NCBI RefSeq assembly: GCF_910592395.1
Contig: NC_088311.1
Span: 14,512,501-14,576,500 of the forward strand
Reading direction: 5' to 3'
DNA: 64,000 nt
Source of the DNA: Lineus longissimus
Taxonomy: Eukaryota > Nemertea > Pilidiophora > Heteronemertea > Lineidae
The notes beneath the pieces were generated by a model, which ran no database searches, was not told where the DNA came from, and saw only the letters and a list, made by a program, of their open reading frames with translations. A program made the position numbers and the translations under genes. Position 1 is the first letter of the stretch. Each line of letters begins with the position of its first letter. This document shows, in pieces, positions 1 through 64,000 of the stretch.

Positions 1-286
1 TAAACCTTCGCTGCGGTACACAGACCGGGGTAACACAAACCTTTGTCATTCTGGCCATAGCAAGCTCCACGGCATTTTTTAGTTCTATTGTTCACATGGT
101 CCGTACTACTACCCAGTTTATTGAAACTGACACCTAGTATATCAAGCTGCTCCACCGAACCGAGACAGCTACCATAACTCTTCCATACAGGGTCTTTCTT
201 AAAGTTTATATGCTTACCCATAATGAGGCATCGGGATTTCATCACATTGAATTTAAAACGCCATCTTATGGAGTATTGACCACATA
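1..286 (-). pseudogene. LINE reverse transcriptase, downstream part
   Basis: Minus-strand translation gives the region after the RT palm of a non-LTR retrotransposon ORF2. It contains WRFKFN, KSRCLIMGK, an LDILGVSFN block and a GLCYPG motif, matching the same blocks in the LINE copies at 10.2 and 23.1 kb. The reading frame resumes here after interruption by the Tc1 transposon at 287-1858. The duplicated TA at 285-286 and 1859-1860 joins the two halves without a frame change. The sequence continues off the left end of the window, so the C-terminus and 3' tail are not seen. CR1-like clade is an inference from motif style. Confidence 0.8.
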
Positions 287-491
287 CACTCATCAAAGAA
301 AGTTAGGGACCACTTTTTATTTTTAACATATTTTTTTACAGCGCATATTAAGGACTAGAAAATGCCTAAATATGAATGTCCTGTATGACCTCCACGACAC
401 AGTCATCAATTTCACATGTTGTTTGTTCCAGTTGTTGCATACCTTCTTTCTAAACTTGTCACAACCTGAAAATGGGTGTTTTGGTGTGTCA
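287..491. repeat. Left terminal inverted repeat of Tc1 element
   Basis: About 205 bp beginning ACTCATCAAAGAAAGTTA and nearly identical to the reverse complement of 1652-1858. Similarity ends near GGTGTGTC. Confidence 0.88.
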
Positions 492-543
492 ACTTTTTCA
501 CAATTTTAGCCTAAATCATGTCTTGTCATCAATGTCAGCATGG

Positions 544-1566
544 TCAGTAGCGAGTGTGGCCTCCCCCTGCTGCAATAACAGCCTGACACCGCTGTCTCAT
601 TGAGTTTATCAGACGATTAACATCCCTGACATCAATTGCATCCCAGGCAGCCTCCAAGGCCACACCAAGCTACTGCAACCCATTTGGCTGCACCTCAAGC
701 GCTCCAAGACTCCTTCCCATCATGTCCCAGACATGTTCTATCGGATTCAAGTCCGGGGATTTCGCTGGCCAGTCCATACGCTCAATTCCATGATCCGCCA
801 GGTGTCACCACCCTTGCTGTGAGGGGACGGGCGTTGTCGTCCATGAAAATGAAATTTTCCCTAGTGTTTTCTGCAAACGGAACCACAAAAGGTTCCACGA
901 TTTCATCTCTGTACCTCACACCTGTAAGTGCTCCCCCTGGGACCACATAGAGGCGAGTGCGTTGACCGTAGCTGATTCCGCCCCACACCATGATGCTGCC
1001 TCCACCATAGCGGTCATGTTCAGCGATGCAGCATCTGCAAATCTCTCTCCCTGTTGTCTCTTGACTCTAACACGTCCATCATTGTGGTCCAGGCTGAATC
1101 TGCTCTCATCTGAGAACAGAACACGGTGTCATTGCTGGTGGGTCCATCCCACATGACAACGAGCCCAATTGAGACGGATTCTTCTGTGAGCAGGAGTTAA
1201 TGGGATGCATTGCAGTGGCCTCCTGGCATGGATGTCGGCTCTGTGAAGTCGGTTACGGATGGTTTGATTTGAAACAGTCGCCCCAGTTGCAGCAGTGAAT
1301 TGGTTATTGAGTCTGCGAGCACTACTGAAGCGATTGCGACGACAAAGAGTCACTAAGTAGCGGTCATCCCTCGCAGTTGTTGCTGATGGGCGGCCAGTAC
1401 AGGGTCTCTCTGAGTATCGCCTGTCTCCCGGTGTCCTTGGTTAGCACGATTGGTGACACTGTGAGACACACCCATCATCTCAGCTGCTCGTCGCTGACTG
1501 AAGCCAGCTTCCAGCATCCCTATGGCTCGTGCAACCTCAACTTCACTCAAGTGGCATCTAGGCATC
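544..1566 (-). pseudogene. Tc1-family transposase, broken
   Basis: The ORF starts MPRCHLSEVEVARAIGML at 1566, reads a helix-turn-helix (FSQRRAAEMMGVS) and a second DNA-binding module (GATVSNQTIRNRLHRAD), and ends GGHTRY at a stop at 544-546. The DDE acidic residues appear in FSDESRFSL, FMDDNARP and SPDLNPIEHVWD. The expected length is about 340 aa. The frame breaks near 1375, and a TGA replaces the expected tryptophan after HVGWTHQQ near 1129. Further frame changes occur downstream. Integration is by cut-and-paste at TA, as is known for IS630-Tc1 enzymes. Confidence 0.88.
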
Positions 1567-1651
1567 TTTCTTGTCAGAATGCTGCCTGAGCTTGGTGGGA
1601 AATGCAAGGAAAAGCACTTGCATGGACTTTTGTACCACTTTATGTGGTCAG

Positions 1652-1858
1652 CTGACACACCAAAAACACCCATTTTCAGGTTGTGACAAGTTTAGAAAGA
1701 AGTTATGCAACAACTGGAACAAACAATATGTGAAATTGATTACTGTGTCTTGGAGGTTATACAGGACATTCATATTTAGGTATTTTCTGGTCCTTAATAT
1801 GTGCTGTAAAAAAATATGTTAAATATAAAAAGTGGTCCTTAACTTTCTTTGATGAGTA
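1652..1858. repeat. Right terminal inverted repeat of Tc1 element
   Basis: Reverse-complement partner of 287-491, ending CTTTGATGAGTA just before the target TA at 1859-1860. Confidence 0.88.
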
Positions 1859-1860
1859 TA

Positions 1861-2230
1861 CATCAATCAATTCTTGGAGACCACTGACTGTCAAGCTCAA
1901 TAACGTTACATCATCCGCATAAGCCGTCGAATTGTAATGGTCCTCACCAATACAGAAACCCCGTTTGGCATCGGCAACCATAGACAACATATCATTCAGA
2001 AATATCTTAAACAAAGTAGGAGAGAGTTTACTCCCTTGTCTAGTTCCCTGGAGCACACTTATCTCCCTACTACAAGCAACATTCCATCTTACCATCGTCT
2101 TCATTTTACCATACCACCTATACAAGAAGAACCAGTGATGATTAGGGATTTTATCCCACAGTTTGTAAAAAAGGCCATCATGCCAAATGCTGTCAAAGCA
2201 TTTATGTGCATCTAGCGAACAAACAAACAA
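1861..2230 (-). pseudogene. LINE reverse transcriptase, palm part
   Basis: Minus-strand translation shows RT motif A (CSLDAHKCFDSIWHDG), a motif B-like block (LQGTRQGSKLSPTLF) and the catalytic YADD in STAYADDVTLLSL. This is the core of an APE-type non-LTR retrotransposon ORF2. It joins 1-286 across the Tc1 insertion. Its upstream side stops abruptly at a fold-back element at 2231, where the LINE similarity ends. The motif set is the same as in the copies at 10.2 kb and 23.1 kb, so all three belong to one LINE lineage. Confidence 0.88.
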
Positions 2231-2533
2231 AGGACGTTTCTTGCTATCTCGTTTTATCTCGCACCGTGGTACTTCTGGCATTAGCAGTGCGCGAAATAAA
2301 AAGAACAGATAAACAGAAAAAAACGCGTTTAGGCCTAAAGGTCTTTGAAAGCACATTTCGGATGATTTATTCAAAAAAGGATATATAAGAGGGATATATC
2401 CGAAATGTGCTTTCAAAGACCTATAGGCCTAAAAGCGTTTTTTTTCTGTTTATCTGTTCTTTTTATTTCGAGCACTGCTAATGCCGTAAGTACCACGGTG
2501 CGAGATAAAACGAGATTGCAAGAAACGTCGTCC
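2231..2533. repeat. Fold-back element, about 133-bp arms
   Basis: 2231-2361 and 2399-2533 are near-perfect reverse complements, both containing TTTGAAAGCACATTTCGGA or its complement and the GGACG terminus. The spacer is about 37 bp. This looks like a MITE or fold-back insertion at the edge of the LINE RT. No clear target duplication was found. Confidence 0.85.
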
Positions 2534-2879
2534 CTAAGATCCGTAAGCCAGGCAAAAAGAAGCTGGGTGCTGTTTTCTAGTGTAATGGCACCCAGGGTGC
2601 TTATTGTCCAGTCGATCTCGAACCTGGGTACCATTTGTCGGCACCCAGGACGACATCCACCCTTTCAGCATCAGTTAACCCTTTTGCAGAGGGAATTGTC
2701 CTAGAATCTTTACAATCATCATGATCTTGATAGCCGTGTTTTCACTATTGAAAACCATAACGGTATACTGGAAATTTGATATACCTATTTCTAAGGCCTA
2801 TGCAATGCCTATGCAACAAATAAAGTTAAGGTCATGAATAGAAAAAGAGAGAATTCAAATGATATTTAAAAAAATATTG
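2534..2879. other. Intergenic, no gene seen
   Basis: No convincing coding potential. A short GGGTGC/GCACCC inverted pair lies near 2577-2650. The sequence becomes AT-rich towards 2880. Confidence 0.5.
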
Positions 2880-3043
2880 TGTACCTTTTTTACCTATTTA
2901 TGCCATTTTGTGTACCTATTTTTCCAGTACCTTTTTTTCCGGTACCTTTATTTCCGGTACTTTTATTTCCTGTACCTTTATTTCCTGTACCTTTATTTCC
3001 GTACCTTTTTTTCCTGTACCTTTTTTCCTGTACCTTTATTACC
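2880..3043. repeat. Minisatellite, 16-20 bp units
   Basis: Tandem units of the type GTACCTTTATTTCC with T-tract length variation repeat about nine times. The open frame through it (YLYFRYFYFLYLYF) is a by-product of the repeat. Confidence 0.85.
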
Positions 3044-3451
3044 TAGATTCGTATACGACAAGCCTATGATTATGATTCGTCATCGACATATGTTTTGATG
3101 GTGCACATGTATTTTTTGGATGTTATTATTGCTTGGTGGGGTTATTGCAAAAAAAAAAAGATGAAACCTGGGTAATTGATGAATTATGAATTAATGATAA
3201 TTAATGAAAAATTAATTTTCGCTAATAAAAAAATAGCACAACTAAAGTTTAAAGTAGTTGTATTCCGAGTTAGCTTTATATAACCTGAGATCATATAGTA
3301 CAAAGTTTCTTGCGTTTTGTTTGTTATTTATTCACATGTATGTCAACAAACCACACAACGCAGTGCGTACGTATACAATCTAAACCATAGGAGAAGTGAG
3401 GTGTAGAAATGAAGTGTATAAATGTTACGCTATTATGTATGCCAAAGCGGT

Positions 3452-3586
3452 ATACGTCTGTGACGTGCCAAAAATTAAGGAGTGGCTAAAACTTCGGTTT
3501 TCGCCGTTGCCAAACCTACGGCAGAGTTGCCAAAACTTCGGTCCTTTCTTGTGGCCTAACCTGTGGTTAAGTGGCTAAAGCTTCGG
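3452..3586 (+). repeat. Left inverted repeat of 1.8-kb element
   Basis: Matches the reverse complement of 5170-5278 with one extra internal block of about 24 bp. It contains repeated CCAAAACTTCGGT-like words, so the end is itself a small repeat array. Confidence 0.8.
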
Positions 3587-3630
3587 TTGTATTGACCATT
3601 AGAGTTACCTCACCCAGCAAATTTAAGGTT

Positions 3631-3643
3631 GGGGGGGGGGGGG
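3631..3643 (+). repeat. Poly-G tract (13)
   Basis: Uninterrupted run of 13 G. Similar tracts occur at six other places in the window. Confidence 0.95.
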
Positions 3644-4033
3644 CGTGTTCCGCCTAGTTATTTTCACCCTAGCTAATTACCCATGGAGCGGGCAAATTGA
3701 AATGTGATAGACCTTGAATTGAATGGGCACAATGATTGAACTGCATTAAAGACCGAACGTTAATAGTTTCATCAATTAAGAGATGCCTAGTTATTTTCAT
3801 ATGCCTAATCTGACAAGTATCACAAGCAAAAAGAGGTGTGTGTGGGATGATCTTCAGTGCGCGCGAAAGCCATCGCCAAAGTGTACTCATGGCATGAACC
3901 GGATATGCTGTCTTAAACTGAAGCGGCCATACGCAGCTCAACACGCCGCCCAACCTTAAATTTGCTGAGTGATATTCATAAACAATCGAAATGTTCGAAA
4001 GACAATTCGGGTCAAAACGCGAGATCAAGTCAA

Positions 4034-4114
4034 ATGGATAAGGAGTTATTGATGCTGGAAATTCTTCAACTTCAGGCGGCTATCGAGGCATCGAACCAAT
4101 CATATAAAAAATGA
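4034..4114 (+). CDS. Small upstream ORF, 26 aa
   Basis: A 26-aa ORF beginning MDKELLMLEILQLQAAIEAS, an amphipathic leucine-rich helix by composition. Its TGA overlaps the ATG of the next ORF as ATGA at 4111-4114. It may be an N-terminal piece of one protein split by a frameshift, or a separate cistron with coupled reinitiation. No family recognised. Confidence 0.4.
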   Translation: MDKELLMLEILQLQAAIEASNQSYKK

Positions 4115-4521
4115 AACGTAGAAGACGAATCAATGATTCCTTGATTGAAATAGCAAAGATGCAGGATTCAGATTATATTTCTACTTTGGACCTTGGTGAA
4201 TCTGGAAATTCTGTGAATCTTGTGATAAACAATTCCGGCAAGCAATGGGCCCGCGAGTTGGAAAAGACCGGTGTATTTCTTAAGACAAATTTAGGACATT
4301 ATGTGATTTCCCCAAACCAACATGGCGAGTTCTTAGATTTCCGCAATGGTCTTAGCTCAGATTACCTGAACAAGCGATCAAAGTATACTATATTAACTCT
4401 TTGGATGAAACATTTTAAGAATGGCATATCCTTTAAAGAAGATGACGAAATTGTGTTTCTAGATTCAGCCTCTGCCAATGAATTTGAACTCTGGAAAAGT
4501 GCAATCAGTAAGCTTGGCTAA
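4111..4521 (+). CDS. Unknown 136-aa protein
   Basis: A 136-aa ORF starting MKRRRRINDSLIEIAKMQ, with a basic N-terminus followed by what looks like a compact alpha/beta domain (SVNLVINNSGKQWAREL, KEDDEIVFLDSASANEFELW). No recognised family and no signal peptide or membrane segment. It sits alone inside the 3452-5278 inverted-repeat element, and its ATG overlaps the stop of the 26-aa ORF. The mixed hydrophobic/charged composition looks more like a real protein than a random ORF. It could be a transposon-encoded DNA-binding or regulatory protein, or a captured gene; neither is shown. Confidence 0.5.
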   Translation: MKRRRRINDSLIEIAKMQDSDYISTLDLGESGNSVNLVINNSGKQWARELEKTGVFLKTNLGHYVISPNQHGEFLDFRNGLSSDYLNKRSKYTILTLWMKHFKNGISFKEDDEIVFLDSASANEFELWKSAISKLG

Positions 4522-5169
4522 CTCCTATGCAAGAAAAACAATTGCCGCTATTAACATTAAAAATAGGTACTTTATGTATACAAGTATATATTCTTACCGA
4601 CATTTTTCACTAAGATTTACAATCACTGTAAATCACGATATAATAACAGTATTATATTCTTATTGTTTTTTTTAATTTGTAATAAAGATATGCATAGAAA
4701 TGTGCATGCAATATATTCATCTTTTTTGCTCTTTATATTTCGAATTGTTATCCGGATGCGGTTTATGTTATATCAGGTACTTCTTGCCAGTTGCCATTGA
4801 AACACAGACACTGCGATTTTGTCCAATTCTATGGATAAACGAATAAGAACAAAATCTTAAGTAGGGTACTCGACCCGTGGCATCCAGACGACAGTTCCCG
4901 TTGGGAAGGAAGGGACCTTTATCAAAATCATCGAGCTATCTTATGACCACCCGAGCTCACAAATTGTAAAGCTAAATGTTGACGTTGATTCATTGAAGCT
5001 TGTCTATAACCGCGTAAATTAAGGTTTGGCACAGAACTTGAAAAGCTTACCAATATCGACATTACAGACAATATGCTAATAATTACTGTTAGCAACTTCC
5101 TAGTCTCAGACGGTAAGATGAGAGAGGTGAGCCAAGCAAGACGTTGTGCTTCTGGGAAACACATGCTGG

Positions 5170-5278
5170 CTGAAGCTTTAGCCACTTAACCGCAGGTTTG
5201 GCCACAAGAACAGACCGAAGTTTTAGCAACTCCGCCGTAGGTTTTAGCCACTCTGTAGTATTTGGCACGTCACATACG
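5170..5278 (-). repeat. Right inverted repeat of 1.8-kb element
   Basis: Reverse complement of the left end at 3452-3586, running from the GCTTTAGCCACTTAA region to TTTGGCACGTCAC. Confidence 0.8.
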
Positions 5279-5289
5279 TCGAGCATTCT

Positions 5290-6288
5290 GATTCAGCTAC
5301 AGAAAATGCCCTTACAGTTTTAGTTACAGCAATGCCCATTGGCATGGCTAATCGTCCAGCCGCACGAATTCCCGCTGTTTGTGGCAGTCCATAAGGAGAT
5401 CCAATTAGGATGACGCAATGGACTGCCAAGGGAGTCTAGTTAAATGTAAGGGATTTTTTGTGGTAATATAATCGAGAATGGTATAAACATCATAAAGCGT
5501 ATACTGACCGGTGTGAGGAATGAGTACGTATATCGTTGAATATCACCTATCAGCACAGCAAATGTGCCAAAAGGGCCAAAAGGGCCAAAGTTATAAACCA
5601 GCAGTGTAGCGCTATGCCTTATTTGGAATACAAATTGCGCTTGTTTCTAACACATCTGCCTAATATGTGATGACTATTGCACGGGCTGTGTTGTGTAGCA
5701 TGAACACCAGAATAGGAAGATGTGATAACAAGCTCTCGGCTTTAAGTGTTCTATAAAAGGACTTAAAATACAAAAAAATAGAAGGCAGACAGTCCGCTAT
5801 GGTTACACATAGCGTAGGGCTAAAAAAACCACTAATTTCCCCTGCTTATTCATGACAGATACATTTATAAATCTATTACATTTAACAGACATGTTTAAGC
5901 TACCATCTGGAACTACCAACTAATAAATCCACGTCCAGTGCCATAGAACAGGAAACGTTCGTTGCTGAATCTGCCTGTGCTTTGAAATTTGTTTGCTGTC
6001 GTCTGCCAGTGCATTACTGACACTATCCGAATCCCAACACTGGTAATACAATTGTCGTTATCATAAAGCTCAATAAGAAATGCTTTGCTTGATGGAGCGA
6101 GTTTTTAGAATTACGTTGAGCTCATTGCTTTTCAAAGGGAATAAAACGTTCATTTATTCTGTTCCCGTGAGCAAACGACAGAAAATGCCTCGCTTTGACT
6201 AGATTACCAAGGTTTTCAATGTAAAGACTAACCATAAATAACCTTAAAACAATATATGATGGTATATCTGAATTCAAAGCAAACTTAC
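5290..6288. other. Intergenic, no gene seen
   Basis: No supported coding sequence on either strand. The downstream (minus-strand) continuation of the EMI-like exons would be expected here or beyond, but no exon with good splice signals was recognised. Confidence 0.5.
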
Positions 6289-6431
6289 TTAGACAGTTAT
6301 CCTGTGCAACGAGAACGAATCCCTTGCAGCACTTAACGTGTTTGTCTGGGCAAGCATCCTGGTCGGGCACCTCATAGTAGTCCACGTAGTATTTGGATTG
6401 TTGTGTATATCTCATGTCGTACAGAGAACAC
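6289..6431 (-). CDS. EMI-like domain exon 2 of 2 seen
   Basis: Minus-strand exon bounded by TTTTTTTAG at 6432-6440 and a GTAAGT donor at 6283-6288. It reads CSLYDMRYTQQSKYYVDYYE and then a cysteine-rich stretch with KCCKGF and DNCL. Together with the upstream exon this resembles an EMI domain (RC.LY..RY...CC.GF...NC), as found at the N-terminus of multimerin and MEGF-type extracellular proteins. The exon joins 6663-6791 in frame (phase 2) over a 231-nt intron. The following exons, perhaps EGF repeats, were not found. The EMI assignment is an inference from the cysteine pattern. Confidence 0.6.
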
Positions 6432-6662
6432 CTAAAAAAAGAAAATTAAAAATGTTATGTCATCCTTTCACATTTTTCCTTTTTTCAAGTCCTTTTTCTC
6501 TATTAAATTAACTATTTTAAAATGAATGTAACGCGGCTGCACAGCCTGTAGAGTCCTTCAGATACTTTCTAATTATGTTGCATCATCTGATTTCTCGTAA
6601 AGGTTTCACAATTCTGTTTGACATTTTCTCATTTAAAGAGTAATCACGTTTTTTTGTTTTAC

Positions 6663-6791
6663 CTGGTAGCTCCGAGGAATCCACAATCAGTGTAACCAAT
6701 CTTGACCTTCTCGTGCACCTTTACCATCTCCATCATAGTCTTGCTCCTCTGGACAGAGTTAACAGGCTGGTCGTTGGAGCAGCACCAGTTG
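6663..6791 (-). CDS. EMI-like domain exon 1 of 2 seen
   Basis: Minus-strand exon of 129 nt between a TTTACTAG acceptor and a CAG/GTAAAA donor at 6661-6665. It encodes NWCCSNDQPVNSVQ, then VKVHEKVKIGYTDCGFLGAT, and continues in frame into 6289-6431. The acceptor is phase 2. A secretory N-terminus must come from an upstream exon. The signal-peptide exon at 26712-26917 has a compatible phase, but a nearer partner for it exists at 26063, so I do not link them. Probably part of a secreted or matrix protein. Confidence 0.55.
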
Positions 6792-9689
6792 CTAGTAAAT
6801 AACAGGTCGAAGGCTATCAGTAGTCGTTTATATTATCAGTCGATGTTCTGGACGGGAAACGCAGGTGAAATGAAACCTTAGGATTGGAGTTAGATATTAG
6901 GGCCGGGTAAGCTTGAACCTGTCTCACTAGATTTGCCACAAGCCCCAAATAACGAACTTATCGGGCATGCCCAGCGCCCATGCAAAGGAATTAGTTGAAG
7001 CAAAAAAATGCAGCTTCAAGAAATATGGGATAAAGTGTAGTAATGCGGTAACTGCCATGATGGACATTTTGAAAATAAGTCCTTTACCGTAGAGCTTTAG
7101 AGGAAATTTGCGGAAGTGACAATAATTTAATCAGTGATTGATATTCAACAGCCTCTGAAAACTAAGATTGATCCCCTTCTTTCTGTGTGTTGTTAAAAAT
7201 GGAGAATATTTTTTTACTAATGATCTGTGAAGAATCTGTACACCACTATCAACACAGGATAGAATAAACTCTAGAAACATTGACTCAGACCCCAAAGGGC
7301 GTGGGGTCGTGACCTCCCCCCCCCCCCCTGCCCCTAACAATCAAGATTACTTTTTCAACGAGATTTTTGTCCTAAAACGAAGATTTCTAACCAAAATTTG
7401 TGTAGACGATATCGTTTAGAGATTCCCGCTATCCCGTTTCCGGGATCAGGATCAGGATAGGTATCAGGTCGCGGATAGGATCTTACCTGAAAGCTGCTAT
7501 TTCATTCCAATGGCCTGCTTGAGGAAGAGAGACAAAACGCAATTGTCTCCACCTCTCGCGGGAATTTAATAAGCAAGCAAGGCCTATGTCGTGTTGCACT
7601 ACCGAGATGCAACAGTTCTTACTCAGGCAGACAGGATTGGGATAGCCAAATTGACGCAGGAAATGATGAAGTCACGACATTGGCTAGTGGAATTGACCTT
7701 ACCAATTCATGTCAGTTACGGTATTCTGATCATGACAAACAGTTTATGTGAAACCTACAACAAGGTCCACACCTTGGTCACAATGGCCATTTATGAGGGG
7801 ATCACAACGTATGTCACATTTCATAGATTTATCGCAACCTGAATTCATATCCCCATCTCATCTCGGAACGTCGCAGCCGAACCTCTCTTAATGAGACGAT
7901 AACCCCTATACCGTGATCTAGAGAGTAACGGTCACGAGTTGCCATCTTTCTTGCTTGACTTTGGGTCCAAATGTCCCGATTTGAATATCCGATGATTTTT
8001 TAGTGCGAGCCAGTGAAGTATCTCATCGCCAAAATTTGTTAGTTGATACCGACATCAAAACATGGTCGCATCAAGGTTGTGGTAGCACGCCTCCTGCTAA
8101 CACTTTGGGGGGGGGGGGGGGGGTGAAAATCTGAAAAAACATTTAATGTTTTTCGGCCAACACAATTATTAAAAGATTTTGGTAAAATGAAAAACTCTAT
8201 GGAATGGTTTTTGAGATTGTTTAAAAACCTCTTAGGGTTCGTCACCCCAACGGAGTGCGTATTTTGTTGGCAAAAAAACATTAAAGGTGTTCCAAAAGCT
8301 CATACACCTTTATCGACCTGGCCCTCACATGCTTGGAAAATGCCGTGCATCAACTCTGGTCAGAAATCGAAAACATTTCCATGACAATGACCTCCTGGCC
8401 AGATTATGAACCGGTGCTTGGGTGCCGGTGTAACAGTAACAAATATCCCCCTGGAAAAAGTGTCCGGCCCTATTGTATTCTGCAATATGGTTCTATAGAG
8501 ACCCTGACCGTCAATAGCTCAGAGATTGAAGCGCATAATAGAATCCTTTATTTCCCGGGCATTCTATCCTAGGACATTTTAAACTTCTACACCGGTGTAA
8601 AAAAGCAAGTCCCCGGAATCTAAGTCCGGTCCTTTTGTTAAAGTGAATAGAGTCGCTGAGTTTCTTTTTTGAAGATAACCCAACCAAACCATTAACCACA
8701 TTCGTTGACAATAACACAGCTATTGTATGGGGTCCTGCATTCCTAGGACTTCCATTCCTTTTACACCGGGCCTTCGCCGACGGATTTCGTAGAATCTCTG
8801 ACTTCGGTGCTTGGACTCCAAAATTTTCAGATCGTTCCTTCGCCCCTGCTAGTTTTTTACAAAGACTCAGAGATTCGTGTGAATTTCACTGGATGGCGTT
8901 TGTCCGGCCAAGAAGTGATTACCGCCGGCTCACTCCAGTTTGATACTGAGACGTTCGGAAATCTAATCTACGACCTTCTTAATTTCAAAACGTTCGAAGT
9001 GAGCGCCTAGACCTTGCCCGAGGACACACAAAGTTTTATAAATAAATATTGGAAATGAATTCAAATAATTCAACTTCACAGAATAGTATTCGTTGCTTTA
9101 GTCAGAATTGATTCAAATTGTTTTAGAATGTCCCATATCAAGAATTGGGGAATTTGTGAAGCATATGCATCAAAACAAATTTTGCCCTAGAATATGAAAA
9201 ATTAATATCTTACATATTTTTGAGAGTACAAAATAGTATCATATTTTGTGGTCAAAATTGCTTGAAATTGTTTTCAACTATGTTATATGCAGAAATATGC
9301 TGAAGTTACTTTAAAGGTTGCATTTAAAGTAATATTCGGTATGAAAGGAGTGTGGCAACTACCACCACATTTATTAGGGGAAATACAGCACTTTATACCA
9401 TCCTCATAGACCAATATCAAAGACAGATTACACATGTACTTTGAAAAAACCTGTAGCCGGGATTTCCTAAATTTTTGAATGAAAATTGCCATTTTTCAAC
9501 CCCACCTGGCGGTCGCAGTTTTTGAAGGATTGTAATGGTTAAGGTATCCAAATGACGCTGATGCTCTCCCCTTAAACATTAAGTGATACAATTTATCACC
9601 AGAATACATTATATTTATAAGCACATCAGTCTGTTTTTAGCAAAAACTGCCTGAGTCTGCCTGAGGAGTGCTATTAAACCCGGACCTAA
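6792..9689. other. Unassigned sequence with scattered ORFs
   Basis: No gene could be supported. A poly-C run (7316-7328) and a 17-base poly-G run (8107-8123) lie here. Short open stretches at 8333-8572 and 8807-9010 look slightly protein-like on the plus strand (for example VNFTGWRLSGQEVITAGSLQ) but are interrupted by stops and match no family I know; they may be gene relics. Confidence 0.4.
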
Positions 9690-10035
9690 ATCGTACCAAT
9701 TAAATTACAATCAAATTACTAATTGAATTAGCTATTTATTAGTAAGAAATTACCAATTGATTTCTCAGTAATTTATTGGTCAGATAAGTCTTAGTAATTA
9801 AACAAATTGGTAATTTCTTTGTAATATAAAAAAATATAACAAAAAATTAGTAATTATTTTCTTAGTAATAAATTACCAATTTATATCTTGTAAATTTTTT
9901 TCTTGCAATAATCTTATCAGAATAATCTTACGAAGATTTTAATTGCTTATTTATTGGCAAAAATAATCTGACTAAGTAGATCTTACTAATTATTATCTTA
10001 ATTCAAAATTACTAGAAATTTATTAGCTAATAGTT
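9690..10035. repeat. Degenerate ATTACTAATT/AATTGGTAAT array
   Basis: About 350 bp made almost wholly of short self-complementary words such as AATTAGTAAT, AATTGGTAATTT and ATTACCAATT, in no fixed period. It abuts the 3' end of the LINE at 10076. No terminal inverted repeats were resolved. Confidence 0.7.
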
Positions 10036-10153
10036 TCTGATATACAACATTTTTATGTCATAGTTACCTACACTTATTTTTATTTATTTATTTAAAACCT
10101 CCAAACAGGAGAACAATACAGTTGATACAGTTAAACATATATATAAAAGCACA

Positions 10154-11698
10154 TTAAAAAGCTCGCACCAAAAGTTTGACCAGCCCCCTCTCACGCGACC
10201 CCGGGGAGCAGTATCTGTCGTCGAGGAGGAGAGACCTAAGAGAGTCAACTACGCCATCCTCGCCGACAGAGGCCACGTCAACGGGGCAGAGCGAGCGGGG
10301 ACGGTCCGACCACGCAAGAATAACAGGCGACACATTTTGAGAAACATCGTGTATCAGTGTGCCAACAGTACAACCCCGCCCAGCTAAAAATTCAGCTAAA
10401 AGAGCAGCATTAAGAGCACTGGCCGGGGACCTGCGTTTAAAAATACGGTTAAAAAGTAAAAGCTTACTATTGAGGATCACAGTGGAGACAGGATTAACAG
10501 AAATGGCCTTAAGAAGCTTGCTATGGTGTGATCGCTTCGGTAAGCCGAGCACCCGTTTAAAATTATTACTCTGAAAACTGTTTACAATAGACATATCGTG
10601 TTTGTTCATATGCACGCTAGAACATCCAGAGATTGCAATAGGTAGAATAGCGGTTTTCCATAAATACACTTTTGCGGCTGAGCATAGGCCGGGATAACTG
10701 AAACCTGCACTTAACAGACTGAAAGCTCTACGTTGAGCAGCTGAGACCCTCTGCTCTACATGAGATGATGATAACAGGCTTGTACAGAACTTAACACCAA
10801 GAATGTCTACCTCGTCATCTACAGAAATTACATTGCCATCCAAGTACCAAACTGGAGTCTTGGATAATATCTCTTTACCAAATATTATACAACGTGTCTT
10901 CTTAAAACCAAAGACGAACCGCCACATTTTGGCGTATCTTGAACAAATGTCGATTAGACCCTGTAACCCTGGGGCACTTAAGGCCATCAGATTAACGTCA
11001 TCAGCATATGCAAAATTATTAAATAGATACTGGGATACCCGCAGTCGAAGGCCAGAGTTGGAGAGTTCCTTAAGTAGATCATCAGTGAACATTATGAAAA
11101 GGAGAGGTGACAGTATACTACCCTGCCGTATACCTCGGGTAACTCTAAACTTAACACTGTGTTGACCGTTCCATACAACCAGCGCCCTCAGGCGGGAATA
11201 CCATTCATACAGAATTAGCCAGTAATTGAGCGGGATACGAGTTAATAACTTGAACATGAGACCATCATGCCAGATGCTGTCAAAGCATTTTTCCGCATCC
11301 AATCTACTGGCATAAACAGGACTTGAATTGGAATTAAAATAAGCTACAGTATCATGTAAGAAAGCACATGCCTGATCAGTGCCAAGGCCAGGCCTGAACC
11401 CAAACTGAGTTTCACAGCAATTATCACAGTCAGGTTTGATGAGACATTCCAGCAGTTTAGAGTAGCAAGTGCTCACAGTTATTGGACGGTAATTATCCGG
11501 TATATTAGGGTCCAGAGTAGGCTTCTTTAACACTGGTACAATAGATCCAGTTAGCATGTCAGCACCTACAACGTGCCAGCTAAGCATCACAGTAATAATT
11601 TGACCAAGAAAGCAACAGAGAACTGGTGAGAGTCCGTACTGCAGATGTTCTGAACTGATTAAATCAACACCAGCTGCCTTACCCTTTTTCAGAGACAA
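10154..11698 (-). pseudogene. LINE ORF2 reverse transcriptase part
   Basis: A 514-aa open frame. It contains the RT 0 block GKAAGVDLISSEHLQYG, DNYRPITVSTCYSKLLE, motif A SRLDAEKCFDSIWHDG, motif B RGIRQGSILSPLLF and the catalytic FAYADDVNLM. C-terminal thumb and connector blocks follow (DEVDILGVKF, GDGVVDSLRSLL-like), ending LVKLLVRAF. The frame stays open about 120 nt upstream of the first Met (EEQTEISNCV) to a TAA near 11814. Target-primed reverse transcription is the known role. The endonuclease domain is separated by stops, so the copy is inactive although the RT core residues are intact. Confidence 0.88.
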
Positions 11699-12010
11699 AA
11701 TAGCTGCTTCTACTTGAAATTTAGATATTTCGCATTCAAAATAGTTATTACAGTGTGAACGAAATTCATTTCTGACACAGTTACTGATCTCAGTTTGTTC
11801 CTCATCCAGATCTTAAGTATCAGTCATTATAACACTGTAATGAGACCCAAACTCATTGGCAGTGAGTGTAGATGAGCAGTTTTTAGCATAAGTTTGCATA
11901 AGAGTGTTCCAGAACGTTCCACTGTCTCCAGAGCGGAAAAGCCCATTCAATGTCCGAGTGGTCTTATTACACACATTCTGGATGGCAACTCTAGACGCTT
12001 TGCGGAATTG

Positions 12011-12496
12011 TTACTTAGCATGTTTCCAACAAACAAACACGGCACCGTCTCTAGGCCTATCGTTCATCACCCACAGCCTCCACCAGAATGACTTGATATC
12101 GCGGAGATAGCTCAGGTCAGCAGACCAATGAGCCTTAGGACGAAAAGCGCTAGTCGCACAGCATTTTGACTCTCGAGCTGCGGTGTGAATGCTTTCGTTG
12201 AGGACAGCAAACATGCTATCAACGTACTGCTGCGCCGACTTTCTGTCCGGATGACTAGGAGCGCATACATTAACAAATTTTAGCTTGTCCTCAAGAATCG
12301 ATCGATATTTGAGACGATTGGACGGCACTTTCCAGTTACAGCGGCCCGTTTGGCCACTATGCTTACAGCGTTCAGGCGTTCCAGAATCATCAACGTGGAC
12401 GTTAAAGGAAAACTGCAAGGGGAGATGATCGCTCATATTCCCATCTTCCAGCGGCACGATCACGCAATCACAACTATCGTATCTAGGCGTCAACAC
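12011..12496 (-). pseudogene. LINE ORF2 endonuclease C-end and linker
   Basis: Minus-strand frame with NMSDHLPLQFSFNV, which carries the SDH motif that ends APE-type endonucleases, followed by the linker to the RT. A stop after VCWKHAK separates it from the linker segment at 11.8-12.0 kb. It belongs to the LINE at 10076-13150. Confidence 0.75.
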
Positions 12497-12778
12497 ATGA
12501 TCAATTCAGGTGTATACACCACGTTTAATACAAGAATACGTGTACTTTACTGACTGCGGCGTTCCTATGTCAGCTGCTGTGAGGTCATTCGAGGTGATGA
12601 AGTCATACAGTAGCTTGACTGCCTGGAGAAGCCTCTGGTTCTGTACCAGTGACGCGAAAGGGTGTCACCATGAGGCAACTGGGCGTTAAAGTCACCACAT
12701 ATTCGAATAGGAGAAATAGGACCATATTTATCCAGACACGACTGCAGCCCGTCTAAACACTCAATAAAGGGGGCTAGG

Positions 12779-13018
12779 CTAGCTCCGGGCCCTCAAAATA
12801 GGGCATATAGGTGTCTGCCGTATACCAGCTCGGTTGTTTAGTGACACAGCGATAATTCTATCATTGTCAACAGCAATATCTTGCCAGGAGAGACCTGGGA
12901 GTTTCTTGCATATTACAGCTACCCCACCATATGGGCGGCCAGAGTGATGCTGCACCACGTCCGTCATGCTTGATTTCGCAAACACCACATAGGATGATGG
13001 CTCAAAGCGCGAGTCCAC
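12779..13018 (-). pseudogene. LINE ORF2 endonuclease N-terminal relic
   Basis: Minus-strand translation contains GRPYGGVAVICKK, the conserved strand of LINE APE endonucleases seen as GRPYGGTAILW in the intact ORF2 at 33.1 kb. The frame runs into unrelated sequence after ICPILRARS, so the domain is broken. Confidence 0.7.
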
Positions 13019-13493
13019 CGTAGCAAGGCATCCGGAATCGAAGACAGTTCACTGGGCGTTAGCCACGTTTCGCACAAACACATGACAGAGCAGTTCTGAA
13101 GCCTCTCGGCTATATAGGGTGCACTAGCTTATAAACCCGTGACAGTTAAAAGTTTCACAAATAACTTCTGCGGAATGCTTATCGTTCTCTCCACGGATTT
13201 TCGACCTGGGTATACCAGAGTCCGCGGTCGTAGTCACAGTCCTGGGTATATATTGTCGCTCTGCAGACTGGTGAGCACAGTTGCGTCCAAGCATAGCGGG
13301 TTTTTTTTGGCGAATTGCACATCACAGTCGATTGTCTCCTTATTGAGTAATTAGCTTTTAAGACATGCTTACTCTTTGACACCAACAACTGAATTCATAC
13401 TGGTTAATCGAAATTGGTAACACCACTACAGTTGTTTACTAAGGTGGGGGATTAAGAAAATAGGAGTGCAATGCTATTGTTAGAGAGCTATGG

Positions 13494-14862
13494 TTGTGGT
13501 GTATTAAAATGAAGTTGTCTGTCACACAAATTTACTTACCAGGCACCCTAAGTGGGCGAGCGGATGCAAAGAGCAGAACGGCATTGAATGATCAGCTATT
13601 CAGAAACATATGTAGTCTGTGGGGTGTGCCCCAGGTAGACCTTTTTGCTTCTCGCCTAAATTTTAAGGTGTGGCCATATGTTTCGTGGCAACCGGACCCA
13701 AAGTGTTAAGAATTGCATGCTTTCGCAGTGTCGCGCTCGGGCGATTTGTGTATGCATTCTCGCCATTTTGCCTCCTGAATAAAACTCCTGGCAGAAGGGG
13801 GGGGGGGGACTATCATAGTCTTCCCGCTTTGGCCGACACAACCCTGGTTTGCTACTGTGTGTAGGTTACTTATTGACAACGATTCTCCTTACCAGCAAAG
13901 AGAGAGTACTCGCCTATCTAGGCCGAGTCAACAAGCTTCCGGACAGGAGAATGGTGGCAGCACTCGTAGGCGACAATACAGTGGTGATTAGCAGCTCATG
14001 GAGACAGCCAAGACTATTTTTTCAGCGTCATGGCGAGCAGGAAAGAAGCAGTAATACAAAATTTATCTGCATCAATGGTTCACCTTTTTGGTTGCAGGGG
14101 TGTGGATCTCATGGTACCAGATGTTGACTTAGCAATTAAGTTATGGACACTGCTATACAGCAAAGGGTTAGGTTACTCAGCTATCAATACTGCAAGGTGT
14201 GCCCTTTCAGGTATCATGACGGTTGAGGGAAAGCAATTTGGAGCAATGAAAATGTTATCCGTGTTCATGAGAGGCACTTTTAATCGCAGACCTGCCTTAC
14301 CTAATGTGGTCTTGACCTGGGATGTAGGTCTTCTTTTGAAACTACTAAAAACGCTCTCACCAGTTGCGAAGTTATAGCTCAAACAGTTTTCTCTCAAAGT
14401 GGTGATGCTCATGGCTCTCCTCGCAGGAGCCAGATTTGACACCGGAGGCACAGGAGCAACATTACGCTCACTAAGAATGCTTTGAGGGTGCGTTTCGGCG
14501 ACTTGCTGAAGCAGTCTCGGCCAGGTCACCAGCAAGACGAGCTTGTGATCACGGCCTACGAACTGGGTAGACAGCTTTGTGTGTGTACAGCCATGTCCGA
14601 ATAATTAAGCGAACAGATCCGTTGAAGGGAAAGAACACCAGGCTATTCATTAGTGCAATTGAGCCACATTCAACGTGTCAACAGATACAATTGCCAGGTG
14701 AGTGAAATAATGTATATAATAGTCCGCATAGTGTAAGAGCTGCTGCTACGACAAAGGCCAAACTGGTGAAAGTACCCTTGCTTACCATCTTACAGACTGC
14801 AGGATGGAGTAGTGAAAGGACATTTACTAAGCATTATGAGAAAAAGGTGGTGAAGGAAGGAC
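13494..14862 (+). pseudogene. DIRS-type RNase H and tyrosine recombinase
   Basis: 13.5-13.86 kb reads the end of a DIRS pol: RADAKSRTALNDQLF, then WGVPQVDLFASRLNF, then a block matching YAFSPFCLLN. From 13.9 kb a tyrosine recombinase follows, with RVLAYLGRVNKLP, GLGYSAINTARCALSGI, LLKLLKTLSP and, after a break, LKVVMLMALLAGAR and GWSSERTFTKHYEKKV, the last carrying the probable nucleophilic Tyr. Stops and frameshifts make it non-functional. The ORF is cut at 14862 by the BEL element and resumes at 22713. DIRS elements integrate with a recombinase rather than a DDE integrase. Confidence 0.82.
14858..14862. repeat. Target duplication AGGAC, left
   Basis: AGGAC immediately before the 5' LTR, repeated at 22708-22712 after the 3' LTR. 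Five bp is usual for BEL/Pao integrases. Confidence 0.85.
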
Positions 14863-15303
14863 TGTTTAGGACTAGTAGGGTTAATTAAGGTCAACTAAGG
14901 TGCTGCCACCTCTTGGTGTGTTTTTACATACTGGAACTCACCAGTCAGTGAGCTGAGAGCCAACATGGAAGGTCACCACCTATTTCTATCTAACATTTTC
15001 CCCATATATCTCTGTTTTTAATCATAAATTATTCAAACAAATAAACAGCATTATACCAGGTAATATCTTAGCTATATTCAATTGTAACCGTTTGAAAGAG
15101 GTGATATTTTTTAGACCTATTTCACTAGTTCTACACATTGCCACTCCCTTCCCCATACACGTTCCTGCATTATCTGCAGCATGTGCAGTGAGTATGTACT
15201 GTATCTATTCAGTCCAAGTTTAATAATAATTTATAGTAGATTTCCTCTTCTCTTCACTTGCTCAAATGTACAACTTGCCAAGCTCTGGAGGCAATCACGT
15301 ACA
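14863..15303 (+). repeat. BEL 5' LTR
   Basis: 441 bp, TGTTTAGGACTAGTAGGG to CACGTACA. It matches the 3' LTR except for an extra block of about 113 bp near 15139-15250. An AATAAA lies near 15040. The sequence after it gives no confident primer-binding site. Confidence 0.88.
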
Positions 15304-15950
15304 TTAAAGTTTGAATAATGGTATTTATCTCAATTTTGCATTTCATGGGGTGTGGCCCCCAACAGTGCAGTGCATTCGAAGCACGCCCGTGCACACATCA
15401 ATGTACAGTCATGCACACTCAGTATTAAAATTTCTATGCTTTCAGTGCATTCTCTATCAGTGCAGTGCAAATGTGTACAGTCTTTGTTTAAATCCATGTA
15501 CAGACATACACACTGACTATTGGAGTCCGTAGATAATTTCAGTGCATTTCACTCCGTGTCTAGCCTACGTGTACATTGATGAACATAAGCATAAGCATTT
15601 ATTTTTGTGCGATCAGAGCACTTGAATATCACCTTAAAATCAGTCTTTAGTATTTGCTGATTCGTTGTTTGAAATAATTTCTCTCTACAATATTCACATT
15701 GGTTCCCCAGTACTCCAGCTCACTGGCTCACCCCTTTCATCATCGAACTGATCAAGATAGAGCCGTCCACGATATCAACCGTTCAAGTTAAACAATGCCG
15801 GACGGGTCAGGCAAGCGCGCCCACACGTTATATCAACAAGGCAGCTGACGGCATTCAAACCACAGGTCAAAGACCTATATCCGTGCTTGTAAAGAAAACA
15901 TCGAGTCATCGTTTAATATTGTCTCCGACACGAACAAGCTGTACAGAACT
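15304..15950 (+). other. BEL 5' untranslated leader
   Basis: No confident coding sequence. GTGCAGTGCA and ACATGTACAG words recur between 15360 and 15510. A short open frame at 15.79 kb may be the degraded start of gag. Confidence 0.6.
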
Positions 15951-16832
15951 TTGGTCCCATCTGATAATGATATTGCTAGAGAATGGTTGTGTTATCGAGA
16001 AAAGCAGGCCAATAAACTTTTGCTGAACACTGAATTCTACCTTCTCCAAGATGATGTACATTCAGTCACTGAGGCATCCAGTCATCGTGATTCCACTTCA
16101 CAATCAAGTACCGCAAGTAAAATGGTAGAATTGGAAGCTACAAAATTGGACTTAGAGAAAGCCAGACAAAATGCCGACGTACTAGAACAGGAGGCCAAGT
16201 TGAAATTGCGGAATGAACTTTTACAAATTAAGGGTGATAAACAGAAGGTAACCGAACAAGTTCAGGCCAGATTTCAATCCCTAAACGTGACAACTGAACA
16301 ACAACGAGATCTGATCGATGTCACACTGTCTACCGAACTAGTCCATGAATGGTTGAATGCCGATACCACTACCAGTCCTCAACCTCAGAATGATCCTATT
16401 GTTCGACCGAGAGAAGCATTGAACCCAACCGCCCAGACATACCGACCCAAGGAAGCGGTTGATGCATGGATTGACGCCTTGGTTCCGGGACAAGAAACAA
16501 TCATAGCCACCACCACTCAACGGGAAGGTGATCAACTGATCGCAGCCCTGCTGAACCTCGAGTGCGAAAGAGGATTGCTGGCGATCGAGATCACTACCTT
16601 TGATGGGACAGCTCTTTTATGGCCCAAGTTTGTCGAACAATGTTATACTCCTGTACATACTCGGCTGGGTATGAATGATGCCAGACGTATGGATCTACTA
16701 CAGTTACATCTGAAAAGAGATGCCAAGAAAATGGTACAAGGAATTGGGTACAGCGGAAGATGTTACGCTCAAGCTCTTCAGGAACTGAAACATGCTTTCG
16801 GACATCGCCACAGTTGCACGCGCATATCTTGA
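15951..16832 (+). pseudogene. BEL/Pao gag (DUF1759-like)
   Basis: A 293-aa frame with a long charged coiled coil (SKMVELEATKLDLEKARQNA) followed by the DUF1759 gag core: ITTFDGTALLWPKFVEQCY, then KRDAKKMVQGIGYSGRCYAQ and ALQELKHAFGH. The frame breaks at 16.8 kb and continues in another frame to about 17070. This is the structural protein region of the LTR element. It is clearly homologous to the second gag at 49.8-51.4 kb, which shares the QGIG-SGRCYA block. Confidence 0.85.
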
Positions 16833-17168
16833 CAAGATTTCGATAGGTTCCATTCTACCGTCACGCAACTCCGCTGCTCTCCGTCAATTCTATGTAGACA
16901 TCAGATACTGTATCACTACATTAACCCAGTTATGCTACACGTCAGATATAATAGGGACAGATATCTTATGTTTCATACGTTTTGGAACAAGCACGTCACG
17001 AAGATCATGAAGAAGAAGGAACCATCATTGTACGACTTGCGCGATTGGTTGAAAGAGTGTGTGGAGGAAGACTAAAATCCATATGCCATCAAACTTGATA
17101 GAGGAGCCTCAAGGGAAAAGGCCGCTTTCAATAACACAGTTACAAAGCCCCCTTCTACTAAGCAAAAA

Positions 17169-17396
17169 GTGAGACAGGAACAGTCTTCCAGTTATAATCA
17201 GAATGCCAAGGATAAGAATGTCAAGTATCGGTATTGTGGGGATGCGCATTACTTGTATCGCTGCTTTAAGTTTGTGAATAACAGCCCAGAGGAGAGACGA
17301 CACATCGTGACCCAAAACAAATTATGTATGAACTGTCTAACGCCCGAACACAAAGCCGATGCCTGTACCTCTGGGAAGCCGGGAAAAGAACTGTGA
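17169..17396 (+). pseudogene. BEL gag zinc knuckles
   Basis: Translation shows two CCHC-like knuckles: YCGDAHYLYRC, then LCMNCLTPEHKADAC, the standard nucleocapsid tail of BEL/Pao gag. The protease region that should follow (17.4-17.83 kb) is present only as broken frames. Confidence 0.75.
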
Positions 17397-17835
17397 ACAG
17401 AAACATCACACGCTATTTCACGTTATTGCAAAGAGCATGAAAACCGCATCAGCTGATGGAGATGGGATAGCATCCAAAACTGGTAGAGGTCCACCATCAA
17501 GGTGACAATGGTAGAAAAATTAAGACGGTCACTTTGTTGGCTTCTGCCAGTGAAGTCACTCTCCTCCATGAATCAATCGTGAGGGAGCTGAGATTAAGTG
17601 GAAAGAAAAAAACTCGTCCTCAAGACTATGAATGCAGAGTCAACTGTGGAGTCTAAAATCGTATCATTGCAACTCAGATGAACCAAGAGGTTCGAGAAGA
17701 GACAGCCAAGCGAGTCAATTTTCTGTTAAACAAGACCACCAGCTTCAAGAACAACTTGAGAGATTTTGGAGCACAGAGTCATTTGGGGTGTCCTGCAATA
17801 ACCAACGCCTGATGTCAAAGGAAGGTAAATGAGCC

Positions 17836-18567
17836 ATGCAAATCCTTGAAGAAAGCACAAAACTTGTCAATGGACAGTACCAAGTGGGGATGTTATGGAA
17901 ATCACCATCAGTCGAGTTGCCGAATAACGCTTACATAGTCAGCCATAGGTTCTATCTACTCCAGAAACGTTTAGAAAAGGATCAAAACTTCAGAAATCTC
18001 TACTCAGCCACGCTCAGTAGGTATATCGCGAAAGACCATGCCAGAAAGCTGTCTAAGGAAGAGTCGCAAAGTCTTACTGAAAGAACGTGGTACATCCCTC
18101 ACCATGGAGTCCAAAATGTAAACAAGCCAGGAAAATTTCGCGTAGTATTTGATGCTGCAGCACAATGTCAAGGCACCTACTTGAACCAGACCTATTTAAC
18201 AGCCTGTTTGGCATCTTGCAACGATTTCGTCGATATTCTGTAGCATTATCAGCAGACGTTGAAGGATTCTTTCACCAGGTCAAAGTTCCAGAAAAGGATT
18301 CAGATTCTCTTCGCTTCCTCTGGAAAGAAGATATTGAATGCCCAGGTCATCCAGATATCTACAAAAGGACAGTTTATATTTGCGCTAGAGAGAACAGCAT
18401 TGGATATTCAGCAATTCAGCAAGCAAGCCGTTGAAACAATTGTCGCACACCGGTATGTTGATGGTGTGCTTACATCAGTTGATACAGCACCAGAAGCCAT
18501 AGAGTTAGCAAGTGAAACCACTGAACTTGTCGCAAAAGGTGGTATGCGTCTACGTGATTGGCAGTAA
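17836..18567 (+). pseudogene. BEL/Pao reverse transcriptase
   Basis: Overlapping frames together give the BEL RT: RTWYIPHHGV, then GKFRVVFDAAAQ, then YSVALSADVEGFFHQVKVPE (motif A region) and SLRFLW. A +1 slip near 18240 and others break the ORF. The following YVDGVLTS matches the degenerate catalytic YVDD box region typical of BEL/Pao. The copy is non-functional. Confidence 0.82.
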
Positions 18568-18582
18568 AACTGTAGATAAGTT

Positions 18583-18903
18583 TTGGAACACATACCACAA
18601 TCCGAACGAAAGCTGCAAGAACTAGATTTTGTCACCTTCGAATCTACAGTACAACGATCACTGGGAATGAAATGGAGAGTAGATGAGGATGTCTTCATAT
18701 TCGAGAGTAAACCAAAGGACATTCCTAGAAGAAAAAGGGGGGTCATCAGTACCATAAGCTCCATCTTCGGCTACATCGCACCCTTCATCTTGCTAGCAAA
18801 GATGTTTGTACAAGTGTTATGGCGACGTGGATATGGATGGGATGAACCATTAGACGATGCACTCAAGGAGGAGTGGGAATCATGGCTGTTTGAGATAAAA
18901 TAA
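18583..18903 (+). pseudogene. BEL pol, post-RT region
   Basis: Frame with SLGMKWRVDEDVFIF and RGVISTISSIFGYIAPF, the conserved A17-peptidase/RNase H side of BEL pol, which in intact elements reads LG..W....D.......KR..LS....IFDP.G. Beyond 18.9 kb the RNase H region is in fragments. Confidence 0.75.
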
Positions 18904-19258
18904 TTGTCAAAGTTCAAATAACGGAGACATCATCTTCAATTTTCATCAACAGTACACTCTGTCCAGATTCACGTCTTCTCCGATGGTTCCGACGTTTGAT
19001 TTGGAGCAGTGGCGTACCTGCGATTTGTAACTGAAGAAAATCGGACAAATGTTCTCTATTAGCTGCAAAAACCCGCGTGGGGCCGATCAAACCAACTCTT
19101 TCTATACCAAGAATGGAACTGCAGGGAGCGTTGAGGGTGCAAGACTTGGGAGTATTCTATAGAAGGAGCTGAAGCTATCGTTGTCATCATTCTACTGGTC
19201 TGATTCCACAACTGTACAGGTATATCTAAGCAATGAATACACACGATACAAGTAATTT

Positions 19259-20443
19259 GTGGCAAACAGGATCTCAGAAATACTTGAACATACGCAAGCA
19301 GAACAATGGCGATATGTACCTACACGCGTCGACCCAGCTAATGTCTGTTCAAGAGGTATTAAGGCATCAACTCTCTGCTCAAGTCAACAATGGTTTGAAG
19401 GTCCAAGCTTTTTATCAAAGGAGGAAGTAACATGGCGGAGTCATGTTCATCTACCAGAAATACCAGCTGATGACACTGAAGTGAAGAAAGCCACGCAGAA
19501 GTCTATGGTTCACAGCCTTAAAGCCGACCAGAATAGCCAGGCAACAAATCAATCAACGAGGATATCCGTAGAATTGAAAGCTGTTTTGAATCCAATTGAC
19601 TTCTCATCGTTTAACTATCTTGTCCGAAGAACTTGGTTGAATCATGACAGTAACAACTTCACAGCTATAAAGGCAGGAATGAAGAAGATAGCAGTCCAAA
19701 GAGAAGGATTTACTGCAGCAGAATACATAGCAGCCTCACGCTATTGGGTTGCTCAAGCTCAACGAGATGTCTTTCCAGCAGAGACGGCGCATCGTAAAGC
19801 ACAGCAAGCCATAAGTTGTAAGAGTCCACTCAAAGAACTGTCACCAATCTACGATGAAAGCTGTGGCAAATTAAGAGTTGGTGGCCGCCTCAGAAAGGCA
19901 TTTATACCAGCAGAGTCGAAACATCAAATCATCTTGCCAGCTGAGCATGCCGTTACAAAAATGATGTGCAAAGATGCCCATGAGTGGAATACCCACAGTG
20001 GAAGAGAACATTTGGTAGCCGTGATGAGGAAAAGATATTGGCCAGTCAAGTCCAGGAGCCTCGCAAGAAACACCATCTTCAGTTGCATTGAATGTCGTAG
20101 ACGTCGAGTACAGTCCAACATACCAATGATGGCTGACTTACCAAAGATCCATCTGTCTGTATCATCCGGCGCTTTCTACAACACTGGTGTAGACTACTGG
20201 GGGTTGATGATCGTGAAGGATCGGAAAATCTCGAATGCAGTGAAGAACCGACAGAAGTTGCTGAACCGTTGGGGATGTATCTTCACCTGTTTGGGAACTA
20301 GAACAGTTCCCCTCGAACTGGCAGATTCACTAGATACAGATGACTTCTTGCTATGTCTGCGTCGTTTTATTGGTAAGGGGGACATCCCAAAGCCATCTAC
20401 AGTGATAATGGTACCAACTTTAAGGGTACAAACAACGAACTGA
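19259..20443 (+). pseudogene. BEL/Pao integrase
   Basis: A 394-aa frame ending in the integrase. It shows GKLRVGGRLRKAFIP, the HHCC zinc-binding module (HEWNTHSGREHLVAVMRKRYW, then CIECRRRR) and the start of the DDE core with TGVDYWG and CLGTRTVPLELADSLDTD. Normal integrases continue through SDNGTNF; here the frame slips near 20405. The function in an intact element is insertion of the cDNA with a 5-bp duplication, which matches the AGGAC flanks. Confidence 0.85.
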
Positions 20444-20639
20444 AATGCTGCCTACAACATATGAAGCAATCCAAGATACTCGATCATCTGACACCTCGTC
20501 ACAGCAGCGCCACACTTTGGTGGAGTGTGGGAAAGCCGTGTCAAATCTGTGAAGTCGAGCTTGAAGGCTGTATTATCACAACAACCATTGACGGAAGCAG
20601 TGATGCATACTTGAATCGGTACTGAACAGCCGTCCATTG

Positions 20640-20755
20640 GGTGATATGAATAAAGACTAGCAAATGGTTTTATCTAAATCTCCATGTACATTTACACTAG
20701 GCCTTTATGTACAAAACCGGAGTAAAAGCATTTGCTAGTCTTTATTCATATCACC
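20640..20755. repeat. 116-bp fold-back MITE in BEL pol
   Basis: Inverted ends GGTGATATGAATAAAGACTA and its complement at 20728-20755, flanked by CATTG at 20635-20639 and 20756-20760. Removal restores the BEL reading frame across the site (RPLT region), so it is a clean insertion. Confidence 0.9.
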
Positions 20756-20760
20756 CATTG

Positions 20761-21240
20761 ACTCCAAACAGTGCTGATCCAGAAGATTTCACTGCCCTTA
20801 CGCCAAACCATTTCCTGATTGGTAGAGCTCACAACACACTGGCCCCAGATGAAGTTGCTGAGAGAGAAATCAACAGTCGAAGACGGTGGCGGCAAGTGCA
20901 GGTGGTAGCCGATCATGTCTGTCGTCGATGGACCAATGAGTATCTCCCGATGTTGACGATCAGAAGAAAATGGTCGAAAGAAGTACGTAAATGCAACGAT
21001 TTGGTTTTACTGGTAGACAGCAGCCTGCCGAGGGGCGCCTGGGAACTAGCCAGAATCCTTGACATCTACCCTGGAGAAGATGGAAGAGTGCGTACAGTCT
21101 TAGTCAAGACGCCGAGAACAACATACGTACGACCAGCATCTAAGATCTGTCTCCTGGAAGAAGCAGCAAATGGGGAGGAAAAAACATTTCAACTAGATAA
21201 ACTGATGCGTTTAACGTCAAGTAACGGATACGTCATGTGA
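20761..21240 (+). pseudogene. BEL pol C-terminal domain (DUF5641-like)
   Basis: Open frame with LTPNHFLIGRAHNTL, RRRWRQVQVVADHVCRRWTN, GAWELARILDIYPGEDGRVR and VLVKTPRTTYVRPASKICLL. This is the domain that follows the integrase in BEL/Pao pol and may help target-site choice. It is one of the better preserved pieces of this element and ends at a TGA at 21238. Confidence 0.85.
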
Positions 21241-22379
21241 TCATAGGACATCTGTGCTGCAATTAAACTTGTGACTGTTTGAGATGTGTTCATTGAGTAC
21301 TGAGAGCGCAAGTTATAAGCCCTTTTTTGGTCACTAATTAAGTTGCCAGTAAATAAGCTGGCCCAATTTCACCAGCTTTCTTTCACTAAATTTGGTTTAG
21401 GTTGTGCTCTCAGCTCTGTGACGTGTCTCTTGCCCTTTGTTATAATACAAGTATTAGGTACAAATATGAAGCTGTGGTGTTCAGAGTGATGTGCTGGTAA
21501 CCTCTCCTCTTACACATTATTATATATTTCAAAAGGAGGACTCGGAATGGAATCGATTAGAACTCTGCATAGTGAAAATAATGCATTTAGTCTGTTGCTT
21601 GTCGTTGTGCGTGTTGGTAGATGAAGGGTTAATTTGGTTTTGTGCCTTGATCAATATCAGGGTCAAGCCCTACAACACACTATTCGAAATTTATCAGCAT
21701 TGAGTTTTTACAACTAGTGCACCTAGTTCAACTCAATATTGCTTGTTTACCCTTCTACTGATTACTCACTTCGACAATCAACTTACTTGTGGTTCATTTG
21801 CATAGACTGTTGATGGTGGTCAGGACATTCAGATAGGACATTCCAAAGCTGGAAGCTGTGTCGCTGGTGGTGTATCGGAATTCTGATCTTTGCACCCGGG
21901 TGTATCCAAAATTAGCAAAATTTACATATTCAAGTCGACTATTTCAAATAAGATCAAATCTCTCCTTTTTCTCTGTCATTGAGCAGGGATCTGGTGCACC
22001 ACTGGTCAATTCAGCTTACGTATGGACAAGACATTCAGACACTCTGGTGTGGGAGTTTTCTGATTGGACATTCATCGAGTCTGTTGAAATTCACAAGCTT
22101 CAGACTATAGTGTAACTCACGCCTTTGGTTCCTTTTTCTGGGTTGCGTGTATCACACATATCTATTTAAGGATGAAGTAAGCAAGTCATTACTAGTATCA
22201 TCCTCTCTATTATATCCAACTGAATGTAACTGGCGCGCATCACAGACTCCGCTTCGGGTCAAGTTGATTAGACTTCAAATTTACACTCACTTGTGTAGGT
22301 GTATTAACATTGATTACTTCAATACTTTTCAACGTTCAATTCATTCCACACCTGATTTGACTCTGTTAGGAGGCGGCGA
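21241..22379 (+). other. BEL 3' non-coding region
   Basis: 1.1 kb between pol and the 3' LTR with only short ORFs. No env-like gene was recognised. It ends in the purine-rich GGAGGCGGCGA that primes plus-strand synthesis in LTR elements. Confidence 0.65.
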
Positions 22380-22707
22380 TGTTTAGGACTAGTAGGGTAA
22401 ATTTAGGTCAACTAAGGTGCTGCCACCTCTTGGTGTGTTTCACATACTTGAACTCACCAGTCAGTGAGCTGAGAGCCAACATGGAAGGTCACCACCTATT
22501 TCTATCCAACTTTTTCCCCACATTTCTCTGTTTTTAATCCCAAATTATTCAAACAACCAACATCATTATACCAGGTAATATCCATTCACATGTAACCATT
22601 TGAAAGAGGTGATATTATTTAGACCTATTTCACTGGTTCTACACACTCCTCTTCTCTTCATTTTCTCAAATGTACTACTGGCCAAACTCTGGAGGCACTC
22701 ACGTACA
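22380..22707 (+). repeat. BEL 3' LTR
   Basis: 328 bp, TGTTTAGGACTAGTAGGG to CACGTACA, followed by the AGGAC duplication at 22708-22712. It lacks the roughly 113-bp block present in the 5' LTR. Confidence 0.88.
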
Positions 22708-22712
22708 AGGAC

Positions 22713-22741
22713 AGTTTAGCAGAGCCATTTACCAAGCATAG
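22713..22741 (+). pseudogene. DIRS recombinase C-terminal tail
   Basis: After the target duplication the recombinase frame continues for a few codons (FSRAIYQA) to a TAG at 22739-22741. This matches the usual short tail after the catalytic Tyr of DIRS recombinases and confirms that the BEL element split this ORF. Confidence 0.7.
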
Positions 22742-23097
22742 TAATTCGGGATGGTGTAGTAAGGCCTGTAGGATGAGGACTTTTGAATCATGCCAGACGT
22801 TACTTGTGGCACCGTTGCGGGGGGGGGGGGGTAAACTGATGGTCAGTTGTTATTGTTGAGACACTCTATATAGGTTTTAGTGTTCATATATTAGGCATGA
22901 AGGCTTATTTTTTAAATTGCTTGATAAGATCCCTGAGTGTCACTGGTTTCTTTTATGAAATTGGTATATTAGCAGATTATCGGCTACAGTCAAATAAAAT
23001 TGAGAGTATAGCCAGTCAATACGAGTATTGCAGGGTACCTGGCAAGGAACTATTTTGTCTTCTTACCTCTTTTAAATTTTCTTGAATGATAAGTTAT
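22742..23097. other. Intergenic, poly-G tract
   Basis: Probable DIRS 3' flank. A run of 13 G lies at 22819-22831. The 62-aa ORF at 22897 has no recognisable features. Confidence 0.4.
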
Positions 23098-24180
23098 CAC
23101 TTGTTTTCAAAACTAAGAGAGGTGTTTGTATTGATGACGAGGGTATAATTCTAAAGCGTTTGCAGATGATGTCACTCTGTTAAGTTTAACTTCTACTGGA
23201 TTACAGGCACTTGTTAATGTCTGCGTAAACTATTCCATTGAATGGCGTTTCAAATTCAATACTGTAAAATCCCAGTGTTTGATTATTGGGAAACATGATT
23301 TCAAGGAGGAGCCAAGTTGGTTAATGTATGGCACTCTAAACAGCTGGATGTGTTAGGAGTGCGATTTAATAATAATGGTTGTGGCAAAGATCATGTTGAT
23401 CAAAGGTTAAGGAAATGTAGAGGAGCTTCTAATGCCAATACTGAGAATGGTTTGTGTTACCCTGGACCGTTGACTGAAGCGAAGGTGTATCTTTGGCGCA
23501 CACTGTGCGCCCCTATCTTAATATTTGGGTGTGACACTCTATGTCTGACTAACGGTCAAATCAGTAACATGAATGTACTACAGGGCAACCTGATTAAAAA
23601 AACGTTAGGCCTTAGTAGAAGATGCCGGACGACATACCTGTTAAGAGTCTTGGGCATCCCAAATATATCGGACCTATCACTACAGACAATGACAATGTAA
23701 CCTGTTTGGACGCATGGTGCGGGTTGAATCTACTTACTCAAGGTTTTATCGGTCCCTTCTGTCCAGATCTATTTTCACTGGTGCTACCTGCCCCAGAACG
23801 TTGCTGGGGCGTATTCTAAAAGCGGGTGTTTCCCCAGTGGACATTTTATTTAACAGGGGTGGGGAGGAGGGAGCGGGAGAGCCCGCGCCCATGTCTGACG
23901 GAGTCGTGGACTCTCTTCGATCTCTCCTCCGCTCCCCTACTTACAATAATGGGGGCACTGAGTTGGCCCTGACCAGACTCTCACTGAAGAGTTTTTAAAT
24001 TTCATTATATATCTTTTATGTATATGGCCCTGACCAGGCCTTTGCACAAGTGATTTTGATTTACTATACTATGTACTGATACGTTTAAACTACTACGTAC
24101 TGTCTTTGAATGTACTTGTATATTTCTTTTCCCCAATTATGAGGGTGCAATAAATATTATAAGTATTATAAACATGTGTT
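23098..24180 (+). pseudogene. LINE RT 3' fragment
   Basis: 5'-truncated copy of the same LINE lineage as at 1-2230 and 10.1-13.15 kb. Fragments read FADDVTLLSL, IEWRFKFNTVKSQCLIIGK, LDVLGVRFN, GLCYPGPLTEAKVYLWRT and the terminal DGVVDSLRSLL. Several frame changes occur (near 23145, 23330 and 23700). The 3' part ends in AATAAATATTATAAG-like repeats near 24170. Confidence 0.85.
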
Positions 24181-24397
24181 TATACATATGTTTGTCGATT
24201 CATTGTTGAATTCTTTTACTCTAGGGAAGAGTTTATAAAAGTTTTTGTGACACAGGTGTTTTGTCATTTGTGTTGGCTGATTAACGAATGAACACTGAAC
24301 ATCTCATGTAAACTTTGATCATCTCATGAGGGGCCGGCCGTATAGACTATGATTATCATCATGAGTAAAGTCCATAAGTGTTATAACTTAAGGGTCA

Positions 24398-24492
24398 TCA
24401 TCAGTCTCCATGTTTCTGAAGAAATTCGGCTGAGTCTCCTGAGGAAATTTCCAAATATATTCGATGTGCTTTATTATTTCAGCAAGTAAATG
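24398..24492. repeat. Dispersed repeat, copy A
   Basis: About 95 bp containing TCTCCTGAGGAAATTTC and GTGCTTTATT. It is repeated in direct orientation at 25108-25208 with roughly 85-90% similarity by eye. Confidence 0.75.
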
Positions 24493-24517
24493 AACAGAAA
24501 TTGGAAAATTAATTGGA

Positions 24518-24775
24518 AAATTACACGAAACATACCACGTTGACGTTTGATTGAAATCCTACCAAGCAGCTGACGAATGGAGATATTACATGCCACTCCA
24601 TGGGTTATGTTACCCTTCCTGGTATCTCTCCATTCGTTGTTTGCACGAACCAGCTAGTTAAACGTTGCATTATTAGTTGATCTGCGTGTGCATCTCATGT
24701 AATCTCTCCATTCGTCAGCTGCGATGTAGAATTTCAATCAAACTTCAACTTCGTAAGTTTCGTTTAATTTTCCAA
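24518..24775. repeat. Inverted-repeat MITE
   Basis: 24518-24592 pairs with the complement of 24692-24775, sharing CAGCTGACGAATGGAGAT and TTTGATTGAAAT. An internal partial copy of CTCTCCATTCGT occurs at 24645. Confidence 0.75.
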
Positions 24776-25107
24776 TGAAACGTAGATGCCACTATTTTGG
24801 TCAATATTCAAGGGGAAGGCCCCCCCCCCCAAAAAGTCAGAACCGTCGGCGCACTGAACTTTCATGCTTCGATGCTTAGAAATCAGATTTACAGCCTTCT
24901 AAAAGAAATTATTTAAAAAGTTTATTTTGAAGCTGAGATGCTAAATATCTGGTTGCTTTTATAACACTTTTGGACTTTAATCATTATGATAATCATAGTT
25001 TAACCGGCCAGCATGCCAGCCTGGTTTTGCATTGTATGCGAAGCAGGTGAGATTATGTACATTCATATCATAAAATAATTGCAATGTAGACGGAACTTTA
25101 CTTAAGA

Positions 25108-25208
25108 GTCATCATCGGTCTCTATGTTTTTGTAGAAATGCGGCTGATTCTCCTGAGGAAATTTCGAAATATATTCGAAGTGCTTTATTTTTTAAGCAAG
25201 TAAATGCT
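25108..25208. repeat. Dispersed repeat, copy B
   Basis: Direct copy of 24398-24492, followed at once by the TTCGCG-type element at 25209. Confidence 0.7.
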
Positions 25209-25745
25209 GTAGAATAGAATATTTTCGCGGCATAAAATTTTCGCGAATGCCGAGCGATGTACATATTCGCGGCAGAAGTTTTCGCGACTGAATATTATTT
25301 TTTTCCGATACATTTAGAATTGCCTATTTTGACCTAGAGCTCTTGATTTGGAATAGGCGCTGTAGCTAGGATGACAGCTGTATAATACCCAAATCTCCGC
25401 TATCAATAGGTCTCAATGTGTGTAGAACATGTAATTAAGCCTATAGCACACAAATATGCGCTTTAAAGAGGTGTGGAATTTGTGTTTGTTTGGTGTAACT
25501 ATAATAATACGTGCTAATTGCACAGTGTATATGCAGTCTCTTTAATAACTCTTTATACAGTTTACTAAGCTGAGATCGACAGAGAGCCTTGCTCGATGCT
25601 ATGCCTTTGTAGAAATATGGTAATAGTTATACAAAATTCTTGTTGAAAAGCGAGAGATATTCGCGGCAGAACATTTTCGTGAGCAAGACATAATTGCGAA
25701 TTTCGTGAAAATATACTGCACGCGAAATTTTTCGTGTTTAAATAC
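25209..25745. repeat. TTTTCGCG inverted-end element
   Basis: Ends rich in ATTTTCGCGGCA/GAAAATTTCGTG words in inverted orientation (25215-25290 and 25660-25740), about 530 bp overall with no ORF. The look is that of a non-autonomous DNA transposon; boundaries are approximate. Confidence 0.55.
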
Positions 25746-26062
25746 CGTCAATGATATGCTGAATAACGACAACTGCTTTACACTAAGTTACCATTTGATC
25801 TATAATTACTTTTCATACTTGCTAATTCTGAGTTCCGCTATAAAACTCTATTTTTACAGTTTTTCAAGCAAATGATACAAACTGTGCCAATGTATTTTCT
25901 ACTTTTATTACGCAAATATACACAAATGTGGCAAACTTTAGTATAATGTTTTGCAAATTCTATGGTAAAGGCCTAATTAAGTTGCAACAATTTTCACATT
26001 TTAAAACAGTTTCAAGCACCTTTGCCAGCAAGCAATGGCACTTCTTTGTGAAGATAAATTAT

Positions 26063-26198
26063 CTAAACATATGTACGAGGAGGTAGCTTGTTCAGGCATT
26101 TCCTATTATGTATTTGGATGTCCAAGATATCAGCTGCAGTCCGAGCCGCAGCCTTCTCTTTCCTCTCGTTCCTCTGTTTTGACTTGCAAGCGTATTCG
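26063..26198 (-). CDS. Small secreted protein, exon 2
   Basis: Minus-strand terminal exon after a TTTCAG acceptor (26199-26204). It encodes EYACKSKQRNERKEKAAAR, then TAADILDIQ and a tail ending LPPRTYV at a TAG (26063-26065). Its phase fits the exon at 26712-26917 across a 513-nt intron, giving a 113-aa product with two cysteines in the tail. It could instead be the end of the upstream THAP gene, since its last seen exon at 31409 has the same phase; distance and context favour the secreted protein. Confidence 0.55.
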
Positions 26199-26711
26199 CT
26201 GAAAGAAATTATCATGCTTGGCCAAAGTCCCTTTAATAAGATCAGTACTATGCCTACTTGACACTTCGAATTTGGCTTAACGGTCGAAATACTTATACTA
26301 TAAAGTAAATCGCAATCTGCTTAAATACAAAACCTAAGAACTATTTCATTCTTCTTGATATTATTTTCACCCTTGACGGTGACGGTTAAAGAATCACGAT
26401 ATTTACACTTTTGATTCTATTGCGACTGAATCAAATGATCTTACGGCAACCGTAAAATGTCAGTGGGCCTGAAACACTGTCTTTGATAGATAGCAAGTGA
26501 CATGATACGAAATCACATAGAGGATGGGCTTGGCACCGATGGAGAATGGGTTCCAATCTGGGCTGGGATAAAGGCATATATTGTAAGGAATAGTGACATA
26601 TTGCAGCATGATCATATGACTCTCACGAGAGATTTGAAGACCAAATATCCCACTGGCCCCGTCGTGGACCAGCCAGCAACCATGGCATGGAATAGCTCTG
26701 AATTGGCTCAC

Positions 26712-26917
26712 CTGTTTCCACCGTCTGTGCTACGACTCGGCTGGTCAACGCTGATGTCAGCCTGCCTCTTGTTGATCTTGGATCGTCTGATTGCATTCTT
26801 GAGGCCCTCTGGAAGACTCTCATATGGTGTGTCAGCAAGGATCTGCAGTTCATAAGGTGTTGGCTCCCATGCAATGGAAGCAGTGACACACACCAGTAAG
26901 AGAGCTAGGGTCTGCAT
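26712..26917 (-). CDS. Small secreted protein, signal-peptide exon
   Basis: Minus-strand first coding exon. MQTLALLLVCVTASIAW is a clear signal peptide, followed by an acidic pro-region (LADTPYESLPEGLKNAIRRS) and a dibasic KINKR site. The exon ends at a CAG/GTGAGC donor (26708-26714). A possible acceptor CTAACCAG lies just before the ATG, suggesting a 5' UTR intron. The layout of signal, pro-region and dibasic site suggests a processed secreted peptide or neuropeptide-like precursor. No family recognised. Confidence 0.65.
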
Positions 26918-26929
26918 TCTTAGATCTGG

Positions 26930-28014
26930 TTAGACAAACAACAGCTATAACAGTCAAATAAATTAAGTGTCTAGTTTTATTCATAGTTATCGATAAAGCT
27001 GTCCTATCTGTTTCCGATTTGTATTGGTATAACCGCAAATAGTAAGTGCATAATTGAAGTTATTAAAAAGTATTTAGATTAATGTTCGGTTATCAATTTC
27101 CGCTTGCCACACCTGCAAATGTATCCGGGTGTGCGAGGACTGAAATGGTGTTTATGGAGCTTTTCGTGTATTTTTATAATTATTATATGGGGTGACTTTA
27201 CATCATTCACGTGGGTCTCTGGCCAAACAGAATATTCGAATCCAAATATTACACGAAATACCATACACCTGATGCCGTGTTCTATTTCGAGCGAGTCCTA
27301 CGCTCCCCGGTACCGTGTTCTCCTGTTACCACGTTTCTTGAGGGGGTTCTATGATCCCCAGGTCTTTTATTCCCAAGGTTCTATGATCCCCAATATTAGA
27401 TCTGTATGTTTTAGGTTTTGTTGTGTGCGATTCTATATTCCCTGTGTTCCCTGGTTTCTACGTTCCCCGACAGAGAGAGGGCAATATGTTCATCGAATTG
27501 GTGCTATGCTTCCCTGATATAAAGAGAGTTACCAATATATGTTCCCCAGATCCTTTTTTCCTCAGGTTTTATGTTCCCAAATTATAGATATATCGATCTA
27601 AGGTTTCGGTGCGTGCTCACTATCTATTCTATTCTTCCATTTACCTGTCCCACTTCCGAACCCATAATTATTACACCGGAGTCCAATGTTGAGGAAAATG
27701 GGGTTGGAGTATGGTCAAAATAATGCTATGTTATAGTTGGATAGGTTAAATAGTCGGCGTCCATGCACGGAGATGTAAACTCGATGAGGTAATCGGTATG
27801 TAACCCGGCAAAAGCGTGACAACAGCTCCTGCATTCTTTCCAGAGTTACAGCACAAGTTTGGCTTCACAGTTTGCACAGGGACACTAATACAGGGTTATC
27901 CAATCGAATTGTCTAGCCAAATGATAAGCTGTTATTAAGTTGGCCTGATCGGGTAATGGGCAGGATTTGAACAAATGAATGGATTAAACTAATAAACGTT
28001 TCTAAAAAAGATTT
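26930..28014. other. Non-coding, TTCCC-rich repeats
   Basis: 27.3-27.7 kb is rich in GTTCTATGATCCCC and TGTTCCC words. TCTATTCTTCCATTTACCTG with TCCCACT (27626-27652 area) recurs inverted near 46870-46897. No gene seen. Confidence 0.5.
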
Positions 28015-28022
28015 ATTTTAAA

Positions 28023-28470
28023 TCATTCATCATCATCTACATCCGATTCAAACATCAACTCATTATCATCCTCCTCCTCTATCAGTTCGTAATTTAATGG
28101 AGGCCGGATCACTGCGCCCTCATTTCCGTCAGGAAGAAGCCCGCTCAGCCATCATCTACTGTCGATCACTCTTTCCGCCAATCTTTCCCAGCCGAGACTG
28201 ATCATACAGACTTCTTCGGATCACAGTGACCTTCCTCACGAGCATGCTTAATTTCCCATGCTTTCCAATGACTTGAGGTGGCTCTTAAAAATGCGGTTAA
28301 CCGTTAAGTCCAAAGGCTGAGGAAGGGAGGAGGGAGTCCTGTGTATATGCCGATGAGATTTCTTGACGGGACAGGTATTGGTCTACTACAATGAGGGGGA
28401 AGTTGGTTTTCCATCTCTTGACAGAGATGGAAAACATACTAAAAACATACTGAAATGAAACGGCCAGGGG
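28023..28470 (-). pseudogene. Pogo/Tigger-like transposase C-end relic
   Basis: Minus-strand frame with PQPLDLTVNRIFKSHLKSLE, the QPLD block that follows the second catalytic Asp in DDE_1 transposases. A decayed stretch corresponds to the C-terminal helices, and an acidic tail (YELIEEEDDNELMFESDVDD) ends at a stop at 28023. The frame changes twice. Upstream DNA-binding and core parts are absent, replaced at about 28450 by the 302-bp repeat array. Confidence 0.6.
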
Positions 28471-30340
28471 CCATTGTGCTCACCGTATAGATATTTGGTG
28501 CTTTGGAATTCATCCAGGTTAAGAAACATTGTACATGTATAGTATATAGGTCAAACCAAAGTCGGTATGACATGTGATGTATCGTCGCTTGGAGTAAGTA
28601 CCATTATGGTAACCATAAGAATATCATCAAAAACAAGTCGCTGATAAACGAGATATTGCACTTTTTACCAATTTTAGTTTTGGCCTCTTGGTGGCCAAGT
28701 TGAGTACCAGATCAGATCGAAATTCGGTGTCCAAGGTGACATGACGTAGGGAGTCATGTGCACCAAATTTCAAGTTCATAGCTATAGTGGTTAAGAAACG
28801 TGCCATAGTTACACTCAAACGACCAATCTCATATGATATGTGATGTATCCCTGCTAGGAGAACCTACCATAAAAATGTTATTGAAAACGAATCACTAATA
28901 AGCGAGATATCACACTTTCTAGGTTTTCATTTTTGGCCCCCTGGTGGCCAAGTCGAGAATCAAACCGGACTGAAATTCAGGGTCAGAGGTCAGCTGACCT
29001 AGAGGGTCCTTTGTTCAAAGTCTCAAGTTCATAGCCTTAGGGGTTAACAAACGTGCCACAGTTACGCTTAAATGGCCAATTTAAGCCGTTTGACCTCTGC
29101 GACCTTGACAAGAACGTCAAATCAAAAACCCGTATCATATGTGATGTATCCTTGCTAAGAGTATCTACCATAACATTTTTACGAAAAACGAATCAGTAAT
29201 AAGCGAGATATGGCACTATTCAATTTTTTTTGTTTTGGCCCCCTGGTGGCCCAGTTAAGAATCAGAACAGACCGAAAATCAGTGTCACAGGTCATCTGAC
29301 CTAGGGAGTCATGTGTACCAGGTTTAAAGTTCATAGCTTTAGTGGTTAAGAAACGTGCCATAGTTACACACAAACGGCCAATTCACACCATTTGACCTCT
29401 GTGACCTTGAAAATAAGGCCAAATCAAAAACCGTAGGATATGTGATGTATCCTTGCTCTGAGTACCTACCATAAAAATAGAATTGAAAACAAGTCACTAT
29501 TAAGCGAGATATTGCACTTTTTACTTTATTTTTAGTTTTGGCCCCCTGGTGGCCAAGTCGAGAATCAGATCAGACTGAAATTCGGTGTCAGAGGTTAAAT
29601 GATGTAGGGAATCAGGTGCACCAAATTTCAAGTTCATAGCTTTATTGGTTAAGAAAGGTGCCCCAGTTACACTCAAACGGCAAATTTACGCCATTTGACC
29701 TCTGTGACCTTGAAAAGTAGGTCAAATCAAAAACATGTACGATATGTGATACACCCTTGCTAGGAAAATCTACCATAAAAATTTCATCAAAAACAAATCA
29801 CCAATAAGCGAGATATCACACTTTTTAGATTTCCACTTTTGGCCCCCTGGTGGCAAAGTTAGGAATCAGATCGAACCAAAATTCAGCACCAGAGGCGATG
29901 TGATATAGGGGGTTATATGTACCAAGTTTCAAGTTCATAGCTTTAGTGGTTAAGAAACATGCCATAGTTTACACTCTAATGGCCAATTTACGCCATATGA
30001 CCTCTGTGACCTTGAAAACAAGGTCAAATTAAAAACCCGTATAATATAAAATGTATATTTGCTATGAGTACCTACAACAAAAGTTTTATCGAAAACAAGT
30101 CACTTATAAGCGAGATATCACACTTTTTAGATTTCCACTTTTGGCCCCCTGGTGGCAAAGTTAGGAATCAGATCGAACAAAAATTCAGCACCAGAGGCTA
30201 TGTGATATAGGGGGTGATATGTACAAAGTTTCAAGTTCATAGCTTTAGTGGTTAAGAAACGTGCCATAGTTTACACTCTAATGGCCAATTTACGCCATAT
30301 GACCTCTGTGACCTTGAAAACAAGGTCAAACTAGTATTGG
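28452..30340. repeat. 302-bp tandem array with AGGTCA half-sites
   Basis: About six units. The landmark TGACCTCTGTGACCTTGA recurs at 29091, 29393, 29696, 29998 and 30300, spaced 302-303 bp. Other unit landmarks are GGCCCCCTGGTGGC, AAGCGAGATATCACA and GGTTAAGAAACGTGCCA. The left end (GGCCAGGGGCCATTGTGCTC at 28463) is shared with the element starting at 32492. The first unit has an internal deletion. The right end is cut by another element at 30349. Confidence 0.93.
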
Positions 30341-30348
30341 GCAATTCG

Positions 30349-30936
30349 CCTAACAGCAAATTGCAGACCATATCCCTGGTGAAAGTATTTTGTCATGTTG
30401 AGAAATTAGGTTTGCACCAGGATATAACCAGATAAATCAGAGGCAAATAACCCTGAATAACCAGCTGAATTAGGTTGTGACAGTAGGGGCATCATAAATA
30501 CTAGAATTAGCGATGGTTCTGGGACTGCAACAACTCAGCATATGGATGGTCAGAATCCAGCAGACAACAAGCAAATGTAATCTGAATCTCAACATCTTTC
30601 GTATCTTTTGATGAGTTTTCTGGTCGAGTGAGGGAAACCAGTTGGCCATCTGATATGGCTGGTGGGGATGAAAGCTCCCAATGTTGGGACGACCAATAAT
30701 ACATTGCGTCTCCACAGTATTTATATTATAATACCTCCCTCCATGCACACATGGTTCTGCTGCCAATTTTTTCTTCAAATGATCTAGGTGTCAATCATGC
30801 ACTTGTGGGTACTGGCACCACGTAGGTAACTTCTGATCTGATCTTAAGTGGCAGGTTTTTGGTGCTTTGTCCTGGTGCTCATTTTTAAGATGACAAAACA
30901 CTATCACCAGGGATATGGTCTGCAATTGCTGTTAGG
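30349..30936. mobile_element. 588-bp TIR element
   Basis: Ends CCTAACAGCAAATTGCAGAC and the near-complement GTCTGCAATTGCTGTTAGG, with about 75 bp of inverted similarity including ATATCCCTGGTGA. No transposase. It joins directly to the tandem array on its left. Confidence 0.8.
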
Positions 30937-31408
30937 AAAGTCACAACCTGGGGACAAAAAATAAATGTGATTTAGACTTCGCATTCCTTTGAAGTGTAGG
31001 TTGCAACATCCCAGGCCATTGATGCATGCATGGTCACAACATAGGGGCAACCGGGAATCATGGCAAGGATTTTTACAACCATTCTTTTGAGGTGTAGATT
31101 GTGATGTGAGGGAAGTGTCTTGATCTCTACATAAAATTCCTTCGACATGGTGCAACAAACCAGTCCAGTAGATATATACATGGTCATAGCATACGGCATC
31201 GAGACAACCAGTATGCAAGGTTACGGCCAGGCCCAAGGGGTATGACCGATCAGCACTAAGAGTAAAAACGTAAAATGCAATAATATCTTTTTAAACTAAC
31301 TGCCACAGTAGGTTTATTTATTCAGTCTTTTTGAAGTATTGCTATCAGATGGCTGCTTGTTTATATGATGTTAATTGTTATAGACTTGGCAATGTCAAAG
31401 GGACTTAC
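30937..31408. other. Intron or flank with degenerate repeats
   Basis: Roughly 100-bp degenerate repeats (CATTCYTTTGARGTGTAG, CATGGTCAYARCATA) occur at 30980-31200. The minus-strand ORFs here are frames through these repeats. The expected last exon of the THAP gene was not recognised. Confidence 0.45.
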
Positions 31409-31555
31409 CAAATGTTGGAACCCTTCACAGGGACCACAATGGAACGTCTTTCTCTACTCCTTGGATTCGTCATGTTGAAGTAAGGTTTTCCGTCTTTGGT
31501 GATGCCTTGGTCTCTGCCTGCGTTTTCGTTGAAGTGCATTGCGGCTATTTGTAAC
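31409..31555 (-). CDS. THAP/DDE gene exon 9
   Basis: Minus-strand exon between TTTTTAG and a GTAAGT donor (31403-31408). It encodes LQIAAMHFNENAGRDQ, then KDGKPYFNM and RSIVVPVKG, a conserved C-terminal block of this transposase-like family (AALHFNEN.....T..G.P.F.....). It joins exon 8 in phase 2 and ends in phase 2, so at least one more exon should follow. A 136-nt exon at 26063 is phase-compatible but is assigned elsewhere. Confidence 0.78.
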
Positions 31556-31766
31556 CTAAAAAAATGATTTGAATTGACATGCCAATTGGAATTGCAGAGG
31601 TTTTCTCGGTATTGACCCAGGTTGTCCTTTGTTATACCATAGACCTATGAATAGTAGTGAATTGGAGTGTTATGACTGTCAAGACTCTCCACTAAAAGAT
31701 AGTAGCAGGTGGTGGCATATGTGAAAAGATGAAACCATGATGACATAATAAAATAACCAAACTTAC

Positions 31767-31938
31767 CTGCTGGTCATAGCATTGTATCCAAAGTGATACA
31801 TCTTGGGACAAAAATGTAGCAGACAGCTGTGGTAACCTTCGAGGCCTGAGGTCTGTCCTTGAGGGCTCAATTTTGCCACACTCTTCAGGAGGTCTTTGTT
31901 CAGGAGCACCTTGCATAACTTGTCATGATCTTCAGAAC
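31767..31938 (-). CDS. THAP/DDE gene exon 8
   Basis: Minus-strand exon with TTTCAG acceptor and CAG/GTAAGT donor. It encodes SEDHDKLCKVLLNKDLL, then LSPQGQTSGLEGYHSCLLHF and CPKMYHFGYNAMTSR. The GLEGYHS segment corresponds to the conserved LE.FHS of the family, where the Glu is the likely third acidic residue of the RNase H-fold core. The catalytic role is inferred from position only. Confidence 0.82.
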
Positions 31939-32133
31939 CTGAAATCAAATGGAGGAAGTTATCTTAACCTTGAAATTGACATCAAGAATGCATAAAGTGA
32001 TATCACATGTCAATCCCATTTACGGTAGAAACCTAGCACAATCCAAGTTGTCAACCCAATACTTAATGTGTACTCACTGATGCACAGGATGACAGGGTTG
32101 TATTATTATCATAATTGTACTTCTCTCACTTAC

Positions 32134-32382
32134 CTGCTTCGAACCATTTCTTTTTTCTACCACGTTTGCACACACGGTGACTATGGAGGCATTTGGGGAA
32201 TAGTTTGCTCTCGTGTTTATGGATGTTGGCTATGTGGTTAGCAACCGACTTCCACTTTTCAATCCTTTCATCAACATTGTCTCCAATTGTTTTCACGCAC
32301 CAGTAGAGATGGTTGACAATGCTTCCCTGCCACTGATCCACCAAAGGACACTTCTTCAACGTTTTTAGCTTCTTCGTTATGC
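32134..32382 (-). CDS. THAP/DDE gene exon 7
   Basis: Minus-strand exon after the 9.55-kb intron. The acceptor is TTTTAG at 32383-32388 and the donor CAG/GTAAGT at 32131-32136. It encodes KKLKTLKKCPLVDQWQGSI, then NHLYWCVKTIGDNVDERIEKW and HKHESKLFPKCLHS. Joined to exon 6 it completes the conserved WH.AKG.TKKL block exactly in phase, which proves the long intron. The CPL..W...I.NH.YWC segment is the helical insert typical of these proteins. Confidence 0.85.
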
Positions 32383-32487
32383 CTAAAAGGAATAATATAT
32401 CAGCACTCAATGCCATCACTAAGCATACTATTAGTAGTAACGGCCTAGTGAGAATTCAGGAAATGTACCTTAAACACACTTCATCAA

Positions 32488-32875
32488 GATGAAATGGCCA
32501 GGGCCATTGTGCTCACCTCATGTGGAGGAAAGATCGATAAAGAGCATGGTATTGTTTCATGTAGTGTTAGGTTTGATGTAGGTCCAAGCAATTACAATTT
32601 CCCCAAAATGGCCAATTTACAGTACATTCGACCTCTGTGACCTTGAAAAGTAGGTCAAATCAAAGAAGACCCGGGTGACACATTGAATGGTTGTTAGAAT
32701 TAGATCTACCTATGATATAAAATTGGTGCCAATCGGGCAAGTCATTACTAGGAATAATGGCATTTTGAAGAATTTAGGATTTGGCCCCCTCCCTGGAGGC
32801 CAAACGGCAAATCAGATCGCACCAAACTTCGGTACCTGAGATCACCTGACCAAGGGGTACATGTGTACTTATTAT
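32488..32875. repeat. 302-bp-family element, left part
   Basis: Starts AAATGGCCAGGGCCATTGTG like the array at 28458. It includes ACCTCTGTGACCTTGA and a GGCCCCCTCCCTGGAGGCC variant, and stops at GTGTAC near 32872 where LINE 1 begins. It resumes at 36175. Confidence 0.8.
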
Positions 32876-35800
32876 ATATAGTTTATTTATCGTACTCTTG
32901 TACATTTTACAGTATTGTGCATTGTGCGCTTACAAGAAAAGGTGCATTGAACAAGACAAGAACGTAAAAACAAAATACATGTATCAAAGTCTATTTATGA
33001 AAGAAAAATTCTCATGGATCCTCTGCCGCGGGGGGGGGGGGCAAAGGTCAACTTATCATTCGCATGCTAGATGCGTAATAGTATCTGACAGCTCATCTCT
33101 ATCAAAGAGGTGATAGTCACCCCTGTCTCTCATCAGTATAAGATCCCTGATCACACTGCCTATGTCATTCGTTTCGATATCACCAACTTTGTTACCCCTT
33201 CTAATAAGGTTGTCCCTATCGGTCCCTATCTTCTCACATAGTACATTGATGTTTCCCCCGACGGAGGAACTACTTCCGTAAATGACTAATTTCGCAGACA
33301 GTTCAACCAGTTCATTATTACTTCTCAGAGCAGTCTTAAAAAATTTTAAAAACCTGCTGTGCATCTGAAATTCCGGATTGATATCCCGGCATATAGTAGG
33401 CAACAAATTTGAGTGTGTCCGATACGGTAATTTGAATAGTTTCCTTATACATTTCCTCCAGGTCGTAAGCAGTCTATCCATGTGCCTAGAAGAAAAATCC
33501 CACAGTACGCTGCCGTATAAACACATGACATATGTTTTGAACAGGCGATATTTTACATCAATGTCGCAATGACCAAATGCAGAGACAAGTGCATTAGTTC
33601 GGGCAATCATGTTTCCAATAGCTTGATCAATTAGTGTCTGCTCGGCGTGGGGGCCTATGATATGGCCCAGGTGATTTGCTATATCTTCTACCTCAAGTCT
33701 GTTGTTTTGCCACCTTAAAAAAGTATCGGCTGCTTCTTTTCCAAACAATAGGAAGTGTGTTTTAATGACATTGAACAATAATCTATACTCCTCGGAATAT
33801 CTATCACAAATCTTAAGCATTTCCTGCATGCCATGTCTAGTGGGGCACAATAGAACTACATCATCGGCGTACGCCAATGCCCCTACAAATTGTTGGCCAA
33901 TATAACATCCGTAACTCGACTGTTTCAAGTCCAGTAGCATTTCATCCGAGTAAATGCAGAATAAAATAGGGGACATTACTCCACCCTGCTTTATACCATT
34001 TTTTACATTAATTACCCTACTTAGAGTGTCCTTCCATTTTACTTGGACATATTGACACGTGTACAGCGTTGCCAGAAATTTCACAATCAGTGGACAACAT
34101 TTCTTTTTTACTAACAAGTTGAACAGCCTGGTGTATTCAATCCTGTCGAATGCACGACTGGCATCTAATAACGTCACGTAAACATTACTTCCATGCGAGA
34201 GATAATAATCAATAACTTCTTTGAGCACAAATGTACACTGGGTGGTAGAACTCTTTTTCTCAAACCCAAATTGCAGATCAGATGTGCAAAAAACCTGAGG
34301 GCATTTTTCCATAATGATGTGGTCTAACACCTTACATAAGACACTACTTAATGCGATTCCTCTATAGTTATCAGAATCGTTAATAGACTTTCTCTTGTTC
34401 TTGGGGATAGGAATTATAATCGACCTTTTGAACGCCTCTGGTATGTAAGAATGGGACAACATGAGCGTGAAAAGCTCCGCTAGCTTCTTGTCGAGTACCT
34501 CTGTACCATGTATCAAATGGTCACTAAATAGAGTCTTCCCACCATCATGTTTTCCTTTGTTCAGTTTGAAAATAGCAGATCGAACTTCAACTGCTGAGAT
34601 AGTGTGGCTAATGCACCCACATCTGTTAGTTTCACATCTAAAGTCTATGTCGTTGTCCAAGTCTTTAATTATATCACTCATCTGATCCTCGTCGTAACCA
34701 ACCGATGAATATAAAGCCTCATATTTAACAGCAAACCTATCCGCGATGGATCTGTCATCCATAGCATCATCAATTCTCACCGCGTAGGTCTGTTTCTTCT
34801 TTTTTCCCCTATTGATCAACTTCCAGAAGTCGCTGTCATTCTTTTCCAGGTATGCCATTGCTATTCTATTACTCTCAGCTACCTTATTCTCCTTTTTGGA
34901 GAGTTTGACGGCATGGTGGTATCTCGCCCTAGTCGTTTTACGGATCTCGAATACGACCCCTTGCCTTTGCGACCCCCCGGCCTTCCAGATGTTGTGCCAA
35001 AGCAGCGCCCTTTCTCTAAGCTCTCTAATGTTTTCGTTCCACCCTGGAAAAGGTTTCCGACCTTTTGCCTGAGCATTGACCTGACAAGGAAAACATTCTT
35101 CCCCTGCAGTTAAACATGCACTAATGATATCATTGTGTAAAGCCTCGATCCCTTCCTTGTGGTCATTACATTTGAATATATTACAATAGTCGCGTGCCGT
35201 TCTTTCAATGGCGTTCACCTCCCTGTCTAGATTAAACTTATATTGCACAATGTCTTCTGGGGCGAGTGAGTCCCATTTAGGCACATTTCCTCGGGCACCG
35301 GCTGACTGCCCTTCATTATAAACATGTTCAATCTGCATGTTAAACTCGACAGAAAGTGGCGAGTGATCTGAAAAGTTATCGACATCGTGAGTCACTCTAT
35401 GGTCAGATATGTCCCCCAGAAGATTCTCTGTGATATAGAAATGGTCTAACACTGACCTGCTGTTGTTTATCTTACTCTCGAATGTAAAATCAATCTCACC
35501 AAAATCGCTGATAGTCTTCAGTGACTCTGACTGCAGGAATATCTCAAGTTGTTGAGTCGTGTTCAGATGCGTTCTGACCCAATCTACATTAAAATCTCCT
35601 CCAAGAATTATTCGGTCAATATCTTGTTGAGCAAACAGAGCATTCAATTCTTGTAAAGTGTCTTCGTACTCGGTGGGGTTATCGACGCCTGGCATATATA
35701 CATTGCACATAAGTATTTTTACCGAGTCAGTTAATTCTACAACAATGGCGCAAAACCGGTTCGTTTTGAAAGTAACTGGCGAGATTACATGCCTGATACT

Positions 35801-36174
35801 AGTCTTCCAGAGGATGGCAGTGCCACCATAAGGCCTGCCCCTCGTTATAACGCCAGGCTCCATCCCAGATACCGCGTGGGCATTGCATTCGGGAAATCTA
35901 CTGGTCAACACATCAAAAAGTTCGCACTCGTGAAGCCAGTGTTCTTGCACAAATATAAAATCGTATTTGTCAGAAAGGATTGTCAGGTATTCAACTCTCC
36001 CAGTACCAAGTCCCTGAGCGTTGTAACTGGTGATGGAAAGTGGAAGTCTATTGCCGAACGACTGTGCCATGATTGGGAATAGGATACAAGTAAGAATGAA
36101 GTAATACGTTAGAGGGCTCTTGTTCATATAACGGATTCTTTTGTGGCGCGATCCCGAGACGGGACGATATATTT
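32876..36174 (-). mobile_element. LINE 1, ORF2-only copy
   Basis: Minus-strand non-LTR element inserted in the 302-bp-family repeat: similarity to the repeat stops at GTGTAC on the left and resumes at 36175. The 3' end has AATAAA-like sequence near 32885 and a poly-C (minus) tract after the ORF. Only about 45 bp precede ORF2, so ORF1 was lost by 5' truncation. ORF2 itself is uninterrupted. Confidence 0.85.
33056..36127 (-). CDS. LINE 1 ORF2, endonuclease-RT
   Basis: 1023 aa with no internal stop. The N-terminal APE endonuclease (about residues 28-265) shows SYNAQGLG, FVQEHW, GRPYGGTAILW, CNVYMPG, GGDFNVDW, LDHF and the catalytic SDHSPL. The RT follows (about 580-840): IIIPIPKNKRKSINDSDNYR, motif A YVTLLDASRAFDRI, motif B NGIKQGGVMSPILF and the active-site ALAYADDVVLL. 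The C-terminal region has SYRTHSN-like and cysteine-bearing blocks. All catalytic residues I can identify are present, so the enzyme may be active or recently so. It performs target-primed reverse transcription. It lacks its ORF1 partner here. Clade CR1-like by inference. Confidence 0.9.
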   Translation of the reverse strand: MNKSPLTYYFILTCILFPIMAQSFGNRLPLSITSYNAQGLGTGRVEYLTILSDKYDFIFVQEHWLHECELFDVLTSRFPECNAHAVSGMEPGVITRGRPYGGTAILWKTSIRHVISPVTFKTNRFCAIVVELTDSVKILMCNVYMPGVDNPTEYEDTLQELNALFAQQDIDRIILGGDFNVDWVRTHLNTTQQLEIFLQSESLKTISDFGEIDFTFESKINNSRSVLDHFYITENLLGDISDHRVTHDVDNFSDHSPLSVEFNMQIEHVYNEGQSAGARGNVPKWDSLAPEDIVQYKFNLDREVNAIERTARDYCNIFKCNDHKEGIEALHNDIISACLTAGEECFPCQVNAQAKGRKPFPGWNENIRELRERALLWHNIWKAGGSQRQGVVFEIRKTTRARYHHAVKLSKKENKVAESNRIAMAYLEKNDSDFWKLINRGKKKKQTYAVRIDDAMDDRSIADRFAVKYEALYSSVGYDEDQMSDIIKDLDNDIDFRCETNRCGCISHTISAVEVRSAIFKLNKGKHDGGKTLFSDHLIHGTEVLDKKLAELFTLMLSHSYIPEAFKRSIIIPIPKNKRKSINDSDNYRGIALSSVLCKVLDHIIMEKCPQVFCTSDLQFGFEKKSSTTQCTFVLKEVIDYYLSHGSNVYVTLLDASRAFDRIEYTRLFNLLVKKKCCPLIVKFLATLYTCQYVQVKWKDTLSRVINVKNGIKQGGVMSPILFCIYSDEMLLDLKQSSYGCYIGQQFVGALAYADDVVLLCPTRHGMQEMLKICDRYSEEYRLLFNVIKTHFLLFGKEAADTFLRWQNNRLEVEDIANHLGHIIGPHAEQTLIDQAIGNMIARTNALVSAFGHCDIDVKYRLFKTYVMCLYGSVLWDFSSRHMDRLLTTWRKCIRKLFKLPYRTHSNLLPTICRDINPEFQMHSRFLKFFKTALRSNNELVELSAKLVIYGSSSSVGGNINVLCEKIGTDRDNLIRRGNKVGDIETNDIGSVIRDLILMRDRGDYHLFDRDELSDTITHLACE

Positions 36175-36310
36175 TCTTACCATTAATTTGTGATCAATAG
36201 TCATTGCAGTTAAGAAACGTGCCATAGTTACGGCCTGACGGCGAATTTATGCCATTTGACCTCTGTGACCTTGACAAGAAGGTCAAATTGAAAACCTGTG
36301 CGAGAATACC
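36175..36310. repeat. 302-bp-family element, middle part
   Basis: Reads ATCAATAGTCATTGCAGTTA, AGAAACGTGCCATAGTTACG and TTTGACCTCTGTGACCTTGA, between the 5' ends of the two head-to-head LINEs. It continues at 41287. Confidence 0.8.
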
Positions 36311-36618
36311 AAGATGGCTGCCACGGCGGTTGTTTCGATTAGCCTGCTCTGATAAAAAGTGGTTTATCGTGGAAACGCCTTGTCTCCTATTGACTGGATG
36401 AGGAGGAGACATACGTCGTACATTATAGAAAATGTGGTAATCTTCTTGAAGGAGGTTCCATTCCTACTTCTTTGGAGAAATAGCGAGGGAAGTTTATTTC
36501 CCTGAGTGTGAACTGGACTTATATACATGTACATGTACATTGTATATGTATGCGTGTGTGTATGTGATCCGAAAAGAACAGTAGTCACCATATATAGCCG
36601 GATTTCCGTTCCGCTCTA

Positions 36619-38046
36619 ATGGCTTCAAAAACAATAACCGATCACTTTTCCGGGACCACAGAAACACCTAGACAAGCTGGTGAAAAGTGTAAAGGAAATC
36701 AGCGTTCCCCACAGGAGGGATTAGGAAGTCCTGACCTGAAAATGACACGAAGAGAGGGAGATCATGTTGACAAGCACGTCGAATCGGGGGAATCAGAACT
36801 CACCGAGAACGATGCAGTGTCGCCGAAGAAACAACTAGATACCGCCCCACAGGAGGAAGATGCTGGCCTACCATTCATTGATGATCCTGTATTGGCATAC
36901 ATTGTATTTGGACAACAAACGGGTACGAATGATAATGTACGGAAAGCAGTGGTTGGTTATTACTCTGTTAGTCAGATTCGTGTTGCAAAGGATAAGTTAT
37001 GGGGAGCGAAACCTAGTCTGTGCGATGTCATTGGTGACTTGCAAGTGCGCAAGTCATCTTCTGTGAGGCCAGAGGAGGAGGCGAATACTAGTGATATCAT
37101 TGCCGCACTGAGAAAGCTTGACAAACTGAACAAAATGCCGAGAATCGTGATTTCGGCAACTAGGCTTGCGGAGATTCCACGATCTCCTCCTGAGGAACTG
37201 AACAATATATCGTTTGCTGATAGATTATATAGTTTGGAACACAAAATGAGTAAGATGCAAGAGATGGTAGAAAAGTGTTCATATGATACGAGAGAGTTAA
37301 AAGCAAATGCTGATAACAAACCACACGTCAAATCAAATGCAGAAACATTAAAGCATAAAGGTACTGTCACTGACGATGACGAGAGTGATGCGATGTGTAG
37401 GCCTACTGTGCCGACCGTTGAGTCGACTCAGTGTGAATCGATATGGGGTGATACCCGGACTACACGTAATACCGAAAGCGGAGTCACTGGCCAGATGACT
37501 TTTAACAGTATATATAGTTCGAAATCCAGACCGACGAGTCGGGGGCGGGGTTCTAGAGGTTCGCGTGGCCAAGGGCGCACTAATCCGCCTATGCCCCAAA
37601 ACGTGTTAAGATTGAGGGGAAGTTGCCGATCCCTGAGCGAAACGAGTGCGGATGATTCTGAAGGGGAATATCGAGTATCCAGTTATGAACAGAAAAAGTT
37701 AAAAAGGAGAGAGAAATCGCGACAGAAGGTGATCACAGGCATATCAGCTGTGAATTGTGGTTTCAAAGGTGCTTCTGAACCCAACAGGGACTTGTTTATT
37801 TTTCGGGTTGACCCCTCCACCGAGAAGGAGGACCTTAGGAAACATCTCGCCGTTAACAAGATTGAAATCAGGGGATTACAACTCGTGTCGCACGCCAATG
37901 CTAAGTTTAGATCTTTCCGACTAACTGTAGCGAAGTCCGAGTTCGGCAGATTATTTGACGATGCACTGTGGCCTGAAGGCGTACGTGTGAGAAAGTACAA
38001 TGTCCCTCCCAAAAAGGAGGATGAAAACACCGAGGACAAATCATGA
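36619..38046 (+). CDS. LINE 2 ORF1, RNA-binding-type protein
   Basis: 475 aa. The N-terminus is polar. A heptad-like segment (FADRLYSLEHKMSKMQEMVE, about residues 200-225) may form a coiled coil. An RG-rich patch (SRGRGSRGSRGQGR) lies near 310, and a C-terminal domain near 395-465 (DLFIFRVDPSTEKEDLRKHL ending ALWPEGVRVRKY) resembles the RRM-like fold of CR1-type ORF1 proteins. The expected role is binding LINE RNA in the RNP. Its TGA overlaps the ORF2 ATG as ATGA at 38043-38046, suggesting translation by termination-reinitiation. Confidence 0.8.
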   Translation: MASKTITDHFSGTTETPRQAGEKCKGNQRSPQEGLGSPDLKMTRREGDHVDKHVESGESELTENDAVSPKKQLDTAPQEEDAGLPFIDDPVLAYIVFGQQTGTNDNVRKAVVGYYSVSQIRVAKDKLWGAKPSLCDVIGDLQVRKSSSVRPEEEANTSDIIAALRKLDKLNKMPRIVISATRLAEIPRSPPEELNNISFADRLYSLEHKMSKMQEMVEKCSYDTRELKANADNKPHVKSNAETLKHKGTVTDDDESDAMCRPTVPTVESTQCESIWGDTRTTRNTESGVTGQMTFNSIYSSKSRPTSRGRGSRGSRGQGRTNPPMPQNVLRLRGSCRSLSETSADDSEGEYRVSSYEQKKLKRREKSRQKVITGISAVNCGFKGASEPNRDLFIFRVDPSTEKEDLRKHLAVNKIEIRGLQLVSHANAKFRSFRLTVAKSEFGRLFDDALWPEGVRVRKYNVPPKKEDENTEDKS

Positions 38047-41000
38047 TATATTTGTTTTCAAAGTGTAGTGTTAATAGAACAAACGCCATTACCCAACTCT
38101 TTCTTGTTAGTTGTATGATCATGGGCCTGCTGAACTTTACGTCGTACAATAGCAATGGACTCGGATCAGGGCGAGTTGAACACATGTGTGAACTGAACGC
38201 ATGCACTGACTTTTTATTACTGCAAGAACATTGGCAGTTTGAAGAACAATTACAAAAACTTAGAGGTGAATTGGGTATGAATATGAACATTCATGGTGTT
38301 ACTGGTATGAACATTGATCAATTGCTAGTTGGCCGGCCGCACGGAGGCGTGGCGATTGCTTGGGACCAAAGCATGGACGCGGTTGTTACACCTGTACAAT
38401 GGGTTTCGAAACGTGTATGTGCTATTGAGGTTAAAAGTTTAAAATCAGAAAACAAAGTTATATTGTTAAATGTGTACATGCCGACCGATTCGGGAGGCCA
38501 CCAGAACCTTATTGAATTTAACGGTGTTCTGCAAGAAATCTCGGCGATACTTGCAGCTGCAAATACCCCGGATATTATAATTGGTGGTGACTGGAACACT
38601 GATTTCAGTAGAGCTGAGTCAGCCCACACACGAGCTCTCCTAAAATTTATGGATGATGAGAGTTTGGTTTGCGGAAAGTCGCACACTACCTGTGACGTAG
38701 ACTATACATATGAGAGCAAAATAACAGGTGACAGATCACTGATCGATCATTTTCTGGTATCGGAGAGTGTTTTCAATAGAATCAAAAAATATAGTGCCCT
38801 GCACAAAGCAGACAACCTCTCTGACCACTCTAGTTTACAACTGGCTGTTGAAGTAAATAATCAAACTGGTAAAAAGTCCGATACCAATGATAGAAAGCCG
38901 GTAAAAACCCAGTTATGGGACAGTGTCGCTCAAGACGATATTGTGAGGTATCAGGAAGTATTAACAGCCAAATTAGGCGAAATAAATGTTCCTTTTCAGG
39001 CACTAAGGTGTAATAAGTACTCGTGTACGAACCACACTGGGGATATAGAAAAATTCCACGATGATATAATATCGGCATGTGTAAGGGCAGGGGATGAAAC
39101 TATACCTTATAGTAACAATAGTACCTTTCGCGGTAGAGCAGGTTGGGACGAAGAAGTCAGTGAGCAAAAGAGACGGGCTTCGTTTTGGCATGAGTTATGG
39201 AAAGAAAATGGGAGACCAAGAAATGGTTACGTCGCAGACATACGTCGCCACACTAGGGCACAATTTCATTTAGCGGTAAAACGGGTAAAAAAGAATCAAG
39301 ATAAGGTAGCTGCAGAAAAATTAACAAACTCAGCTTGGGGTAAGAGTAGTAAGGAATTCTGGACAGATGTGAAGAAAATAAAAGGTACAGGTCGTGTGAC
39401 ACCTAATACTATGGACGGTGTTGAGGGGAGTGAGGCGATATGTCAAGTTTTTGCAAATAAATTCAGAAGGTTATACAACTCAGTTCCGTATGAAGTAGAT
39501 GAAATGCATGAGTTGAAAAGGAGTCTAAATGATAGTATTTTACAAAATTGCTGTGTTGGTCAATGCCAAAATGATCATCGAGTTAATGTGCAGGAAGTTA
39601 TTAAGGGGGTGAAACAGCTAAAAGCAGGAAAGAAAGACAGTATTTCAGACATTAGATCCGATCATTTTATCAATGGTGGTCCTAAACTTTATACATATAT
39701 ATCGTTTCTGCTTAATTCGATGATCTCACATGGTTACTGTCCTACTAACTTTACAAGGTCTAAGGTAATACCAATACCTAAAAATAACAGGAAGTCTTTA
39801 TGTTCATCAGATAATTACAGAGGTATTTCTCTGAGCAGCATTATTGGCAAGGTTCTTGATAACATCCTATTAAAGAAGTACGATTCTGTTTTATCTACAT
39901 CTGACTCCCAGTTTGGTTTTAAGGCTGGGATGTCAACTGCTACATGCAGCACTGTTGTGAATGAGGTTATAGAATATTATAATAGCTGCAAAACCGCCGT
40001 CTACTGTGTTATGCTTGATGCAAGTCGGGCCTTTGATTGCGTTCATTTTATTAAATTATTCAGGGTATTGATGAAGAAAGGCCTGTGCCCTTTAATTGCA
40101 CGACTTCTGGCCAACTTATATACAAATCAGATCACGCAAGTACAATGGGGTGAGGTTTTGTCAGTGGAATTCACAGTTAGGAATGGTGTGAAACAAGGAG
40201 GTGTCTTATCACCAGTATTGTTTGGTATATATCTTGACGAACTTTTAGATAAATTGGGTAAATCTGGGGTAGGCTGCCATATTGGAAACATGTTCTTGGG
40301 CGCCTTTGCCTACGCAGATGATGTCATTATTTTAGCACCGTCATTATTCGGGCTTAGGAAAATGCTGAAGGTTGCTAGTGAGTTCTCGCTTGAGTATATG
40401 ATTTCGTTTAACGCGTTGAAAAGCAAATTTCTTGTATTTGGGTGTAATGACCCTCCGCCTGAGGTGGTTTTTCAAGGTAATGCAATCAGAGTATCCCAAG
40501 AGGAAATTCATTTAGGGATACTTCTGGGTCATGACGTACGACGTAGGTGGATACAACTATGTATAAATGATCTTTATAAACGCACGAACATTTTAATGTC
40601 TCAGTTTAGATTTGCCAACTACAGCACAATATATAGACTATTTAATACCTTCTGTATGTCCCGATATGGCTACCAACTATTAGATATGTCAAAACCTTAT
40701 ATGGAAGATCTTTACATCGCATGGCGTAAATGCATCAGACAGGTATTGTGTCTCTCTTACCGTACTCATAATGAGTTACTATCAGATATTATTCAAGATT
40801 GCTGTATTCAAAATCAATTGGAAAAGAGAATGGTGAAATTTGTATATGGCATGTGTGTTGCAAAAAACATGTACACTCGGAAATGTTTTCAGTTAATAGT
40901 TGCAGGTAGCAGTTCACCACTAGGGAAAACTTTTACCTTCATTACCCATAAATATAGTTGGAATAGGTACAATTTGCCACTTGTAGGACATATGATACAT

Positions 41001-41063
41001 GATGTTTATAAATTGCCAGGTCAAACGAGGGTGGGATTTCAAATCAGGGAACTGTTAGAATAA
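38043..41063 (+). CDS. LINE 2 ORF2, endonuclease-RT
   Basis: 1006 aa, uninterrupted. The endonuclease (from about residue 26) shows FTSYNSNGLGSGRVEH, LLQEHW, GRPHGGVAIAW, LNVYMPT, GGDWNTDF and SDHSSL. The RT shows KVIPIPKNNRKS, SDNYRGISLSS, motif A YCVMLDASRAFDCV, motif B NGVKQGGVLSPVLFG and the active-site AFAYADDVIIL. It starts inside the ORF1 stop (ATGA); an alternative Met at 38121 (MIMGLLNFTSYN) lies closer to the endonuclease start. It is related to, but clearly distinct from, ORF2 of LINE 1. Known role: nicking the target and copying LINE RNA. Confidence 0.9.
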   Translation: MIYLFSKCSVNRTNAITQLFLVSCMIMGLLNFTSYNSNGLGSGRVEHMCELNACTDFLLLQEHWQFEEQLQKLRGELGMNMNIHGVTGMNIDQLLVGRPHGGVAIAWDQSMDAVVTPVQWVSKRVCAIEVKSLKSENKVILLNVYMPTDSGGHQNLIEFNGVLQEISAILAAANTPDIIIGGDWNTDFSRAESAHTRALLKFMDDESLVCGKSHTTCDVDYTYESKITGDRSLIDHFLVSESVFNRIKKYSALHKADNLSDHSSLQLAVEVNNQTGKKSDTNDRKPVKTQLWDSVAQDDIVRYQEVLTAKLGEINVPFQALRCNKYSCTNHTGDIEKFHDDIISACVRAGDETIPYSNNSTFRGRAGWDEEVSEQKRRASFWHELWKENGRPRNGYVADIRRHTRAQFHLAVKRVKKNQDKVAAEKLTNSAWGKSSKEFWTDVKKIKGTGRVTPNTMDGVEGSEAICQVFANKFRRLYNSVPYEVDEMHELKRSLNDSILQNCCVGQCQNDHRVNVQEVIKGVKQLKAGKKDSISDIRSDHFINGGPKLYTYISFLLNSMISHGYCPTNFTRSKVIPIPKNNRKSLCSSDNYRGISLSSIIGKVLDNILLKKYDSVLSTSDSQFGFKAGMSTATCSTVVNEVIEYYNSCKTAVYCVMLDASRAFDCVHFIKLFRVLMKKGLCPLIARLLANLYTNQITQVQWGEVLSVEFTVRNGVKQGGVLSPVLFGIYLDELLDKLGKSGVGCHIGNMFLGAFAYADDVIILAPSLFGLRKMLKVASEFSLEYMISFNALKSKFLVFGCNDPPPEVVFQGNAIRVSQEEIHLGILLGHDVRRRWIQLCINDLYKRTNILMSQFRFANYSTIYRLFNTFCMSRYGYQLLDMSKPYMEDLYIAWRKCIRQVLCLSYRTHNELLSDIIQDCCIQNQLEKRMVKFVYGMCVAKNMYTRKCFQLIVAGSSSPLGKTFTFITHKYSWNRYNLPLVGHMIHDVYKLPGQTRVGFQIRELLE

Positions 41064-41286
41064 AGGGATCAGGGGAGCAACTTTTTGTCGTGTGCTGAGA
41101 TCAAAACACTTCTAGATTTTTTGTGTACAATGTAAGTGTCTGAATACTTTTATTGTTTTGTCCATAAGTTAAAAATTATGTCGAGATTTCGGTGATGTTC
41201 TTTTGTTGGCACCCGCACAAAATGTTCATGCACTTGCACAATATTTCTGTACTCTTAGTACGAATAAACATACATATATATACTGT

Positions 41287-41885
41287 ATGGTGGTTAGATG
41301 TACCCATGATATCAAATTGTTGGCAATGGGGCAAGAAGTTAAGGAATAATCACATTTTTAAGGTTTTTAGATTTTGCCCCCTGGTGGTCAAGTTGTGAAT
41401 CATATTGGACCAAACTTTGGTCCCTGAGATCACCTGACTAAGGGGTAAATGTGTACCAAATTTGGTATCAATAGTCATTGCAGTTTAGAAACGTGCCATC
41501 GTTACATCCTAACGGCCAATTTACACCATTTGACCTCTGTGACCTTGAAAAGGAGGTCAAATCAAAAACCCGGAGGATATATGATGCACCTTTGCTAGAA
41601 GTACCTACCATATTTTTTTCAAAATTTCCCGACTACTATTAAGGGAGATATTGCATATTTTCACTTTTAACATTTGGCCCCCTGGTGGCCAAACCATGAA
41701 ACGAATCGGACCGAAACTTGGTCTCCAAGGTGTCATTACATAAGGGTACATGTGTACCAAGTTTCAACTCAATAGCTCTAACAGTTACGAAACGTGCCCT
41801 GCTAACGGACGACGGACGACGACGACGACGACGGACGACGGACGCCACGGTATGGGATAAGCTCACCTCTGCTAAGAGGTGAGTT
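41287..41885. repeat. 302-bp-family element, right part
   Basis: About two units with GCCCCCTGGTGG and TGACCTCTGTGACCTTGA (41531), ending in GACGACGACG repeats and a terminal hairpin CACCTCT-GCTA-AGAGGTG at 41866-41883. This appears to be the true 3' end of the family. Confidence 0.8.
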
Positions 41886-41933
41886 AAAAACTAAAGTATT
41901 TTGAGTACGTAGTTAGTACAACAATATATTTAC

Positions 41934-42126
41934 CTTTAGCAACATGCCATATGTCTAGGTAGTGAGTGATTGTTTCTGATTTATCCTCTCGAAGCCACTT
42001 GGCAATGGACTTGTGCCCGTCAGTTGTCAGCTTGATCTGGACATGGGGAAGTGCTTGCTCCACATATGTCAACGCCCTGTCAAGTCCCTCAAGCTCCATG
42101 TGGTAGCTATTTTTCACTTCCGAGAC
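41934..42126 (-). CDS. THAP/DDE gene exon 6
   Basis: Minus-strand exon with a TTTTTCAG acceptor and an AAAG/GTAAAT donor (41929-41934). It encodes KNSYHMELEGLDRALTYVE, then HVQIKLTTDGHKSIAKWL and HYLDIWHVAKG. TTDGHKSI corresponds to the conserved TDRH..I of the family and supplies the likely second catalytic Asp. The donor opens the 9,551-nt intron that contains both LINEs. The downstream partner is exon 7 at 32382. Confidence 0.85.
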
Positions 42127-42244
42127 CTGAAAAATACAACATGCATAAAGTTTTGCTTTTTATTGCTTTAAATTGTAGCTTCTAAATGAGACAAACATTT
42201 GTTGTCACAGGAGCAAAGTCTTATGAAGAAAATCATGAACTCAC

Positions 42245-42706
42245 CTGCACCAACTCCATTGCTACTATCTTGTTCAAGTCAGTGTCATGTAGAGAGTATG
42301 ACCCATACTTTGCGCAATGGCCCATGCTGTCACATCGGGCGTCTCCTGAAAACTGGACTGAATCCTCCAATTTCGCAAGGCAGTCGATACTCTCGTCTTC
42401 CCACAGATTCCTCACTGCTTGATGTATAAATCGTCTCTGGTGATTAAAGTATGTCGACGGGTTGATGCCATACAATCCCCAAAAATCCAAAGTTCTGAGA
42501 AATCGTAAGGGAATTGCCCCAGTGGATATCATGGCCGTTGATAACTGTATATTCCCCAAAGGAATTGAATTCGATGCAATCAGTTCCTGACTGTACCATC
42601 TCGTGGTTGTGGCGCAGTCAATACACAGCTGCTCCACTGTTATCATCGTTCCATTGCGGCTGCAAATGTCTGCTTCAGTAGCACCGCTTCCACAGGCCAG
42701 GCAGCG
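42245..42706 (-). CDS. THAP/DDE gene exon 5
   Basis: Minus-strand exon of 462 nt with TTTTTAG acceptor and CAG/GTGAGT donor, phase 0 at both ends. It starts RCLACGSG and contains CIDC (a CxxC zinc pair), followed by LSTAMISTGAIPLRFLRTLD, STYFNHQRRFIHQAVRNLW and SGDARCDSMGHCAKYGSYSL. The last block matches the conserved GDGR.DSPGHSAKYG of this transposase-like family and carries the likely first catalytic Asp. Confidence 0.87.
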
Positions 42707-42741
42707 CTAAAAAGTCGCATCAGGTTTGTTTCTTGCACAAC

Positions 42742-42796
42742 AAAAAGTTTCATCGTTTCAAGGACTAATTGCTGCGGTGAATCCACGGATGCATTC
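42742..42796 (-). CDS. THAP/DDE gene exon 4
   Basis: 55-nt minus-strand exon with acceptor TTTGCAG at 42797-42803 and donor GTTGTG at 42736-42741. It encodes NASVDSPQQLVLETMKLF and joins exon 3 (phase 2) and exon 5 (phase 0), giving a continuous KLFRCLACG at the zinc pair. The donor is weak (GTTGTG), but the phase fit and the family pattern support it. Confidence 0.72.
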
Positions 42797-42955
42797 CTGC
42801 AAAATAGTAATTTGTGGAATGGTCATTAAATCATCAGACAATAAAGCAGGTGCAAGGCTTGAGACGGAAACAGTGAAACCAGCTATAGCATATTTTTTTA
42901 TGGACAGTTAAGATTCTCCAGGTCCATAGACAGAGTTATCAATCAAAATACTTAC

Positions 42956-43304
42956 ACATCATCATCCTCCATATCAATATTCCATGTCGGATCCTTCTTT
43001 TCGTTGTCGGCATAGGACAGCGAAGCGTCAAACGGGACAGAGCTGTCGAGGTTTTCAACCAATGGCACGGGTGGCTCTGACTTCTTTTTCGGCGTCGAAC
43101 TTATAATTGGCTGCGGCTCCTCAGTGATATTCATAGGACGAGGTGGGTCATGATCCATTTCATACTGCGTTGCCTTGGACCGTTTTGGAACACGGATTCT
43201 CACCTGGGTGCCTTTATTTGAGACAACTGCGGGTGGATATTCCACACAAACAACTGGAGTACTTGACAATGTGGGAGAAATCGGGAGAATATCTTCATGC
43301 CAAA
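42956..43304 (-). CDS. THAP/DDE gene exon 3
   Basis: 349-nt minus-strand exon with ATTGCAG acceptor and a perfect GTAAGT donor (42950-42955). It encodes a low-complexity linker rich in Pro, Ser, Glu and Lys (PRPMNITEEPQPIISSTPKK) ending in acidic EDDD. This is the disordered spacer between the THAP DNA-binding domain and the transposase-like core. Confidence 0.75.
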
Positions 43305-43558
43305 CTGCAATAGAAATAGAATTTTAAAAATTATCATACGATATACTACATTCACAATAATTGCCCAACCAACATAGAAAAAAAAGAGAATTATGTATGT
43401 TACTGTCAGTTGCTCTGATGTAGTACGCTATATTTTCATGTAAAATTGCACTTTAGAAACTAGTCAAAAAGACGTCTTTCTGACATCTTTATTGCCACTT
43501 TGTGACCAGATGACGAGTGATCAGTTTCCAACGTGATTAATGGGTTGTGAACTTACAC

Positions 43559-43668
43559 GCTTTCGCTCTCTCTTTTTGACAACATTGCTTGGTTCAGCCT
43601 CCAAATGATGTGGCTGGTTAGGAAAGAGGATCTTCGGAATAGCATCTTTCTTCTTGCGCCATGGACCA
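43559..43668 (-). CDS. THAP/DDE gene exon 2
   Basis: 110-nt minus-strand exon with TTTCCAG acceptor; the donor consistent with phase is C/GTGTAAG. It encodes GPWRKKKDAIPKILFPNQP, equivalent to the AVPTIF box that closes the THAP domain, followed by HHLEAEPSNVVKKRERK. It joins exon 1 as K-S-G in phase. Confidence 0.75.
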
Positions 43669-44194
43669 CTGGAAATCGAGAGGGAAATGGAAATTAATCA
43701 AAGACTGAGAAGTTTATATTTTCAAAATGCCCTCCTATACTGCATGGCCCCGCACGCAGCCAGCCCTTTCCCTGCACGCTGTACCTGCATGGCCTCGACT
43801 GACTGGCATTGAGTGAGCAGGGCCGGGGTAGGCCGAGGCATCAACATGATCAAATAAGCCTAGCCCTAGGGAAGGCTAGAGGCCTATACCATGCCTCATC
43901 ATGCTCATGGTGTGCTCAGCATGAACAGTGACCCTACCCTGGTGACAGTGCAGGCCTCCTACATAGTCCTACAGTGCCAGCCTAGTCAGTAGACCGGTCA
44001 CATCTACACTGTCAGTAGGCCTAGTCATCGTATGCATGTGCATACCATCATGTACATGTACACATATCATGCACATGCACTGACAATGCCAATGACCAGC
44101 ATCAGTGATCAGATCCATAGATTGGGCCAAATTTATTCCACTCAAGGACAGAAAATTATTGACAATTACTAAATTAGGATGCACCACAAATTAC

Positions 44195-44466
44195 CTTTTC
44201 TTATCTCCGAATACCATAGGTGGAGGAATTAAATTACTGTCACAGAAATGCCTTGGGCAAATCACCGATGATCTGTTCCCAGCTGCAGGTTCGACGAATC
44301 CAAGGCGAGAACGCTGCACGAATTTCACCCACGCACGCCTGATTACTTGATCAGCAGGGAATGCAAACGTTGATATCCCGAGATGTGCATCCGATACGTT
44401 CTTGCACCCCCAACAACACAATAGTTCGGCATTTTTCATTGAATAAATGTCATCAAATCGGGTCAA
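44195..44466 (-). CDS. THAP/DDE gene exon 1, THAP zinc finger
   Basis: Minus-strand first coding exon. The THAP C2CH finger is complete: CWGC, then the conserved FAFPAD and RRAWVKFVQR, and CPRHF about 45 residues on. Starts are possible at 44466 (MTRFDDIYS) or 44436 (MKNAELLCC); the second places the finger nearer the N-terminus, as is usual. Donor AAAAG/GTAATT. With the downstream exons it forms a THAP plus DDE-like protein of at least 669 aa, all nine junctions in phase. Such proteins derive from THAP-bearing transposases (Kolobok or P-like by inference). The multi-exon structure suggests a host-type gene. Confidence 0.85.
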
Positions 44467-44539
44467 TTGCTCACTCGATCAATGCATCTTGTACACAATG
44501 GCGTACAATAGCCCCTTTCTTGTTCGAAGGGATCTCCCT

Positions 44540-44600
44540 GCAATGACGTCACGGCCGAATACTTCCGAAGATTTCCGAGTGCTTCCTTGGGAATTTCTTT
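44540..44600 (-). promoter_or_regulatory. CRE and ETS-like promoter of THAP gene
   Basis: About 75-115 bp upstream of the possible start codons lie a perfect CRE palindrome TGACGTCA (44544-44551) and a CGGAAGT ETS motif (44561-44567, minus). There are further TTCCGA words and local CpG enrichment. No TATA box was seen, so it looks like a housekeeping-type core promoter. Confidence 0.55.
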
Positions 44601-44659
44601 TTCTGCTAGACCGGAATTTTATGCGAATAAAGTTTCCGAAATATTGACAACGACGGAAC

Positions 44660-45024
44660 AAAATGTATTATCAAATGTCATTAATTGATGTTTGATATAC
44701 ATACTTCCCATTGACAAATTGCACTATTGGTATACGACTTTAAGTGTTATTATGAGTTAGGCCATACTGTTTATTTAGGCCTCGTTATAAGGTGCTTACA
44801 TGTTTGTTATGTGTGTTGTGTGTGTTTGTAATTATTTTATGTGATCGTGTACGGCTTATATATGTTGGGATTTAGTGAATAAAGTCAGTTGTGACTACGA
44901 TTTGATACAAGCAGGTCGTTGGCTTTTTTACTTGTTATGTACATGTACAGTCCTTCCAGAGCCAACGCCCACCCCAGCCTATAGAGTTCCGTAAAAGCAC
45001 CAGAATGGGTGGTCTTCCTAAGCG
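44660..45024. other. Intergenic, no gene seen
   Basis: AT-rich with GTGTGTTGTGTGTG and ACATGTACATGTACA simple repeats. No coding signal. Confidence 0.5.
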
Positions 45025-45032
45025 AGGCGCAT

Positions 45033-46019
45033 ATGGCAAGCGGAGTGTCCAAAACCTGGTTTAAATATAGGTTTTTTTAAAACAACCTTGTTTATTAGCT
45101 AATAAACCGAGTTTCTTTGATAAAACCAAGTTTTTTACCTAATAAACCTTGTTTCTATCCACAAATGTCAAGTTTAACAAATAAACTTGGTTTTATTCCC
45201 TAAAATATAAGTTTTTCATCCAGTGGTAATATGCTTAGTTTTATAGCAAAGAATCTTGGTTTATTAACAATAACTGGACAAATGGCTAATAAACCTACCT
45301 TTTTACGTAAAAAACTTGGTTTTATACAAAACAACTTAGTTTTTTGCATTAAAACCTGGTTTTATTGTAAAAATGTAGGTTGTTTTGAATAACTGGACAA
45401 ACGGCGTGCAAAAACCTACTTTCTATCGAGAAACTTGTATTTTCTACCTCGCCCCATGTATACAAATCCGCGATGTTATCGGGACGAGGATGGGCAACCT
45501 CGGCACCAAGTGGTACTAATGCTGCACTGCACTGCACTCTGTAAACTAGTTAGTTAGACCCTAACCTCATCCCAGATAACTCAATGTAGGTAGGATCGAG
45601 GTTTAAAAATGTAAGTTTTCTAATAAACCAGGTTTATTTTAAAAAACTAGGTTTATTAGTAATAAACTTAGTTTTTTTTAAAATAAACTAGGTTGTTTTG
45701 GTAATAAACCTTGTTTTATAGAATAAATGGACATTTCTGTACAGAAACTTATAAGATTATGTGGTAAAAAACCAAGTTTTTTAGGTAATAAACCAGGTTT
45801 TTTAGCATAAAATGTTAGTTTCTGTTAAAAAACCTACTTTATTAGGAAAGAAAGTAAAAAAACTTGGTTTTATTAAAGAAACTCGGTTTATTAGCTAATA
45901 AACAAGGTTGTTTTAAAAAAGCTATATTTTTTCCAAATAAACTTAGTTTATTAGGTAAAAAAACAGGTTTTTTTGAATAAATCTAGGTCTTTTTAATTAC
46001 TGGACACTCCGCTTGCCAT
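45033..46019. mobile_element. 987-bp TIR element of AAAC/GTTT words
   Basis: Terminal inverted repeats ATGGCAAGCGGAGTGTCCA and TGGACACTCCGCTTGCCAT, with an 8-bp target duplication AGGCGCAT at 45025-45032 and 46020-46027. The interior is almost wholly built from degenerate, mostly self-complementary words such as AAACTTGGTTTTA, AATAAACCTTGTTT and AAACCAGGTTT, with one more ordinary stretch at 45.4-45.6 kb. There is no ORF. An 8-bp duplication fits hAT- or P-like transposases. Confidence 0.93.
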
Positions 46020-46027
46020 AGGCGCAT

Positions 46028-48340
46028 ATAGAGTAATACGGCTGAGACATTTTTGGGTGTCAAATTTCTGCGTTTTTGGTGCAGCCGTACACTCAGACAC
46101 AAAACAAACAATTCCTTTGTGTGCTTACTTATGCCTCGCCTCCTGTAATGACGTGGTCGCTTCGGCTGTCTAAAGCAAAGTGACGTTGCCTTTTCTCCGG
46201 TTCGTTCTTAAGAATTAACTACAGGCACCTCATGCAAAAATCTCGAAAATGCCACTGACTAAAACAGCTCACAATGATATTCCACTCCACTTGAGGGCAA
46301 CAGTTTCCCGTCAATTCATGACAAAACATTGAGGTACCTTGTTCATTATAGCCATGCTACCGAATTCTGCGTTGTATTTTCTTATCTTGTGTGCATCGAT
46401 CACGCCTTTCTGTCATTTCCTCGTATTCATCTACCCATCTAGAGAAAGTTCGTGAGTGGATACGAAAATTGTTCGCAAATGAACGCATATAGCCCGGACA
46501 TGGTCGATGCCTATCGCATGGTGCAGCCTGAAAGTGTAAACGTAGTCCAACCGCTGATTTGAGCTCTAACGATGAAGATGCCTCCTTTCATATCCTGCCT
46601 GCTCATCCGCCGCCCTATCGACATCATTTTCGCTCGAAATCACCACACATATCCAAAATGCAAAGCAAAAAGTTAATCCAAAGTAACTTCAGCTTGACAA
46701 ATCGAACCACAAACCACAACATATACACTCTAGGCCTTAGCCTACTACACCATAAGGTCCAACTTGTATTACATTTTCTGATGTAACTTAGGCCCTTCTA
46801 TGTCTTGAACTCTCTCCCATCAAAATAGGCCTTCTTCGGACTTTGTAGTTATTTTGCTATGTTCGGTAGTGGGACAGGTAAATGGAAGAATAGAGTATTT
46901 TCCCATTTTCTTTTTCCCGTGAGTTCTATGTTCCCCTGATATCACGATTGTTAGAACACAGTGGAACTAAAATGACTTTGTCAGGGAATCCCGACTAAAA
47001 CATCCTTGGCTGAGTTGTTAAAAAGGCCGTTACCCCTAACGGCCCGTTATCAAGCCGTTAACATGCCGTCAGATTGAACGAGACCTTATGCTCAGTTGCT
47101 AGAAATACTTTTAGAATGATGGTATGTTACTTTAGCCCAAAACATACCGTCATATTTACAACTCAAAGGTGCTACGTAAGCAGCCGTTATCTCTAATCCT
47201 AGCAGAAGATAAAAACAAAATTGCTGCACGCATGATATTGATGTAAAATCTGGTGCAGAGATTTTCGAATCAACAACACCACCGAGTTTTTAGGAGAAAT
47301 ACCAGTCCATCAGATGAGTAACCAGATCATGAAATACTTCCCCAAGGGGGATACAAGGGGGATACAAGGGGGATACAATATATTTTTGAGTTGGTGCAGG
47401 AGGATTTGCAACGACTGTCGGCGCTTCCGTCTTCAGTTTATATTTGCCACCAACAAAAGTCGGCCTAACTTCCTACGTCACTTTCTCAGTTCGAGGCTCC
47501 TGGCTTTTGACATTATTCGCCTTCTTGGGTGTACTTGTTTTTCTGTGCCTCTGCAGAAAACTCTCCCTTTACCCTTTATACTACCGCTAACATTATTATG
47601 TGCCGCCTTTTCTCTCTTTTCTTTACCACCCGACAATTGGACGCCCTTTTTTGCTGTACATCAGAGTTGTACCGGTTTCTGGATAGATGGCGTCACATGA
47701 GAACGACTATTTTTCTTCACTCATTCGTGTGTATAAACATGCTTTGGCCTTTCAGTGATAGTTTTAATCTTTCTTGCTGGAATGTGGTGAACTGTTCACC
47801 TGCTCCTTTTGCAGATTTGCAAAGGTTTCATTACTATTTTGTGATTATTTCCTGGGAAATATCACTCCATTATTCCTGGTAATTCTACCTGTATTTCTCA
47901 CAATTATCATGTCTTTCTTGGGAACTCTCTGGCTCCACTGATTTCTTTCACTGATGGTTCCATGCATTTTACAGTGATATACTATTTTATACTTAGTTCC
48001 GGTGCAACTTGTATCCTTTCAGTTAAACCGAAAACCAAGATCGACAGCCAAGATTGCAGATAGGAGTGTAACAACCAAAGGCATAACATCTACCCGGCCT
48101 GGCATAGCCATGGTCCTTCAATAATCGAAACTGAACTAAAACTTCTTCTTCAAACGCCATGTTTATTCGTTCGACACTCCAGCAAAACTGTTTTCTTTGG
48201 ACATTTGACATGCTCATATATAAATAAACGTTGAAAATAATCCAAACTTGTATTTTCGAAGTAAGAATCATCGTCCGATCGACAGAAATCCGGCACAAAG
48301 TTTAAATAACATCTTTAACAACATATCTTGCTTCAATAGT
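46028..48340. other. Unassigned, no gene supported
   Basis: Only short ORFs. A 12-bp unit GGGGGATACAAG repeats three times near 47345-47378. The inverted partner of the 27.6-kb repeat lies at 46870-46897. AAGTGGGACAGG and TTCCCC words suggest more remnants of that family. Confidence 0.45.
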
Positions 48341-48346
48341 TTCACC

Positions 48347-48610
48347 ATGGACACTGCTCAACTCGAGCGCATGAGTTCTAATCATGCAGGAGTCCTGACT
48401 CGCTACCAAAACAAGGCATTGAGAGGAATTCGGGATGATCGATCGAAGTGTCATCTCAGGGAATGCAAAGAGTGTATATCTACCTCCTTAGCGCTTTTGC
48501 AGGAAACTGACTCAATGCATAGAAATCGTCTGACTGATTCTGAAGCTGTTGTTGCGAATCACTGGTACCTCGAGGGGATAAGCGCCCTCAAAATAACCAG
48601 GAGTTCCTAA
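48347..48610 (+). CDS. Unknown 87-aa frame, possible gag start
   Basis: Frame from MDTAQLERMSSNHAGVLTRY with several cysteines (KCHLRECKECIS) and an end near KITRSS. It looks protein-like and precedes the second BEL gag by 1.2 kb, so it could be the N-terminal piece of that gag or an unrelated exon. No recognised family. Confidence 0.3.
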   Translation: MDTAQLERMSSNHAGVLTRYQNKALRGIRDDRSKCHLRECKECISTSLALLQETDSMHRNRLTDSEAVVANHWYLEGISALKITRSS

Positions 48611-49769
48611 TGTAGATCTTGCCCGCTTAGTGCCGTGGCGATACACTAAGTGGCAAACCAACCTCCCTCGTTCCAAACACACAATTAATGCAACGACTTA
48701 TATAAACATCACACAAATATATTTAAAACCATCAATTTCGCGAGTAACAGCAAGAATATACAAATGACAATCATCGGTCTTACCTTACTATGGTTGGGAA
48801 ATTTCTAAGGATGAAAATATGCAGAGTGGAATAAGTGATCTCTTTCAGCTTCGAGTGTTGCGTGGTCTCCTGATATGACCAATAACCCCCCCCTATATCA
48901 ACCCTTTGGCGCCCACGTGACACCCCTGGCTCGCCCTGACTCCGGCCAATCGGGGAAGGTGGTCACCATGACGTTGATGGTCCAGGGAATGACGTGGTTG
49001 TTTCCGGTGCTTATAAATTTAAAATATAATTGACTTGTTTACGAGCGACCATAATTACTTCTCGACAAAACACTTATTTCATAATAGGCCGCTGAAACCT
49101 TTATAATAGGCTATCATGCCCCTGCTAACGAGCTTAATAGGATGCGATGGTCAGAGGTGACCCTTAACGCAGATACTAGCGAGCAGGGATCTCGCACTTT
49201 CTTTGAGAAACGATTATGATATCATATAAATTATCACGGAATGATGTAAGAAGTGACATTGTTCCGATGACAGGCTGGTTTATGAGGTGTCACAACCACA
49301 ATAGGCTGTCCAGCTACCGATAACGAGCTCGTAAATAAGGTGTTACAACGCTAATTACTGGCGCGTGCATAACCTGGATCTGGACAGGATTATGAAATGT
49401 TCGAGGGCCAAAATATTGCTTCACGGTTTGAGACTGAAAATTCCAAAGTCATCCCTAAATAACAGTTGCAAATACAAAATAATATAAGTTCAATGATCCA
49501 AACCTCAATTCAGTCGAAATAGTAACATTCCAAACATCTCGATTCCGGTCCCACGAAATGTCCTCCGTTTGGGCCAGCCAAACAAAAGCCATCTCATTAA
49601 GGATTACCTAAGACAAGCCTCAATCATGAGAATACGAAATGTTTGGACGACCATAAAACAACTACATGTACATATAAATATTTTCACATGTTGAACTGCC
49701 ATGATACATTTTTGAAAAAGATCTAAATATAGTTATCAATTTGATACAAATTGGCTAACTGTAACACTG
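48611..49769. other. Non-coding stretch
   Basis: No supported gene. It contains a C-rich run at 48887-48892 and several GAGCTC/TAACGAGCT words. It may be an insertion between parts of the BEL remnant. Confidence 0.4.
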
Positions 49770-49789
49770 TCACGGATGCTACAGAGTGG

Positions 49790-51420
49790 TTTGCTTGACG
49801 CAAATAAATTGCCTTGACTGTACTCGATGCTCTTAGGTCTCGCATTAATAGTAAAACTTTGGCTTCAATCAATGAAAATTCAAGCGAATACACAGACTGT
49901 TCTAATTCTACAGAGGCTATTGTTGAGGAGTTGCCCAACCCCCAAGAACCACCCAATGTTCAGACTGAATTCAGTAACGTACAGTCCAAGGTGTCCAGAC
50001 AACAAGATCGGTTGATGAAAGTCAAGGAGGAACCTACTGGTGTGATACCCCCGGCGCCTCAGACGGACGTTCCTGGTCAAGCAACAGGTGAGAGGCTACA
50101 ACTCGTTCATGACAAGACTGCTGAGATTTGCATCGGTGATAAACCAGGGGAGGTTAACCTGCCGCCAACTTATGTCAACACCAAGACTCCTCGCTTCGTC
50201 AAAGAAATCAACCCGAGAAAAGCCGAATGCAGCTGCCTCTCATCAGCCTGCCACCCGAGAAAAGCCGAATGCAGCTGCCCCTTGTCAGCCTAAACCTCGA
50301 GAAGAGCCTCATGCATACGCTCTCCGTGGGCCTACAAGATCAAGACATCATGAGCCCCGTGTCAGCCATCCACCCCAACCGACTATGGGTCTACAGGATC
50401 AAGCATGTTGTGGAAGACTGAATCCCTTGGCTCGGGAATTGGAACCCCCAAGAACTCAGGCCCCAGCTCGGTCACCAGATAGATGGATTGATTACTTGAT
50501 CTCTGGAATCGAGACGATGGATCTCCCAAGGACTGGCCAAGGTTTATAGAGAGATTTTATGAACAGGTACACAGTAGGCCAGGCATTTCGGACACTAGAA
50601 GAATCGATATACTACAATCACACCTGATCGGAGATGCTAAGAATTTTGTCCAAGGGATAGGATTTAGTGGAAGATGCTATGCTGATATGTTACAGGAGCT
50701 CAAACGGATATATGGACACAGAAACAAGGTTGCTCGTGCTTTCGTAGACCAAGTGACTTTAGGACCGGTAATAACATCTCACAGTGTCTCATCTCTCAGA
50801 TCCTTCTTCGTTCATGTCAGAGACTACATAGTTACGCTATATCGCCTCAGTTACACTGACGATCTTCAGGGAACAGATGGGTTGGTCAAAGCAGCTCGTA
50901 GGATTCCGACCAATAAAATCAACTATTGGAACAAATATGTTGCGAACATTTCTAAGTATCGTGAGCCAAACATCCACGATCTCAGGGATTGGTTACAGGA
51001 ATGTTTGATCACGGATACCAACCATTATGCTGTGTCGTATGATCGAGCTAACCAAAAGCCAAAGCAGGGGAAGCCGGTTAAGACGACCTCCTCCCAAGGG
51101 TCGACGCTGTGCAATGCTGTGACTACCAAATCAGACAAGAAGAGCAATGCCATGGACAAGATCGTTAACCCTACCTGCTGTCTCTGCCAAGAACAGCATA
51201 GTCTGTACAAATGCCCGAAATTTGCGATAGTGTTGCAGAAAGGCAAGAGGCAGTCAAAGCAATGAAGTGATGCCTCAACTGCCTGACACAAAAACACTTT
51301 ATCAAGGATTGCACGTCAAATATATCTTGCAGGGAACCCTCATGTGGCAAACGCCACCACACTTTGCTGCACTTTCCCGCCAGGGATGGCAAGCGGAAGG
51401 ATGAGAAATCAGATGTCGCC
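49790..51420 (+). pseudogene. Second BEL/Pao gag remnant
   Basis: Three overlapping frames give a gag like that at 15.95 kb: a charged N-terminus, a Pro/Ala linker with a duplicated REKPNAAA unit (50215-50280), RSPDRWIDYLISGIE, and the core QGIGFSGRCYADMLQELKR continuing with GHRNKVARAFVDQ. Zinc knuckles follow: CCLCQEQHSLYKC, then CLNCLTQKHF and CREPSCGKRHH. Frameshifts occur near 50290, 50540 and 51265. Pol is absent: the remnant stops just before the palindrome at 51434. It is a different copy and subfamily from the 14863-22707 element. Confidence 0.8.
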
Positions 51421-51433
51421 CACTGTGGTACCA

Positions 51434-51561
51434 GAATATATGTATTGTGGTGGTAGGAATCTAGGTAATTCTAAGCTATTTTAACAAAAGCCCTTACAGG
51501 CCTTTTTGTCTCAAATTAGCTTAGAAACCCCTAAGAACCAGACACCACAATACATATATTC
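51434..51561. repeat. 128-bp fold-back MITE
   Basis: 19-bp perfect ends GAATATATGTATTGTGGTG (51434-51452 and complement 51543-51561), with further imperfect pairing inwards (TTCTAAGCTA). It sits at the break point of the second BEL gag. Confidence 0.85.
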
Positions 51562-51581
51562 TATCATTCATTAGATTCCCA

Positions 51582-51632
51582 GTGAAGCGTTGCAATGAAA
51601 TGGTCAGTGAAGCGTTGCAGTGAAATGGTAAG
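51582..51632. repeat. Tandem 26-bp duplication
   Basis: CAGTGAAGCGTTGCARTGAA with AATGGT appears twice in tandem. Confidence 0.85.
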
Positions 51633-51943
51633 GGAATACTAGAGTTCAATGGGTTAATGTAATCATGACTTACTGTATTCCAACAGAAAGTACACGTCAA
51701 TAGCTTTCCAAGGATACATCATTGCAAATATCCATTGAGAAATGGCAGAGAAATGAACCCTTGAAGTTCGCACATCTTGACAGTCCCAGCGTATTCCAAT
51801 AAATGCTGTAGGCCTACAAGACAGCTGTTACAGTGATTAATCATTGTTGCTTGAATCTATTGAAAATAATGTTGACAGTGTCTGCATGTACATGGTAACA
51901 TATGTTACCAAACAATACTCACGTCCCAAAGTATTACAATGGT

Positions 51944-52069
51944 CTATTGTTCGTTAATGCGTTTATCCGACAGAATTTCGAGACATTATTTTAACGACGC
52001 AAAAATAATTTTCAGCGCTGAAAATATTTTTCGAAAATTCTGTCGGATAAACGCATTAAGACACAATAG
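51944..52069. repeat. 126-bp near-perfect palindrome
   Basis: Arms TTAATGCGTTTATCCGACAG (51953 on, extending to AATTT) and complement 52035-52059. Outer CTATTGT/ACAATAG pairs are at 51944 and 52063. The centre is an 18-bp perfect palindrome ATTTTCAGCGCTGAAAAT (52008-52025). It lies 228 bp before the first gene of the virus-like element. Confidence 0.9.
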
Positions 52070-52296
52070 GCCTTTTCATGTCTTTGACAAGCAAAAATAA
52101 TTAATGATTGCAACATCTGATATGGCCATTGTACAACTTAATATCACTATGGTTTAAAGGCAAATGTTATTCTGTCCATGGAGACATGATGTTAACGTCA
52201 CACTTCCTCCATCTGGTGAGATTATTCCATTAAAATAAATGGCCTTTTTACTGTCTTCATTAACCAAAATTCAAGGAAAAAATTCAAGTAAATTAA
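52070..52296. promoter_or_regulatory. AT-rich leader of virus-like element
   Basis: No ORF. AT-rich sequence leads into the first element gene. The left end of the element must lie here or further left, but no long terminal inverted repeat could be checked because the right end is outside the window. Confidence 0.35.
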
Positions 52297-53688
52297 ATGT
52301 ATTATCCAATAGCAAATCAACATAAAAGTAAATTCACCTATGACTTCTTTAATTTAGAAGTAACTGTTAATACTAATAACTTCTTCAGACTACAAGAAAC
52401 TAAGATAACACCTGGGTTTTTGAGCCTGAAAAATAAGAAAGACTGTCTGCTACTGGAAAAGAATCCATTATCGTTTTACCAGAACCAATTTAACATGGCT
52501 GTTTGGTTTGCTACAACAGGTTGTGGTATTTCAATAGACGATCACTTGAATCACAGTGACCCATTGTTAAGGTCAATTTACAGGTTTCATGTTTACTATC
52601 AAATTTTGAAGATCATGAAGAATCTAGAGATACCAATTCCAGGTGAAAGTGATTTTAATGAGACAAACAATAACATTAACCGTAGGAAACTAGGAGGGTT
52701 ATTGAGTGAATTTGGTTTAAAAGACGAGTACGATTTCTCGGTGTTTGAAAATAACGGTGGTTGGAGGTCATGGAATGTACCGGATTACAACCCGAACATA
52801 ACTGATCCCGGATATTACATCAATGATTCTAAAATCAATTTCTTCCTCATGCAAGTTCATGAAAATAGAATGCCACCGATGTTCAGTAAAGACTGGGATG
52901 CTGGAATGGCTAATTTCAAATATCCAGATATTTTCATCAAGGATCATGTCAGGAGACACAAGAATGTATTTGATGTAATTACACAAAATGAATGTCAAAC
53001 CTATCAACAATTCATGATATTTAAATCAAATGGTTTCTCTAATCCTGGAATAGAGAGGTTAAATGATACAATAAGAACATATGTTTACTGTATTCTGGGT
53101 GCTCAGGCGTTGACCAGAACACCAATAATTGGAGTACCGGGTACAGAATTGGATGCACAGAAGGAATTTAACAAACTATTAAAGGATTCGATTAATCAAC
53201 ATCCTGATATTCCCACTTCAATTCAAAGATACCAAAAAGCAGTGAGTGACACTCATACAAGACTAGATTATGTAATATCACCAGGATTGTATGTCATAGG
53301 ATCAAATATGGTACTCGTTATTGGTAAGCTGGATAACTACAATAATAACATTTTAATAGCACCAAAAAATGCTAAACCCGGTAAGAATGACATTAACCAC
53401 AAAAAGACCTTACCACCACCACTGATGGAAGGAAATAGTTCTAAGAAAATAAGAGTTAAGAGTAGCGTTGGTACATCAATGACGGACTTCGTCCTGAGAG
53501 CAAAGCTCGAGACCAGTCATAAACCAAAGAGTAATGTTGATACACCAAAAACAACTGAAACCTCAAAGAATATTCCTATTACTACTAAACTTGACACCAA
53601 AGTTGAGAAGGAGGATGATACTCATAAAACAATTAAATTCATGCTTTACTCAGTTGTTGGTACATTGATTGTTTTTATGGTTAGATAA
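52297..53688 (+). CDS. Virus-like element protein 1, capsid candidate
   Basis: 463 aa, no signal peptide. About 340 N-terminal residues form a folded, aromatic-rich region with FYQNQFNMAVWFATTGCGIS near residue 60-80 and GLYVIGSNMVLVIGKL near 330. A disordered Lys/Thr-rich tail follows, then a C-terminal membrane anchor (FMLYSVVGTLIVFMV, last 15 residues). A copy of the double-hairpin repeat is translated in the tail as TDFVLRAKLET (near residue 398). It is first in the plus-strand block and ends 10 nt before the next gene. From memory, similar proteins sit beside this type of PolB in other animal genomes. A structural role is a guess from position. Confidence 0.7.
   Translation: MYYPIANQHKSKFTYDFFNLEVTVNTNNFFRLQETKITPGFLSLKNKKDCLLLEKNPLSFYQNQFNMAVWFATTGCGISIDDHLNHSDPLLRSIYRFHVYYQILKIMKNLEIPIPGESDFNETNNNINRRKLGGLLSEFGLKDEYDFSVFENNGGWRSWNVPDYNPNITDPGYYINDSKINFFLMQVHENRMPPMFSKDWDAGMANFKYPDIFIKDHVRRHKNVFDVITQNECQTYQQFMIFKSNGFSNPGIERLNDTIRTYVYCILGAQALTRTPIIGVPGTELDAQKEFNKLLKDSINQHPDIPTSIQRYQKAVSDTHTRLDYVISPGLYVIGSNMVLVIGKLDNYNNNILIAPKNAKPGKNDINHKKTLPPPLMEGNSSKKIRVKSSVGTSMTDFVLRAKLETSHKPKSNVDTPKTTETSKNIPITTKLDTKVEKEDDTHKTIKFMLYSVVGTLIVFMVR
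53481..53511 (+). repeat. Double-hairpin repeat, copy 1
   Basis: Hairpins GGAC-TTC-GTCC and GAGC-AAA-GCTC, translated in frame as DFVLRAKLE in protein 1. Confidence 0.93.
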
Positions 53689-53698
53689 ATAAGTAATT

Positions 53699-55312
53699 AT
53701 GGCTGAAGGAGGTGAAAATTATGAAATGGATGATTACGATTCACAATCATCATCATCATCATCAGGAACTTTTGAACAAATTCTAGAAATGAGAAAGAAT
53801 GATTTAATTAATCAATATATTCACGCAAGATACAACACAGGTGAAATCAATAGAACTTTTCAAGATGACGGCACAACATACAACACAGGAGGTGAATATA
53901 TCCAAATGGATGAGATAGATCCTAATACAGGTGAAACCAATAGAACTTTTCAAGATGACGGCACAACATACAACACAGGAGGTGAAAATCTTACTGATGA
54001 AACTTCATTCAGTACACCAGAAAGAGTAAGAGGTATTGTCCCTGAATTGATGGAAAAGGAGTTAAGTTACGATACAATAGAGGATAAACTTGATAAAGCA
54101 TTGGGAGGATCAATCTGGAATTATGACAAGAAAAAATTGAGTAATCTTTCACCACACATTAGTTACAATGGAAACAAACTTTATTACAATCCGAGAAATT
54201 CTGAATTTGATTTGATAAAAGATAAACGAGGAAACAAAAATTTATTTGAATATTCTGATAAAAATGGAGAAAAGATAAAGTTAATTCCTTTAACTAAGGA
54301 TAATGGAAGCTTCTATGCTGAAGGCACATTAAAGAATAAGTATGGTCTGAGATTTGCGGACATGATTAGAGGTATGATTGCACCTGACCCACCAGTAAGG
54401 GAACCTACATTAGTAACCCCTGAAACACAGGCAGTAATTAATGAGGTAAACAGTTCAAACAAACCAATAGATAAACTGATAGATTCTAATGATGATGAAC
54501 TTAAATCACTGGGTTTTACTGAATATGCCTTGAGAGAACTTAGAGGGTTAAAACAGGCTGGTGATAAACTAGCTGCAGTAAAGAGGGATAAGGACATGCA
54601 AATACAAGAACTAGAAAATCAACTTCATAATTTAACAAGAGACTATGTAAAGTCTGTAGAAGAAGATTCTAAAGACACGGTGGAGTTGAAAAAGCAAATA
54701 GATGAACTAAATGACAAATTGCATGAGGAACAGTCAAAGGTATGGAGGTTAGACAATGACAGGGAGTCACAAACTAGAAGAATTAAACGTTTAATTGTTG
54801 ATGTTCTAAAGAAACCAGATTCAACTATTCCTCTGAAGGACAGAATAAAGTTACTTTTTAAGACATATGGTGTAACTATTAGCGCCATAATAACAGCTGT
54901 TGTAATGACATTTACAACTCTAGGTCTTAGTATCAGTAGTGCTTTAAGTGGTGCCACTAAATCTGTAAAACCAACTCCAGGACCAGACCCAACTCCAGGA
55001 CCAGACCCAACTCCAGGACCTACACCAGAACCAGGACCAAAACCATCAATACCAGATAAAGTAAAAGAAGGTCTCAAGAAGTTTGCTGAATGGCTAAAAG
55101 AACTAGCCAAGAAATCAGCTGCGGCTTTACCGGGAATCATCGGTTCTATCGTATCATTTCTCCTGAAAACAATTGGTGCAGTTGTTGGCTTTCTAGCTGA
55201 ACATCTGATCATAGCAGTTATTGCTATTGTGAGCTCCATAATTTATGGTTTAATTGGGGGTGTTAAAGCCTTAAAATCACGTAAAACAGTAAAATCACGT
55301 AAAAGGTCTTAG
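53699..55312 (+). CDS. Virus-like element protein 2, membrane/coiled coil
   Basis: 537 aa. The order is: acidic Ser-rich N-terminus, a duplicated 20-aa unit (NRTFQDDGTTYNTGGE, residues about 50-100), a folded middle, a coiled coil (about 285-365), a membrane segment (ISAIITAVVMTFTTLGLSIS, about 398-420), a PTPGPD repeat (about 424-445), a second long hydrophobic region (IIGSIVSFLLKTIGAVVGFL onwards, about 478-522), and a basic tail. I recall this architecture next to PolB in other animal elements, without a known function. It could be a spike, a membrane-remodelling or a minor virion protein. No double-hairpin repeat is translated in it. Confidence 0.7.
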   Translation: MAEGGENYEMDDYDSQSSSSSSGTFEQILEMRKNDLINQYIHARYNTGEINRTFQDDGTTYNTGGEYIQMDEIDPNTGETNRTFQDDGTTYNTGGENLTDETSFSTPERVRGIVPELMEKELSYDTIEDKLDKALGGSIWNYDKKKLSNLSPHISYNGNKLYYNPRNSEFDLIKDKRGNKNLFEYSDKNGEKIKLIPLTKDNGSFYAEGTLKNKYGLRFADMIRGMIAPDPPVREPTLVTPETQAVINEVNSSNKPIDKLIDSNDDELKSLGFTEYALRELRGLKQAGDKLAAVKRDKDMQIQELENQLHNLTRDYVKSVEEDSKDTVELKKQIDELNDKLHEEQSKVWRLDNDRESQTRRIKRLIVDVLKKPDSTIPLKDRIKLLFKTYGVTISAIITAVVMTFTTLGLSISSALSGATKSVKPTPGPDPTPGPDPTPGPTPEPGPKPSIPDKVKEGLKKFAEWLKELAKKSAAALPGIIGSIVSFLLKTIGAVVGFLAEHLIIAVIAIVSSIIYGLIGGVKALKSRKTVKSRKRS

Positions 55313-55359
55313 GTTACCTTCTATCAAAACAATGTTTAAAAAATAATTATTATGTAAAT

Positions 55360-56532
55360 ATGAATAAATACATCTCATTAAAAGACTATTATTCTAGTGA
55401 GTCGGACTTCGTCCTGAGAGCAGAGCTCGAGTGGAACAATGAGAATCTTAAAGGATACATTCGTCCTAGGGTTATGGATCGAGCTATGCTCTCAGGACTG
55501 CGTCCGACTAGAAATTTTAGTGAAGAAAATGTCAGCAAGAATTATGACAGTGGGAAATTTGATAAGCCTACTGAGACAATCAAAGTAGTCCTGCCAAAAA
55601 TGAAAGAATATGACGTCAGTACCAACACTAATGCTCAATTCTGCCGTAATTGTAAAAGGTGGACACTTTTTGAGTATCAAAAAAACTTGAATTCAGCAAG
55701 GTACGCAGCTAAAACTGTGAAGTATCAATTCTGCACCAATTGCAATTCGACTACTTACGACGATGATTTTAAAACTCTTGAGATCAATATTGACAACAAG
55801 ACACGTTACTTTGACAGTATTCTAAGGAAACTTGGATGGAGTCGGCTGTCCGAATCGGCAGTTAAGTATTTAAAGGACTTTGTGGAAGGGTATTTACAGT
55901 GCTACTTTTCAAGTCACAGAAAATGTCTTAGTAAGCAGAGATATGAAAGTACTCTTCAGTCAGCCCTAAAAATGGGTATTAACACTCTCCCCTCTAAGTT
56001 ATGTAACCAAGGGTTACATGGTGAAGCCATGCTTTTTAAATTTCACTGTGGGGAATATGATTGGTTTCTTGCCATTGAATTTATTAACAGGGCAATTGGT
56101 AAACCGCAATTAACCGATGAGAATATCACTGACCTTAGACTAGTGTACTATGCTTTCCTTAGATTTCTGCATTACTGTGGTGTGAAGGTCACCATTAACT
56201 ACAAGGTATTTTTACACCAAGCCTTTAAAACGCTGAAAATTGATTATGTAATATTTACACCTTTTTTAACCAACAAGGAGCGAGTAAATGATTTGGAGAG
56301 ATTATGGTATGATTTCACTCAAAGTATTTTCTTCCAGAATTACAAGGTTGAGAAGGAATATGACCTGGATATTGACAAGCAGTTTGACGTTTTACTGAGT
56401 GCCAGTGCAGGTCGAGACATTAACTACATCAGTAATATTAAGTTTACACCAGCCGGACTTCGTCCTGAGAGCACAGCTCGAGCCGGACTTCGTCCTCAGA
56501 GCACAGCTCGAGCTAGTGTTAAGATGCAATAA
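55360..56532 (+). CDS. Virus-like element protein 3, zinc-ribbon
   Basis: 390 aa. Two CxxC pairs (FCRNCKRW near residue 94, FCTNCNST near 125) form a probable zinc ribbon. A helical domain follows (YLKDFVEGYLQCYFSSHR to about residue 350). The protein carries four translated double-hairpin repeats: DFVLRAELE near 15, RAMLSGLRP near 42 (opposite orientation), and two tandem copies at the C-terminus (GLRPESTARAGLRPQSTARA). The middle has no repeat. A nucleic-acid-binding role is inferred from the ribbon only; no family recognised. Confidence 0.68.
   Translation: MNKYISLKDYYSSESDFVLRAELEWNNENLKGYIRPRVMDRAMLSGLRPTRNFSEENVSKNYDSGKFDKPTETIKVVLPKMKEYDVSTNTNAQFCRNCKRWTLFEYQKNLNSARYAAKTVKYQFCTNCNSTTYDDDFKTLEINIDNKTRYFDSILRKLGWSRLSESAVKYLKDFVEGYLQCYFSSHRKCLSKQRYESTLQSALKMGINTLPSKLCNQGLHGEAMLFKFHCGEYDWFLAIEFINRAIGKPQLTDENITDLRLVYYAFLRFLHYCGVKVTINYKVFLHQAFKTLKIDYVIFTPFLTNKERVNDLERLWYDFTQSIFFQNYKVEKEYDLDIDKQFDVLLSASAGRDINYISNIKFTPAGLRPESTARAGLRPQSTARASVKMQ
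55401..55508. repeat. Double-hairpin repeat, inverted pair (copies 2, 3)
   Basis: Copy 2 at 55401-55431 is plus (DFVLRAELE); copy 3 at 55479-55508 is minus (RAMLSGLRP). Both are in frame in protein 3, with 47 bp between them. Confidence 0.92.
56452..56512 (+). repeat. Double-hairpin repeat, tandem pair (copies 4, 5)
   Basis: Two plus-oriented copies head to tail with a 30-bp period, read in the GLRPESTAR frame. They form the C-terminus of protein 3. Confidence 0.95.
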
Positions 56533-56583
56533 AGTTGTGAAAACAGCATTTTGCACTCAACAGTCATTTTTCCATAATTTTAA

Positions 56584-57435
56584 ATGAATAATCAGCAAAT
56601 GAATAGTCAGACATCTGCAGTGATTGAACAACAGATGAAACAGATTGGTGTTATGAGTCCTGAGAGCTTAGCTCGAGTTGGGGCTTCTAACCAACAGAAT
56701 ACTGGTAGTTACCAACAAAACAGAACTAACTTTCAACAGAACTGCTCTACAAATCAACAAGTTTCAAACAAGCAGTTGAATAGTTCAAATTTAGTTAATC
56801 CTAGTCAAGGAATAGTTAATCCCAGTCAAGGAATAGTCAATTCTAGTTGCCAACTAGGCTCAACTCGAGCTACGCTCTCAGGACAAAGTCCGACCAGCAA
56901 TCAACAAAATTTGAACTATTTGACTGATAGTGGCCTTAAAGCCAAACAAGACTTAGAGATTCTAGTTGCAACTGGTAAAAGCAAGGATTTCCTTAATAAA
57001 CAAATAACTTTTAATGACTTAGATAATATGACTGAAAAAGAAATCTTAAAACACCATAGAATGTATGAAACAAAGATGGCTGCCAGACTTAATGATTCTT
57101 TGGGTAAGACAGTAATTAAAGCTTACACTAAATTATCAAGGTGGTTATTACCAATAGATGATGAAGATAATCTTTATCATGATCTTAGAAATGATTATTT
57201 GATAACTAACGAGTTGGATAAATGGCTTGGATGGTTGAGTTTGAGAATGGGACCATTAACTGCACTTGCCTCAACAACACTTATTACTTTAGGTCATTGT
57301 CATGAGGAATCATCTATGACTGCATCGAGTATGACTGCATCAAATATGAATACACCAAATATGACTGTCTCTGAATGTGACAAATCAATAGATGAAAGTC
57401 TAGATATCACAGGTAGTGATGATAAAGAAGACTAA
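56584..57435 (+). CDS. Virus-like element protein 4, Gln/Asn-rich
   Basis: 283 aa. The first 110 residues are Gln/Asn/Ser-rich with a NPSQGIV duplication and two translated double-hairpin repeats (MSPESLARV near 23; RATLSGQSP near 95). A helical domain (about 115-245) follows, containing LSRWLLPIDDEDNLYHDL and LDKWLGWLSLRMGPLTALAS, then a Thr/Met-rich repeat (SSMTASSMTAS) and an acidic end. I recall a similar helical domain in other PolB elements, but no function. It is soluble by composition. Confidence 0.65.
   Translation: MNNQQMNSQTSAVIEQQMKQIGVMSPESLARVGASNQQNTGSYQQNRTNFQQNCSTNQQVSNKQLNSSNLVNPSQGIVNPSQGIVNSSCQLGSTRATLSGQSPTSNQQNLNYLTDSGLKAKQDLEILVATGKSKDFLNKQITFNDLDNMTEKEILKHHRMYETKMAARLNDSLGKTVIKAYTKLSRWLLPIDDEDNLYHDLRNDYLITNELDKWLGWLSLRMGPLTALASTTLITLGHCHEESSMTASSMTASNMNTPNMTVSECDKSIDESLDITGSDDKED
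56651..56677 (+). repeat. Double-hairpin repeat, copy 6
   Basis: Plus copy with a degenerate first hairpin (ATGAGTCC) and intact GAGC-TTA-GCTC, translated MSPESLARV. Confidence 0.85.
56864..56894 (-). repeat. Double-hairpin repeat, copy 7
   Basis: Minus copy CTCGAGCTACGCTCTCAGGA followed by CAAAGTCCGAC, translated RATLSGQSP. Confidence 0.93.
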
Positions 57436-57484
57436 ATTAACCTGGTTATGAGAACATAGTTCGAATTAAATTCGGCCAAGATAA

Positions 57485-57991
57485 ATGGAACTTGAAACTG
57501 TAACTGATACTACTCGAGCTATGCTCTCAGGACAAAGTCCGACTAAAGTTTCAGTGTCTAAGAAACCTCGATCAGAGAAACAATTAGCATGGTCTAGAGA
57601 ACTGGGTAGAAGATCTAAGGAATTTAAGAGGATAAAAAAGGATAAGACGACATTTAAAGTACAGGACTCCTCACCAAACAACAGAGTTGTGGAAAAGGAG
57701 GAAGAAGAATTAGAGGAAGAAGAACCACAATCTCAAAATACTGATGTATCACTGCGTGAATCTAGTAGTAATACTTATGTCTATGTACTAGGTTTAGGTG
57801 CAATTATTTTAGCATCATTTATCATGTTTAAGAAACTTCCTAAAAAAGTAAGTAAAGAGCAGCGATCAGGCTTGAATCGAACTTTGTTCTCTGGACAAAG
57901 TCCGAATGAAGCAGTCATGAAGGGATCAATTAACCCTCTTGTTAAACCTGTAGTTAAAGAGAAGAAATGTACTATTCCTTTAATGGAATGA
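57485..57991 (+). CDS. Virus-like element protein 5, membrane anchored
   Basis: 168 aa. A minus-oriented repeat near the N-terminus gives RAMLSGQSP (residues about 11-20). A basic stretch (RRSKEFKRIKKDKT) and a Glu-rich run follow, then a membrane segment TYVYVLGLGAIILASFIMF (about 97-115), and a C-terminal part with another repeat (RTLFSGQSP near 138). It ends 13 nt before the tail of the opposing minus-strand gene. A small virion or membrane protein is plausible; no family recognised. Confidence 0.6.
   Translation: MELETVTDTTRAMLSGQSPTKVSVSKKPRSEKQLAWSRELGRRSKEFKRIKKDKTTFKVQDSSPNNRVVEKEEEELEEEEPQSQNTDVSLRESSSNTYVYVLGLGAIILASFIMFKKLPKKVSKEQRSGLNRTLFSGQSPNEAVMKGSINPLVKPVVKEKKCTIPLME
57513..57544 (-). 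repeat. Double-hairpin repeat, copy 8
   Basis: Minus copy with both hairpins intact (GAGC-TAT-GCTC and GGAC-AAA-GTCC), translated RAMLSGQSP. Confidence 0.95.
57877..57906 (-). repeat. Double-hairpin repeat, copy 9 (diverged)
   Basis: Minus copy with a changed second hairpin (TCGAACTTTGTTCTCT) but intact GGAC-AAA-GTCC, translated RTLFSGQSP. Confidence 0.85.
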
Positions 57992-58002
57992 TCTCATCAG
58001 GT

Positions 58003-58064
58003 GGTCAAGCTTTGCTCTCTGGACTTTGTCCTAGTCCGACTTCGTCTTGAGAGCTCTGCTCGAT
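58003..58064. repeat. Double-hairpin repeats at convergent junction (10, 11)
   Basis: A minus copy (58003-58030) then a plus copy (58034-58064), 3 bp apart. They supply the last 17 or so codons and stop of the minus-strand gene, and lie just after the stop of protein 5. Confidence 0.88.
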
Positions 58065-58985
58065 TCTTAACTCTAAAGAAACCTCTGTTCCTCTGAAATT
58101 AACTAGCTTACCATTCTCATCAGTGATTTCGAATTTTATGTGATTAGTACACTTATTTATCGTTTTCTTACAATTCGGTTCGTATCGCTGCATTTTTATT
58201 TGGTCACCATCTTCTACAGGTATGATGCAGAAAATGTTAGATGGTTTATTGTTGTAGAGGGTCTTAGCTTTGTCAACCAAATTAGCTTGCAGGAATAGAT
58301 ATTTCCTGTAAAAGTTGAGTGGTCTTGTGGAGTAGTATTTTCCTTTCTTGGTGAATTTAGTTTGCTTAAAGCCAAACCACTCATTCACCACTGTGAGCTG
58401 TTTTTCTATCACCTCTCTTATGGTTTTGCTTATTTGAAAACCTTCTGTGTTTCTCTCAATATTGATTTTTTCATTTTTATCTAACTTGTCTACTTTCAGA
58501 GGGTACTCTTTATCCTCTGTAAGTTCAAGGGTTATGTAATTATTGTTATCACAGTAAATTTTCACATGGCTAATTCCAATTTCTTTTATGTATTTTTGCC
58601 ATACCTCACAAAACTCACTTAAACTAAAATGTCGAGAGTATGGAAATGTGTATTGAGTAATGGTGTCTTTAGTTGTGGTAGATTCATTTTCCAAATGCCG
58701 TTCGCAAATTTTCATGACTTCCTTTTCAAGTGTATCTGTTTCAAGTCCAGGAGCAAATAATGTCCTACACCATAATTGTTTATCTAAGGGCTCATGTGTT
58801 GTAATTCTGGTTATTTCGACTAGAAATGAGAAAATCCTGACTCCCTCTGGTAGAAAATCACCTGTCCACCATGAATTGTAAAAGGTTATCGATTTCAAAG
58901 TAATGGATTTTATGTCTAATTGGTCTGTTAAGTAGTACTCAAATTTGGCTTCATTACATTCTTGTTCATTGATTATGAAGTCCAT
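58005..58985 (-). CDS. Virus-like element protein 6, penton-like candidate
   Basis: 326 aa, minus strand. It is beta-rich by composition, with KSITFYNSWW near the N-terminus. Before the repeat-derived tail it has KFEITDENGKLVNFRGTEVS followed by LELRI (about 290-308), a pattern like the final strands of single jelly-roll penton or minor capsid proteins in Polinton-type elements (F.I.D..G..V.F.G..V...L.I). The last residues (EQSSQDEVGLGQSPESKA) are entirely the two double-hairpin copies. It is divergent from PolB over a 23-56 bp gap. The penton role is inferred, not shown. Confidence 0.62.
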   Translation of the reverse strand: MDFIINEQECNEAKFEYYLTDQLDIKSITLKSITFYNSWWTGDFLPEGVRIFSFLVEITRITTHEPLDKQLWCRTLFAPGLETDTLEKEVMKICERHLENESTTTKDTITQYTFPYSRHFSLSEFCEVWQKYIKEIGISHVKIYCDNNNYITLELTEDKEYPLKVDKLDKNEKINIERNTEGFQISKTIREVIEKQLTVVNEWFGFKQTKFTKKGKYYSTRPLNFYRKYLFLQANLVDKAKTLYNNKPSNIFCIIPVEDGDQIKMQRYEPNCKKTINKCTNHIKFEITDENGKLVNFRGTEVSLELRIEQSSQDEVGLGQSPESKA

Positions 58986-59041
58986 TTCTATTTAATTCAA
59001 GATATTTATTGAATTTAATAAATTTTAATCTAATAAATAGA
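58986..59041. promoter_or_regulatory. Short divergent promoter region
   Basis: At most 56 bp, strongly AT-rich (TTTAATTCAAGATATTTATT), separate the starts of the minus-strand protein 6 gene and PolB (if it starts at 59042). It must serve both genes or be transcribed through. Confidence 0.45.
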
Positions 59042-62000
59042 ATGACTGATAAGAATCAGAAAATACTTTGCACTACATGTGACAAGTACATATCCTACAA
59101 TAATATGGCTATTCACAGGAGAACCAAAGGTCACTTAAGTAAATTAAATCCGGATTATGTCCCTATTGCTCAACCCCGAGCCCCATCACTGATCCCTAAA
59201 ACTATGGATAAGAAACTTGCATTTGAGGAAAATGAGCTAGATGGCATAAAGAAAGTGAGTGGAATAGAAATAGTAAAACAATTTGGCAAGCCTGTAGTCA
59301 CCATTAGTTTGAAGATTGACAGAGAAGCTAAACAAGTGTATGAATACAGAGATAAATTAGAGGAGGTATTATTTCAACTCAATGATTACCATCACAAAAT
59401 TAGCATATCAGTATTTGCTCAGTTTGATCGTCAGGGTGAAAGTGTAACACACCCCATACAGTCTCCAATGGAAAGCATAATTTCAAGGAACCAGGCAATT
59501 TATGCCATAACCAACCAGTTAAACTACATAAAGACACAGATTGAGGAAAGGTACTTTCAAGGTTCTGGACTTACTTTAAATAAAATAGAGTCTTGTAACA
59601 TGACCATCTGTTCTTACAAGAGGTGTAAAGGTGGTCATTACACTAAATTACCATTTAAAACAAAAGCAGTAATAAATGTGGAATCAAATGACAATAAATG
59701 TTTTCTCTGGTCTTTATTGGCCGCTAAATATCTGAAAGAAAATCCAGAGACGGACTTTGTCCTGAGAGCAGAGCTCGAGAGTACATTCAATATCACTACC
59801 GATATGCTACAAATGACTTCGTCACGAGAACAGAGTTCGAAAACTACTGATATCAAAATCAAATCATTTCCTGTATGTATTCAAAAGGATATCCCTAAGA
59901 TAGAGAGTGATAATAATCTCAAAATTAATGTGTTCAAGTTAGAGAACGAATGGGCTAAGAGCACCTGTGAGGCAAAACTAGAACCTCTCTACCTGTCCAA
60001 GAATTATGATGATGATGATGTCATCGATCTGTTGTATTTCAAGGACCATTTCATGTACATAAGAGACATCAATCTTTTCTTCAGGACACTAGCTCATAGA
60101 GTGTATCTTTGCAGGAGATGCATGAATTACTTTTACAGGAAGTCAACACTAGATAAACATAAAAAGAAATGTGGAGAACACGATTACTGTAAGATTACTT
60201 TGCCTCCACCTAACAGTAAATGGTCACAAATTAAATTTGAAAAACACTCATTCAAAAATAGAGTTCCGTTTGTGATCTATGCTGATTTCGAAGCGATAAG
60301 CGAACCTTGTTCTTCTGCCGAAGGCAACATACCAGTAGTATCAGTAGAGCCACCTATGATGAAAGAACCGAGTTCAAAGAACCTTTTTAAACAAAATGCA
60401 TCAGCTGTTGGTGTTTATGTTCATTCAGACTACACACACCTTTACAGTAGCCAGTATGTGTCTCACAGGGGTGCTGATGTTGTAGATGTGTTCTGTAATT
60501 GGTTAATCAGGATGGAAGAACAATTCTCTAATTTATTGAACTGTAACTTTCCTCTAACAATGACAGATGAAGACTGGCATAAATATCAATTAGAAACACA
60601 TTGTTACTATTGTAATCAACCTTTGGGATATGACAAGGTCAAGGATCATGATCACTACTGTGGTAGATATCGAGGTGCTGCTCACAACTCGTGTAATTTG
60701 AATGAAAAGAAAGCTATGTTTGTTCCAGTGTTTTTTCACAATCTCAGTAATTACGATTCTCACTTATTTATTAAAGAATTAATGAATAAGCTACCGAAGT
60801 ACAAGAAACTGAAAATACTTGCCAAAACATCAGAGGAATACATTTCATTTCAGTTCGGTTGTTTCAGGTTTTTGGACTCGTACAGATTTCTGCAGTCCAG
60901 TTTAGACAACATAACCAAATCAATGTTGGATGATGATTTTAAAATTACCAGACAGCTGTTCCCAAATACCACTGACTTTAAGCTATTGAGGAAGAAAGGT
61001 TCAGTACCTTACTCTTTTTACACATCACATGAAAGCTACAATGTTACTTACCTAGAAAAGTCTATGTTTTTTGACGAATTGAAAAATGAAATGGCACCTG
61101 ATTCTGCCTATGATGAGGCTAAGGTAATATGGGATCATTTCAAGATCAGGAATCACGGTGAGTTCATTGACCTCTACCTCAAAACTGATGTGATCCTTTT
61201 AGCTGATTTATTTGAGAAATTCAGGGATGTCAATTTGAACTACTTTCAGATAGATCCATGTCACTGTTACTCGGCACCAGGCCTAACCTGGCAAGCTGGT
61301 TTGAAGTACACAGGAATAAACCTAGAACTACTGACTGATACCAACATCTTACTTACTTTTGAGAAAGCAATACGAGGTGGAATTTCGGGTGTTATGGGAA
61401 CAAGACATGTAAAGGCAGATGAACACCACAAACTACTCTACATAGACGCAAATAATCTCTACGGCTGGTCCATGATGGAACCTCAACCCTATGGTAGTTT
61501 TGAAATGATAGATATTGATCCACTTAACATGAATGTTATCAGTAAAGAGCAGATTATGGCAATTCCAAGTGATAGTGAAGTAGGCTACTTCTTAGAGGTT
61601 GATTTGGAGTATCCAGGAAATATTAAATTTAAGTCAAGGAACTTTCCATTCTGTCCCGAATCTCTCTTTATTGAAGATGATGAATTAAGTCCTTACCAGA
61701 GAGAGTTACTGGGTGATGATAAAAGATCAAATGTAGAGAAACTAATACTAACACAAAAGGATAAAACTAATTACATAGTGCATTACAGAATGCTACAATT
61801 TTACCTAAAGCACGGAATGGTACTTAAGAGGGTTCATTCAGTGATAAGCTTTAAACAATCAAAGTGGTTAGCACCATACATTGATTTTAACACTAAAAGA
61901 CGTATGGACTCTAAGACTGATTTTGAGAAAGACTATTTTAAACTGATGAACAATTCTTTTTATGGAAAAACTTGTGAGAACATAAGGAACAGGGTTGAAA

Positions 62001-62773
62001 TTGAATTTGTATCGGACGGGGAGAGAGCCAGGAATGTAATGGCCAATCCCAGGTTTTCATCGATATGCGTATTTGACGAACATAATGCTGCTATTAGCAT
62101 GAGGAAAACATCAATGAAATTCAACAAACCAATCTACATAGGAGCTTCAGTACTTGAATTGTCTAAATTATTAATGTATGAATTCTATTATGAAGTTCTT
62201 CAACCGTACTTTGGTGAGAAAAATATTGAACTGCTGTATCTAGATACAGATTCCTTTGTACTTAACATTAATACTGATGACTTAACTAAAGACTTAAAGG
62301 AGTTGAGACACTATTTTGACTTCAGTAATTATCCAAAAGATCATACACTCTATGACACCAGTAAGAAGAAGGTACCAGGCTACTTTAAGGATGAGCTAGG
62401 AGGAGTAGAGATGACTGAATTCATTGCCCTGAGAAGTAAGATGTACGCTTACAGGACCAAGACTATGTCTGGAGAGCAAGGATCGACAAAAGATTACGAT
62501 TCTAAGAAATTGAAGGGTATTGCCAAGAATGTAGTAAGGAGAAATATCTCATTTGATGACTATGTTGATTGTCTTGAAAAGAGTAGGTCATTTTACCACA
62601 AGATGAGACACTTAAGATCAGATAAACACCAAATCTATTTGGAAGAAGTTGACAAAAAAAGCCTCAGTCCTTTTGATGACAAGAGGTTCATACTTGAAGA
62701 TGGAATAAGCACCTTACCATTTGGAATGTATTATGAAGGCTACATAGATTACAGCGATTCAAACTTCGCTTGA
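59009..62773 (+). CDS. Protein-primed-type DNA polymerase B
   Basis: 1254 aa, or 1243 from the Met at 59042 (MTDKNQKILCTTCDKYIS), which is the more likely start. Features in order: N-terminal C2H2 finger (CTTCDKYISYNNMAIHRRTKGH, about 20-42); ExoI YADFEAI (about 423); an HNH-like insert CYYCNQPLGYDKVKDHDHYC (about 533-553) with RGAAHNSCNLN; ExoII HNLSNYDSHLF (about 576); ExoIII YLKTDVILLAD (about 723); motif A YIDANNLYGWSM (about 810); motif B NNSFYGKT (about 980); motif C YLDTDSFVL (about 1076); KLKGIAKNV (about 1167). Catalytic residues are intact. Two double-hairpin repeats are translated at about 247-277, outside the catalytic core. It replicates the element, by analogy with Polinton and adintovirus enzymes. 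Confidence 0.93.
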   Translation: MNLINFNLINRMTDKNQKILCTTCDKYISYNNMAIHRRTKGHLSKLNPDYVPIAQPRAPSLIPKTMDKKLAFEENELDGIKKVSGIEIVKQFGKPVVTISLKIDREAKQVYEYRDKLEEVLFQLNDYHHKISISVFAQFDRQGESVTHPIQSPMESIISRNQAIYAITNQLNYIKTQIEERYFQGSGLTLNKIESCNMTICSYKRCKGGHYTKLPFKTKAVINVESNDNKCFLWSLLAAKYLKENPETDFVLRAELESTFNITTDMLQMTSSREQSSKTTDIKIKSFPVCIQKDIPKIESDNNLKINVFKLENEWAKSTCEAKLEPLYLSKNYDDDDVIDLLYFKDHFMYIRDINLFFRTLAHRVYLCRRCMNYFYRKSTLDKHKKKCGEHDYCKITLPPPNSKWSQIKFEKHSFKNRVPFVIYADFEAISEPCSSAEGNIPVVSVEPPMMKEPSSKNLFKQNASAVGVYVHSDYTHLYSSQYVSHRGADVVDVFCNWLIRMEEQFSNLLNCNFPLTMTDEDWHKYQLETHCYYCNQPLGYDKVKDHDHYCGRYRGAAHNSCNLNEKKAMFVPVFFHNLSNYDSHLFIKELMNKLPKYKKLKILAKTSEEYISFQFGCFRFLDSYRFLQSSLDNITKSMLDDDFKITRQLFPNTTDFKLLRKKGSVPYSFYTSHESYNVTYLEKSMFFDELKNEMAPDSAYDEAKVIWDHFKIRNHGEFIDLYLKTDVILLADLFEKFRDVNLNYFQIDPCHCYSAPGLTWQAGLKYTGINLELLTDTNILLTFEKAIRGGISGVMGTRHVKADEHHKLLYIDANNLYGWSMMEPQPYGSFEMIDIDPLNMNVISKEQIMAIPSDSEVGYFLEVDLEYPGNIKFKSRNFPFCPESLFIEDDELSPYQRELLGDDKRSNVEKLILTQKDKTNYIVHYRMLQFYLKHGMVLKRVHSVISFKQSKWLAPYIDFNTKRRMDSKTDFEKDYFKLMNNSFYGKTCENIRNRVEIEFVSDGERARNVMANPRFSSICVFDEHNAAISMRKTSMKFNKPIYIGASVLELSKLLMYEFYYEVLQPYFGEKNIELLYLDTDSFVLNINTDDLTKDLKELRHYFDFSNYPKDHTLYDTSKKKVPGYFKDELGGVEMTEFIALRSKMYAYRTKTMSGEQGSTKDYDSKKLKGIAKNVVRRNISFDDYVDCLEKSRSFYHKMRHLRSDKHQIYLEEVDKKSLSPFDDKRFILEDGISTLPFGMYYEGYIDYSDSNFA
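59749..59841 (+). repeat. Double-hairpin repeats in PolB (12, 13)
   Basis: 59749-59779 is a clean plus copy (TDFVLRAELES). 59816-59841 is a diverged plus copy (ACTTCGTCACGAGAACAGAG), read as SSREQSSK. Both lie in the variable N-terminal third. Confidence 0.85.
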
Positions 62774-62774
62774 G

Positions 62775-62865
62775 TACGACTACGTCTTGAGAGCATAGCT
62801 CGAGTTGCAAAAATCATTATTCGGACTTTGTCCTAGTCGAGCTTTGACCTGAGAGCATAGCTAGA
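62775..62865. repeat. Double-hairpin repeats after PolB stop (14, 15)
   Basis: 62775-62805 is a plus copy with CATAGC; 62820-62865 combines GGAC-TTT-GTCC, a minus-like CGAGCTTTG piece and a plus-like GAGAGCATAGCT. All are untranslated. Confidence 0.85.
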
Positions 62866-62970
62866 TTAAACTAATGAATAGGGTGGTGCTGATGGTAGTG
62901 TTACTTGGTGAAATTCATCCCTAACACCGAAGTCATGATAATAGTGATAGTGATACACCACATTAGGATT

Positions 62971-63043
62971 AGGACGTAGTCCGGGTCCGACTTCGTCTTG
63001 AGAGCATAGCTCGAGTCGAACTTTGTTCTCTGGACGTAGTCCG
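62971..63043. repeat. Double-hairpin repeat cluster (16, 17)
   Basis: Half copy GGAC-GTA-GTCC at 62971, a plus copy 62986-63016 and a minus copy 63016-63043 sharing bases, just beyond the stop of the minus-strand gene at 63057. Confidence 0.88.
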
Positions 63044-63056
63044 GGTCCTGTTTGAT

Positions 63057-63716
63057 TTACTGAACTTTTAGTTTTTCTGGCATCTCTGTCTGTGCTAGTT
63101 TTTTTCCTTCTTCTAAAAAAGTCTTCTTTAAAGACTCTACATCAACAGCTGAACTTGCCTCCCTTTGTTTTTTCCTAATGGCATTTTTCATCGAAATGTA
63201 TTTCTCCTTCTCCTTGAGAATCAAAGTAAACTCATCTGTAGATATGTGAGAATCGGTTAAGGCTTTACTAACCAAATCATTGATTGTGTTCAGTTTTGAA
63301 ATTGCCAACATTCTGATATTCTCATGCTTTTCAATTTTCTTAAGAATATTCTTTTTCTCCCAGCCTAAGGCTGATGAAATAATGGCACTACCTATTGTTA
63401 CGCCACCCAAAGCTAAGCCTATCGGTGCCGTGATGACACCAGCTAGAGCGGAAACACCAACAGATCCGGCTGCTACGCTAGTTAAATTAAGGAAATGGCT
63501 AATGCCAGTAATTACGCTAAATGCTTTTTTGTACTTTGAAAATATCTTTCTTCTAAATTCAATCTCGCTTTCTAAGAAACTCTTAACCTCACATATTTGT
63601 TGTAGTCTGAAAGCCTGAGGGTTACTTTCTGTATGCTTTTCAGACCTTTCATAGTTCAAATGACTTTCAGAGTTTAAATTACTTAAATCTGGATAAACCT
63701 TATTGTCTCCATCCAT
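63057..63716 (-). CDS. Virus-like element protein 7, hydrophobic hairpin
   Basis: 219 aa, minus strand. A charged N-terminal helix leads to a Gly/Ala-rich hydrophobic core (about 75-115: VAAGSVGVSALAGVITAPIG, then LALGGVTIGSAIISSALG), typical of a membrane-inserting helical hairpin as in apolipoprotein-L- or colicin-like folds. A conserved-looking helical tail follows (KLNTINDLVSKALTDSHIST, then EFTLILKEKEKYISMK). I recall this protein, with the ALTD.HIS block, beside PolB elements in other animals; its function is unknown. It starts 5 bp from the end of the next minus-strand gene. No translated repeat. Confidence 0.7.
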   Translation of the reverse strand: MDGDNKVYPDLSNLNSESHLNYERSEKHTESNPQAFRLQQICEVKSFLESEIEFRRKIFSKYKKAFSVITGISHFLNLTSVAAGSVGVSALAGVITAPIGLALGGVTIGSAIISSALGWEKKNILKKIEKHENIRMLAISKLNTINDLVSKALTDSHISTDEFTLILKEKEKYISMKNAIRKKQREASSAVDVESLKKTFLEEGKKLAQTEMPEKLKVQ

Positions 63717-63720
63717 TTAA

Positions 63721-64000
63721 TTAGTGGGAATAACTAGAATCAGTTGTTCTGTCATTTCTAGTGTTTAGTGTTGATCCTACAGACACTACAGGTTTTTGAA
63801 GTACATTAAATTTTAAAGGTTTTTCTGTCCCAACAGGTTTTTCTGACCCAACAGGTTTTTCTGTCCCAACAGGTTTTTCTGTCCCAGCAGGCCCAGCAGG
63901 TTTTAAAGGTTTTTCGGGACCAGGCTCCAACTTTGACTCTACTTCTGCCTCTAATTCTCTATGAAATCGTTTTAATCTTTCTTTCCAATTACGTGGTCGT
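63721..64000 (-). CDS. Partial gene with GTEKPV repeats
   Basis: Minus-strand frame that ends at a stop at 63721-63723 and runs off the window (WKERLKRFHRELEAEVE at the edge). It has four GTEKPV/GSEKPV repeats (from 24-bp DNA repeats at about 63805-63890) and a Ser/Thr-rich C-terminus. The first Met in the window (63930) is probably not the start because the frame is open to 64000. No family recognised. Confidence 0.6.
   Translation of the reverse strand, partial: RPRNWKERLKRFHRELEAEVESKLEPGPEKPLKPAGPAGTEKPVGTEKPVGSEKPVGTEKPLKFNVLQKPVVSVGSTLNTRNDRTTDSSYSH

Follow-up and report, generated by a model that had tools for sequence, protein, structure and literature searches.

A 27-bp double-hairpin unit, probably mobile, in coding and intergenic DNA of a Polinton/Maverick-type element

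Among the described systems, the closest to the repeat considered in this work are the GC clusters of yeast mitochondrial DNA, the present unit being situated in a nuclear virus-like element. In the parts of the source considered here, GC42 and its relatives are mitochondrial sequences of 42 bp, the 89 positions of GC42 lie between genes or within introns, the clusters are flanked by short direct repeats (AG or ACT), their loops change more than their stems, and the mobilising enzyme is regarded as not settled (PMC4478555). The double-hairpin elements of fungal and sponge mitochondria are located, according to the sections of the reports dealing with their position, mostly in intergenic regions or rRNA genes, with occasional genic copies that are retained in transcripts (PMC10085805; PMC2800124). 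A mitochondrial location, as of both these groups, was not observed for the unit described here, whose copies lie on contigs 25 to 29 Mb long, next to element DNA that encodes an integrase. A preliminary description of the 64-kb stretch of DNA that was analysed (referred to below, at its full length, as the window) had proposed that palindromic in-frame inserts have colonised a virus-like element. This proposal is supported by sites at which element copies differ, some being filled and some empty, by the net length of 30 bp that is gained, and by the clustering of the unit in such elements.

The host element and the unit

The first of the eight complete ORFs of the element, p1 (52297..53688, + strand, 463 aa), is without a known family and carries one unit. 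It is followed by p2 (53699..55312, +, 537 aa), which has no unit and only weak family matches, and whose resemblance to tape-measure proteins was taken as low-complexity noise; by p3 (55360..56532, +, 390 aa) with four units; by p4 (56584..57435, +, 283 aa) with a Gln/Asn-rich N-terminus and two units; by p5 (57485..57991, +, 168 aa) with two units; and by p6 (58005..58985, − strand, 326 aa), which has two units at its end. The remaining ORFs are PolB (59042..62773, +, 1243 aa; DNA_pol_B_2, 1.8e-19), with four units and, over residues 518-565, a weak match of the endonuclease VII type, and p8 (63057..63716, −, 219 aa), where no unit is found. Judged from its predicted genes, the element is a Polinton/Maverick, because it combines the family B DNA polymerase with an rve integrase and an A32-type packaging ATPase. 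The integrase (8.8e-12) and a chromodomain (1.1e-7) were detected in the DNA that directly continues the window on its right side (L016), and the ATPase (Pox_A32, 6.8e-15) in DNA to the right of the window. A test for the double jelly-roll major capsid protein gave a Capsid_N match (3.7e-4) with a score below the Pfam cut-off. Polintons/Mavericks are known to possess terminal inverted repeats and a 6-bp target duplication. The Polinton identity (integrase and ATPase lying beyond the window) and the 3-bp duplication discussed below had both been missed in the preliminary description.

Searches of viral contigs gave 0 matches for the unit pattern and 0 for the PolB motif, and no confirmed relative was obtained from these contigs with PolB and p1; one viral contig (L001) was matched by the p1 motif, and its reading frame looks unrelated by eye. 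There were likewise 0 matches for the unit in prokaryotic genome contigs and 0 for PolB among plasmids. PDB searches with PolB, p1 and a cysteine-rich ORF situated outside the window gave no match, p6 gave weak matches to designed proteins alone, and an AlphaFold model of p1 from its single sequence (pLDDT 31) was unusable.

The unit consists of 27 bp of the form C-GGAC-N3-GTCC-TGA-GAGC-N3-GCTC-G, in which 16 of the 27 bases are G or C; the host element has 34 to 38% GC. The stems reported earlier, GGAC/GTCC and GAGC/GCTC, are thus retained as the canonical ones, but the unit is shorter than the approximately 30 bp then given (the 30-bp period arises because the 27-bp unit is combined with a 3-bp target duplication), and some copies have other, compensated stem pairs (GAAC/GTTC, TGAC/GTCA, TAAC/GTTA). 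In 222 unit copies, departures from the majority base amount to 5.9% in the stems vs 30.1% in the loops. Covariation was assessed in 77 distinct 27-mers that had been identified from sequence only, the counts with structure-found copies having been set aside as biased by the search method, and both sides of a stem were changed in 24 cells, as compared with a mean of 4.7 and a maximum of 10 in 500 shuffles. Among the 16 copies that were located in the window by the sequence scan, there is only weak covariation (1 pair, 2 cells). The folded-DNA stability of canonical units is unremarkable (z −0.66 to −1.62 vs shuffles), and the GAAC variant favours a single long hairpin when folded as DNA. The possibility that the two halves of the unit are close inverted copies (terminal inverted repeats) was rejected, with 4 to 8 of the 13 non-loop bases agreeing in the 11 copies examined, and an Rfam scan of the window gave no match at gathering scores.

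When both strands of the 64 kb were scanned with CGGACNNNGTCCTGAGAGCNNNGCTCGAG (23 fixed bases), 16 sites with ≤5 mismatches were found, all of them at 53483-63043. Outside the element no site comes closer than 8 mismatches, the preliminary description likewise having noted no copies in the other 52 kb, and when the last 12 kb of the window was shuffled five times, no site under 7 mismatches appeared. The sequence GGACNNNGTCC occurs 13 times in the window, in all cases within the last 12 kb, as do 12 of the 13 occurrences of GAGCNNNGCTC. From the sequence scan, a structure scan and comparison with other element copies, a total of 20 unit copies (53483 to 63043) was obtained for the window, 15 in six ORFs and 5 intergenic. 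The copies are indeed in both orientations, as had been noted, and their number is raised from about 17; the proteins named as carriers (p1, p3, p4, p5, PolB and p6 at its C-terminus) all contain units, and the gene tally becomes six of the eight complete element ORFs.

Filled and empty sites and the reading frame

Comparison of element copies revealed 20 non-tandem site clusters in which the unit is present in some copies and absent in others, and this contradicts the case, considered in the preliminary description, of all orthologues carrying the same residues at the same sites. In 509 of the 517 filled/empty comparisons the insertion comprises the unit plus exactly 3 bp of overlap, and for 71 copies not adjoining another unit this overlap was seen in 216 of 219 comparisons; related element copies share sites, and these copy counts are therefore non-independent. 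Counted by site clusters, the 3-bp overlap is present in 18 of 20, one of the remaining two being a second instance of the p4 site, in a copy whose end is damaged. The target duplication is most often AGT/ACT, and insertion is mostly at ANN sites. Each insertion results in a net gain of 30 bp, or ten codons, and since the 27-bp unit and the 3-bp duplication together make up this length, the reading frame survives. For p3, p5 and PolB, the inserts were shown by alignment of element copies.

In the window, the unit in p1 (53483..53509, +; read DFVLRAKLE) occupies a site that is empty in another stretch, L018, with AGA as the 3-bp target. The N-terminal part of p3 has one unit at 55403..55429 (+; DFVLRAELE), which is absent from L015, L018 and L020 (target AGT), and one at 55480..55506 (−; RAMLSGLRP), which is absent from L014, L018, L019 and L020. 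At the C-terminus of p3, two tandem units (56454..56480, +, GLRPESTAR; 56484..56510, +, GLRPQSTAR) form an array that contains 4 units in L012 and 7 in L014, and the array-length comparisons gave a 3-bp overlap, AGC. The p4 protein contains a decayed unit with a broken first stem (56649..56675, +; VMSPESLAR), seen in 12 stretches, and a second unit (56866..56892, −; RATLSGQSP) whose site is empty in L015, L017, L018, L019 and L020. A diverged intergenic unit at 57437..57463 (+), with the compensated stems TAAC/GTTA and GAAC/GTTC, was detected by the structure scan. The two units of p5 are located at 57515..57541 (−; RAMLSGQSP; empty in L015, L018, L019 and L020, target AGT) and 57878..57904 (−; RTLFSGQSP; second stem GAAC/GTTC), and those at the C-terminus of p6, both from the sequence scan, at 58006..58032 (−) and 58036..58062 (+, oriented opposite to p6).

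The units in PolB comprise one at 59751..59777 (+; DFVLRAELE), for which L020 is empty with the target AGA; a diverged one at 59813..59839 (+), found by the structure scan, with the stems TGAC/GTCA and GAAC/GTTC and the spacer CGA, TGA being a stop in that frame; a possible, much-decayed one at 60301..60327 (−; stems TGCC/GGCA and GAAC/GTTC), which was recognized by structure only and is the weakest of the 20; and a decayed one at 62459..62485 (+; first stem AGAC/GTCT, spacer GGA), where 8 stretches are unit-like and L015, L020 and L021 are empty, with the target ACA. After PolB, the intergenic copies at 62776..62802 (+) and 62987..63013 (+) were found by the sequence scan, that at 62838..62864 (+) has a rearranged first stem, and that at 63017..63043 (−; second stem GAAC/GTTC), adjoining the 62987..63013 copy, is absent from L024, again with a 3-bp overlap.

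When the flanks were examined without empty alleles, 69 of the 122 distinct flank pairs had identical left and right 3-mers, as compared with a mean of 23.6 and at most 34 in 1000 shuffles. With the analysis confined to the window, these three flank bases agree in 42 of 57 cases vs 28.7 in shuffled data, a value of 42 being reached in 0 of 2000 shuffles. The two flanks are equal in 11 of the 20 site clusters and differ, e.g., at 55480 (AGT/ATC) and 56866 (GGT/AGT); such differences could be due to later mutation or to part of the flank travelling with the unit. Within the window, the strongest flank match is one base closer to the core than the empty alleles imply (40/57 vs 21.8), and the outermost of the three flank columns (13/19 vs 13.3) shows no excess over composition. 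A second flank signal in the window, at offset 10 (z 3.1 to 4.0), was set aside after the empty alleles had given 3 bp.

A total of 159 unit copies lie wholly inside coding matches, and all six reading frames are used. The spacer is TGA in none of the 21 copies where it would be read as a codon (the stop frame) vs 124 of 138 copies in the other frames. This avoidance of TGA suggests, at the level of sequence, that the inserts are translated under constraint.

Genomic distribution and the origin of the filled sites

In the whole genome, 3009 matches to the unit were counted with ≤2 mismatches, vs 0 for the reversed pattern. Their location relative to elements was checked for the matches listed on two contigs, C1 and C2, inexact matches and other contigs providing counts alone. 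Among the matches listed, 100 places fall into 12 clusters, and each cluster has a stretch that encodes the present element or one of its diverged relatives. The 92 exact matches listed for contig C1 (29.44 Mb) form 11 clusters; 87 of them are inside 15 stretches, every one of which has coding sequence for proteins of the element itself or a diverged relative, and the other five lie outside those stretches but within the same clusters. On C2, seven of the eight places among the matches listed are inside an element-bearing stretch. The listed matches on these contigs thus cluster with elements, and the alternative envisaged earlier, a common repeat outside them, was not seen. Seven units are present in L018 and 13 to 26 in eleven other stretches of the same element (the window, L012-L015, L017, L019-L022 and L024). 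The trees obtained with two gene pieces free of units seem to be in conflict, and recombination between elements may also shift filled sites.

It is probable, from these sequence comparisons, that the unit is a non-autonomous 27-bp mobile DNA spreading inside the Polinton/Maverick family. Its copies are found in either orientation, some as tandem or back-to-back neighbours, and they occur in PolB as well as in genes without assigned function. A nuclease acting in trans would make a staggered cut at the target and give rise to the 3-bp duplication; the hairpins, extruded or single-stranded during replication of the element, would be what the enzyme recognises or copies; and the in-frame insertions would persist as they do hardly any harm in tolerant parts of proteins. 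Weak leads to a mobilising enzyme encoded by the element are given by two candidates, the part of PolB that resembles endonuclease VII and the cysteine-rich ORF outside the window. More tentatively, the unit may live only inside Polintons and be moved by a virus-encoded, hairpin-recognising enzyme. It would then be a natural mutagen that inserts ten codons, in any frame, into viral proteins, and would correspond, in a nuclear virus, to the GC clusters of mitochondria, of which some have the same ACT flank.

A copy with the same three flanking bases could also arise with no dedicated nuclease, if a hairpin-bearing 3' end annealed elsewhere via a 3-base microhomology (AGT) during strand-displacement replication by PolB and was then extended. 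Such template switching is consistent with AGT as the commonest flank on both sides, with the A that follows the unit in 120 of 122 flank pairs, with flanks that are sometimes donor-like on one side (55480, 56866), with tandem arrays varying by 30-bp steps, and with a 15-bp single-hairpin insertion in L012. However, at AGA, ATT or AGC sites both flanks are those of the target, as a staggered cut predicts, and boundaries as exact as those in the filled/empty comparisons (509/517) are judged unusual for such copying; we consider this explanation rather unlikely. It is improbable that the filled state is ancestral and that empty alleles result from precise deletion between the 3-bp repeats. Although this would yield identical alleles, and gene conversion between element copies is possible, one PolB site is filled in L015 alone and empty in ten other stretches, and a clear footprint in which both 3-mers are kept was not encountered, the 5 zero-overlap cases being read as flanks placed on neighbouring units.

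Repeats may also be cis-acting signals, as exemplified by the hr repeats of baculoviruses, and a non-mobile origin, packaging signal, enhancer or operator held in place by selection would be in keeping with the many sites common to several element copies and with eight near-canonical window copies, in which departures number 0/128 in stems vs 12/48 in loops. This reading is nevertheless very improbable, being contradicted by the filled/empty sites with their 3-bp duplication and by the low number of units in L018 relative to the other stretches, and compensated stem changes would not be favoured by a protein operator; the unit may have acquired a secondary role after insertion. Lastly, selection for the peptide as a protein repeat motif, to which the recurrence of DFVLRAxLE, GLRPESTAR and RAMLSGQSP in translated units might point, can practically be dismissed, as identical DNA is read in six frames and on both strands and is also intergenic, and it is the DNA stems that are conserved, so that the peptide changes with the frame.

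Relationship to known palindromic elements

In the comparisons below, published systems are taken as characterized in the parts of the sources considered here. Like the yeast GC clusters, the unit is short, hairpin-forming, GC-rich in an AT-rich background and patchy in its distribution, with short direct-repeat flanks and loops that are more variable; unlike them, it is 27 bp long, nuclear, in a virus-like element and mostly coding, with a 3-bp duplication established from empty alleles (PMC4478555). With the mitochondrial double-hairpin elements it shares two successive hairpins, dispersal and presumed mobility, but the sections considered make no mention of target duplication or frame preservation for them (PMC10085805; PMC2800124). 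The Rickettsia palindromic elements are likewise palindromic ORF inserts that spare the frame, but they are bacterial and 100-150 bp in length, and orthologues often have the insert at the same locus (PMC3767692). REP/RAYT systems also consist of tiny dispersed palindromes, perhaps moved by a trans-acting enzyme, but they feature a GTAG tag and a tyrosine transposase, neither of which was seen for the unit (PMC3733652): no GTAG tag is present at unit ends in the window copies, and no Y1 transposase of this type among 17 Pfam-scanned ORFs covering part of the element. Translated palindromic DNA is known from PARCEL and from Nematomorpha (PMC2996958; PMC6649704), but PARCEL are tandem 25-residue protein domains (PMC2996958) and the Nematomorpha palindromes are long inverted repeats in mitochondrial genes (PMC6649704), unlike a 27-bp mobile unit. 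Of the features that define MITEs, the unit has a target-site duplication (3 bp) but not terminal inverted repeats (4 to 8/13 bases). The MITEs of Pandoravirus salinus are ordinary terminal-inverted-repeat transposons, far longer than the unit. They resemble it as non-autonomous mobile DNA in a viral genome (PMC4495683).

The earlier case for mobility of palindromic micro-elements, in mitochondria and in Rickettsia, is largely one of patchy presence. Here, a single genome has about 3000 matches, those examined being in related virus-like elements, and filled and empty sites allow both the boundary and the 3-bp duplication to be placed with single-base precision. The net 30 bp accounts for the survival of genes after insertion. 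At 27 bp, the unit would be, to our knowledge, among the smallest mobile DNAs. The ACT/AGT flanks that it has in common with some yeast GC clusters could reflect a shared type of enzyme, a shared physical process or coincidence.

Filled and empty sites among the element copies

The copies of the element in this genome were first aligned in pieces, after which an automatic comparison based on 45-bp flanks was made. Most of them are 70 to 99% identical to the window proteins in their longest matches, and the fetched stretches L010 and L011, which carry a diverged relative of the element, show 31 to 78% protein identity. The 18 stretches compared (17 loci and window 51901-64000) contain 248 distinct units. 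The preliminary description had proposed examining whether copies are present or absent at individual sites, and for 131 of the 248 units an empty allele (the same element position without the unit) was found in a different copy, so that 517 comparisons could be made. The units were inserted with duplication of 3 bp, as the flanks overlap on the empty allele by exactly 3 bp in 509 comparisons, by 2 bp in three and by 0 bp in five. A single unit whose end is damaged accounts for two of the 2-bp overlaps, and the third lies at a GAT/ATC site. We interpret the five 0-bp overlaps as flanks that were assigned to neighbouring units. For units without an adjoining unit, a 3-bp overlap was observed in 216 of 219 comparisons from 20 site clusters, one of which is the p4 site repeated, from a copy whose end is damaged. 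L015 alone carries a unit at one PolB site, which is empty in ten other copies. Based upon this comparison, the unit is therefore C-GGAC-N3-GTCC-TGA-GAGC-N3-GCTC-G, of 27 bp, and an insertion lengthens the element by 30 bp.

Tandem 30-bp arrays of variable length are present at the end of p3, with two units in the window (56454-56510), four in L012 (3609-3727) and seven in L014 (5553-5761), every unit adding ten codons. In the PolB piece of L012 (compared with window 60100-60700), a 15-bp single-hairpin insertion, GAGC-TCT-GCTC, is seen relative to L013; it is half the usual size and could be a half-unit. Matches to each of the eight window proteins, at 66 to 95% identity (over only 40 residues for p8), are present in the stretch L018, yet it contains only 7 units.

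Insertion shows a target preference. In the orientation of the unit, the empty-allele targets of the 20 clusters are AGT in seven, AGA, GGT, ACA and ATT in two each, and ATC, AGC and GTT in one each, with no 3-bp overlap in two. The left and right flanks are identical in 11 of these clusters, and the empty allele agrees with the left flank in 13 clusters and with the right flank in 14. Among 122 distinct flank pairs, A starts the right flank in 120 and the left 3-mer in 104, and the two 3-mers are identical in 69 (23.6 when shuffled). In the window alone (19 copies), the flanks match at 42 of 57 bases against 28.7 shuffled, a count covering the three positions later given by the empty alleles and computed before the other copies were known; one base nearer the core, they match at 40 of 57 against 21.8. 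Neither count was reached in 2000 shuffles. This diagonal signal survives removal of tandem and clustered copies (z 5.1 for 12 copies and 3.3 for nine), but the outermost of the three columns shows nothing beyond composition. A second, weaker match at offset 10 (window 53483-63043; z 3.1 to 4.0) is not accounted for by the 3-bp duplication.

Hairpins and reading frame

When the full 64 kb was scanned for the 23 fixed bases of CGGACNNNGTCCTGAGAGCNNNGCTCGAG, 16 sites with at most five mismatches were identified, all within 53483-63043. The best match outside the element has 8 mismatches. With these 16 sites masked, a structure-only scan of the 10,875 unmasked bases found three further perfect 4-3-4/3/4-3-4 double hairpins (expected 0.34, P 0.005); all three also retain the constant bases that surround the second hairpin, and in the remaining 52 kb such a combination occurs once. 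A decayed unit at 62459 was recognised by comparison with other element copies. The presence of the unit in the last 11 kb is thus borne out, but the number of copies, put at about 17 in the preliminary description, is 20, of which 15 lie in ORFs and five are intergenic.

The stems are constrained. Eight near-canonical translated window copies depart from the consensus at 0 of 128 bases in the 16 stem columns and at 12 of 48 in the six loop columns, and over 222 sequence-found copies, stems depart by 5.9% and loops by 30.1% on average. Stem pairs altered on both sides (24 cells in 77 distinct 27-mers; shuffled mean 4.7, maximum 10 in 500) include GAAC/GTTC, AGAC/GTCT and GTAC/GTAC, and compensated stems also occur in inserts detected as alignment gaps (GACC/GGTC in L013 and GTAC/GTAC in L012). 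Against this, the covariation signal is weak in the 16 sequence-found window copies alone, and larger counts that include the structure-found copies are biased. When folded as DNA, two canonical units were not unusually stable on either strand (z -0.66 to -1.62), and the GAAC variant at 57877-57905 favours one long hairpin (z -2.9 and -2.5).

The insertions preserve the reading frame. A total of 159 units lie wholly within tblastn matches of the window proteins, and all six frames are represented. In the frame that reads the spacer TGA as a codon, TGA is present in none of 21 copies, its place being taken by AGA, CGA or GGA, and it is kept in 124 of the 138 copies read in the remaining five frames (Fisher P 3e-17, the copies not being independent). 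Stops within or adjoining the unit reading occur in seven of the 159 copies; six of these are at the p6 end and the other is in p3. Such a pattern would be expected were the inserts translated and the genes subject to selection.

Host element and genomic distribution

By its predicted gene content the element is a Polinton/Maverick. The window PolB contains DNA_pol_B_2 (1.8e-19), and in L016, the DNA contiguous with the window's right end, an rve integrase that has a chromodomain is encoded together with a Pox_A32-like ATPase and an ORF matching Capsid_N below threshold. The capsid-like reading (L016 4810-5963, minus strand) is split over two overlapping ORFs in different frames, and this copy looks broken there. 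To the left of p1, at window 51955-52062, an inverted repeat whose arms measure about 25 bp was noted by eye, and a 302-bp tandem satellite of five copies occupies 28832-30330.

The window is C4:14512501-14576500 in a genome of 391 Mb and 30 contigs. A search of this genome with the 25-base core, allowing up to two mismatches, gave 1501 forward and 1508 reverse matches, and the reversed pattern gave none. The exact matches among those listed number 100, with 92 on contig C1, where they group into 11 clusters in the interval 8.63-14.65 Mb of its 29.44 Mb, and eight on C2. Fetched stretches include 87 of the 92 listed C1 matches, and L024 includes seven of the eight from C2. Of the 17 stretches fetched by place, 16 match one or more of the window proteins p1 to p8, the remaining one being L016. 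For the 100 exact matches listed, the unit is confined to elements. L010 and L011 contain one and three units, respectively, and the p4 unit of L011 sits at the window's p4 site.

Units share sites by descent, and perhaps also by recombination. Trees of two unit-free pieces, from p4 and p6 (13 and 10 sequences, three being left out of the second), appear to disagree for L013 and L020, a hint that element copies may have exchanged sequence by recombination or gene conversion.

Possible mode of insertion and related systems

The insertions could be produced by a nuclease acting in trans that makes a 3-base staggered cut, for which the hairpins would be either the handle or the intermediate. One candidate lies within PolB, where a stretch resembles endonuclease VII (Pfam 5.8e-4, below cut-off; PHROG 6.1e-5). 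Another is a cysteine-rich ORF of 375 aa at L016 147-1274 (minus strand), which is Asn-rich, has cysteine pairs and a DH...N...N pattern that is HNH-like by eye, and gave no family match. The main rival to such a nuclease is template switching with AGT microhomology. Polintons duplicate 6 bp of their target, and because of this the element's own integrase is unlikely to be the enzyme that moves the unit.

In the titles and abstract openings returned by a limited set of searches of open-licence PMC papers, we found no description of such a unit in a Polinton. In-frame insertion is common to the unit and the RPE of Rickettsia, whereas the latter is given as 100-150 bp in PMC3767692, compared with 27 bp here. 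Of the described systems, the closest to the unit are the yeast mitochondrial GC clusters, which are described in PMC4478555 as flanked by AG or ACT, with loops that change more than stems, and the double-hairpin elements present in the mitochondria of fungi and sponges (PMC10085805 and PMC2800124).
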